From an uncultured Candidatus Melainabacteria bacterium (GTDB lineage Bacteria > Cyanobacteriota > Vampirovibrionia > Gastranaerophilales > Gastranaerophilaceae), in NCBI GenBank assembly GCA_949915775.1, contig CATLEG010000010.1:1-37658 (forward strand): DNA of 37,658 nt, given 5' to 3'. Made by a program: the position numbers and the translations under genes. Under the pieces are notes generated by a model. The model was not told the origin of the DNA. It did no database searches and saw nothing but the letters and a program-made list of their open reading frames with translations. Every line of letters starts with the position of its first letter. Position 1 is the first letter of the stretch. Below, in pieces: positions 1 to 37,658 of the stretch.

Positions 1-30
1 GAGAATGACATAGACAAGAACTGGCATGAT

Positions 31-172
31 GCGAGTTCGAGCAAGCCGAGCAGAAGCACGAGCAAAGCGAGAGACGAACAATTATAAGCGAAAACCGCGT
101 TTTTCGCTTTAATTGTGAGCGGTGCTGTTTATCGCGAGGCGCAGCTTTTTATAAAAAGTCTCGTCTTCCGCT
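31..172 (+). repeat. Repeat copy 1, flanked by tRNA-Gly T-arm and acceptor sequence
   Basis: The segment opens with GCGAGTTCGA (31-40) and closes with GTCTCGTCTTCCGCT (158-172). Joined, these read as the T-arm and 3' acceptor strand of a bacterial tRNA-Gly. The intervening ~117 bases contain a strong hairpin at 79-115 (arms rich in AAGCGAAAA and TTTTCGCTT). The unit from 34 to 183 recurs almost exactly at 436-584. No 5' half of a tRNA is visible upstream, so this is not a working tRNA gene. The tRNA reading is my recognition of the sequence and has not been scored with a covariance model. Confidence 0.6.
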
Positions 173-213
173 AATAAAGAACACTCATCAACAGATGAGT
201 GTTTTTTATTAGC
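170..213. terminator. Long hairpin terminator
   Basis: A 20-bp stem (170-189 with 194-213, one mismatch) closes a loop of AACA and carries a T run within its 3' arm. It follows directly after the tRNA-Gly-like 3' end, as would be expected for the terminator of a tRNA transcript. The arms are symmetrical, so it could act on either strand. Confidence 0.55.
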
Positions 214-242
214 TTGTATGATAGAGCGAGAAATTGTATTGT

Positions 243-364
243 GCGAGTTGCGCGAGGGAGCTGAGGCTGGAGCGCTTTTGCGTTTGTAATGAAATTACAT
301 TAGCAAAACGCGGAATTGCCGTTAAACGCGACCGAGCAAGACACGAGTCTCGTCTTCCGCTCCA
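243..364 (+). repeat. Diverged copy with a tRNA-Gly 3' end including CCA
   Basis: The segment begins GCGAGTT (243-249) and ends GAGTCTCGTCTTCCGCTCCA (345-364), which includes an encoded CCA. Between them lies a different palindrome (about 270-315, arms built of GCGTTT and AAACGC). The overall plan matches the copies at 31 and 436, but the insert sequence differs. It is followed by its own terminator. It looks like a tRNA-Gly remnant invaded at the T-loop, or an element that carries such an end. Confidence 0.5.
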
Positions 365-367
365 TAA

Positions 368-401
368 AAAAGCCTTAGACTTTTGTCTTAAGGCTTTTTT
401 A
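368..401 (+). terminator. Intrinsic terminator
   Basis: A hairpin with AAGCCTTAGAC and GTCTTAAGGCTT arms (one bulge) and a TTTT loop is followed by a T run. It lies directly after the CCA-bearing tRNA-Gly-like end at 364. Confidence 0.65.
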
Positions 402-435
402 TTTTAAGTGGAAGAAAGAGATGAGAACACATTTT

Positions 436-584
436 AGTTCGAGCAAGCCGAGCAGAAGCACGAGCAAAGCGAGAGACGAACAATTATAAGCGAAAACCGC
501 GTTTTTCGCTTTAATTGTGAGCGGTGCTGTTTATCGCGAGGCGCAGCTTTTTATAAAAGTCTCGTCTTCCGCTAATAAAGAACA
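436..584 (+). repeat. Repeat copy 2 of the 31-183 element
   Basis: This 149-base stretch matches 34-183 almost base for base, with one A missing from an A run. It starts at AGTTCGAG and lacks the GCG seen before copy 1, so the duplicated unit begins inside the T-arm-like sequence. It ends GTCTCGTCTTCCGCT (559-573) plus AATAAAGAACA. No terminator hairpin follows this copy. The remaining sequence of 1-664 holds no gene I can support. Confidence 0.85.
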
Positions 585-618
585 TAAACAAATTCCATAG
601 TCCAATTTGAGTATTACT

Positions 619-647
619 TTGTTAGGCTGAAATTTTTGTGTTACAAT
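619..647 (+). promoter_or_regulatory. Promoter for the Fic gene
   Basis: A -35 box TTGTTA (619-624), a 17-base spacer and a -10 box TACAAT (642-647) lie just upstream of the AAGAGG ribosome site and the ATG at 665. Confidence 0.55.
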
Positions 648-664
648 AAACAAAAGAGGTTTAT

Positions 665-1270
665 ATGGTTTTAGAAAACAAACTTGGTATAACTGAATCC
701 GCGGAACTTGCAAGACAAGAAGAAAAAATAAGTAAGAAAAAAGCTTTAGAACTTTTTGAAAATGGTATTCTTGATACTTTAAATGCCGGTAAGTTTGAGG
801 CTTTAGCAAAGATACATAAACACCTCTTTGAAGATATATATAATTTTGCAGGTGAAATTAGAAATGTAAATCTTGCAAAGGGTAATTTCAGATTTGCTCC
901 TGTCATGTATTTGAAACAGGCTTTAGAACATATCGATAATATGCCACAATCAACTTACGAAGAAATAATCGAAAAATATGTCGAAATGAATATTGCTCAT
1001 CCTTTTAGAGAAGGTAATGGCAGAAGTGCACGAATTTGGTTAGATCTGATTTTAAAGAAGCAGCTTGGCAAAGTTGTTGATTGGAGTAAAGTTGATAAAG
1101 ACGATTATCTTTTGGCAATGGAACGCAGCCCTGTTAAAAATGTTGAAATTAGAGAACTTTTAAAACAAGCACTGATTACTGATATAAATAATAGAGAAGT
1201 TTATATGAAAGGTATTGATACAAGTTATAACTACGAAGGCTATTTTACTTATAAAATTAATGAACTGTAG
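665..1270 (+). CDS. fic: Class III Fic-domain AMP transferase
   Basis: The 201-residue protein carries the Fic core motif HPFREGNGR at residues 112-120. Its His is the catalytic base and its Asn and Gly bind nucleotide phosphates. Fic enzymes usually move AMP from ATP onto a hydroxyl of a target protein. The C-terminus has Ser187, three residues, then Glu191-Gly192, which fits the inhibitory helix motif (S/T)xxxE(G/N) of class III Fic proteins such as the Neisseria enzyme that modifies GyrB and ParE. It is therefore probably self-inhibited and needs no partner antitoxin, and none is visible beside it. The start is set by AAGAGG upstream of ATG. The target in this organism is unknown. Confidence 0.88.
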   Translation: MVLENKLGITESAELARQEEKISKKKALELFENGILDTLNAGKFEALAKIHKHLFEDIYNFAGEIRNVNLAKGNFRFAPVMYLKQALEHIDNMPQSTYEEIIEKYVEMNIAHPFREGNGRSARIWLDLILKKQLGKVVDWSKVDKDDYLLAMERSPVKNVEIRELLKQALITDINNREVYMKGIDTSYNYEGYFTYKINEL

Positions 1271-1307
1271 TAACCAAACTCCCTGTTAAAAATTATCAAA
1301 TTGAGAT

Positions 1308-1376
1308 AGTAGGGTAGGTAAAGCTAAATTTAATATAAAAATTACGAAATTAATTTAGTTTGCGTACCCACCCGGA
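1308..1376. repeat. Intergenic palindrome
   Basis: Imperfect inverted arms of about 22 bases (near 1312-1334 and 1350-1372) carry GGGTA and CTAAATT segments. A further unplaced stretch to 1513 has several short inverted repeats but no reading frame. The palindrome lies between the convergent fic gene and EF-hand gene. Confidence 0.5.
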
Positions 1377-1513
1377 TTGGGGCAATAAATTGCACCCTAC
1401 TTGACTTATCCCAGCCTACAATTCTAAGTCCATTTTGAGGATTTTGAATTTGTTGGGGTAGAAACCCCAACAGACTATAAGCCCAACAATGTTTAATAAA
1501 TTTGATTTCACTA

Positions 1514-1855
1514 TTAAGCCTCTCCGCCGGCATCTCCACCTTTATTAAACAATGCCATAACACCCATTGGAAGTGCATTTCCAAGTCCGCTAAATAACCC
1601 GCCGAGTGCATCCCAAACATTTGTACCGCCAGATTCTTTACTTGCTTCATCCGGATTAATATTATAATCTTTCATTAACAATTTCATTTCATCATCTGAT
1701 AATCTACCGTCTCCATTCAAATCATATCTTTGAACTATTGGATTTTGAAAAATAGAATTTGTTTGATTTGCTGCCCCATAATTGTTAATGGTAACATTTC
1801 TTGGTTGCATTCTGTTAACTGTTGATGGGATAAAAGTTTGTGTTCTGGTAATCAT
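1514..1855 (-). CDS. Small EF-hand calcium-binding protein
   Basis: The 113-residue protein has one canonical EF-hand loop at residues 45-56, DLNGDGRLSDDE. Asp1, Asn3, Asp5, Gly6 and Glu12 are all in place, so calcium binding is likely. The N-terminus is Thr/Asn rich and looks disordered. The C-terminus is Gly/Ala/Leu rich, with one weakly hydrophobic stretch at about 82-104. No signal peptide is visible. An AGGAGG ribosome site precedes the ATG. Its promoter is one of three copies of a shared module with TAGCA pentamers (see 1936-1990). The function is not recognised. Calcium binding is inferred from the loop alone. Confidence 0.7.
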   Translation of the reverse strand: MITRTQTFIPSTVNRMQPRNVTINNYGAANQTNSIFQNPIVQRYDLNGDGRLSDDEMKLLMKDYNINPDEASKESGGTNVWDALGGLFSGLGNALPMGVMALFNKGGDAGGEA

Positions 1856-1935
1856 ATTGCCTCCTGTTTTTATATATTTTTTATATCGTATTTATATAAA
1901 AAATATATAAAAATAAAAATTGCGCGGGCACACGA

Positions 1936-1990
1936 ATGCTATGCTATGCTATGCTATGAGCGATTATACAAGGGTTTCCAGCTTTGTAAA
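1936..1990 (-). promoter_or_regulatory. Shared promoter module with TAGCA pentamers, copy 1
   Basis: On the minus strand there is TTTACA (1985-1990), a 16-base spacer ending GGAAACCCTTG, then TATAAT (1963-1968). Transcription would start about seven bases on, at the edge of four exact TAGCA/ATGCT pentamers (1936-1955) plus a variant fifth (1956-1960). The EF-hand start codon is about 80 bases downstream. This copy matches the one at 28387 for over 60 bases, reaching upstream of the -35 box to about 2000. Confidence 0.75.
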
Positions 1991-2025
1991 ATTTTGTTAA
2001 GTTATTGTTACATGGGAAAAAAGTA

Positions 2026-2048
2026 AGACGATAAGACGTTAAGTTCAT
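2026..2048. repeat. GACGATAAGACGTTAAG repeat
   Basis: A short run of GACGTTAAG-type words also appears at 25297-25340 and 37304-37343. At this site and at 37304 it sits directly beside an ACGCACGTAG repeat, so the two seem to travel together. Confidence 0.5.
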
Positions 2049-2052
2049 TTCA

Positions 2053-2156
2053 GTGTGCTACGCACGTAGCCCTGCCGAAAAATATTGGTGACAGTTTTGT
2101 AGATTTTGATGCAGGTGTCGCACACAAAACATATTCCCTCGCCCCTTGAGGGAGGT
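2053..2156. repeat. ACGCACGTAG-family repeat with a partial CCCTC/GAGGG palindrome
   Basis: 2053-2130 runs from GTGTGCTACGCACGTAG to GTGTCGCACACAAAAC and matches the last unit of the tandem array at 37474-37545. It is followed, as there, by CCCTCGCCCCTTGAGGG (2135-2151). The same composite therefore occurs at both ends of the window. Confidence 0.7.
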
Positions 2157-2573
2157 AGTGATTATTAAATAAATTGCCACAATAGCAGAGTGAACAATAA
2201 TTGTAGGCGAACAAACAACAAAGACGACTATTGTTTGAACGCTATTTTTGAGATTCTTCGCTTCGCTCAGAATGACAAAAAGTGAGTTTAGTCGTCTTTA
2301 GGTGAGCCGTACAGATTATTAGTGAACGCAGCGTCGTGGCGAGTTTTGAGGCACTTTGTCGGCACAAAGTGCCCGCTGCCCGCGCAGGGCATTATATATT
2401 AATATAATTTTAGAAAGAATATATGCTGCGGGGTTGAAGGGGGCGCATAGCTCCCTTATGTTAACCCCTCTCCTTAACCCTCTCCCTTGGGAGAGGGAAA
2501 TTTATCCAATATAATGCATAGCACCTCCCTTAAAAAGGGAGGGAAAAATTATATTCCTCCAAAAGAGAATTTT
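2157..2573. other. Non-coding stretch of nested palindromes
   Basis: No gene is supported here. An imperfect palindrome spans about 2190-2323 (AAAGACGACTA against TTAGTCGTCTTT) and encloses a copy of GATTCTTCGCTTCGCTCAGAATGAC-like sequence (2251-2275). GCACTTTGTCGGCACAAAGTGC forms a hairpin near 2352-2373. 2463-2500 and 2523-2543 hold CCCTCTCC/GAGAGGG and CCTCCCTT/AAGGGAGG palindromes. All resemble repeats elsewhere in the window. Confidence 0.6.
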
Positions 2574-3032
2574 TTATTTTTTAAACGAATTTACAAACTC
2601 AATAACATAAAAAGTTAAAAATCCAGTAAATGCATTTATTGTCGCACTTAAAACACTCATAAACAGAGATAATACAATTAAAATAAAAAAATTTGCATTT
2701 TGAAGCATTAATCCAATTCCCATATTTGATGCAATATGAAAAACTTTAACCAATATAACAGATACTGGTAAAAATATTACTGAAAACCCAATATATGAAA
2801 CCAATCCAATAATTGCGCCGTTTATAATACTGTCTTTTATTGAGGTTAGAGAAAGACAATTATACTTGATTAAAATCCATAAAACTAACGGCGCCATTAA
2901 ACAAATTAAAAAAATAAATGACAAAGTACCAATAAACGGAATTAAAGTCACTAATCCGCATAACGCCCCAAAAAACAGGCTTAAAACACAAATTTGCCGC
3001 AAAAGTACATAATCAATATTCATAAAACTCAT
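2574..3032 (-). CDS. Small integral membrane protein
   Basis: The 152-residue protein has about four hydrophobic helices (roughly residues 12-33, 35-56, 70-95 and 112-142), so it is almost certainly in the cytoplasmic membrane. I do not recognise the family. I chose the ATG at 3032 because it overlaps the ruvC stop in ATGA, a coupling arrangement. A longer frame starting at 3059 lies inside ruvC, and a Met three codons further in is also possible. The overlap places it in one transcript with ruvC, but nothing in the sequence links it to Holliday junction processing. Confidence 0.65.
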   Translation of the reverse strand: MSFMNIDYVLLRQICVLSLFFGALCGLVTLIPFIGTLSFIFLICLMAPLVLWILIKYNCLSLTSIKDSIINGAIIGLVSYIGFSVIFLPVSVILVKVFHIASNMGIGLMLQNANFFILIVLSLFMSVLSATINAFTGFLTFYVIEFVNSFKK

Positions 3033-3505
3033 TTTACCACAACAGAGCGAGTATGGCAAATTGCAATAGCAATTGAATCAACTGTATCATCAAGTTTTGG
3101 TAAAACATCTACACCTAGAGATATTTTAACCATTTGTTCTACCTCTTTTTTATCAGCCCTGCCGTATCCGGTCAAAACTTGTTTAACTTCCATAGGGGTA
3201 TATTCAGATATTGGAACATTAAATTTTTCAAGTACAGTAAGAATTACCCCTCTTGCATGAGCAACTGGCATAACTGTTGTTTGGTTTCTAAAGAAGAAAA
3301 GTTTTTCGATAGCAGCACAATCAGGTTTGTATTTTTCGACAATCACATTCATATCATTAAAAATTTCCAACAAACGTGCAGATTCCTTATCACCTTTTTT
3401 AGTTTGAATTGAACCCGAATGCAAAAGAACAGAATTTTTGCCATCAAACTCTATAACTGAATACCCAACAATACCTAAACCCGGATCTATACCTAAAATT
3501 TTCAT
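3029..3505 (-). CDS. ruvC: Crossover junction endodeoxyribonuclease RuvC
   Basis: The 158-residue protein starts MKILGIDPGLGIVGY, the RuvC signature. The four acidic metal ligands of the RNase H-like fold are visible as Asp7, Glu67 (IEKLFF), Asp140 and Asp143. RuvC cuts Holliday junctions symmetrically together with RuvAB; ruvB lies at 6212, while ruvA is not in the window. The start is placed at 3505 because the protein then begins with the family motif and a TATAAT box lies exactly six bases upstream, which would give a leaderless mRNA. A longer frame from 3541 would include the promoter. The stop overlaps the next gene. Confidence 0.95.
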   Translation of the reverse strand: MKILGIDPGLGIVGYSVIEFDGKNSVLLHSGSIQTKKGDKESARLLEIFNDMNVIVEKYKPDCAAIEKLFFFRNQTTVMPVAHARGVILTVLEKFNVPISEYTPMEVKQVLTGYGRADKKEVEQMVKISLGVDVLPKLDDTVDSIAIAICHTRSVVVK

Positions 3506-3541
3506 AAAAAGATTATAACACAGATTAGAGGGGTTTATCAA
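3506..3541 (-). promoter_or_regulatory. ruvC promoter, predicted leaderless
   Basis: TTGATA (3536-3541), an 18-base spacer, TATAAT (3512-3517), then six bases and ATG. With usual spacing the transcript would begin at the A of the start codon. No ribosome site is present. Confidence 0.6.
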
Positions 3542-3590
3542 GACTGACTAAATCATTTCATCAGATATGTAAACTTTTATACCAATGGGG

Positions 3591-3618
3591 TTGAACTTTG
3601 TTAAAAATAGGTTATAAT
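3591..3618 (+). promoter_or_regulatory. Promoter for the candidate small RNA
   Basis: TTGAAC (3591-3596), a 16-base spacer and a perfect TATAAT (3613-3618) point rightward into a region with no reading frame but with a closed RNA fold. Confidence 0.6.
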
Positions 3619-3624
3619 ATATAT

Positions 3625-3716
3625 AGATAGTTTTGATACGGTAAATCTTGCAACCGAGCCAACAGGCGACAGTGGAGGAGCAAGCCCACATAATCAAAAC
3701 TATCTTTTAATATTTT
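3625..3716 (+). ncRNA. Candidate structured small RNA
   Basis: A good promoter is followed by about 92 bases closed by a perfect 12-bp stem, GATAGTTTTGAT (3626-3637) with ATCAAAACTATC (3693-3704). TTTTAATATTTTT comes next, which would serve as a terminator tract. The enclosed part has internal pairing (GTGG with CCAC near 3672-3689) and is much richer in G and C than its surroundings. There is no open frame of note. I compared it by eye with the SRP RNA domain IV, common riboswitches and small ribozymes and found no convincing match. It overlaps the 3' end of the convergent gene at 3707. Confidence 0.5.
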
Positions 3717-4183
3717 TCATACCGTTCTCTATTTAATAGATGTAATGATTTAACAAAGTTTTCTTTTCTGTTTTTAGTGGTTTTAATTACTAATTTATAA
3801 CATTTTTCATCTTCTTTAAACAATATAACATCATAACCGCTTTTTGTTTTATAATATTTTGACGGATTTTTTATTATAGATAATATCTTTAAATAATCAT
3901 GATTAGTTACTTCGGGATGAACCAATATATTTTTAATCATATTATCCATAGAAAATTTTAAAATATCATTTTTACTATCTAAAAGATTTATTATATTTTT
4001 GTTCAATTTACCAATAGTTAAACAATTATTTAATACATCTTTAGTAACAACTTTTCTTGCATATAAAATCTTTTGCATACTATCCATTCCTGAAGTATTT
4101 TTGTTTATACATTCAACTATAAAAGAACAATCTTTGATAAACTCTTCAAAACTCATGTATTTTTTTGGATAAATGCTATTCAT
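3707..4183 (-). CDS. Hypothetical protein
   Basis: The 158-residue protein is Lys, Asn and Ile rich. Its N-terminal 120 residues look helical. The C-terminal 50 residues look like a small alpha/beta unit with the pattern GYDVILFKEDEKCYKLVIKT followed by a helix of basic residues. That C-terminal pattern recalls small nuclease-like domains of phage and polymorphic toxins, but no catalytic set is clear and I do not claim it. No ribosome site is obvious. It converges on the candidate RNA at 3625. Confidence 0.6.
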   Translation of the reverse strand: MNSIYPKKYMSFEEFIKDCSFIVECINKNTSGMDSMQKILYARKVVTKDVLNNCLTIGKLNKNIINLLDSKNDILKFSMDNMIKNILVHPEVTNHDYLKILSIIKNPSKYYKTKSGYDVILFKEDEKCYKLVIKTTKNRKENFVKSLHLLNRERYEKY

Positions 4184-4310
4184 GTGTACAAGTTTACCAT
4201 AAATATTTTGTAAAATAAGACAATTTTGTAAAAAATACTTTATATTTTAATGAGGCTCAATATATCTTAGACCACCTAACAAAATCACAATTGATAGAAA
4301 ATAGTAAAAA

Positions 4311-4333
4311 AAATCTCCGGAAACCGGAGATTT
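4311..4333 (-). terminator. Terminator after rubrerythrin
   Basis: AAATCTCCGG, loop AAA, CCGGAGATTT forms a perfect 10-bp stem. On the minus strand it is followed by a T run. It lies 21 bases after the rubrerythrin stop. Confidence 0.85.
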
Positions 4334-4354
4334 TTTAACTGTGCAAAATATCTT

Positions 4355-4894
4355 TTATGCAAAATATCTTTTTAAAAGTCCGTCAAAACCTTTGCCGTGA
4401 CGAGCTTCGTCTTTTGCCATTTCATGAACTGTATCGTGAATTGCATCAAAACCTAATTCTTTTGCACGTTTTGCAATTTCTAATTTACCTGCACAAGCAC
4501 CATGTTCAGCTTCTGCACGTAATTCAAGGTTTTTCTTTGTAGAATCAGTTACAACTTCACCTAACAATTCTGCAAATTTTGAAGCGTGTTCAGCTTCTTC
4601 GAAAGCATATCTTTTATAAGCTTCTGCAACTTCCGGATATCCTTCTCTTTCAGCAACTCTTGCCATAGCAAGGTACATACCTACTTCTGTGCATTCGCCC
4701 ATAAAGTTAGCTCTCAAACCTTCCATGATTTGAGCATCTTCAACTTTGCCGCATCCGACAGTATGTTCACAAGCATAAGTTTTTTCACCGCTTCCAATTT
4801 CATTGAATGTTGTTGCACCACAAAGAGGGCATCTTTCCGGAGCTTTATCTGCTTCTGTAGACCAACCGCAAACTGTACATACAAATTTTGCCAT
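4355..4894 (-). CDS. rbr: Rubrerythrin with an N-terminal rubredoxin-like domain
   Basis: The 179-residue protein begins with a rubredoxin-like iron site made of two Cys pairs (CTVCGW at 6-11 and CPLCGA at 22-27). A ferritin-like diiron domain follows, with Glu-rich helices containing GECTEVG, EEAEHA and DEARHG. This order, rubredoxin first, is that of reverse rubrerythrins, which reduce hydrogen peroxide or oxygen in anaerobes. The enzyme is cytoplasmic and gets electrons from NAD(P)H through a reductase that is not in this window. AAGGTGG provides the ribosome site. It has its own promoter and terminator, so it is a single-gene unit. It implies an anaerobic lifestyle with oxygen defence. 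Confidence 0.93.
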
Positions 4895-4923
4895 TTTAAA
4901 CCACCTTTCTTTCTACAAATAAA

Positions 4924-4951
4924 ATTGTATAATATAAATAAAATTTGTAAA
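4924..4951 (-). promoter_or_regulatory. Rubrerythrin promoter
   Basis: On the minus strand TTTACA (4946-4951), a 16-base spacer and TACAAT (4924-4929) stand about 30 bases before the start codon. Confidence 0.6.
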
Positions 4952-4978
4952 GTAGGAATTATTACTACTTTTTAATTT

Positions 4979-6145
4979 TTAATATCTTATTCCGGCATCT
5001 TTCATTCGTTGAATACATTTTTTAATTGTATCAACATCTTTTGTCAATGCAACACGGAAATAACCTTCGCCATATTTACCATAACCGTTACCTGGCGGTA
5101 CAACTATATTTGCTTTTTCAAGCATTGTTGTAGCAAATTCTTCAGATGTCATACCTTTTGGTACCGGAAGCCATAAATAGAATGTTGCTTTTGAAGGTTT
5201 TACATCCCAACCAAGTTCTTTAAAACCTTGTTCAGCAGCATCACGGCGTTCTTGATACATTTTATTCAAATCTTCGATATATTTAGTATCAATTGTGAAT
5301 GCTTTTGCAGCAGCATCTTGAATAGCTTTGAATGTACCGGAATCAATATTATTTTTTATTGTACCGAGAGCTTTTACGGCATCAGCATTTCCGCAAACAA
5401 AACCGACTCTCCATCCTGTCATATTATATGATTTTGAATGAGAATAAAATTCGATTGCCACATCTTTTGCGCCTTCAACCTGTAAAACAGAAGGTGCTTT
5501 GTAGCCATCAAAAGTCATTTCTGAATATGCCATATCAGAACATAATAAAATATCATATTTTTTACAGAAATCTACGGCTTTTTTCCAAAAATCTAAGTCA
5601 GCAACTGCACTTGTAGGGTTATTCGGGTAATTCAAAAACATAAGTTTTGATTTTTTTGCAATATCTTCCGGAATTCTGTCAAAATCAGGCAAGAAACCGT
5701 TTTCTTCTAATAACGGCATTTCATAAGGAATTCCGCCGGCAAAGATTGTTGCGTTATGATATACAGGATATCCCGGGTCTGGAACTAATGTATAATCACC
5801 TTTATCCACAAAAGCAAAGAAAATATGTGCAATAGCTTCTTTTGAACCGATATTTGCAAGCATTTCTTTATCAGGATCAAGTTCAACACCAAAACGTTTT
5901 TTCATCCATTCACAAGCCGCATTTCTAAAACCTACAGTTCCGTTATATGGCGGATAATCGTGATTTTTAGGATTATTAATAGCTTTATGCATTTCTTCAA
6001 CAACCGGAGCCAGAGTCGGTGTATCCGGGTCTCCAATACCAAGGCTTATGACATCACAGCCTTTAGCTTTTGCTTCGGCAATTTTTCTATCTATTTCCGC
6101 AAAAAGATACGGAGGAATTTTTTCTAAACGTTCTGATACTTTCAT
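4979..6145 (-). CDS. dapL: LL-diaminopimelate aminotransferase
   Basis: The 388-residue fold-type I PLP enzyme opens with a sequence typical of DapL ([18 protein letters not shown]) and has GIGDPDTPT at 36-44. Cofactor residues are visible: NYPNNPT at 172-178, Asp204 and Tyr207, the Schiff-base Lys238 in [14 protein letters not shown], and a C-terminal Arg in GYFRVALT. DapL converts tetrahydrodipicolinate directly to LL-diaminopimelate for lysine and peptidoglycan, as in cyanobacteria, plants and Chlamydia. An AAGGAGAAG ribosome site fixes the start. It is transcribed away from ruvB across a 66-base gap. Related aminotransferases with other substrates share this fold, so specificity is likely rather than certain. 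Confidence 0.88.
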
Positions 6146-6211
6146 TACTTCTCCTTATTAAACTTGTTCTATTCTTTAACTTTATGCTATCATAAATATA
6201 GAGGAAAGACA

Positions 6212-7273
6212 ATGAGTATAATAGCAGACGATAATGATTTTCAAAAAGAAAAAATACAAAAAAATCCGGTTATAAAAGCGGAAACAATAGAATTTGACAA
6301 AAATTTTGAAAATTGTATAAGACCAAAATCTTTCGAGAATTATATTGGTCAATCTGCATTGAAAGAAACTCTTAAAATTTCTATAGAAGCGGCTAAAAAA
6401 CGTGAACTTCCGCTTGACCACCTGCTTTTTTACGGACCGCCGGGGCTAGGAAAAACCACACTTGCAGGTGTAATTGCGGAACAAATGGGAGTAGAAATCA
6501 AAATAACTTCTGCACCGTCTTTAGAACGTCCGCGAGATATTATCGGGATTTTAATGTCGTTAAAGGGCGGAGAGATTTTGTTTATTGACGAAATCCATAG
6601 ACTTAATAAAGTGGCAGAAGAAATTTTGTATCCGGCTATGGAAGATTTTGTTCTTGATATGACAACAGGAAAATCCCAAACTGTTAAAACATTGAGAATA
6701 CCGCTGCCAAAATTTACACTCATTGGAGCTACCACAAAAGCCGGAGAATTATCCGGCCCGTTGCGTGACCGTTTCGGGATAATTCACAGACTAGAATTTT
6801 ACACAGAAGATGAACTTGCACAAGTTATTTCAAGAACAGCCGGAATTTTAAATATTGAAATAACAGAAGAAGGCGCACATGCAATTGCCAAACGTTCACG
6901 CGGCACACCGCGTATTGCAAACAGACTTATTAAAAGAGTTTCGGATTTTGCACTTGTAAAATATGATGGCAAAATCACAAAAGATGTTGCAAACAGTTCA
7001 CTTGATGTTTTGAAAATTGACAATTTCGGACTTGATAACACTGACCGAAATCTTTTAAAACTAATAATCGAAAAATATGACGGCGGTCCTGTTGGTATAG
7101 AAACAATAGCAGCAGCAATAGGTGAAGATGCCCGCACAATTGAAGATGTTTGTGAACCTTATCTATTGCAGGCAGGACTTTTACAGCGTACTCCGCGCGG
7201 AAGAAAGGTTTCTCCGGCGACATACAGACATTTGGGTTATAAAACCGTACAAAATCAGCAATCGCTATTTTAA
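6212..7273 (+). CDS. ruvB: Holliday junction branch migration ATPase RuvB
   Basis: The 353-residue AAA+ protein has Walker [10 protein letters not shown], Walker [10 protein letters not shown], sensor 1 IGATTKAG, the arginine-finger region GPLRDRFG, and a C-terminal winged helix ending with RTPRGR and HLGY. RuvB hexamers drive branch migration at junctions held by RuvA. I chose the ATG at 6212, preceded by AGAGGAAAG. A frame from 6164 adds 16 residues unlike the family. ruvC is at 3029 on the other strand, and ruvA is not in this window. A TTGTTC/TATCAT promoter with an 18-base spacer fits in the gap before it. Confidence 0.96.
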
Positions 7274-7288
7274 ATATATATTTCAATA

Positions 7289-7318
7289 AAAAAAACACTC
7301 CTTTCGGAGTGTTTTTTT
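7289..7318. terminator. Bidirectional terminator between ruvB and rplL
   Basis: AAAACACTCC, loop TTTC, GGAGTGTTTT forms a perfect 10-bp stem with A and T tracts on both sides. It serves the two convergent genes. Confidence 0.9.
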
Positions 7319-7336
7319 AAAGTTTGTAATTGAAAA

Positions 7337-7711
7337 CTATTTGATTTCAACAGTAGCGCCAGCTGCTTCAAGTTGTTTTTTGATAGCTTCAGCATCTTCT
7401 TTTTTAACACCTTCTTTAACAGCTTTAGGAGCACCATCAACTAAATCTTTAGCTTCTTTCAAGCCAAGACCAGTGATAGCACGAACTTCTTTCAATACAG
7501 CGATTTTGTTAGCGCCAGCTGAAGCCAAGATTACGTTAACTTCAGTAGCTTCATCAGCTGCTGCTTCACCAGCTGCTGCTGGAGCTGCAGCAACTGCTAC
7601 AGGTGCTGCTGCTGAAACGCCAAATTTTTCTTCCATAGCTTTTACTAATTCAGCTGCTTCTAACAAAGTTAATTTTTCAATTGATTCTAAAATTGTTTCT
7701 ACATTACTCAT
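7337..7711 (-). CDS. rplL: Ribosomal protein L7/L12
   Basis: The 124-residue protein has the N-terminal dimer helix (residues 1-33), an Ala-rich hinge (about 34-56), and the C-terminal domain with [19 protein letters not shown] that contacts elongation factors. GGAG precedes the ATG. It follows rplJ by 65 bases in one operon. rpoB does not follow, and ruvB converges instead. Confidence 0.97.
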
Positions 7712-7776
7712 TATTTTTTCTCCTTTTTTTTGTTTTTTGTAACTATTATCCCGAAGGATATAAATTTACGCTGCAA

Positions 7777-8298
7777 TTAAGCAGTTTTCTGGTCTCTAAC
7801 AGCTGCCATAGCTCTTGTAAGTTGTGCCATAACTGCATTGATAGAACCAACGATACCAGATGCCGGTGAATTGACAGATCCAAGAATTTTTGCAATAAGT
7901 TCTTCTTTTGAAGGAAGTTTAGACAATGCCTCTGCTTCTTGAGCTGTTAAGAATTTACCGTCAAGTGCTCCGCCAAGGATAGCACCTTTTTTAGTATCTT
8001 TAATAAATTTTGCAACTGCTTTAGCAGGACTTACTTGATCTTCAAAACCAAACGCAATAGCTACAGGTCCTGTTAAAGAATCAGCAAGCACTTCAAATTC
8101 AGTTCCCTTGAAAGCGATTTTAGCCAAAGTATTTTTAGTTACCATGTAATCACCGCCGTCTTTTTGCAAAGCACGTCTAAGTTGAGTGATTTCTTCTACA
8201 GTATAACCTTTATACTCAGTCAAAATTGCTACTTGGGCTTTTTCAGCTTTTTCTTTAATTACATCTATTTTTTCAGATTTAAAAGCTTTTGTTGCCAT
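7777..8298 (-). CDS. rplJ: Ribosomal protein L10
   Basis: The 173-residue protein has the L10 pattern: an N-terminal RNA-binding domain (VAILTEYKGYTVEEITQLRRALQ) and a C-terminal helix that holds the L12 dimers. The start at 8298 is set by AAAGGAG and by the family start (MATKAF). A longer frame runs up into the leader. rplK and rplA, the usual upstream neighbours, are absent here, so rplJ-rplL form a two-gene unit. A structured leader upstream suggests autoregulation by L10-L12. Confidence 0.96.
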   Translation of the reverse strand: MATKAFKSEKIDVIKEKAEKAQVAILTEYKGYTVEEITQLRRALQKDGGDYMVTKNTLAKIAFKGTEFEVLADSLTGPVAIAFGFEDQVSPAKAVAKFIKDTKKGAILGGALDGKFLTAQEAEALSKLPSKEELIAKILGSVNSPASGIVGSINAVMAQLTRAMAAVRDQKTA

Positions 8299-8431
8299 TT
8301 TTAGCTCCTTTGTTGTGTAATACTTTTTGGGCTTTTCACCCGTTCGACCTGTAAATATACAAAAAAAATTTTGCATCTTTACATAATTAGACCGCAAAAT
8401 CAAACAAATCAATATTTATATTTCGACTGTT

Positions 8432-8523
8432 CAACCTCGGTTAGCTGATGTTTTAAGGGATAAGAGTCGTTTCTCCGTTACGCCGGGCCCCAGGCCCAAC
8501 CCCCCGCTAACTGTCTGCGGTAT
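8432..8523 (-). promoter_or_regulatory. L10-type ribosomal leader RNA
   Basis: On the minus strand, GCAGACAGTTAGC near the predicted transcript start pairs with GCTAACCGAGG about 60 bases later. This is the long-range stem and the bulged pattern of L10 operon leaders, the binding site of L10-L12. A GC-rich hairpin sits between (GGGCCTGGGGCCC-like). The match is to my memory of the family consensus; a search with Rfam RF00557 would settle it. Confidence 0.7.
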
Positions 8524-8529
8524 ATTTTT

Positions 8530-8557
8530 ATGATAGCAAAAAAGAAAATAAAATCAA
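8530..8557 (-). promoter_or_regulatory. rplJ-rplL promoter
   Basis: TTGATT (8552-8557), a 16-base spacer and TATCAT (8530-8535) on the minus strand would start transcription near 8523, right at the L10 leader. Confidence 0.6.
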
Positions 8558-8564
8558 GTAATAG

Positions 8565-9488
8565 TTAAATTTTCTTAACCAAAGCGTACACATTACAGTT
8601 TTCAAACCCATCGTACGGGCCTTTTGAGACAAATGTAAAAAGCCTGTTATCAAGCAAATTATATCTCAAATTAAAATTACCCATACACAAAGCTTCATTA
8701 GGATGTTTTAATGCAACAAGTTTTTCCATAAGCGGATAAATTTCACTTTTAAAATCAATTTTATTATCATAAACATCAATCGACATATAACAATTTAATT
8801 TCCAGTGCTTTTTCTTCATATTAAGCTTTATACGTTCAATTGAATGATAAATAAAATTAAGCAAATTATCAATTCTTGAAAAATCTTCAAGCAAAATTAA
8901 CATCATATCTTCAGTTTTTGCAAACTTGCAGCCTTTAATATTTTTTATAGCAGAATAAAATATTTTAAAAGCTTCATCCTCTTTTTCTTTCACACCATCG
9001 ACAGTATCTCCGCCCCATACATTATCAATGTATGCATTTTTAGCATTAAACTTTACAAGTATTGCTGCATTTTTGGCTTTTTTAATTCTTTCTTCATTAC
9101 TAGTTTGAAGTTGTTTATTAAACTCTTCTTCAATTTTTAGCTTACAATTTTTAACAGAAGCATCTGAACTTTCCATAGCTCTAATCAAATAATATTTAAA
9201 TTTGGTTATACTAAACACTAAAACTAAAGCTATTATATCAAACAAAAGCAAAGAGCCATCTACATAAACACCGCCGACTTCAATATCTTCATGATAAAAA
9301 ATTCTAATCAAATCAATAATAGAATTTGCCAGAGGTGCCGCGAAATTAAATGCATTGCTGCCAATTAAATCCAAAAACCAGTACGTAGATGTTAAAAATA
9401 CAAGAATCATCAATGTTATTTGGATTACAAACAACATATTAAGTACAAACTGTAAAAATTTTGAAATTGTTTTATAAACTAATAACAT
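8565..9488 (-). CDS. Membrane protein with a degenerate cyclase-like domain
   Basis: The 307-residue protein has two hydrophobic segments near its N-terminus (about 12-37 and 80-96), then a charged helix (about 108-142), then a soluble domain. The soluble part (about 145-307) has a spacing reminiscent of class III nucleotide cyclase domains: a strand with DMMLILLED, a long helix, a strand CYMSIDVYD, and a last strand ending NVYALVKK. The metal-binding Asp pair and other catalytic residues are not evident, so it may be a non-catalytic relative. It overlaps panC by ten bases and is in the same operon. The fold suggestion is inference. Confidence 0.6.
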   Translation of the reverse strand: MLLVYKTISKFLQFVLNMLFVIQITLMILVFLTSTYWFLDLIGSNAFNFAAPLANSIIDLIRIFYHEDIEVGGVYVDGSLLLFDIIALVLVFSITKFKYYLIRAMESSDASVKNCKLKIEEEFNKQLQTSNEERIKKAKNAAILVKFNAKNAYIDNVWGGDTVDGVKEKEDEAFKIFYSAIKNIKGCKFAKTEDMMLILLEDFSRIDNLLNFIYHSIERIKLNMKKKHWKLNCYMSIDVYDNKIDFKSEIYPLMEKLVALKHPNEALCMGNFNLRYNLLDNRLFTFVSKGPYDGFENCNVYALVKKI

Positions 9489-10345
9489 AAATTTCCTAAA
9501 GCAATATTGTCGATTAACCTTACATTACCAATCTTTAATGCAATAAATACAATTGTATTATCATCAGCAGCAATCTTTTCTTCCAAATCTTCTGCATCTC
9601 TAAATTCCAAATACTCTAATGAATGATTTTCATTCAAATATGCAAAAGCAGTTTCCGTTAATGCTCTAACATCTGTAATACCTTTTGTATAGCAAGATTT
9701 TATATTAAATAAAATTTTACTTAACGCTAAAGCTTCTTTTTTATCATCATCAGAAAGATATTTATTTCTTGAAGAAAGGGCTAATCCACTTTCCTCTCTA
9801 ACAATAGGACAAGGAATAATTTCAACCGGAATATTTAAATCTTTGACCATTTTTTTCAAAATAATTAATTGCTGCCTGTCTTTTTCACCAAAAAATGCAC
9901 AATCAGGCTGAACAATATTAAATAATTTATTTACAACTGTGCATACTCCATCAAAGTGACCTACACGTGATTTTCCGCAAAGTTTATCAACATAAAAAAA
10001 TGGCGGGATAACATAAGTCAAAAAATCATTTGACATAATATGACCTTCTCCATACATTTCATTTGTAGACGGTGCAAAAACAATATCCACCCCGGCTTCA
10101 TTACAAAGTTTTTCATCAGCTTCAAGAGTTCTCGGATATTTATCCAAATCTTCACCAGGACAGAACTGTATCGGATTTACAAAAACTGAAACTACAGTTT
10201 TATCACATTTTGCAACAGATTTTTCAATAAGACTTTTATGACCGTCATGCAAAGCACCCATTGTTGGCACAAGACCCACAGTTAATCCTTGTTTTTTCCA
10301 TTCTTTAATCTTTTCTCTAACTTCCGAAATTGTATGTAAAAGCAT
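9479..10345 (-). CDS. panC: Pantothenate synthetase
   Basis: The 288-residue protein has PTMGALHDGH (the HxGH nucleotide motif), the beta-alanine/pantoate region FGEKDRQQLIIL, and LALSSRNKYLS, the KMSKS-equivalent loop. It condenses pantoate and beta-alanine with ATP to make pantothenate for coenzyme A. I placed the start at 10345, where AAGAGGGAATT lies just upstream. An in-frame ATG six codons earlier would put that ribosome site inside the gene. panB and panD are not in the window. Confidence 0.95.
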   Translation of the reverse strand: MLLHTISEVREKIKEWKKQGLTVGLVPTMGALHDGHKSLIEKSVAKCDKTVVSVFVNPIQFCPGEDLDKYPRTLEADEKLCNEAGVDIVFAPSTNEMYGEGHIMSNDFLTYVIPPFFYVDKLCGKSRVGHFDGVCTVVNKLFNIVQPDCAFFGEKDRQQLIILKKMVKDLNIPVEIIPCPIVREESGLALSSRNKYLSDDDKKEALALSKILFNIKSCYTKGITDVRALTETAFAYLNENHSLEYLEFRDAEDLEEKIAADDNTIVFIALKIGNVRLIDNIALGNLCY

Positions 10346-10460
10346 AATTCCCTCTTTTCTCAAAAATTATATCACAAAATTTTGTAAATTTATCTTTACA
10401 ATAAAGCAAAAAAAAGTTTGCTGTTTTTTTATAAATAGTGTAAAATTATTAGGTAAGTTT

Positions 10461-11585
10461 ATGAAATATGTTTTTAAATCTGACTTAGAACAGATTAAGG
10501 TTAATGACATCAACTCAAATCTTCCGGATTTGAAAAATACAAAAGAATCAAAAGCGATTACCATAGGGAAATGGCTAACTAATGTTATTTCAACAAATAA
10601 AAATATTAAGCCAAACACGCTTTTACCAACCAAACCCGATTTGGCATACCTGTTAGGTGTAAGTATCGGGACAATTCAAAATGCACTAAGATATATTGAA
10701 GATTTAGGATTTGTCGAATCAAAACAATGTATCGGAACAATTATTCGTGACAGAAATAACAGTGAAAACTCTTTAAGAAAACTTACATCAAAAAGAGAAA
10801 TTGCTATTTCTGCAATAAAAAAATATATTATTGACAAAGATATAAGACCAGGTCAAACATTACCATCATCAAGAATTATTTCAAACATGATAGGCTGCTC
10901 ATCAAATACAACAAGACTTGCTCTTGAATATTTAGGAACAATTAATATTCTTGAACATAAATTTAAAAATTCAAATGAAACAGGCTGGGTAGTAATTTCA
11001 AGAGATTTTTCAATAGAAGAACAAGAGTCTGAAAATAATACTCTTGTAAAAAAAGTTGAAAATGATTTAAAAAACTATATTACCAATAACCTAAAAACCG
11101 GCGATAGAATGCCTGCCCATGCTGAGCTTTCCGAAAAGCTATCTGTAAGTATAAAAACAATACATGATGCATTAAAAAACCTGATTGATGAAGGAATTTT
11201 GCTTGCAAGACGCGGACGTTACGGCACAACAGTTTTAAAAATGCCAAACGATAATAATATTGAAATAAAAAAAGAAACTTCAATATTTGCATCTGCACCC
11301 GAGGCTGCATTTTATCATTATGAAAAAACTCAAAATTATATAAAAAAGTTGATTGCTGAAAATTACGAAGTCGGTTCAAAACTTCCGTCGATAATTGAGC
11401 TTTCAAAAGAGCTTGATTTAAGTCCTAACACAATCAGAAAAGCTTTCCAAAACCTTGCCAAAGAAGGTTATTTAACATTTTCTCGCGGACGTTACGGCGG
11501 CACATACGTAATTGATATTCCGGATGAACAAGCTTTTAAATGGCTTGCCGTTAATCCTAAATATGCTGAATCATACGAAAATTAG
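10461..11585 (+). CDS. Regulator with four tandem GntR-type winged helices
   Basis: The 374-residue protein consists of four GntR-like DNA-binding domains in a row, about residues 32-97, 112-180, 195-261 and 285-352. Each has the pattern 'basic helix, G-x-LP-(S/T), HTH with S-x-x-T-(I/T)-x-x-A-L, then a wing G-(F/Y/I)-x'. The third and fourth keep the wing RGRYG. No effector-binding domain of the usual GntR classes (FadR, HutC, MocR) is present. Canonical GntR proteins have one such domain, so this is unusual and could bind four adjacent sites or loop DNA. It stands alone between panC and a secreted protein. Its targets are unknown. Confidence 0.82.
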   Translation: MKYVFKSDLEQIKVNDINSNLPDLKNTKESKAITIGKWLTNVISTNKNIKPNTLLPTKPDLAYLLGVSIGTIQNALRYIEDLGFVESKQCIGTIIRDRNNSENSLRKLTSKREIAISAIKKYIIDKDIRPGQTLPSSRIISNMIGCSSNTTRLALEYLGTINILEHKFKNSNETGWVVISRDFSIEEQESENNTLVKKVENDLKNYITNNLKTGDRMPAHAELSEKLSVSIKTIHDALKNLIDEGILLARRGRYGTTVLKMPNDNNIEIKKETSIFASAPEAAFYHYEKTQNYIKKLIAENYEVGSKLPSIIELSKELDLSPNTIRKAFQNLAKEGYLTFSRGRYGGTYVIDIPDEQAFKWLAVNPKYAESYEN

Positions 11586-11592
11586 ATTATTA

Positions 11593-12102
11593 CTAAATGT
11601 TAAAATCATTCATTAACATTACATTAATTGTTTTACCGGAAATTATTTCTGCCTGCCCTCCATGTACAAACCCAAATAAAGCCAACGGGAATAAGAAAAA
11701 TATACTTACAGCTCCCATAGCTTTTGGCCAAGTCTTTTCTTCACCGGTAATTTTATGATTATATTCTATAGGATGAAAATTTCCGTTAGCATCTTCAATT
11801 GAACCATTAACCAGCAAAATTTCACCTGGATTTCCCCAACATCTTGCTTTTTTGGCATCTGCAATATTTAAAATAACTGTACCGCCCTCTTTAAACACAA
11901 GTTTACTATTCACTCTAACATCAGATTGAACTTGAGCATATAACTTATCTCCTGCATTAACAGTTTTTCCTGAAACCTTTTCCCCATTATAAACTACCGG
12001 TATCCTTTTTCCGGCATTAACCAATACATTATTAGCATTTGCCGGAACAACTGAAATCATTAAAAATGCAAACAATATTAAAACGGTAAGAACCTTTTTC
12101 AT
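11593..12102 (-). CDS. Secreted or membrane-anchored protein of unknown function
   Basis: The 169-residue protein begins with a clear signal peptide (MKKVLTVLILFAFLMISVVP, likely cut after ANA at about 23). A beta-rich region follows (about 30-112), with a hydrophobic segment near 128-147 (VSIFFLFPLALFGFV). Strand-rich text such as GGTVILNIADAKKARCWG and ANGNFHPIEY suggests an extracytoplasmic beta domain. I do not recognise the family. The C-terminus (IISGKTINVMLM) resembles the end of periplasmic beta domains. It converges with the regulator at 10461, leaving seven bases between stops. Confidence 0.65.
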   Translation of the reverse strand: MKKVLTVLILFAFLMISVVPANANNVLVNAGKRIPVVYNGEKVSGKTVNAGDKLYAQVQSDVRVNSKLVFKEGGTVILNIADAKKARCWGNPGEILLVNGSIEDANGNFHPIEYNHKITGEEKTWPKAMGAVSIFFLFPLALFGFVHGGQAEIISGKTINVMLMNDFNI

Positions 12103-12223
12103 AAAACCTCCATTTTATATGATGAAAATACCATATATTAAATAAATTTGTAAATTACCATAAAGTCTAATATACAATTTATAAAAATTAGACATTTATT
12201 ATTGTTTGTCTTAAATTTAAGAT

Positions 12224-13447
12224 ATGTCATACAAAGAATATTTAGATGTTTTAAAACAAAACTCACATTTTAGGGAAATAAAAGATTTTACTCACAAAGA
12301 TGAGAAGTATATTGAGATTAATGGTAAAAAGCTTATCAATCTTTCTTCTAATAATTATTTGGGATTTGCTGATAATAACGCTGTCACGCAGGAATTTTTA
12401 GAAACAACAGGTGCGAAATACTGTTTTGGCAGTGCTTCCGCAAGGCTTTTGACAGGAACTTTACCTGTTTATAAAGAACTTGAATTATTATTGGCAAAAC
12501 TTTTCAATAAAGATTCAGCATTAATTTTTAACAGCGGTTACCATGCAAATGTCGGAATAAACAGTTCTATTGCAGGCAAAGGCGACGTTATTTTTTCTGA
12601 TAAACTCAATCATGCCAGTATTATTGATGGAATGCGACTTTCTGAGGGTAAATTTTTCCGATATCCTCATAATAATATGGAAGCACTTGAAAAACTTTTA
12701 ATTAGAGAAAGAAAAAATTTCAACAACGCAATAATCGTTTCTGAAAGCGTATTTTCAATGGATGGTGATATTGCGGATTTACGAAAACTTGTAGAGCTTA
12801 AAGAAAAATATAATTGTATATTAATCCTTGATGAAGCACACGCATTCGGTGTTTTCGGACAAAATGGGCTGGGAGTTTCAGAAACTCTTGGTATAATTGA
12901 TAATGTAGATTTAATTGTGGGTACATTTGGCAAAGCAATAGGTTCTATGGGAGCTTTTGCCGTTGGAAATAAAACTTTGATTGATTATCTTACAAATAAA
13001 GCGCGCTCTTTTATTTTCTCAACAGCTTTACCGCCGATTAATATTGCATTCACAAAATGGATTATTGAAAACAAACTCCCAAAAACTTACGAGAAAAGAA
13101 TGAATATGATAAAACTTGGTAAAAAGATTACCGCACAATTAACCCCTCTCCCTAACCCTCTCCCTCAAGAGGCGAGGGAAGCCGAAATAAATGTTGTTCA
13201 GCAGGGCTACGTGCGTAACACCCCTCAAGGGGCGAGGGAAGGTTCGCATATAATCCCGATTATTATCGGCAGCAACAAAGAAACCGTTGAAACTTGTGAA
13301 ATTCTTTATCAAAACGGATTTTTCACACTTCCAATCCGTCCGCCAACCGTTCCCGAAGGCACATCGCGCTTAAGACTTTCACTAACAACAGATATTACAG
13401 AACAGGAAATTCAAAATGCAATCTCATTGGCTAAACAAACAAAATAA
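12224..13447 (+). CDS. bioF: 8-amino-7-oxononanoate synthase with an in-frame repeat insert
   Basis: The 407-residue PLP enzyme joins alanine and pimeloyl-ACP in biotin synthesis. Visible motifs are NNYLGFA near 43, GSASARLLTG at 69-78, NSGYHANVG at 103-111, LDEAHAFGVFG with Asp203 and His206, the Schiff-base Lys237 in TFGKAIGSMGAF, and RPPTVPEGTSRLRLSLT near 372. Between residues 306 and 340 lies a Pro/Arg/Gln-rich stretch (TPLPNPLPQEAREAE onward). It is encoded by a palindromic repeat at 13142-13243, which is why the protein is about 20 residues longer than usual. The family sequence resumes directly with HIIPIIIG. No ribosome site is obvious before the ATG. bioG overlaps its last 32 bases. 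Confidence 0.9.
   Translation: MSYKEYLDVLKQNSHFREIKDFTHKDEKYIEINGKKLINLSSNNYLGFADNNAVTQEFLETTGAKYCFGSASARLLTGTLPVYKELELLLAKLFNKDSALIFNSGYHANVGINSSIAGKGDVIFSDKLNHASIIDGMRLSEGKFFRYPHNNMEALEKLLIRERKNFNNAIIVSESVFSMDGDIADLRKLVELKEKYNCILILDEAHAFGVFGQNGLGVSETLGIIDNVDLIVGTFGKAIGSMGAFAVGNKTLIDYLTNKARSFIFSTALPPINIAFTKWIIENKLPKTYEKRMNMIKLGKKITAQLTPLPNPLPQEAREAEINVVQQGYVRNTPQGAREGSHIIPIIIGSNKETVETCEILYQNGFFTLPIRPPTVPEGTSRLRLSLTTDITEQEIQNAISLAKQTK
13142..13243. repeat. Palindromic repeat inserted in frame in bioF
   Basis: The 102 bases hold CCCTCTCC and CCCTCAAGAGGCGAGGG, then an inverted copy of the ACGCACGTAGCCCTGC family (13203-13219), then CCCTCAAGGGGCGAGGG. All occur as free intergenic repeats elsewhere in the window. 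The length is a multiple of three and no stop is introduced. Confidence 0.85.
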
Positions 13448-14114
13448 CGACAAATTAATAATATTCTTTACCGGTTGGAGCTTTGATTACAAACCGTTTG
13501 AATTCTTAGACTATGAGGATTTTGATGTATTGATACTATACGATTATAATTTGAACCCTCGCCCCTTGAGGGAGAGGGAAAAATTTGTTAATGAGCTTTG
13601 CGAATTTACAAATTTGGGTGAGGGGTACAAACAATATTACCTAATCGCATGGTCAATGGGAGTTTTCATGGCATATCAAATGCGCAATGAGTTACCAAAA
13701 TTTAACAAAAAAATAGCAATTAACGGCACACCGTTCCCTGTTGATGATGAATTCGGCATACCGCAAAAACCTTTCCTATTAACACTTCGTCATGCAAAAA
13801 CAGGCTTGGAAGGTAAATTTTATCAAAATATTTTCGATAAACCGGAAGAATTTGAAAGATATCAAACAGCGCCAGTAGAGCGTTCAATAGAAAATCGCGA
13901 GCAAGAATTAAAAACTCTTTATGCTAAAATAAAAGAAACTGATAAAACTTATGAAACATATTACGACAAAGCACTTGTAAGCAATAATGACAAAATTATC
14001 CCGACAAAAAATCAACTAAATTTCTGGCAAAATAAAGTTCCTGTGGAAATACTTGAAAGCGGGCATTTTCCATACTATAATTTTAAAAGCTGGAACGAAA
14101 TATTATGCAAATAA
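13416..14114 (+). CDS. bioG: Pimeloyl-ACP methyl ester esterase BioG
   Basis: The 232-residue alpha/beta hydrolase of the BioG (DUF452) type has the start HWLNK...LIIFFTGW, the nucleophile Ser80 in AWSMGV, Asp192 and His217 (SGHFPYY). BioG removes the methyl group from pimeloyl-ACP methyl ester once the chain is complete, giving the substrate of BioF. A foreign segment at residues 47-70 (NPRPLREREKFVNELCEFTN onward) is encoded by a palindromic repeat at 13554-13625. It sits between a conserved strand and the strand leading to the nucleophile. The gene overlaps bioF by 32 bases and bioC by 10, which implies translational coupling. Confidence 0.88.
   Translation: MQSHWLNKQNNDKLIIFFTGWSFDYKPFEFLDYEDFDVLILYDYNLNPRPLREREKFVNELCEFTNLGEGYKQYYLIAWSMGVFMAYQMRNELPKFNKKIAINGTPFPVDDEFGIPQKPFLLTLRHAKTGLEGKFYQNIFDKPEEFERYQTAPVERSIENREQELKTLYAKIKETDKTYETYYDKALVSNNDKIIPTKNQLNFWQNKVPVEILESGHFPYYNFKSWNEILCK
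13554..13625. repeat. CCCTC-GAATTTGTAA palindromic element in bioG
   Basis: The element reads CCCTCGCCCCTTGAGGGAG, then AAATTTGTTAATGAGC, then GCGAATTTACAAATTTG. The GC-rich hairpin and the TTTGTTAA/TTTACAAA arms match the intergenic elements at 15323, 27301 and 28523. It is in frame and has no stop. Confidence 0.88.
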
Positions 14115-14836
14115 ACCCTAAATTAATAAAAAATCAATTTGAAAAAAGTATTGATAAATACAATCAAAATGCAGCAGTTCAACATATTATGGCAGAAAAA
14201 TTAGTAAATGAAACTGCAAAATTTCAGACTGAATTTAAAAATATACTTGAACTGGGCAGCGGCGCCGGCTTACTTACAAAGGAAATTGCCCAAACTTTCA
14301 AGTTTGAGAAATACTTTGCCAATGATTTAATTGAAAAATCAGAGAAATACATAAAAAATATAATTCCAGATACCGTTTTTTATTGCGGAAATGCACAAAA
14401 AATTAAACCCTCTCAAAAAATGGATTTGATTATTTCTAATGCAATGTTTCAGTGGTTCAAAAAAATTAATACAGAAAATTATAAAAATATGCTGAACAAA
14501 GATGGAATTTTAGCATTTTCCAGCTTTTCACCAGAAAACTTTAAAGAAATTAAAGAACTTACAGGTTTGTCACTTGAATACAAGACTATAGATGAATTAA
14601 CCAAAATTTTTGAAAAAGACTTTGAAATTTTATATATTGAAGAATTTATTCATACCTTAGAATTTTCAACACCGCTTGAGCTTTTAGCACATATGAAAAA
14701 CACCGGTGTAAATTCTCTAACAACACAGCATTGGACATTTAAAGAGGTAAAAGATTTTTGTGATAATTACTCACAAAAATTTCCAAAAATAACCTTAACC
14801 TATGCTCCGATAATATTTATTTGTCAAAAAAAATAA
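14105..14836 (+). CDS. bioC: Malonyl-ACP O-methyltransferase
   Basis: The 243-residue protein is a class I SAM-dependent methyltransferase with the SAM-binding motif ILELGSGAGLLTKE near residue 48 and ISNAMFQWF in the later motif, as in BioC. BioC methylates the free carboxyl of malonyl-ACP so that fatty acid synthesis can extend it to a pimeloyl ester. The assignment rests on the fold plus its place directly after bioF-bioG. The ATG overlaps the end of bioG. bioA, bioD and bioB are not in the window. Confidence 0.88.
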   Translation: MQINPKLIKNQFEKSIDKYNQNAAVQHIMAEKLVNETAKFQTEFKNILELGSGAGLLTKEIAQTFKFEKYFANDLIEKSEKYIKNIIPDTVFYCGNAQKIKPSQKMDLIISNAMFQWFKKINTENYKNMLNKDGILAFSSFSPENFKEIKELTGLSLEYKTIDELTKIFEKDFEILYIEEFIHTLEFSTPLELLAHMKNTGVNSLTTQHWTFKEVKDFCDNYSQKFPKITLTYAPIIFICQKK

Positions 14837-14866
14837 CCCCGCCAAAATGGCAAGGGCTATTTTTAT
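14832..14866. terminator. Bidirectional terminator between bioC and rplR
   Basis: An imperfect stem (CCC-GCCA with TGGC-AA-GGG, loop AAA) is flanked by T runs on both strands: TATTTTTAT rightward, and TTATTTTTTTT leftward. It ends both the biotin operon and the rpsH-rplF-rplR unit. Confidence 0.65.
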
Positions 14867-14879
14867 ATGCTTGTATTTA

Positions 14880-15248
14880 TTAAAACATTAGTCCAGCTTC
14901 TCTAGCTGCATCAGCTAAAGCTGCTACACGACCATGGTATAAGAATCCGCCGCGGTCAAATACTACACATTCAACACCGGCTTTTTTAGCTTTTTGAGCG
15001 ATTGCTTCACCAACTACTTTCGCAGCTTCGATGTTGCCGCCGTGAGCTAATTTTTCTTTCAAATCTTTATCATTTGAAGATGCTGATGCTAAAGTTACGT
15101 GATTAACATCATCAATCAATTGAGCATAAATGTGTTTTGTACTTCTGTAAACAGCTAATCTTGGAAATTCTGCTGTTCCAGACAATTTAACTCTGATTGA
15201 TCTGTGTCTTTTTTGTACTTTTGGTTTTCTTGTTTCTTGTTTAATCAT
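14880..15248 (-). CDS. rplR: Ribosomal protein L18
   Basis: The 122-residue protein has the L18 core ([33 protein letters not shown]) and the C-terminal [20 protein letters not shown]. It binds 5S rRNA with L5. It is the last gene of this ribosomal unit. rpsE, rpmD, rplO and secY, which normally follow, are absent, and the convergent biotin operon lies next. Confidence 0.97.
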
Positions 15249-15322
15249 TTTTATTTTCCTTTCTTACTGCTTTAACGGGCTTTTTACCCTTCGCATGTAA
15301 ATTTATTTCTATCAAGGGTATT

Positions 15323-15458
15323 ACCCCTCTCCCAAGTTGCTAAACTCCTTTGTCGTTAAGCAACTTTTCCCTCTCCCTCAAGGGGCGAGGGGAATAGTAT
15401 TATGTGATTCCGAATCAATTTCGGGATAAGATATCCGTATGCCTCAGCTCGCAATCCG
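15323..15458. repeat. Palindromic elements between rplF and rplR
   Basis: 15323-15392 is a CCCTC-type element (CCCTCTCCC, GTTGCTAAACTC, GTTAAGCAAC, CCCTCAAGGGGCGAGGG). Its inner arms differ from other copies but still pair with each other. 15403-15427 is a second small palindrome (GATTCCGAATCAATTTCGGG). Both lie in the transcribed gap. Confidence 0.75.
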
Positions 15459-15998
15459 CTATTTCTTACCAGCTTTACCGGCTTTACGTCTGATGTGTTC
15501 GCCTTCGTATCTAACACCTTTTCCTTTGTAAACTTCAGGAGGACGTTTAGATCTGATGAATGCTGCAACATCACCAACTGTCTGTTTGTTAGAACCTTTA
15601 ACACTGATTTTAGTGTTAGCTTCAACTGAAATTGTAATACCTTCAGGCGGTTCAACAACTACAGGGTGAGAATAACCCAATGCTAAGTTAAGGTTTTTGC
15701 CTTCCATGTTAGCACGATAACCAACACCTTGGATTTCAAGTTTCTTTTCAAAACCTTCTTTAACACCATGAACAGCGTTAGCAACTAAAGTTCTGAACAA
15801 ACCGAACAAAGCATCAGTTTCTCTAGATTCGCCTACTTTTGATAAGATAATGTGATTATCTTCAACTTTAACAGCGATTTCAGGTCTAACTTCAACAGTT
15901 TCAGTACCTTGAGGTCCTTTAGCTGTAACTGTTTGACCATCTATTTTAATTTCCACACCTTGTGGAATTTCGATAGGTTTTTTACCAATACGTGACAT
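15459..15998 (-). CDS. rplF: Ribosomal protein L6
   Basis: The 179-residue protein has the usual two-domain L6 sequence, from MSRIGKKPIEIPQGV to the C-terminal RSKRPPEVYKGKGVRYEGE and a basic tail. L6 sits by the sarcin-ricin loop of 23S rRNA. A GGAG site precedes the ATG. A family C palindrome fills the gap to rpsH. Confidence 0.97.
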   Translation of the reverse strand: MSRIGKKPIEIPQGVEIKIDGQTVTAKGPQGTETVEVRPEIAVKVEDNHIILSKVGESRETDALFGLFRTLVANAVHGVKEGFEKKLEIQGVGYRANMEGKNLNLALGYSHPVVVEPPEGITISVEANTKISVKGSNKQTVGDVAAFIRSKRPPEVYKGKGVRYEGEHIRRKAGKAGKK

Positions 15999-16064
15999 TT
16001 TAATTTTCTCCTTTTAGTATATTTTGTACTTACTTCAAACTTTTCTACCAATTATGTTTGAATT

Positions 16065-16143
16065 AGAAGTCAGGAAGTTCAGATGCCATGAAGGCAAGCT
16101 ATTTAATGATAAAAGCCTGACCTCTTGTCTTCTGTTCTTCCGA
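16065..16143. repeat. Family C palindrome after rpsH
   Basis: Arms built of AGAAGTCAGGAAGTTCAGA and TCTTGTCTTCTGTTCTTCC flank a short AT-rich centre. Copies lie at 21775-21850 and 26387-26472. All three start within about 17 bases of the stop of a ribosomal gene (rpsH, rpsQ, rplC). Confidence 0.75.
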
Positions 16144-16151
16144 GTATCCGA

Positions 16152-16550
16152 TTAGTATACGTAGCAAAGAACTTCGCCGCCAAGGTTTTCTTTGCGAGCT
16201 TTTCTGTCAGTTAAAAGACCTTTGCTTGTAGAAACAACAGCAATACCCATACCGCCTAAAACTTTAGGTAAGTTTTTAGATTTGCTGTAGCTTCTTAAAC
16301 CAGGTTTAGAAACTCTTTCTAATTTTGTGATAACAGGTTTGTTTTTAGCATCATATTTTAAAGTAATTTCTAAAACTTTAAATTTACCTTCAACTTTTTC
16401 GCTGTAATCAGAAATAAAACCTTCTTCTTTCAAAAGTTTTGCTAATTGAACTTTCAATTTAGAAGATGGCATAGAAACTGTAGCATGAGAAACCTGCATA
16501 GCGTTTCTAATTCTTGTTAGCATATCTGCTATAGGATCTGTCATTGACAT
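16152..16550 (-). CDS. rpsH: Ribosomal protein S8
   Basis: The 132-residue protein has [13 protein letters not shown] at the start and the rRNA-binding C-terminal [27 protein letters not shown]8 binds 16S helix 21 and in other bacteria represses the spc operon. A GGAGG site precedes the ATG. In most bacteria it follows rpsN or rplE directly. Here 3.4 kb separates it from rpsN, and it has its own promoter and leader. Confidence 0.97.
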
Positions 16551-16720
16551 TTAAAATTCCTCCGGACTTACCTCACAGTTATAAGGCAGTATCCTTATTA
16601 TCTATTACACCGCTTACCGGATTAAGATTGCCTTGCAGGTTCAAAATTACGTGATAAACGGGCTTCCCCGCTTTACCACCTTTTCCGCCCCCTTGGCGTG
16701 CCCCGGCAGTTCGGAACTGT
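16551..16720 (-). promoter_or_regulatory. Candidate structured leader of rpsH
   Basis: About 170 bases lie between the predicted start of transcription and rpsH with no reading frame. The first 90 are far richer in G and C than the genome and contain the palindrome CAGTTCCGAACTG and GGGGAAGCCC. Such content fits an mRNA leader that senses a ribosomal protein. No known leader family is recognised. Confidence 0.45.
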
Positions 16721-16726
16721 ATGGCT

Positions 16727-16755
16727 ACAATAACATAAAATAAAAAAATTTACAA
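16727..16755 (-). promoter_or_regulatory. rpsH-rplF-rplR promoter
   Basis: On the minus strand TTGTAA (16750-16755), a 17-base spacer and TATTGT (16727-16732) precede the GC-rich leader. Confidence 0.5.
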
Positions 16756-16802
16756 GCGGATTGTAACGAAATTTATATACAAGTTTATACTAAATAATAC
16801 CA

Positions 16803-16872
16803 GTGTCATTCTGAGCGTAGCGAAGAATCTTTACAAAAAGAGATTCTTCGGGCTAAAGCCCTCAGAATGACC
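16803..16872. repeat. TCATTCTGAGCG palindrome
   Basis: A 70-base palindrome has arms reading GTCATTCTGAGCG...GAAGAATCT and AGATTCTTCG...CTCAGAATGAC. Related half copies are at 2251-2275 and at the window start. This word is a common intergenic repeat in many genomes. Confidence 0.8.
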
Positions 16873-16892
16873 GTTATACTTATATTACAACA

Positions 16893-17093
16893 TTATTTGA
16901 ACAAACCACATTTAATTGATGCCGGCAGAATTTGAATTACGCGTTTAATTTTAAGTTTTTTCAAAATGTTATATTTTGTTTTTAAATAATCACTATAATC
17001 AATCCCAAGCCAATTTAAAATTTCACGAGCATTATAGCCTTCAATTAAAAGCTGCATTACTTCTTTTTCAAGTGGTGTGAGATTTATTGTCAT
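16893..17093 (-). CDS. Stand-alone LuxR-type helix-turn-helix protein
   Basis: The 66-residue protein is little more than a GerE/LuxR DNA-binding domain. It has LTPLEKEVMQLLIEGYNAREILNWLGI, the usual scaffold and recognition approach, then a helix with KTKYNILKKLKIK. No receiver or ligand domain is attached. It is divergent from the XRE gene at 17196 across about 100 bases. A similar divergent pair lies at 17523/17923. Function is unknown beyond likely DNA binding. Confidence 0.65.
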   Translation of the reverse strand: MTINLTPLEKEVMQLLIEGYNAREILNWLGIDYSDYLKTKYNILKKLKIKRVIQILPASIKCGLFK

Positions 17094-17181
17094 AAATAGA
17101 ATATACTACAAAATTTATGTATTTGCAACATATGCGTATCATTTATATACAAATGTATGGTAGTTTTAAATGATAAAACAA

Positions 17182-17195
17182 ATTAGAATTCTAAT
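17182..17195. promoter_or_regulatory. Operator-like palindrome touching the XRE start codon
   Basis: ATTAGAATTCTAAT is a perfect 14-bp palindrome whose last base abuts the ATG at 17196. It sits where a ribosome site would be. A second symmetrical word, CATTTATATACAAATG, lies at about 17139-17154. Confidence 0.5.
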
Positions 17196-17510
17196 ATGGA
17201 TACAAAGGAAAATATTTCGAAAAAATTAAAAAAGTATAGAAATCAATATAACTTATCACAAGATGAATTTGCATACCAAGTTGGTGTTGCAAGAAATACA
17301 ATATCTCGTATTGAAAACTGTGAAAATTTTCCTAGTATTGAAAGCGTTGACAAAATTTGTAAATATCTAAATATTACTTATGAAGAATTTTTAGAACCAG
17401 CAAAAACTCAATCAGATTTATACAATATTGTCAATGCTAAAATTAGAAATTTAGATATTGACAAATTAAAACTTGTAAATAAATTTATTGACACAATCAC
17501 CGCTGATTAG
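17196..17510 (+). CDS. Small XRE-family regulator
   Basis: The 104-residue protein has a Cro/CI helix-turn-helix at about 8-64 (LKKYRNQYNLSQDEFAYQVG, VARNTISRIENCENFPS, KICKYLNITYEEFL). A short helical tail (LDIDKLKLVNKFIDTI) follows and resembles the tail of the XRE protein at 17923. It is divergent from the LuxR-type gene at 16893 and convergent with 17523. There is no ribosome site; a palindrome occupies that place. It is likely a self-regulating repressor. Confidence 0.75.
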   Translation: MDTKENISKKLKKYRNQYNLSQDEFAYQVGVARNTISRIENCENFPSIESVDKICKYLNITYEEFLEPAKTQSDLYNIVNAKIRNLDIDKLKLVNKFIDTITAD

Positions 17511-17522
17511 TATTATTTTCAA

Positions 17523-17774
17523 TTAGAATTGAGACCCTGAAATAAGTTCAGGGTGACGTATCTTAATTAAATTATTTACTATCGCAAAATATACAAGCTG
17601 GCGGCGGTTTCGCAACAACAGTTGTTCTCTAAGTTTACGAACTTGATAAATGAATTTATTTAAATCATGAGAGTAATATTCTTGTGCGATTTCTCGATAA
17701 GTTTTTCCACTCAACAAATAGTAGAAAATCCTTTCATTTACTAAATTATAATACTTTGAATCCAAATCGTGCAT
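17523..17774 (-). CDS. Second LuxR-type mini-regulator with a repeat-derived tail
   Basis: The 83-residue protein has LLSGKTYREIAQEYYSHDLNKFIYQVRKLREQL, then NRRQLVYFAIVNNLI, the layout of LuxR-type DNA-binding domains. The last 12 residues (RHPELISGSQF) are encoded by a palindromic repeat (CCCTGAAATAAGTTCAGGG, 17532-17550) of a type that yields HPEL(I/V)SGS peptides in many genomes. The insertion seems to have replaced the original stop. It is divergent from the XRE gene at 17923. Confidence 0.6.
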   Translation of the reverse strand: MHDLDSKYYNLVNERIFYYLLSGKTYREIAQEYYSHDLNKFIYQVRKLREQLLLRNRRQLVYFAIVNNLIKIRHPELISGSQF

Positions 17775-17847
17775 ATATACCTCTTGATGTTATTTTCATC
17801 TTAAAGTATAGCTCCAATTAAAATTAATACTTTAATAATAAATCCAT

Positions 17848-17868
17848 AATTTAACTTATAGTTAAATT
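17848..17868. promoter_or_regulatory. Perfect 21-bp operator-like palindrome
   Basis: Arms AATTTAACT (17848-17856) and AGTTAAATT (17860-17868) are exact inverted copies around TAT. The site is in the gap between the divergent genes at 17774 and 17923, where a dimeric regulator could control both. Confidence 0.6.
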
Positions 17869-17922
17869 ATTTCAACATTAACAAAATTGTTTAAGCTAAC
17901 TATTAGATATAAATTTATAACT

Positions 17923-18249
17923 ATGAGTTTAAAAAAATTATTCGGTAAAAAATTAAAACAACTTAGAGTTGAGAGTGGGTTAACACAGGAGAAACTTGCT
18001 GAACTCTTAGATTTAGAAACTGGTACAGTATGCATGATAGAACTGGGCAGAAGAGGTACATCTTTTGATAATCTTGAAAAAATAATAGATGTTTTTAATA
18101 TTAGTTATATTGAGTTATTTGATTTTGAAGAAATTGAAGCTAAAAATAATACTGTAAAATCAATTACAAAAGAACTTAACGAACTCGACGACAAAGAACT
18201 CAGGTTTATCCTAAAATACATAAAAGATTTTAAAAAGTTTATAAAATAA
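17923..18249 (+). CDS. Small XRE-family regulator
   Basis: The 108-residue protein has a Cro/CI helix-turn-helix at about 8-62 (GKKLKQLRVESGLTQEKLAELL, TGTVCMIELGRRGTSFDN) and a helical tail (LNELDDKELRFILKYIKDF) like that of the gene at 17196. I placed the start at 17923, as the 12 residues possible upstream are unlike the family. A 21-bp palindrome lies 55 bases before it. It pairs divergently with the LuxR-type gene at 17523. Confidence 0.72.
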   Translation: MSLKKLFGKKLKQLRVESGLTQEKLAELLDLETGTVCMIELGRRGTSFDNLEKIIDVFNISYIELFDFEEIEAKNNTVKSITKELNELDDKELRFILKYIKDFKKFIK

Positions 18250-18309
18250 CTTTTCTGTAAAATATTGTAAATTTACATAAAAACTCTTTTTATAAAGTAT
18301 AAACAAATA

Positions 18310-18342
18310 TTTTGCATCAATTTTAATATATTCGATGCAAAA
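18310..18342. promoter_or_regulatory. Inverted repeat over the start of the third XRE gene
   Basis: TTTTGCATC (18310-18318) and GATGCAAAA (18334-18342) form a perfect 9-bp inverted repeat with a 15-base spacer. The ATG at 18335 lies inside the second arm, so the site could act as an operator or as an RNA hairpin hiding the start. Confidence 0.45.
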
Positions 18343-18597
18343 GGAAAAGAAACAAATAATTCTTAATACTCTTGCAGTTTTGGTTAAACAACGTATCCTA
18401 AAAGTAAAGCTATGTCTAAACTTTCCGCTGAATACGGATTATCAACTTCAATATTATGTAATTTGACTAAAGGAAAGAAAAATCCTCAAATCACAACTTT
18501 CATTAATATTGCTGAAATAATCGGTGTAGATCCATGTGAACTATTTATTGCTCTTATGAACGGTTTACCAAAAGATTACACAACACTAGATATTTAA
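18335..18597 (+). pseudogene. Third XRE-type gene, frameshifted
   Basis: From ATG 18335 the first frame gives MQKEKKQIILNTLAVLVKQR, which fits the first helix of an XRE domain, but it then runs off and stops after about 43 codons. The rest of the domain is in another frame from about 18397 (SKLSAEYGLSTSILCNLTKG, TTFINIAEIIGVDPCELF). A single-base change near 18390-18405 (an A-rich stretch) would join them. The second frame alone could start at ATG 18412 (61 residues). Either the gene is broken, it shifts frame in decoding, or there is a sequencing error. Confidence 0.55.
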
Positions 18598-18691
18598 CCT
18601 TAACTGTTAAAGAAAACTATTGACGGAATTAAAAATTTCGCCAAACATTTTGTGATGCAAATTTTTACCACAACTCTCTAAAAAATAAATA

Positions 18692-18721
18692 CAAACTTTA
18701 CAACAAATGTTGTAAAGTTTG
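18692..18721 (-). terminator. Terminator after the beta-solenoid gene
   Basis: CAAACTTTACAAC and GTTGTAAAGTTTG form a perfect 13-bp stem with loop AAAT. On the minus strand it is followed by TATTTATTTTTTAG. It lies just after the stop at 18744. Confidence 0.75.
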
Positions 18722-18743
18722 TTAAGTAATTTTATATTATTTA

Positions 18744-19430
18744 TTATTCATATTCTTTGATTTCAACTTTTGATGCAGAATCTATATTTAGAGTCGGTTT
18801 TTTATTTGGATCGGCATTTACGGATATTCGAGTAGCAGAATCCCAAATCATACCAACATCTTTAGTGTTTTTTATATTCAACTTACCTGTAAAATACGTA
18901 GCATCTATTGTTTCTAAACTTGAGTTTTTAATATTGCAATTCTTTAGTTTTCCTGAATCCATGTCAGAAATATCAACCCGATTGCCTGATACACCATCAT
19001 AAGTTGCAGTTTTTGTATTTAAATTATATACAATATTACCGCCTTTAAAATCCTCAGATTCTCTTACCAAATAGGCAGACTTTTTTAATTCATCTTGACT
19101 ACTAGCCTTTATCTTTACATTACAACCGGTTTCATTATTATATGCACGTAACTCATTACCATACAATGCAAAAGTATAACTATTCATAGCTTCTGCACCT
19201 TCCTTATCGTATGTACCATGATATTTAATACCATTCTTTTTATCATCCCACGATGCTTCCTGAAAAGCATCTGCAACAAGTTTTTGAGCGGCACTGCCAT
19301 TTGCTTTAACATCAGCTGTTCTCATACCTTCACGAACATTAACTTTAGCTTCAGTTTTTACTTTTCTTGGAGCACCTGTTGCCGGTGCGTTAGTAGTTAC
19401 ATTCGCATTTGAAATTTTGTTTGTTGTCAT
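18744..19430 (-). CDS. Beta-solenoid-like protein of unknown function
   Basis: The 228-residue protein begins with a disordered Thr/Asn/Ala-rich segment (1-55). A middle domain follows, then from about residue 130 repeating short strands in the style of a right-handed beta helix (GGNIVYNLNTKTATYDG, LKNCNIKNSSLETIDAT, GKLNIKNTKDVGMIWD, PTLNIDSASKVEIKEYE). No signal peptide or membrane segment is visible. Its promoter is copy 2 of the TAGCA module shared with the genes at 1514 and 27912. It is the last gene of the segment splitting the spc operon. No homology is recognised. Confidence 0.6.
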   Translation of the reverse strand: MTTNKISNANVTTNAPATGAPRKVKTEAKVNVREGMRTADVKANGSAAQKLVADAFQEASWDDKKNGIKYHGTYDKEGAEAMNSYTFALYGNELRAYNNETGCNVKIKASSQDELKKSAYLVRESEDFKGGNIVYNLNTKTATYDGVSGNRVDISDMDSGKLKNCNIKNSSLETIDATYFTGKLNIKNTKDVGMIWDSATRISVNADPNKKPTLNIDSASKVEIKEYE

Positions 19431-19535
19431 AATACAATCTCCTTTTTTGTTTTTATACTTCTCGTGTTAATTGCAATTGCACATCTTACTTCTTTATAAA
19501 AACATATTTTTTTCGGAAATTGACAGGGCGCAAAA

Positions 19536-19591
19536 ATGCTATGCTATGCTATGCTATGAGCAATTATAGCAAGGGTTTCCAGGTTTTTAAA
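19536..19591 (-). promoter_or_regulatory. Shared promoter module with TAGCA pentamers, copy 2
   Basis: On the minus strand TTTAAA (19586-19591), a 17-base spacer ending GGAAACCCTTGC, and TATAAT (19563-19568) are followed by the variant pentamer and four exact pentamers (19536-19560). The flank GGGCGCAAAA beyond the pentamers is shared with copy 3. It diverges from the other copies upstream of the spacer. The start codon is about 105 bases on. Confidence 0.75.
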
Positions 19592-19686
19592 CTTGAATTT
19601 ACATTTTGTTACAATTAAGATTTTTACAAGTTTTTGTTAAGTTTTTGTAATATTTTATTTCACACTTACCCTAAAAATTAAGAATA

Positions 19687-19712
19687 AAAAAAGACCCCTA
19701 GAGGTCTTTTTT
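19687..19712 (-). terminator. Terminator of the rpsJ-rpsN unit
   Basis: AAAAAAGACC, loop CCTAGA, GGTCTTTTTT forms a perfect 10-bp stem with further A/T pairing outside. It is about 230 bases after the rpsN stop and ends transcription before the inserted segment. Confidence 0.8.
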
Positions 19713-19729
19713 ATTCTCTTATTATGCCA

Positions 19730-19940
19730 TTGCGAGGCTTTAGCCGAAGCAATCCGGTTGATAGCTATCTTTGCTCCCGGAAATCAAAGATTTACCAAAA
19801 TTGGACTTTATATCCAAAACCCAAGTGGTGGGTGGAGCGGCTACGCTCCGTCTTACTCGCTCGCAATTAACGGGTCTTCGGCTCTGCTTGTCTTTGCCTT
19901 CGCAAAGCCAACACCAGCCTACGCCCTCAGCTCGCTCGCG
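19730..19940. repeat. Cluster of hairpins downstream of rpsN
   Basis: No gene is supported. Hairpins include GGAGCGGCTACGCTCC (19835-19850), CTTTGCCTTCGCAAAG (19893-19908) and repeats of CTCAGCTCGC-type words. The same GGCTACG hairpin type occurs in the 3' end of rpmC. The frames here read through repeat sequence only. Confidence 0.55.
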
Positions 19941-20147
19941 CTACCAACTTGCTTTTGTTACGCCCGGAAGTAATCCTTCGTGAGCCATTTTTCTTAAACA
20001 AATTCTACAAAGGCCGAAATCTCTGTGAAATCCATGAGGACGTCCGCAGATACTGCATCTGTTATGAAGTCTAACTGTAGGGTATTTACCCGCTGCAGCT
20101 AATTTCGCTCTTTTTTGTTCTTTGTTTATCATCGCTTTTTTAGCCAT
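19941..20147 (-). CDS. rpsN: Ribosomal protein S14, zinc-binding type
   Basis: The 68-residue protein is the short type-Z S14, with Cys pairs CSIC (31-34) and CRIC (47-50) that bind zinc, and [24 protein letters not shown] precedes the ATG. It is the last gene before the operon break. In plastids and many cyanobacteria rpsN lies outside this cluster. Confidence 0.96.
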
Positions 20148-20233
20148 GAATTTCTCCTTTTATGTTTTTTATTTTTAGTATTTCTCAATTACCTCCTTTT
20201 ATAAGGGAGGTGGCACAAAGTGCCGGAGGGTTT

Positions 20234-20797
20234 TTATTGTTTATTTATACCTTTGAAAGGCATACCTAACAATCTCAATAATTCGCGAGCTTCATCATCT
20301 GTTTCTGCTGTTGTAATTACTGATACGTTCATACCCTTAACTAAATCTACTTCTTCATAAGTGATTTCAGGGAATAATGCTTGTTCTTTCAAACCTAATG
20401 TATAGTTGCCGCGGCCATCGAAACTTTTAGCTGAAATACCTCTAAAGTCACGAATACGAGGAAGTACTACACAAATAAGTTTTTGTAAGAAGTCATACAT
20501 TCTTTCGCCGCGCAATGTAACCATTGCACCAACCGGCATTCCTTCTCTTAACTTATAAGATGCGATTGATTTTTTAGCTTTTGTAACTACACATTTTTGA
20601 CCTGCAATTTTAGTCAATTGAGCTTCAATTGCTTCAGCTATTTTTGAGTTGTGAGAAGCTTCACCTACACCCATGTTCAAAACTATTTTATGAAGTTTTG
20701 GAACCTGGTTAATATTTTCATAACCAAATTTTTCTTGTAATGCAGGAATTACTTCTTCTTGATATCTTGTTTTTAAGCTTTTAGTTTTTGTTGTCAT
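20234..20797 (-). CDS. rplE: Ribosomal protein L5
   Basis: The 187-residue protein has the L5 landmarks [11 protein letters not shown], the [20 protein letters not shown] region ([18 protein letters not shown]), and [21 protein letters not shown]5 binds 5S rRNA and contacts the P-site tRNA. It follows rplX by 44 bases. Confidence 0.97.
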
Positions 20798-20841
20798 TTT
20801 CGTATTTCCTTAATTTAAGCGATACTAAAATTATAACTCAA

Positions 20842-21183
20842 TTATAATTTAGCATCTAATTGTTCACCACATTTTTTACAAACACGAACTTTTTTGCCGT
20901 CAACAACTGCGTGTTTGATCCTTGTCGGTTTTTCGCAAGCAGGGCAGATAACCATAACATTTGAAGCATCTACAGGAGCTTCTATTTTAATTAATCCACC
21001 TTGAATGCCTGCCATTGGTTGAGGTTTTTGTGCTTTAGTAACCATATTTAAACCTTCAACAGTGACAGTTCCGTCTGCAACATTAACTTTTTTAATGTTA
21101 CCATCTTTTCCTTTATCTTTGCCTGCTATAATCATTACTCTGTCAGAGTTTTTTACATGCAAACTTTTCTTTTTGTCTGTCAT
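20842..21183 (-). CDS. rplX: Ribosomal protein L24
   Basis: The 113-residue protein has the KOW motif (DRVMIIAGKDKGKDGNIKKV) and a C-terminal part with CPACEK and CKKCGE pairs, a possible zinc site seen in many bacterial L24. I placed the start at 21183, where AATGGAGAA precedes ATG. The frame extends further up through repeat sequence. L24 begins assembly of the large subunit. Confidence 0.95.
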   Translation of the reverse strand: MTDKKKSLHVKNSDRVMIIAGKDKGKDGNIKKVNVADGTVTVEGLNMVTKAQKPQPMAGIQGGLIKIEAPVDASNVMVICPACEKPTRIKHAVVDGKKVRVCKKCGEQLDAKL

Positions 21184-21330
21184 TTTATTTTCTCCATTTT
21201 TTATACGGTACCGATAATTGTTATCGGGCGTATATTCGATTGTGATTTTCGTTTCACTTGGTTGCTCGCGTTTAACAGGTCTTCCGGCAAAACTCAACGC
21301 TTTGACCGTCCGCCTTCAGCTTGCAATCCG

Positions 21331-21699
21331 CTATATTACCTCAGGTGCTAATGAAACTATTTTCATATAGCCTTTATCTCTAAGTTCACGAGCTACAGGT
21401 CCGAAAACACGAGTTCCACGAGGGTTGCCATCTTTGTTGATGATTACTGCTGCGTTTTCATCAAATCTGATAACAGATCCGTCTGCACGTTTGATATCAG
21501 CTTTAGTTCTAACTACAACAGCTCTAACAACTTCAGATTTTTTAACAGGCATATTCGGGTTAGCATCTTTAACGGCTGCAACGATTTCGTCACCTACTGC
21601 CGCGAATTTTTTATTTGAGCTTCCCATAACACGTATACACAAAAGTTCTTTTGCGCCTGTGTTATCTGCTACTTCTAATCTTGTTTCTTGTTGTATCAT
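21331..21699 (-). CDS. rplN: Ribosomal protein L14
   Basis: The 122-residue protein matches L14 throughout: [24 protein letters not shown] at the start, [20 protein letters not shown] in the middle, and [13 protein letters not shown] near the end. The 147-base gap to rplX holds hairpins, including GATAATTGTTATC. Confidence 0.97.
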
Positions 21700-21774
21700 T
21701 TTTCTTTTCCTTTATTTTTTAAAGAATATTTTTACTTGTTTGACAGCGCATTAATTAATAATGATGTCTGATTT

Positions 21775-21850
21775 TGAAGAACAGAGGCCAGGATGCCAAG
21801 AGGTCAGACTATTTACGTTAACAGGCTTGCCTTCTTGTCTTCTTGCCTTC
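21775..21850. repeat. Family C palindrome after rpsQ
   Basis: AGAACAGAGGCCAGGATGCC through CTATTTACG to GGCTTGCCTTCTTGTCTTCT matches the elements at 16065 and 26387. It begins about 17 bases after the rpsQ stop. Confidence 0.75.
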
Positions 21851-21866
21851 TATACTTCGGCGAGAT

Positions 21867-22112
21867 TTATCTTGCCTTCTCAACTACTTCAGCTAATGTC
21901 CAGCGTTTGTCACCTGAGATTGGTCTAGATTCAACGATTCTTACAATATCGCCTTCATTACAAACGTTTTCAGCATCATGTGCTTTGTAGTGTTTATTAG
22001 ATTCGATAATTTTTTTGTATTTTGGGTGCGGCTCGTAATCTGCAACTTTAACTACGATAGTTTTGTCCATTTTATTACTTACTACTACACCTTGTTTTTC
22101 TTTTTTAGGCAT
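21867..22112 (-). CDS. rpsQ: Ribosomal protein S17
   Basis: The 81-residue OB-fold protein has [37 protein letters not shown] and [10 protein letters not shown], all S17 hallmarks. It binds 16S rRNA. GGAG precedes the ATG. Confidence 0.96.
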
Positions 22113-22154
22113 TTTATATTTTCTCCTTGATTATCTTGCAAGTTTATGCAAAAC

Positions 22155-22364
22155 CTATTTGTCGGATGGAACGGCTACGTTCCCCTTTTCAGCAATTACA
22201 GTTTTTGCTTGAGCTATAAGTCTTTTTGTTTTAGAAATCAACGCTGTGTTTTCTAATTTGTGAGTTGAAAGTTGAAGTTTATAGTTAAATAAATCTTTTT
22301 TCCAATCAACGATTGCACTTTGTAACTCATCTACTGATTTTTCGCGCATTTCATTTAATTTCAT
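22155..22364 (-). CDS. rpmC: Ribosomal protein L29
   Basis: The 69-residue helical protein has MKLNEMREKSVDELQ and the LQLSTHKLENT region of L29, which lies at the exit tunnel. The last codons (GNVAVPSDK) are encoded partly by GGAACGGCTACGTTCC, a palindrome like those in the gaps, so the C-terminus may be repeat-derived. It follows rplP by 12 bases. Confidence 0.95.
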   Translation of the reverse strand: MKLNEMREKSVDELQSAIVDWKKDLFNYKLQLSTHKLENTALISKTKRLIAQAKTVIAEKGNVAVPSDK

Positions 22365-22376
22365 TTTATAGTTTCC

Positions 22377-22799
22377 TTATTTAGTTTCCAATTTAGCTTT
22401 TTCAACTACTTTAACTTTAATTGGCAGTTTTTGAGCAGCTAATTCTAATGCATGAACTGCAATATTTCTGTCGAAATAATCCAATTCAAAAAGAATTCTG
22501 TTCGGTTTAACAACTGCTACCCAATATTCCAAGTTACCTTTACCTGAACCCATACGTGTTTCAGCAGGTTTTGCAGTAATTGGTTTATCAGGGAATATTT
22601 TAATCCAAACGTTACCGCCACGTTTGATTTCACGAGTCATTGCACGACGTGCAGCCTCGATTTGTCTGCTGGTAATCCAGCCAGGTTCAACAGCTTGAAG
22701 TGCATATCCGCCAAATTCCAATTTTGTTCCTCTGGTTTCTGTGCCTTTCATTCTGCCTTTCATCATTTTGCGGTATTTAGTTTTTTTAGGCTGTAACAT
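22377..22799 (-). CDS. rplP: Ribosomal protein L16
   Basis: The 140-residue protein has [19 protein letters not shown] at the start and [20 protein letters not shown] plus [20 protein letters not shown], the L16 signature. It helps organise the A site. It lies directly after rpsC. Confidence 0.97.
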
Positions 22800-22834
22800 T
22801 TTATTTTACTCCATTTATTTTCTTTATTTATCTA

Positions 22835-23563
22835 TTACTCTGCATCAGATGAAATTCTACGACGAGGACGTCTTTGTCCTTTTTCAGAGCCGCCTTTTTC
22901 ATTTTTAGCTTTAATGTTTTGGTCTGCTTTTTCACCAGGCATTAAGTTGCCTTTGAAAATCCAAACTTTAACACCGATTTTACCCATGATTGTATCAGCT
23001 TCTGTGAAACCGTAATCAACATCTGCTCTTAATGTTTGAAGAGGAATTCTTCCTTCTTTTGCCCATTCAGAACGAGCGATTTCAGCTCCGCCTAAACGAC
23101 CTGATACCATAACTTTAATACCCTGAGCACCAGCTCTCATTGTACGCTGCATTGCTTGTTTCATTGCACGTCGGAAAGCAATACGTTTTTCTAATTGCTG
23201 CGCAATTGCTTCAGCAACTAATTGAGCATCAACATCAATTCTTGCAACTTCTACAACGTTAATAATTATTGGCTTACCGATATATTTTGAAACTTCTTTT
23301 TTCAAATCTTCAATACCTTGTCCGCCACGTCCTACAACGATACCCGGTTTAGCTGTAACAACAGTAACTGTTGTATTTTGTGCTTTTCTAGCGATTAAAA
23401 TCTTAGAAACGCCTGCTGTATAAAGTTTTTTCTTAATAAATTTTCTGATTTTTGCATCTTCTGCAACGAATTGACCATAATCTTTTACCTTAGCAAACCA
23501 TGTGCTTACCCAGGGTTGAATTACGCCTATTCTAAATCCTTTTGGATGTGTTTTTTGTCCCAT
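22835..23563 (-). CDS. rpsC: Ribosomal protein S3
   Basis: The 242-residue protein has the [13 protein letters not shown] start, a KH domain ([17 protein letters not shown]) and the C-terminal S3 domain ([32 protein letters not shown]), with a basic tail. It lines the mRNA entry tunnel. Confidence 0.97.
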
Positions 23564-23640
23564 TTTATTTACCTTTATCTTTTACGTTTACTTTTATTGT
23601 CGTCAACTTCCGCTCTTAGCGTCAGATTGACATCTACGCG

Positions 23641-23973
23641 CTATTTTTCGCTTACTTTTAATGTAAGGTGAGATGTACGTTTTACTCTTGAATACATACG
23701 ACCTTGCGCTCTTGTTTTTGCTCTTTTATATGTAACGCTTTCATCGGCAAAGATTTCAGAAACCTTTAAGCTTTCAGCGCCTACACCAAATTTTTCTTGT
23801 GCATTTGCAACAGCGGCTTTCAAGTTCTTTTCAACCACTCTAGCTGCGAAATAAGGCATAAAACGTAACATATCTTGAGCTTCAACAACAGATTTTCCTC
23901 TAACTTCGTTAATTACACGACGAAGTTTTCTTGCTGTCATTTTAATATCAGTTTGTCTTGATTTAGCTTCCAT
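23641..23973 (-). CDS. rplV: Ribosomal protein L22
   Basis: The 110-residue protein has KMTARKLRRVINEVRGKSV, the middle AVANAQEKFGV and the C-terminal KRAKTRAQGRMYSRVKRTSH, whose loop reaches into the exit tunnel. The 92-base gap to rpsS contains a small palindrome (GATCCCGAATCAAGTTCGAGAT). Confidence 0.96.
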   Translation of the reverse strand: MEAKSRQTDIKMTARKLRRVINEVRGKSVVEAQDMLRFMPYFAARVVEKNLKAAVANAQEKFGVGAESLKVSEIFADESVTYKRAKTRAQGRMYSRVKRTSHLTLKVSEK

Positions 23974-24065
23974 TGTTTTTTTCCTTATGTTTTCTTTCTG
24001 TGAGATCCCGAATCAAGTTCGAGATGACTTATCTGTACGTTTTGCTATGCAAAACTACAGCTTCG

Positions 24066-24347
24066 TCATTTTCTTTTAGCAGTCTTATCAGAACCTGCGT
24101 GTCCTTTGTACAATCTTGTAGGTGCGAATTCACCTAATTTGTGTCCAATCATTTGTTCTGTTACATATACGGGAACGTGAGTTTTTCCGTTGTGAACAGC
24201 GATTGTATGACCTAACATATCAGGTACAATCATAGATGCTCTTGACCAAGTTTTTACAACTTTGTGTTCTGAGTTTGCATTCATTTTTGCAATTTTATTT
24301 TGTAGAGCTTCTTCTACGTATGGACCTTTTTTTAATGAACGTGCCAT
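24066..24347 (-). CDS. rpsS: Ribosomal protein S19
   Basis: The 93-residue protein begins [15 protein letters not shown] and contains [23 protein letters not shown] and [12 protein letters not shown] chose the ATG at 24347, preceded by AAGGAG, over one nine codons upstream. S19 binds the 16S head with S13. Confidence 0.96.
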
Positions 24348-24403
24348 TAATTTATTCTCCTTATTGGTTCGCATACGGGGCTTATGCCCCGTCGCCTATG
24401 TTC

Positions 24404-25231
24404 TTATTTCTTTCTTCTTCTAACAATTAATTTATCAGAAGCTTTTCCTTTTTTACGTGTTTTATAACCAAGAGCTGGTTTACCCCAAGGTGTTTTCGGG
24501 TGTCCACCAGGACCAGTTTTACCTTCACCACCACCATGAGGGTGATCGCAAGGGTTCATTGTAACACCACGTACTGTTGGTCTGATACCCATGTAACGTT
24601 TTCTTCCGGCTTTACCGATTTTTAGGTTTTTGAATTCTGCATTACCCAAAGTACCGATTGTAGCCATACATTCTTTTCTTACCATTCTCATTTCGCCTGA
24701 TGGTAATTTAATAGTTACATAGTTACCTTCTTTAGCCATTACTTGAGCTGCGTTACCAGCAGATCTAACCATAACGCCGCCACGTCCAGGTGTAAGTTCA
24801 ATATTGTGAACAATTGTACCTAACGGGATTAATTCAAGTGGTAGGGCGTTACCTGTTTGTACAGGAGCTTCCGGACCTGAAACGATAACATCGCCTACAT
24901 TTAAACCTTCCGGTGTTAAGATATATCTTTTTTCACCGTCTGCATAGAATACTAAAGAAATTCTTACATTTCTATTTGGATCGTATTCAATAGTTTTAAC
25001 TGTTGCAGGTACGCCGAATTTTTCACGTTTAAAGTCAATGATACGATATGCTCTTTTTACACCGCCGCCTTTGTGACGACAAGTAATTCTACCTGTATTG
25101 TTTCTTCCTGCTGTTTTTTTCAATGTTTTTAACAATGATTTTTCAGGAGTTGTGCAAGTGATTTCTTGATAATCACTTTTTGTCATCCCTCTTTGTCCTG
25201 GGGAAGTAGGATTTATTTTTCTGATTGCCAT
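24404..25231 (-). CDS. rplB: Ribosomal protein L2
   Basis: The 275-residue protein has [20 protein letters not shown], the core [18 protein letters not shown], and the conserved C-terminal [16 protein letters not shown] with the peptidyl-transferase-associated His. L2 is needed for subunit joining. Confidence 0.98.
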
Positions 25232-25239
25232 TTTTATTT

Positions 25240-25366
25240 TCTCCTTTGGCTTTTTGTATCTGTTAAGGACATGTGCCTGACGCCCTTTTTGCTAAAGTCG
25301 TTAAGACTATAAGACGTTGAGTCGTTAAGTTCATTAAATTACAAAATCTTATGTCTTAGGGAATTA
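25240..25366. repeat. GACGTTAAG-type repeats between rplW and rplB
   Basis: GTCGTTAAGACTATAAGACGTTGAGTCGTTAAG-like words at 25297-25340 and an imperfect palindrome fill the gap. They match the families at 2026 and 37304. Confidence 0.55.
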
Positions 25367-25368
25367 CC

Positions 25369-25677
25369 CTATACTCCAACAAGTTCTTCGATTGGATCGC
25401 CTTCGATTGTTACGATTGCTTTTTTAGAAGAATCAGTTCTTCCGAATTTATATCCCATTCTTTTTTCGTGAGATGGCATATAAACTGTTCTTACTTTTTT
25501 AACTTTTCTACCGGGAAAAGCTAATTCTACAGCTTGAGCAATTTCAACTTTTGTAGCATCTTTAACAACTTCAAAAGTATATTGACCCAATGTAGTTGCA
25601 CCTACTGATTTTTCAGTGATGATAGGTTTTTTAATTACATCATATAATTTTTCAGTATTAGTTCTTGCTTTACTCAT
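25369..25677 (-). CDS. rplW: Ribosomal protein L23
   Basis: The 102-residue protein has YDVIKKPIITEKS, the VEIAQAVELAFPGRKVKKVRT region and GRTDSSKKAIVTIEGD. L23 docks trigger factor and SRP at the exit. Its ATG shares an A with the rplD stop (TAATG), so it is coupled to rplD. Confidence 0.96.
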   Translation of the reverse strand: MSKARTNTEKLYDVIKKPIITEKSVGATTLGQYTFEVVKDATKVEIAQAVELAFPGRKVKKVRTVYMPSHEKRMGYKFGRTDSSKKAIVTIEGDPIEELVGV

Positions 25678-26303
25678 TATTGCAGCCTTTCTGTTACTTC
25701 ATTTACTGCAGATTCAGTAATTACAACAGAATCAGCTTCAAGTAAATCTTTCACGTTTAAGTTTGACGGTAAAATAATTTTAACACTTGGGATATTTCTT
25801 GCTGATAGTTCAAGATTTTTGTTTTCTTCAGCTTTAATATCTGCAACGATTAAAATTTTACCTGATACGTTTAATGATTTTAATGCACTAACCATTAATT
25901 TTGTTTTTGGTTCAGCAATTGTTGAGAAGTCTTTAACAACAACCATCTGTTCGCTTCTAGCAGACAATGCAGATTTCAATGCTAATTGTCTTGCTTTTTG
26001 AGGCATATTGAATGCGTAGCTTCTTGGTTTTGGTCCAAAGATTACGCCGCCGCCTGCAAACAATGGAGAACGAAGTGAGCCTGCTCTTGCTCTACCAGTC
26101 CCTTTTTGTTTCCAAGGTTTTTTACCGCCGCCAGATACTTCTGCTCTTGTTTTGCAAGATGCTGAACCTTGACGAGCGTTGTTCAATTGTCTTCTCAATG
26201 CTAAATGCATTACGTGTAAATTTGGTTCAACACCGAAAACTTGTTCGTTTAAAGTGATTTCACCTAATTTTTCACCATTTGTATTTAAAATTTCTTTTGA
26301 CAT
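25677..26303 (-). CDS. rplD: Ribosomal protein L4
   Basis: The 208-residue protein has the long loop rich in GSASCKTRAEVSGGGKKPWK and GTGRARAGSLRSPLFAGGG that enters the tunnel, and the globular part with LNVSGKILIVAD. In E. coli L4 represses the S10 operon. Whether it does so here cannot be told. Confidence 0.97.
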   Translation of the reverse strand: MSKEILNTNGEKLGEITLNEQVFGVEPNLHVMHLALRRQLNNARQGSASCKTRAEVSGGGKKPWKQKGTGRARAGSLRSPLFAGGGVIFGPKPRSYAFNMPQKARQLALKSALSARSEQMVVVKDFSTIAEPKTKLMVSALKSLNVSGKILIVADIKAEENKNLELSARNIPSVKIILPSNLNVKDLLEADSVVITESAVNEVTERLQ

Positions 26304-26386
26304 TTTTGTTTTTCCTTTTGCTTTCCGCTTACCCCTTTCGGTTTCCCGTTTTATATGGTAAGAGCGGCTTATACAATACTTAATTT

Positions 26387-26472
26387 TAGAAGTTCAGAGG
26401 TCAGGAGGTCAAGATGTCAGGCTATTTACGTAAACGGCTTGCCTTCTTGGCTTCCTACAGCCTGCCTTCCGG
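26387..26472. repeat. Family C palindrome after rplC
   Basis: The copy runs from AGAAGTTCAGAGGTCAGGAG to CTTCTTGGCTTCCTACAGCC and touches the rplC stop. It matches 16065-16143 and 21775-21850, including CTATTTACGT in the centre. Confidence 0.75.
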
Positions 26473-27108
26473 TTAGTTCCATTTTGTTCTTGTAGGAACG
26501 ATTGTTACCAATCTACCTTCGCATCCCGGTACTGAACCTTTTACCAATACTAAACCATTAGCTGAATCAACTTTAACTAATTTCAATTTAGTAATAGTAA
26601 CTCTTTCATTACCCATGTTACCAGCCATTCTTTTACCTTTGATAACACGTGATGGAGTTGTACCTGCACCGATAGAACCAGGTTCTCTGTGGTTTTTAGA
26701 ACCGTGACCCATAGGTCCTCTTGAGAAGTTCCATCTTTTTACTGTACCTTGGAAACCTTTACCGATTGATTTTCCTGTAACATCAACTTTTTGAACGTTA
26801 TCAAGAACTGACAATTCGATTTTGTCACCAACTTTGTAGTCTTGTGGGTTTTCTACTCTGAACTCTTGAAGGTGTCTAAAGTTTCCTAAATTGTTTTTCT
26901 TAAAGTGGCCTAATTCAGCTTTTGTTAAGTGTTTTTCTTTAGCTGCAATTGTACCAACTTGAATAGCATTGTAACCATCAGTTTCAACTGTTTTAACTTG
27001 AGTAACAACAGTTTCGTCAACTTTGATTACTGTTACAGGAATAGCCAAACCTTGTTCATCAAAGATTTGTGTCATTCCAACTTTTTTACCTATTACACCT
27101 AGTGTCAT
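26473..27108 (-). CDS. rplC: Ribosomal protein L3
   Basis: The 211-residue protein begins MTLGVIGKKVGMTQIFDEQG and has GFQGTVKRWNFSRGPMGHGSK and GSIGAGTTPSRVIKGKRMAGNMG. I took the ATG at 27108, preceded by AAAGGTAAG. A longer frame has no family similarity. L3 starts 50S assembly. Confidence 0.97.
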   Translation of the reverse strand: MTLGVIGKKVGMTQIFDEQGLAIPVTVIKVDETVVTQVKTVETDGYNAIQVGTIAAKEKHLTKAELGHFKKNNLGNFRHLQEFRVENPQDYKVGDKIELSVLDNVQKVDVTGKSIGKGFQGTVKRWNFSRGPMGHGSKNHREPGSIGAGTTPSRVIKGKRMAGNMGNERVTITKLKLVKVDSANGLVLVKGSVPGCEGRLVTIVPTRTKWN

Positions 27109-27300
27109 ATTTCTTACCTTTCTAGCTCGCCATACTTGGTACGGACATAATTCCGTCCCGTTTCCGGTTTGCATTTTCTCTTGCGAGCGCTACTATAGCT
27201 CTTTACCTTTCAGGACTTTCACCTGACACGTGCCTGACGTGAAGTAGTTCACATTACATGCATAATGCTTATTTAATTGTCAATTGTGTTGAAGGTTTTA
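27109..27300 (-). promoter_or_regulatory. Possible RNA structure between rpsJ and rplC
   Basis: About 190 transcribed bases without a frame contain several hairpins: GTGAACTACTTCAC, TCAGGTGAAAGTCCTGA and GGACGGAATTATGTCC. A GCGAGC word appears near both ends of the rplC-proximal half. This is unlike the palindromic repeat families and could be a leader that tunes rplC-rplD expression. Confidence 0.35.
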
Positions 27301-27370
27301 CCCCTCACCCGAATTTGTAAACTCACCTTGCTCGTTAACAAATTCTACCCTCTCCCTCAAGGGGCGAGGG
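27301..27370. repeat. CCCTC-GAATTTGTAA element after rpsJ
   Basis: A full-length copy: CCCCTCACCCGAATTTGTAA, then GTTAACAAATTC, then CCCTCTCCCTCAAGGGGCGA and GGG. Both the inner TTTGT/ACAAA arms and the outer CCCTC/GAGGG hairpin are present. It lies eight bases after the rpsJ stop. Confidence 0.9.
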
Positions 27371-27378
27371 AAAGACTT

Positions 27379-27696
27379 TTATAACTTAACTTCAATATCT
27401 ACGCCAGCTGGCAAATCAAGTCTGCCAAGTTCCTCAACAGTTTGCTGAGTTGGTTCGTATATATCAATAATACGCTTATGAGTTCTCATTTCAAAATGTT
27501 CACGAGATTTTTTATCAACGTGAGGTGAACGCAATACGCAATATATACGTCTTTTTGTAGGTAAAGGAATAGGGCCTGCTACTTTAGCATCTGTTCTTTT
27601 TGCTGTTTCTACGATTTTGTCAGAAGATACGTCAATTAACTTGTGATCGTAAGCTTTCAAACAAACTCTGATTCTTTGTCTTTGTGTAGTTGCCAT
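27379..27696 (-). CDS. rpsJ: Ribosomal protein S10
   Basis: The 105-residue protein has [50 protein letters not shown]-like text and [11 protein letters not shown], typical of S10/NusE. It also acts in transcription antitermination with NusB. It is the first gene of the cluster. In most cyanobacteria rpsJ instead follows tuf. Confidence 0.97.
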
Positions 27697-27756
27697 TGTG
27701 CAATTCCTTTTTCTTTTTATGTATTACATTACTTGGAGATTCGACTAATGTTTTAG

Positions 27757-27785
27757 GGTATAATTCCAAGCATATCAATCGTAAA
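27757..27785 (-). promoter_or_regulatory. S10-spc cluster promoter
   Basis: TTTACG (27780-27785), a 17-base spacer and TATACC (27757-27762) on the minus strand lie about 60 bases before rpsJ. Confidence 0.45.
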
Positions 27786-27792
27786 ACAAACA

Positions 27793-27816
27793 AATTCCCC
27801 TGTCAACAGGGGAATT
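27793..27816 (-). terminator. Terminator before the S10 cluster
   Basis: AATTCCCCTG, loop TCAA, CAGGGGAATT forms a perfect 10-bp stem followed on the minus strand by TTGTTTGTTTT. It ends the gene at 27912. Confidence 0.75.
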
Positions 27817-27911
27817 GTAAATTTGTATAGATTTGTAAACCGTTTTTGTGAAAATTTATTTTCCTAAATATTTTGCCAAACCCATTTTTGGAAATTCAAA
27901 TTTTGGAATTT

Positions 27912-28280
27912 CTATACATAGTATTTTTTAGCAACTTTACCACAGTCTGGCATTTTAAGAGGTTTCAATTTTATTTTCAATGCCAACTTTTCTTTAGAAG
28001 CTTTTATGGCTTCCAATACATTATCCCAGGTAGCATTTTGAGGCAAATTAAATCTTTCCAGCAAACCTTCGACTTCTTTTTTACCTTTTTCTGTTAATTT
28101 GCCACCTTTGTCAAACATGTCTTTTGTAATCCCTTTTAGCGCATTTGGAGTAATTTCAGAACGAATTCCATGCATATAAACTAATTCTTCGGCAAATTTT
28201 TTATCTTTTACCGCAAGTCTTTTTACAGCATTTGAAAATCCACGAACTCCTGATTCTAACATTGCAACTTTTCCTGACAT
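27912..28280 (-). CDS. Small basic helical protein of unknown function
   Basis: The 122-residue protein is mostly helical and Lys-rich (SGVRGFSNAVKRLAVKDKKF, LTEKGKKEVEGLLERFNL, AIKASKEKLALKIKLK), with no signal peptide or membrane segment. It matches no family I know. Its promoter is copy 3 of the TAGCA module shared with the EF-hand and beta-solenoid genes. It is bounded by its own terminator and by minE, so it is a single-gene unit. Confidence 0.6.
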   Translation of the reverse strand: MSGKVAMLESGVRGFSNAVKRLAVKDKKFAEELVYMHGIRSEITPNALKGITKDMFDKGGKLTEKGKKEVEGLLERFNLPQNATWDNVLEAIKASKEKLALKIKLKPLKMPDCGKVAKKYYV

Positions 28281-28386
28281 AACATTTTCCTTTCTTTTTC
28301 TACTTTTTTACTTTCTTTTGAAAAATCGATTTTCCTTACTCTTTTATAAAAACACAAACGCCAAAACTATTGCTATGGGCGCAAAA

Positions 28387-28441
28387 ATGCTATGCTATGC
28401 TATGCTATGAGCGATTATACAAGGGTTTCCAGCTTTGTAAA
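28387..28441 (-). promoter_or_regulatory. Shared promoter module with TAGCA pentamers, copy 3
   Basis: TTTACA (28436-28441), a 16-base spacer ending GGAAACCCTTG and TATAAT (28414-28419) are followed by the variant pentamer and four exact pentamers (28387-28411). It matches copy 1 from the pentamers past the -35 box, and shares GGGCGCAAAA after the pentamers with copy 2. The start codon is about 105 bases on. Confidence 0.75.
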
Positions 28442-28479
28442 ATTTTGTTAAGATTTTGTTACGTTGGTAAAGTTAGTAG

Positions 28480-28595
28480 GTAAATAGCAGGTTGGCATTA
28501 CTATGCCAACATCATTACCTTTAACCCCTCACCCGAATTTCTAACGTTCGTTCCTCACGTTGAAATTCATCCCTCTCCCTCAAGGGGCGAGGGGA
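28480..28595. repeat. Two palindromes after minE
   Basis: GTTGGCAT, loop TACT, ATGCCAAC (28491-28510) lies inside wider pairing from 28480 to 28519. 28523-28595 is a CCCTC-type element whose inner arms (GAATTTCTAACGTTCG and ACGTTGAAATTC) differ from other copies but still pair. Confidence 0.75.
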
Positions 28596-28613
28596 TAATA
28601 TTGCCATGTAATA

Positions 28614-28640
28614 AAAAAACCAACCTTTCGGTTAGTCTTT
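28614..28640 (-). terminator. minCDE terminator
   Basis: On the minus strand ACTAACC, GAAA, GGTTGGT then TTTTTTTATT. The stem starts within the minE stop codon. Confidence 0.75.
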
Positions 28641-29090
28641 TTTGTCTTCTTTTTCATCTTCCGATTCATCTTCTTCTGATTCGTCAGGTTCTTCTGAAAC
28701 TTCTTCGTCACCTGAATCTTCATCATCAACTTCGTCGACAACCTCTTCGTCCTGAGGTTCCTCTTCCTCATCTTCTTTTGCCAGAGCTTCTTTGATTTCC
28801 TCTTCATCTTTTGCTCTGATTACAGGAATTGAAAGCATCAATGCGACTTGATCACCATCTTGTTCAAGATTTAAATCCAATGCATCTTTATCCATTTCAA
28901 CATATTTTGAAAGAAGTTCCACAAGTTCTTTTCTCATTCTGTCCATTAATTCAGGAGTCAAATTTGTTCTATCCTGCATCAAGACAACACGCAATCTATT
29001 ACAAGCCGTATCTTTCGCGGATTCTACTTCTTCGATTTCTGTCTGGCGGAAAAAACCCATAACTTTATTGTATAAATTTGCCAATATCAT
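28632..29090 (-). CDS. minE: Cell division topological factor MinE with a long acidic tail
   Basis: Residues 1-104 match MinE: an N-terminal amphipathic segment (MILANLYNKVMGFF), the MinD-contacting region (AKDTACNRLRVVLMQDR), and the dimer domain (LMDRMRKELVELLSKYVEMD, LSIPV). Residues 105-152 are nearly all Asp, Glu, Ser and Lys, an extension not found in ordinary MinE of about 90 residues. MinE stimulates MinD ATPase and drives pole-to-pole oscillation. It is coupled to minD by a TAATG overlap. Confidence 0.9.
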   Translation of the reverse strand: MILANLYNKVMGFFRQTEIEEVESAKDTACNRLRVVLMQDRTNLTPELMDRMRKELVELLSKYVEMDKDALDLNLEQDGDQVALMLSIPVIRAKDEEEIKEALAKEDEEEEPQDEEVVDEVDDEDSGDEEVSEEPDESEEDESEDEKEDKKD

Positions 29091-29905
29091 TATTTATTTT
29101 CTCCTTTCAGACTTGAAAAGAATTTTTTCATTTTCGCAACAATTCCTTTTGGTTCTTCTAAATCCAAAAACGGTACATCTTCACCAATAATTCTTCTTGC
29201 AACATTGTTGTAAGCTTTACCTGCAAGTGATTTTTCATCATTTACAATAGGTTCACCTTTATTAGTTGATGTAATAATACCTGTATCTTCCGGAATTATG
29301 CCTATAAGTTCAGCTGAAAGTATTTCGACAACATCATCGACACTCATCATATCATTTGATTTGATAAGGTTTGGGCGAACTCTGTTTAGCAGCAATTTAT
29401 AAGATTTAATTTCCTCTTTTGCTTCCAAAAGTCCGATAATTCTATCAGCATCGCGGACTGCTGACATTTCCGGTGTTGTTACAACAATTGCTTCAGAGGC
29501 CCCCGCTACTGCGTTTTGAAAACCTTGTTCAATACCAGCAGGACAGTCTACAAGAATAAAATCAAAATCCTCTTGTAATTTTTCACAAATATCTTTTAAT
29601 TGTTCTTCTGTAACTGCTGTTTTGTCTCTTGTTTGTGCTGCTGCTAAAAGACAAAGATTAGGATTTTTTTTGTCTTTAACAAGTGCTTGTTTAAGCTTGC
29701 AGCGTTCTTCCACAACATCTACAATTGTATATACTATTCTGTTTTCTAAACCTAATAAAAGGTCTAAATTTCTTAATCCCAAATCGGTATCAATCATTAC
29801 AACTTTCTTACCTGTTTTAGCAAGAGCTGTACCTATGTTGGCATTAGTAGTTGTTTTACCGACACCGCCTTTTCCGGATGTTATTACAATAACTCGTCCG
29901 CTCAT
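29090..29905 (-). CDS. minD: Septum site-determining ATPase MinD
   Basis: The 271-residue protein has the deviant Walker A KGGVGKTTTNANIG, the switch motif DTDLGLRNLD, DCPAGIEQGFQNA (Walker B), and a C-terminal amphipathic helix (GIVAKMKKFFSSLKG) that binds the membrane when ATP is bound. It recruits MinC and is displaced by MinE. GGAG precedes the ATG, and the gene follows minC by 12 bases. Confidence 0.97.
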   Translation of the reverse strand: MSGRVIVITSGKGGVGKTTTNANIGTALAKTGKKVVMIDTDLGLRNLDLLLGLENRIVYTIVDVVEERCKLKQALVKDKKNPNLCLLAAAQTRDKTAVTEEQLKDICEKLQEDFDFILVDCPAGIEQGFQNAVAGASEAIVVTTPEMSAVRDADRIIGLLEAKEEIKSYKLLLNRVRPNLIKSNDMMSVDDVVEILSAELIGIIPEDTGIITSTNKGEPIVNDEKSLAGKAYNNVARRIIGEDVPFLDLEEPKGIVAKMKKFFSSLKGENK

Positions 29906-29917
29906 TATTTCTCCTTT

Positions 29918-30955
29918 TTATTCGTGTATTTTATGTATAAAAATCTGTTTTTTTCTAACACAAGCTTCTTCCGGCACAAATGTATCCGTTTTTTGAATAT
30001 ACGGAATATTTGCACTGTCTGGACGTCTTGCAAATGTATCAGCAATTCTCAACTGAATTGCATTCATTTTTAAGGCTCTGATTCTTGCATATTGATTTCC
30101 TGCACTTCCAGCATGTGCAATACCTCCAAGAACACCCCAAACTGTAATATCTCCTTTTGCGATAATTTCAGAACCGGGATTTGCATCTCCAATAATAACA
30201 ATGTTACCATCAGAAGTTATGCTCTGACCGGAACGCAATGTTCTTTGAATGTATAACGTAGGAAGTTTTTCAGTTTCTCTTAACTGTTTTCTTACATCAT
30301 CAAGAGTAAAATCTATTTCTTCAATATCTTCAATTTTATTAGCATTTTCTAGTGCGTCATTAAATTTTTCTAAATCTGAAGAATTTTCATTTGAAACTAT
30401 TTCTTCAACAAATTCTTTTACAGGTGCTTCAATAGTTTCCGGCGTTTCAATAGTTTCCATTCTATTGTCAATAATCAAATCTTCAGTTTTTTCATCTTCA
30501 ACCGGCTGAATTTCGTCTGATGAAACTTCTTGCTTTAATTCCTTTAAATCTTTTTCTTGTGCAAAAGTTTTTATTTCAGTTCCTTCATCACCAAAAATTT
30601 TATCTAGAGCTTTTTCAAGTTCCTGATTAACTTTTTCCTGATCTGCATTAAATTCAGGAGTAGGAACTTTATTCTCAAGAACTGAAACTTCTATATTTAA
30701 GTCAGCGGCAGAATTAACAGTAACATCAGAACTTGTAGTTACAAATTCGATTTCCGAATTCATTGATTCAACCAATGCTTTTATACTTGTAAGTTCTGAA
30801 ACTGACAAATCAACGGAACCGAGTTTAAGACAAACTTTTTTGCTTTGTGCATCCGGTAAATCTAAAATTCTGCTTAATTCATAAATAATTTCTGATGTTT
30901 TACCAGCATTTGAAACATCAACAATAAAGCCGTTTTCAATGTATCCCTTATCCAT
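29918..30955 (-). CDS. minC: Septum inhibitor MinC with an expanded acidic linker
   Basis: The 345-residue protein has an N-terminal MinC_N-like domain (about 1-105, KVCLKLGSVDLSVSELTSIKALV) that acts on FtsZ. The C-terminal beta-helix domain (about 232-330) has IQRTLRSGQSITSDGNIVIIGDANPGSE-like repeats and the RIRALKMNAIQLRIA face that binds MinD. Between them lies about 125 residues rich in Glu and Asp, much longer than the usual linker. The protein is therefore about 110 residues longer than common MinC. It is the first gene of minC-minD-minE. Confidence 0.92.
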   Translation of the reverse strand: MDKGYIENGFIVDVSNAGKTSEIIYELSRILDLPDAQSKKVCLKLGSVDLSVSELTSIKALVESMNSEIEFVTTSSDVTVNSAADLNIEVSVLENKVPTPEFNADQEKVNQELEKALDKIFGDEGTEIKTFAQEKDLKELKQEVSSDEIQPVEDEKTEDLIIDNRMETIETPETIEAPVKEFVEEIVSNENSSDLEKFNDALENANKIEDIEEIDFTLDDVRKQLRETEKLPTLYIQRTLRSGQSITSDGNIVIIGDANPGSEIIAKGDITVWGVLGGIAHAGSAGNQYARIRALKMNAIQLRIADTFARRPDSANIPYIQKTDTFVPEEACVRKKQIFIHKIHE

Positions 30956-31090
30956 ATTTTATCCTTCCGCAAATCTTTCCTTGATTTTCACAAGATTTTT
31001 ACTTTTGGCTAGAAACTTTTGTTTCCATAAAAACATGAATACATGAACATTAAATAACATCAATGAAATATTTCGAATTGTAATATTTAT

Positions 31091-32002
31091 TTATGCAAAA
31101 ACTGATTCATTTACCCGTTTTTTATTGATTCTTTGAGCCATTTCAGATTTTGTAATTTTGCCATCTTTGTTATAATCCATTTTCGCATTTACAGAATTAT
31201 ATCCGGCTTCACCTTTAGAATACAAAACTTCACGTCCAGCTCTGCTCGGGGCAAAAATTAATGCGTATAAATCACCGGCTGTCAATCTCTTATCTTCAGA
31301 AATTTTAGCATATTTTTTAGAAATCTGTATTGTTTTTTCAACTAAATCTAATTGTTCAATTGCTGACATATTAGAAATTTTTTCTTTAGTTAAATTAGAA
31401 TAACCGCCTTTTGTTCTCAAATCCTGTACCGCAGAATCTCCAAATTGAATTAAACCTACATAACTTGTTCCTTTTCCAGCTTGAGGATTTAATGAAGATT
31501 CGCTATTCATAAGTGCAAGTAAATCTTTATAATCACAATTAATATTTTTTGCAACTTGTTTAACCTTATCTAAGAAAGGTTTACCTAATGTCTTTGCAGA
31601 AGCTGGAGTTGAGGTTTTAGAGGTTTCAACCGAATTATTTGAACTTGAAACTTCAGAATTTGAAGTTTTATCCGATACCATATTGGAATAATTATTATAT
31701 GTATTATTAAATATTTCAAACCAGTTAGGTCTATTATTAAGAATTTGAGAATTTTCTGCATATAAGTTATTCAAACAAGAATTGAAAACAGAAAAATCAA
31801 AACTTGAATTGTTATTATACTGTACCGATGGGAAATTATAAGTTTGCGGCTGTACAAAAACGGGTTGTTGAGGCATAAACATACTCATCATCCTTGACAT
31901 AAGTCCGAACTGGTAAACTTGTGCATAAACATTGTTCCCGCAATAACAGTTATGATAATGCGGCATACATCTATTAAAGTTTAATCCCCAGTTAAAAAAC
32001 AT
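31091..32002 (-). CDS. Lytic transglycosylase-like protein with an EF-hand
   Basis: The 303-residue protein has an N-terminal region rich in Asn, Tyr, Gln and Met (1-135) with no signal peptide. An SLT-like domain follows (about 140-265), with the likely catalytic Glu168 in LLALMNSESSLNP and GLIQFGDSA at 183-191. Near the end is an EF-hand loop at 276-287 (DYNKDGKITKSE). SLT domains cleave peptidoglycan glycan strands. How a protein without a signal reaches the wall is unclear. The EF-hand recalls the gene at 1514. AAGGGA precedes the ATG. The gene is single between minC and the Nudix gene. Confidence 0.72.
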   Translation of the reverse strand: MFFNWGLNFNRCMPHYHNCYCGNNVYAQVYQFGLMSRMMSMFMPQQPVFVQPQTYNFPSVQYNNNSSFDFSVFNSCLNNLYAENSQILNNRPNWFEIFNNTYNNYSNMVSDKTSNSEVSSSNNSVETSKTSTPASAKTLGKPFLDKVKQVAKNINCDYKDLLALMNSESSLNPQAGKGTSYVGLIQFGDSAVQDLRTKGGYSNLTKEKISNMSAIEQLDLVEKTIQISKKYAKISEDKRLTAGDLYALIFAPSRAGREVLYSKGEAGYNSVNAKMDYNKDGKITKSEMAQRINKKRVNESVFA

Positions 32003-32158
32003 TATTTTCCCTTAATTATTCCCGTATATATATAAAGTATGTATTTTAAACATAATTGCTAAAAAACAGTTTCTTTGTTAAATTTTGTTAACAAATACAT
32101 ACTATTAACTAATGGAATATTCTATGTTTATTATATTATTATTTCAGGGCAGGATATT

Positions 32159-32848
32159 ATGATATTTAATGAAACAAAGACACATGAAATTACCGTCGAC
32201 GTAGTAATTGTAACAATGAAAAATGATGCATTACAGGTTTTACTTGTAAAACGTACAAATGAACCTTTTAAAGATAAATGGGCTATTCCGGGAGGTTATG
32301 TAAGATTATCTGAAAACCTTGATCAAGCGGCATTAAGAATATTAAAAGAACGCACAAATGTTGATAACATTTATCTTGAACAATTGTACACATTCGGCGA
32401 CCCGCTTCGTCACCCGAATTCAAGAGTAATCACATGTGCATATTTCGCATTAGTAAGAGCGGAAGATATAAATATTGTTACTACTCCGGAATTAGGCTGG
32501 CATAAAATTTCAGCACTGCCGCCTTTAGCATTCGACCACAAAGAAATTATTGAATATTCAATGAAAAGAACACGTGAAAGACTTGAGCTTTGCCCTGTTG
32601 CATATCAATTATTAAATGAAAAATTTACTCTTACAGAAATGCAAAGAGCATATGAATTAATTATGCGTAAAAAGCTTGATAAAAGAAATTTTAGAAAAAA
32701 AGCTCTTTGTACAAACGGTCTTATTGAACTTGATGAATACACAAAATCATCATCAAAACGTCCAGCAAGATTATATACTTTTGAAAATATAGAATTAAAC
32801 TCTAAAAGGGCACATTTCATTTCTAAGAAAAAGGAGAAAAAATGTTAG
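32159..32848 (+). CDS. NrtR-like Nudix transcription regulator
   Basis: The 229-residue protein has an N-terminal Nudix fold (about 15-140). The Nudix box is degenerate: GGYVRLSENLDQAALRILKE keeps the first Glu and the Arg, but loses the REUXEE catalytic acids. The C-terminal winged helix (about 150-220) has TLTEMQRAYELIMRKKLDKR and NFRKKAL, as in NrtR, the ADP-ribose-responsive repressor of NAD genes. A regulatory rather than hydrolytic role is therefore likely. I chose the ATG at 32159, preceded by AGGATA, over a hydrophobic upstream extension. It overlaps secG by seven bases. No NAD gene is adjacent. Confidence 0.82.
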   Translation: MIFNETKTHEITVDVVIVTMKNDALQVLLVKRTNEPFKDKWAIPGGYVRLSENLDQAALRILKERTNVDNIYLEQLYTFGDPLRHPNSRVITCAYFALVRAEDINIVTTPELGWHKISALPPLAFDHKEIIEYSMKRTRERLELCPVAYQLLNEKFTLTEMQRAYELIMRKKLDKRNFRKKALCTNGLIELDEYTKSSSKRPARLYTFENIELNSKRAHFISKKKEKKC

Positions 32849-33069
32849 TAAATATTGTTTGGGCTGTACAAATAGTATCAGCTTTACTTTTAATAATATT
32901 AATATTATTACATTCACCAAAAGGCGATGGCATCGCAGGAATGGGCGGTGTATCACATGTATTTGCATCACAAAAAAGTGCCGAAAAAGGTCTAAATAAA
33001 CTTACTGGTATAATTTCTGCAATCTTTTTAGTTTGCACATTTTTACTTGGTTTTGGCTTAATAAGATAA
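32842..33069 (+). CDS. secG: Preprotein translocase subunit SecG
   Basis: The 75-residue protein has two membrane helices (about 4-24 and 52-72) joined by the conserved loop LLHSPKGDGIAGMGG, as in SecG, the accessory subunit of SecYEG. Its ribosome site AAGGAG is inside the end of the Nudix regulator gene, so the two are coupled. Confidence 0.93.
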   Translation: MLVNIVWAVQIVSALLLIILILLHSPKGDGIAGMGGVSHVFASQKSAEKGLNKLTGIISAIFLVCTFLLGFGLIR

Positions 33070-33073
33070 GATT

Positions 33074-33119
33074 TACCCTCCACTTGGGGGAGGGTCGAAA
33101 TCTTTGATTTCGGGGTGGG
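33074..33119. repeat. Short CCCTC-type palindrome before the SDR gene
   Basis: ACCCTCCACTTGGGGGAGGG, then CGAAATC, TTTG, GATTTCG, then GGGTGGG. Two nested stems are formed. The 3' end GGGGTGGG abuts the ATG at 33121 and may serve as its ribosome site. Confidence 0.65.
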
Positions 33120-33120
33120 T

Positions 33121-33822
33121 ATGAATATTTTAGTCACAGGGGCATCTAAAGGTATAGGAAATGCCATTGCAAAAGAACTCCAAAATATTGGAGAAATTTT
33201 TGTTACAGGAAGAAATGAACAAGCTCTTGCGGCTTGTAATGCTAAAGGTTTTTGTGTTTGCGACCTGTCAAAGGACATTAATGATTTAGTAAAATTTATA
33301 GAAGAAAATAATATTGATGTTTTAATTAATAATGCTGGAGAATATATTTATAGCAGCCTGGATTCAATGGAAACAGCTGATATCCAAAGACTTTATCAAA
33401 CAAATCTTATTGCACCTGCCTATTTGATATCTAAAGCAATTCCTCATATGAAAGGACAAAGATGGGGGAGAATTATAAATATAGGTTCAATCTCAGGAGT
33501 AATGGGCGAAGCTTATGCAAGTATTTATTCATCTTCAAAAGCTGGACTAATAGGGCTTACAAAAGCATTAGCGCTTGAACTTGCAGAATATGAAATTACT
33601 GTAAACACAATTAACCCGGGCTGGGTAGAAACCGAACTTGGCATGAATTCTATTGAGGACAGTGATTTTTCAAGGGATGAAATATTACAATGTATTCCTC
33701 AGAAAAGATTTGTAAAACCGGAAGAAGTTGCCAAGCTTTGTAAATATTTAATTTCTTCAGACGCCAAAGGTATAACTGGGCAGTCAATAAACATTTGCGC
33801 CGGCTTGAGTGTCGGAATCTAG
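33121..33822 (+). CDS. Short-chain dehydrogenase/reductase, FabG-like
   Basis: The 233-residue protein has the nucleotide motif TGASKGIG near residue 7, NNAG, the catalytic Ser and the YSSSK motif (IYSSSKAGLIGLTKALALE), then INPGWVETE. These are classical SDR features. The role may be 3-oxoacyl-ACP reduction or another ketone; sequence alone does not say. The start is ATG 33121; a GTG at 33115 is also in frame. Its stop overlaps that of the convergent GT9 gene within CTAG. Confidence 0.85.
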   Translation: MNILVTGASKGIGNAIAKELQNIGEIFVTGRNEQALAACNAKGFCVCDLSKDINDLVKFIEENNIDVLINNAGEYIYSSLDSMETADIQRLYQTNLIAPAYLISKAIPHMKGQRWGRIINIGSISGVMGEAYASIYSSSKAGLIGLTKALALELAEYEITVNTINPGWVETELGMNSIEDSDFSRDEILQCIPQKRFVKPEEVAKLCKYLISSDAKGITGQSINICAGLSVGI

Positions 33823-34865
33823 TTAATTTTATCAACAATATCCTGCGCCGTAATTTTTAAACAATCAAGAGTATCGCAAGTTGTTTGGCGATGCTCCCAT
33901 AAGCATGGTTTTATAGGGCACTTGTCATTTGCTTTTATAGGTATAACCAATTCAGATTGAGGAATTAATTTTTTATCGTCTGTCGGACCAAAAATAACAT
34001 ACGTTTTTGTTTTCATTGCAACTGCTGCATGAAGAGGAGCTGAATCCGAACAAATAAATTGCTCGGCTTTACCAATTAAAACTGCAAGATCTTTTAAACT
34101 TTTTGTTTTACCGTAATAATCAGATATTTCCCCTAGCCCATCTAGGGAGAGGGTAGAATTTGTTAATGGGTTTTGCGAATTTACAAATTCGGGTGAGGAT
34201 ATATATTTACTTGTTTTACGAATAATTTCAATAACCTCTTTATCGTCAGGCCCGCCTGCCAGCATAACATGTTTGCCTCGTTTCACAAGCATATCAATAG
34301 TTTCAGCCCAAATTTCAGCAGAAATAGTCTTTATCATGCCTTTTTGAACACTCATTTTGCTAACCCCGGGGTGAATTAAAACAGAATTTGGAATTTTCTC
34401 CTGCGGTTCAACATCAATTTCAGGTAAATATGTTTTATAATTTGTTATAGGCTTAACCAAATCGTGATACATTGCGCAGGCATACTGATTTTTATTCAGC
34501 GGAACAGCTTTAGTAAGCAGTTTTTCACTCAACGCTCCTGTGCAATATCCATAACGTTTTTTAATTCCCGTCATAAAAAGTAAAAGACTTATAAGTTTAT
34601 TACCGCCTGATGATATAACCATATCAAATTTACCCTTACGAGCAAGCCATACAAGTTTCATCAATTCTAAGTATTTATTTTTGCCTTTTATATCAATCAA
34701 AAATAAATTATCAATTATGTTTGTCAAATCCTTAACGCTTTTACTTCTTGGCTCAAGTGCCAGAGTAATTTTTGCCTCAGGAAATTCTTTTTTTAATGAT
34801 ATTAATGCCGGAAGAAAAAATATTTCATCACCGATTCCGCCAAAATTTATTGCCAATATGTTCAT
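33819..34865 (-). CDS. GT9-family glycosyltransferase (heptosyltransferase-like)
   Basis: The 348-residue protein begins MNILAINFGGIGDEIFFLPAL and has HPGVSKMSVQKGM (about 165-177), LAGGPDDKEVI, and the donor-site motif CSDSAPLHAAVAM with FGPTDD. These match ADP-heptose:LPS heptosyltransferases and relatives, which suggests a Gram-negative surface glycan. A C-terminal set of Cys (KCPIKPCLWEHRQTTCDTLDC) is common in this family. Residues about 222-247 (SSPEFVNSQNPLTNSTLSLD onward) are foreign and encoded by a palindromic repeat. TATAAT stands six bases before the ATG, so the mRNA may be leaderless. The sugar donor is not known. Confidence 0.85.
   Translation of the reverse strand: MNILAINFGGIGDEIFFLPALISLKKEFPEAKITLALEPRSKSVKDLTNIIDNLFLIDIKGKNKYLELMKLVWLARKGKFDMVISSGGNKLISLLLFMTGIKKRYGYCTGALSEKLLTKAVPLNKNQYACAMYHDLVKPITNYKTYLPEIDVEPQEKIPNSVLIHPGVSKMSVQKGMIKTISAEIWAETIDMLVKRGKHVMLAGGPDDKEVIEIIRKTSKYISSPEFVNSQNPLTNSTLSLDGLGEISDYYGKTKSLKDLAVLIGKAEQFICSDSAPLHAAVAMKTKTYVIFGPTDDKKLIPQSELVIPIKANDKCPIKPCLWEHRQTTCDTLDCLKITAQDIVDKIN
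34129..34198. repeat. CCCTC-GAATTTGTAA element in the GT9 gene
   Basis: CCCCTAGCCCATCTAGGGAG, then GAATTTGTTAATGGG, then CGAATTTACAAATTCGGGTG. The inner arms are perfect copies of the intergenic consensus; the outer hairpin has diverged to CTAG-containing arms that still pair. It is in frame with no stop. Confidence 0.88.
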
Positions 34866-34877
34866 AATACGATTATA
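34866..34877 (-). promoter_or_regulatory. -10 box of the GT9 gene, predicted leaderless
   Basis: TATAAT (34872-34877) then exactly six bases (CGTATT) then ATG. No good -35 box is seen and there is no ribosome site. Confidence 0.45.
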
Positions 34878-34948
34878 TAACAAATATGTCATTGCGAACG
34901 AATGTGAAGCAATCCAGCTTATTATTAATACATAAATATTTTTTATTG

Positions 34949-34960
34949 TATAATTAATTT
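34949..34960 (+). promoter_or_regulatory. -10 box of comM, predicted leaderless
   Basis: TATAAT (34949-34954), six bases (TAATTT), then ATG at 34961. TTAATA lies 18 bases upstream as a possible -35. There is no ribosome site. Confidence 0.5.
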
Positions 34961-36490
34961 ATGGTAAATAAAGTAACAACTGCAACTGTTATCGGGCTGG
35001 ATGCATATAAAGTTTCTGTCGAAACGGATGTTTTAAACGGGCTACCTGCATTTTCTATTGTAGGTTTACCGGATACTGCAATTAATGAAGCACGTGACAG
35101 AGTTCGTTCTGCAATAAAAAATTCCGGTTTTACTTTTCCCGCAAAAAAAGTTGTTATAAATCTTGCTCCGGCTGATTTAAAAAAAGAGGGTTCAAACTTT
35201 GATTTACCAATAGCAATTGGACTTTTAACCGAAGAAGAAGTTATTATCGAAGAAAAAACTAAAGGTTATGCCTTTATTGGAGAACTTTCTCTTGACGGGA
35301 GTTTACGGGGAGTTACCGGAGTTTTACCTTTAATTTTAGGATTAAAATCTCAAGGTATAAAAAACATATTTGTTCCGAAAATAAATTCTACAGAAGCCGC
35401 TTTAGCCGGTGATATTAATATTTTTGGTGCAGAAACTCTTTCTGATGTTATAAATCACTTTATTGATTCACCTATAAAACCAACTGTTATCAATATTGAA
35501 AATTATTTAAACATAAATTCTAATTGCGATTATGTATACGATTTTAAAGATGTAAAAGGTCAGCAAAAAGCGAAACGTGCACTTGAAATTGCAGCTGCGG
35601 GCGGACATAACATGCTTATGACTGGTTCACCAGGTTCGGGTAAAACTCTTATGGCTAAATGCTTTGCATCTATATTGCCACCTCTTGAACTTCAAGAAGC
35701 TCTTGAATTAACAAGGATATACAGTATTTGCGGACTTTTATCCTCTGATGAACCGTTAATGACTAAACGTCCATTCCGGTCAGTTCATCATACCGCATCT
35801 GCAAATGGAATTATAGGCGGAGGAACAAACCCGAAACCCGGAGAAATTACGCTTGCTCATCGCGGAGTACTGTTTTTAGATGAAATGGTTGAATTTCCAA
35901 GAAATGTATTAGAAGTTTTGCGACAGCCTTTAGAAGACGGAGAAATAGTTATTTCACGCGCCAAACATTCAGTAAAATATCCAGCAAAATTTATATTACT
36001 TGGCGCAATGAATCCTTGTCCTTGCGGCTATTTAGGTGACAAAGAAAAGCAATGCACATGCTCGGAATTCCAAATAAATCGGTACCAATCAAGACTTTCT
36101 GGTCCGCTTTTAGATAGAATTGATTTACAGGTTGAAGTTCCAAGACTTACATCTGAAGAATTATTAAATACTCAAACAAATGCTGAACCATCAGAAAAAA
36201 TAAGAGAACGGGTAATAAAAGCCCGTAAAATCCAATCTGAACGCTACAAAAATGATGGAATTCTTACAAATGCCGAATTAACATCAAAACTTATAAAAAA
36301 ATATTGTCAGTTAGATAAAACCGGCACAGAAATGCTTAAAATTGCATCTGTAAAATATCATCTATCCGGCAGACGTTATGACAGAATCTTAAAACTTGCA
36401 AGAACTATTGCCGATATTGATAATTCAAAAGATATTAAACAAACACATATAATGCAGGCTTTGCAATACCGAATATCAAAAAATAATTAA
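34961..36490 (+). CDS. comM: ComM/YifB-type AAA+ ATPase (Mg-chelatase-like)
   Basis: The 509-residue protein has an N-terminal Lon-S5-like domain (about 1-170: SIVGLPDTAINEARDRVRSA, DLKKEGSNFDLPIAIGLL), Walker A GSPGSGKT near 228, Walker B LFLDEMVEF near 310, and a zinc-like Cys cluster (NPCPCGYLG, CTC) before the C-terminal domain (LDRIDLQVEVPR, YHLSGRRYDRILKLARTIAD). ComM is a hexameric helicase that promotes branch migration of integrated DNA during natural transformation. Together with ruvB and ruvC in this window it points to active recombination. It shares no operon with them. Confidence 0.94.
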   Translation: MVNKVTTATVIGLDAYKVSVETDVLNGLPAFSIVGLPDTAINEARDRVRSAIKNSGFTFPAKKVVINLAPADLKKEGSNFDLPIAIGLLTEEEVIIEEKTKGYAFIGELSLDGSLRGVTGVLPLILGLKSQGIKNIFVPKINSTEAALAGDINIFGAETLSDVINHFIDSPIKPTVINIENYLNINSNCDYVYDFKDVKGQQKAKRALEIAAAGGHNMLMTGSPGSGKTLMAKCFASILPPLELQEALELTRIYSICGLLSSDEPLMTKRPFRSVHHTASANGIIGGGTNPKPGEITLAHRGVLFLDEMVEFPRNVLEVLRQPLEDGEIVISRAKHSVKYPAKFILLGAMNPCPCGYLGDKEKQCTCSEFQINRYQSRLSGPLLDRIDLQVEVPRLTSEELLNTQTNAEPSEKIRERVIKARKIQSERYKNDGILTNAELTSKLIKKYCQLDKTGTEMLKIASVKYHLSGRRYDRILKLARTIADIDNSKDIKQTHIMQALQYRISKNN

Positions 36491-36491
36491 C

Positions 36492-37223
36492 TCATTCCAA
36501 CTGATCTTTTCCAGCGCGTATAGTTAAGCCAAACACGACCTTTTTATATTCCTCAAGCGAAAGTTCTCTGTGTAAATAATCCATATTGCCGGTACCAATT
36601 ATCCATGCCGCGCACATTCCACCAGCTTGCCAATGCGCATCAGGACTACGTTTTTTTGTACAAAATACAGCATCATACGTCCACCATTTAGGATAACCGG
36701 TTACAACAGGGGCATTATTTCTGGCATTTAAATACAAAAAGAATATATCTTTACCCAAAGTATTTGGTCCTTTTAAACCATTTGTATCTACAAGTAGCAT
36801 TGGAGCTTTAACATCTGAATCATGTTTAATAGCTACTAATGCCCCATCTTTTAGTGCAAACTGGTAATCTGACTCAGATGTATAACAATGCTGTTCACTA
36901 CTTCCGCCATTATTATTATCTAAATCTGCACATTTTCGTTTATTTGGTGGTGTATAAGGAACGACTTCTAAATACTGAGACAAAATATTAAACACTTTTT
37001 CTTCGCCGTTTTCATCAGCAATCCCCCAATCATTAGCAATCCCATATTCTTCATACGCCCTTGCATAAGCATTTGAAATAGTATTATACACTTTTTTAAA
37101 CTGACTTAACCAAGTTTTTTCCTGATATTTCTGAACTAACGGTGTAATAGTCAACGCCGCCACAACACCGATTATGCCAAGGGTGATTAGAGTTTCTGCG
37201 AGTGTAAATGCTGGGCATTTCAC
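36492..37223 (-). CDS. Type IV pilin-like protein (prepilin)
   Basis: The 243-residue protein has a short leader followed by AFTLAETLITLGIIGVVAAL, a type III signal cut before Phe with Glu at mature position 5. The hydrophobic N-terminal helix continues with KKVYNTISNAYARAYEE. The globular domain has four or more Cys that could form disulfides. It fits pilins or pseudopilins common in gut Melainabacteria. I placed the start at GTG 37223 (MKCPAFTLAE), preceded by GAGAGAGGG, since this gives a normal short leader. The frame stays open upstream to 37541 through repeats, giving a 349-residue reading I think is false. It converges with comM, with one base between stops. Confidence 0.82.
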   Translation of the reverse strand: MKCPAFTLAETLITLGIIGVVAALTITPLVQKYQEKTWLSQFKKVYNTISNAYARAYEEYGIANDWGIADENGEEKVFNILSQYLEVVPYTPPNKRKCADLDNNNGGSSEQHCYTSESDYQFALKDGALVAIKHDSDVKAPMLLVDTNGLKGPNTLGKDIFFLYLNARNNAPVVTGYPKWWTYDAVFCTKKRSPDAHWQAGGMCAAWIIGTGNMDYLHRELSLEEYKKVVFGLTIRAGKDQLE

Positions 37224-37297
37224 CCTCTCTCTTTGTGAGAGGGTTGAATTTGTTAGTGAGCTATATGCGAACTTACAAATTCGGGAGAGGGTAGGGG
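37221..37297. repeat. CCCTC-GAATTTGTAA element at the pilin start
   Basis: CACCCTCTCTCTTTGTGAGA and GGG, then GAATTTGTTAGTGAGC, then CGAACTTACAAATTCGGG. Its edge supplies the GTG start and the purine-rich site before it. Confidence 0.82.
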
Positions 37298-37303
37298 TTT
37301 TAT

Positions 37304-37343
37304 CAGTCTTTAAGACGTTAAGACGATAGGTCGATAAGTTCTT
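37304..37343. repeat. GACGTTAAGACGATAGG repeat
   Basis: The same short words as at 2026 and 25297, again directly beside an ACGCACGTAG repeat. Confidence 0.5.
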
Positions 37344-37545
37344 ATCGTGTGCTACGCACGTAGTCCTGCCGGTAGATGTTGGTGAAGACTTTAAAGATAT
37401 AGGTATATGTTTTACGCACGTAGCCCTGTTGATAAATATCGGAGAAAACTTAAAAGATGCTGGTATATGTTTTACGCACGTAGCCCTGCCGGTAGATGTT
37501 GGTGAAGATTTTGTAGACTCTTGAATAGGTGTCGCACACAAAACA
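37344..37545. repeat. 60-bp tandem repeat array (ACGCACGTAG family)
   Basis: ACGCACGTAG occurs at 37354, 37414 and 37474, exactly 60 bases apart. Each unit continues with CCTG, GATAAATATCGG or GGTAGATGTTGG, then GTATATGTTTT. The last unit ends GTGTCGCACACAAAAC like the single copy at 2053. The period is a multiple of three, and the minus strand is open through it with a 20-residue repeating peptide. Confidence 0.85.
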
Positions 37546-37658
37546 CTTTCCCCTCGCCCCTTGAGGGAGAGCGAATTTGCGGACGGACGGAGTAAAACGA
37601 GTCCGGATAGCGAACAGATTGAGCCTTTTGTTGCGTAGCAACTTTGGCGAAACTCTGT
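37546..37658. other. Right edge, repeats only
   Basis: CCCCTCGCCCCTTGAGGGAG (37551-37570) follows the tandem array, as at 2135. The rest contains small hairpins such as GTTGCGTAGCAAC. No gene is supported. Confidence 0.6.

Follow-up and report, generated by a model that had tools for sequence, protein, structure and literature searches.

The window, the whole stretch of 37,658 nucleotides that was analysed, carries on its minus strand three copies of a promoter-like module, placed where the preliminary description had put them, each with exactly four TAGCA pentamers in tandem, (TAGCA)4. As that description held, all three have a perfect -10 box (TATAAT), a -35-like hexamer (TTTACA, TTTAAA and TTTACA in modules 1, 2 and 3), spacers of 16, 17 and 16 bases and a common spacer sequence, GGAAACCC; copies 1 and 3, said to match for more than 60 bases, are identical over 67 bases, through the array. 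Each is followed by the lone gene that had been described, which starts 102–128 nt from the start of the array and 82–108 nt from its end. The features are as follows:

1514 to 1855, minus strand: gene 1, 113 aa, with a single weak EF-hand match below the Pfam cut-off
1937 to 1956, minus strand: module 1 array, (TAGCA)4, which can be read as four TAGCAT hexamers that overlap one another; the closing T is base 1936 and the putative +1, an A, base 1957
1963 to 1968, minus strand: module 1 -10 box TATAAT; the first TAnnnT begins 12 bp after its start
1972 to 1979, minus strand: module 1 spacer element GGAAACCC; the AAA of GAAAC is invariant in 38 aligned promoters
1985 to 1990, minus strand: module 1 -35-like TTTACA, spacer 16
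1996 to 2012, minus strand: module 1 direct repeat TGTAAC..CTTAAC, an OmpR-type, HLR1-like box (from the promoter alignment)
18744 to 19430, minus strand: gene 2, 228 aa, no Pfam family
19537 to 19556, minus strand: module 2 array, (TAGCA)4; closing T at 19536
19563 to 19568, minus strand: module 2 -10 box TATAAT
19573 to 19580, minus strand: module 2 spacer element GGAAACCC
19586 to 19591, minus strand: module 2 -35-like TTTAAA, spacer 17
19598 to 19613, minus strand: module 2 direct repeat TGTAACAAAATGTAAA, 10-bp period (from the promoter alignment)
27912 to 28280, minus strand: gene 3, 122 aa, no Pfam family
28357 to 28386, minus strand: module 3 post-array stretch TGCGCCCATAGCAAT, common to most modules
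28388 to 28407, minus strand: module 3 array, (TAGCA)4; closing T at 28387
28414 to 28419, minus strand: module 3 -10 box TATAAT
28423 to 28430, minus strand: module 3 spacer element GGAAACCC
28436 to 28441, minus strand: module 3 -35-like TTTACA, spacer 16
28447 to 28463, minus strand: module 3 direct repeat CGTAAC..CTTAAC (from the promoter alignment)

Overlapping matches to (TAGCA)3 number six in the window, against 0.04 expected from shuffled sequence, and TRF reports a period-5 repeat at module 1 (1936–1958). The 'variant pentamer' noted earlier at the 5' side of each array is better read as a discriminator, CTCA, which is kept even where the pentamer letters differ. Relatives of gene 3 with the same promoter occur in three other genomes (G003, G016 and G024). 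A dispersed repeat (ACGTGCGTAGC..., TTAACGTCTTATCG...; about 60 bp in common) lies directly upstream of several modules of this genome and is found in the window at 2024–2060 and 37310–37491. The minus strand of the window also holds a ribosomal protein L10 leader at 8353–8538 (Rfam RF00557, 57.4 bits).

A common promoter in the genome and its relatives

The genome that holds the window (G000; 2.04 Mb in 143 contigs) was searched for at least three TAGCA units in tandem, with the reversed pattern as control. The module, first described as present three times, proved to be far more frequent, with 21 arrays (20 of four units and one of three; two entries, at the ends of contigs C54 and C82, could be one locus) and none of the control pattern. 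All 21 sit directly 3' of the -10 box of the same promoter, and a correctly oriented gene lies 3' of every array except one cut by a contig end; on the earlier question of whether the module lies away from gene starts, all 20 modules with enough flank precede a co-directional gene. Around the array the copies resemble one another between roughly -65 and +50, and on either side of this span their similarity drops to background. A mobile or duplicated promoter cassette, with the array as a functionless passenger, would fit the dispersed upstream repeat of about 60 bp that several copies have in common; this limited span of similarity, with background beyond it, and the fact that in several genera arrays keep to one register though their letters differ (below) speak against it, and we consider it very improbable.

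Alignment of 38 promoters with their arrays left out gave the consensus TGTAACGAAATGTAAATAT..ATTTAAAAAnGCCTGAAACCCTGnTATAATnnCTCA. From 5' to 3' the module consists of a direct-repeat box TGTAACnnAATGTAAA, a poor -35, a strongly conserved spacer GCCTGAAACCC, a good -10 (TATAAT or TATACT), a discriminator ending in CTCA, an array that usually has four overlapping TAnnnT hexamers and a leader of about 100 nt, after which comes one gene. The repeats of the box have a period of 10 bp (11 bp in some copies in G000), and their consensus, TGTAACGAAATGTAAA, contains two TTACA-type repeats at the 10-bp period of the HLR1 sequences for which a cyanobacterial box form has been listed (PMC6331805). In one relative (G006), a gene for an OmpR-type regulator lies near a sctV-like gene. 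Most modules have a second conserved stretch, from the array to about +50, composed of TTGCGCCCGTAGCAATnnTTTT and then GTTTTTATAAAAnnGTAAGG; this may be a further protein site or an additional weak promoter. The upstream direct repeats, the conservation of the spacer across species, the TAnnnT register and the other pentamers described below go beyond the preliminary description.

A model of this promoter alone stops 5' of the array, so what lies downstream of a hit is an independent observation, though the training promoters all carried arrays. It found 25 strong sites in G000 (E at or below 2.7e-9, plus one contig-edge hit, followed by a gap to 0.004): 21 have three or four TAGCA units, two have two, one has (TATGG)4 and one has none. 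Among relatives it found sites in 58 of 77 genomes, hundreds in total, the strong sites being those in genomes of the same genus and family; 58 high-scoring sites in relatives have at least two pentamers in 55 cases and at least three in 51, the model itself being free of pentamers. At 118 sites in the relatives and G000 together, an open reading frame with a ribosome-binding site begins 57–276 nt downstream (median 106). Two strong promoters that have no array are L176, with no adjoining co-directional gene, and L220, beside a pseudogene remnant. Named relatives of one regulon protein, in a similarity search, are mostly from Candidatus Gastranaerophilales, a non-photosynthetic cyanobacterial lineage. 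These sites bear out the suggestion of a regulon whose members have in common both a promoter and an initially transcribed sequence, and we conclude from the sequence comparison that the module defines a large predicted regulon in Gastranaerophilaceae.

At five sites in relatives G006, G045 and G002 (L067, L064, the third module of L065, L072 and L076), an intrinsic terminator and no gene follows some 95–120 nt on. The predicted transcripts, of 130–150 nt and beginning with the array, may be small RNAs, or else what is left of lost genes.

Letters, register and linkage of the array

Pentamer letters vary between sites (TAGGA 66, TAGCA 48, TATGA 9, TAGAA 4, TATGG 4, TATGC 3, with TATGT and TAGTA once each), which rules out the exact TAGCA sequence as the conserved feature. 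Different letters stand side by side in one genome, for example in G021, and arrays with differing letters keep the same register in several genera. The constant feature is a series of overlapping TAnnnT hexamers, with a TA every 5 bp: the first hexamer is TAnnnT at 124 of 126 sites, matches TATAAT at four or five of its six positions at 124 of 126, and is offset from the start of the -10 by 12 bp at 89 sites and by 11 bp at 33, together 122 of 126. Hexamer positions 1, 2, 5 and 6 are nearly fixed as T, A, A and T, and positions 3 and 4 are variable; with T1, A2 and T6 fixed, unit letters vary only at positions that are weak in a -10. TAnnnT is common by chance (49% of random AT-rich pentamer arrays, or 32% when at least four of six matches to TATAAT are asked for) and the unit types are mutational neighbours, so the letters alone prove little.

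Conservation reaches as far as the last base of the fourth hexamer, a T. This closing T is present in 77 of 78 arrays of exactly four whole units but in only 8 of 19 five-unit arrays, and when sites are grouped by genome and unit, which reduces shared ancestry, in 32 of 33 four-unit against 8 of 16 five-unit groups. Slippage that expanded an original seed hexamer could also have left such a T as a relic, so we take the closing T as support rather than proof. Two other properties of the letters were considered and ruled out: a coding sequence, as the unit types have no reading frame in common, and a two-layer G-quadruplex from (TAGGA)4, which TAGCA and TATGA arrays cannot form.

Neither the four copies nor the TAGCA letters noted earlier hold between species: in a comparison using one genome per species, the unit differs in 11 of 44 orthologous pairs and the number of whole units in 21 of 44. 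This variation between orthologous promoters weakens the case for an antisense sRNA or a strict TAGCA-specific reader. It also bears on phase variation, in which slipped-strand mispairing of the pentamers would toggle expression, as phase-variable promoters likewise have short tandem repeats beside them and the copy number is off by one or more in those 21 ortholog-like pairs. Unlike such repeats, however, the module's array lies downstream of the -10, where the spacing of the core elements is unaffected, and it is short and nearly constant in number within a genome (the same in 20 of the 21 arrays of G000), which makes this the least credible of the readings considered here.

The array goes with the promoter. 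In the MGLSAGQARLL protein family the promoter is present at 9 of about 78–79 named loci and the array at all nine, most other members having none, which argues that the array belongs to the promoter. In the family (loci L270–L348), most members have another conserved leader, TTAAAGTTTT...ATGCCGTAATACTACATGAA...GAAAGGA, with neither promoter module nor array. In a MAG titled Heliobacteriaceae bacterium (L299, upstream of 1886), a degenerate pentamer run of complementary type, CTGTCCTATCCTGTCCTG, precedes an MGLSAGQ gene.

At the RNA level the array is predicted to be unstructured, no conserved structure was found across copies in the array or the stretch that follows, and the Rfam scan gave no family match at the modules. 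Across copies there is no support for a candidate hairpin 3' of the array, ATTGC-N7-GCAAT, which pairs in 77% of cells and shows little covariation.

Candidate functions of the array

Two readings other than pausing are possible and are its main rivals, though we judge both unlikely. The first places the function in the mRNA, where 5' AUAGN or UAUGN repeats would be bound by a multimeric protein or would protect the message, giving joint post-transcriptional control. The presumed 5' end coincides with the beginning of the array, the array RNA is predicted to be unstructured, and a UAG at period 5 resembles the spacing in sites of TRAP, which reads UAG/GAG triplets 2–3 nt apart in about 11 units; a regulon of exported proteins would also suit the logic of YopD, which was proposed to read AUAAA. 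Transfer of AU-rich elements conferred no control in the YopD case (PMC6583979). The likeness to TRAP sites is confined to TAGNA arrays, with UAG every 5 nt, and the module differs from them in having four to seven units; TRAP-like reading was rejected as a general model, since TATGA, TATGG and TATGC arrays, which occupy the same position, contain no repeated UAG/GAG. More broadly, UAUGN arrays without UAG hold the same place, unlike letters coexist in one genome (G021), the array goes with the promoter and not with leader or gene, and the closing T would have no role in an RNA signal.

The second rival, to which we give about the same low weight, is a DNA operator: a repressor or activator on the +1 to +21 duplex would contact flexible TpA steps over two helical turns. 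The modal array length of 21 bp and its fixed place agree with this, tolerated A/T swaps fit minor-groove or shape reading, and conserved bases run on past the array. On the other hand, the array lacks dyad symmetry, repeats at 5-bp half-turns would be unusual for known regulators, and odd and even copy numbers are both tolerated.

The reading we prefer, at somewhat less than even confidence, is that of a regulon promoter with OmpR/RpaB-type activation in which a tandem series of -10-like hexamers causes stepwise sigma-dependent pausing. We propose it because the register and hexamer pattern match sigma70 pausing, and because of the putative CAT start and the conserved spacer. In E. coli, the more distal sigma70 pauses, those of the 16–20 register, depend on a -10-like region placed 11 bp past the -10 together with a YR+1Y start (PMC7876045). 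Here the putative start context, at a position predicted from sequence, is CAT at 96 of 126 sites, and a -10-like hexamer with T1, A2 and T6 about 11–12 bp past the -10 is found by pattern in 124 of 126 first hexamers and by offset in 122 of 126. We infer that a response regulator of OmpR/RpaB type would activate at the direct repeats, and that transcription would begin with the A that precedes the array, or with a neighbouring base, in C-A-T context. In the non-template strand the TAnnnT units would then serve as weak mimics of a -10, re-bound by sigma region 2 during initial transcription, and the polymerase would pause close to the promoter every 5 nt, slowing or gating its escape. Pausing itself does not require Gre; Gre factors normally rescue sigma-dependent promoter-proximal pauses. 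No match to the GreA/GreB N-terminal domain was found in G000, so the E. coli relief pathway appears to be missing there; we count this against the reading, together with the chance frequency of TAnnnT and the negative search for a phage Q protein (below).

Taken further, the array may be an undescribed start element whose four -10-like hexamers, in tandem over the first 21 bases of the transcript, would act by stepwise sigma-dependent pausing throughout a regulon of perhaps exported proteins in a lineage apparently without GreA/B. For this fuller claim our confidence is lower again, and we offer it tentatively. We know of no precedent for a tandem series of pause elements, nor, should the element act on RNA or as an operator, of any such element of that kind. 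In the literature searched, no report was found of the array letters in bacteria or of such a promoter motif in Gastranaerophilales, and if the mechanism is other than pausing, the element could be categorically new.

Regulon products and comparison with known systems

Of 116 downstream proteins scanned, most had no match; EF-hand (9), LysM (7) and RHS repeat (4) matches occurred, one protein matched a calcium-binding type III effector model, and an HExxH motif could be read directly from the sequence of two regulon proteins. FliP, FliQ, FliR and two proteins of FlhA/SctV type are encoded in G000; in a relative, a FliF/YscJ-type protein is encoded near FlhA. Export of regulon proteins through this flagellar or type III-like apparatus, as its substrates, is plausible and a reasonable guess; nothing relevant on type III secretion in Gastranaerophilales was found in the literature searched. 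The MGLSAGQ protein (L121, 7545–9182) is predicted to have long helices at both the N and the C terminus. Structurally, its best matches are flagellins and FliD (Z 8–9.7, a range that long helices can reach by chance); Foldseek returned no significant match. It may be an axial or filament-type export substrate.

The export genes lie at 50473–52934 of contig C2 (L119) and 5457–7556 of contig C85 (L118) in G000, and at locus L123 in a relative. The genus with these genes lacks the highest-scoring flagellar FlhA type, and nearly all genomes encode a divergent FlhA C-terminal protein, about 490 aa long.

The module, its register and the regulon emerge from comparison between genomes, and in the best-supplied genomes of this uncultured gut lineage the regulon, defined from sequence alone, comprises about 20 or more genes. 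Most of its products belong to no known family, and the module can be used to search for them throughout the family. If the pausing proposed here is true, these promoters would offer a natural, repeated test case for sigma re-engagement and for control of expression by the initially transcribed sequence, operating in bacteria seemingly without Gre factors.

Among known systems, RpaB/HLR1 and PhoB/OmpR-type promoters resemble the module in the direct repeat TGTAACnnAATGTAAA with its 10-bp period, which is the reverse complement of the HLR1 form; the module's regulator is putative, and an array after the -10 is not known in HLR1 promoters. In Q and AlpA systems a -10-like pause element occurs together with a promoter binding site (PMC9371919), for which the conserved spacer GCCTGAAACCC is a candidate counterpart here. 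The only Q family searched for, the phage Q protein family PF06530, has no match in G000. The module is like Q/AlpA antitermination (PMC9371919, PMC6606751) in having a conserved spacer element and a -10-like element where the transcript would begin, and unlike it in having a tandem series in place of one element and no terminator in most leaders. With sigma70 pausing at lambda pR', lac and E. coli G1d (PMC7876045) the module has in common a good -10, a putative Y-R-Y start and a hexamer 11–12 bp downstream; it differs in that pausing is putative, that no GreA/B domain was found in G000, and that the -10-like hexamer is present four times in tandem, regulon-wide.
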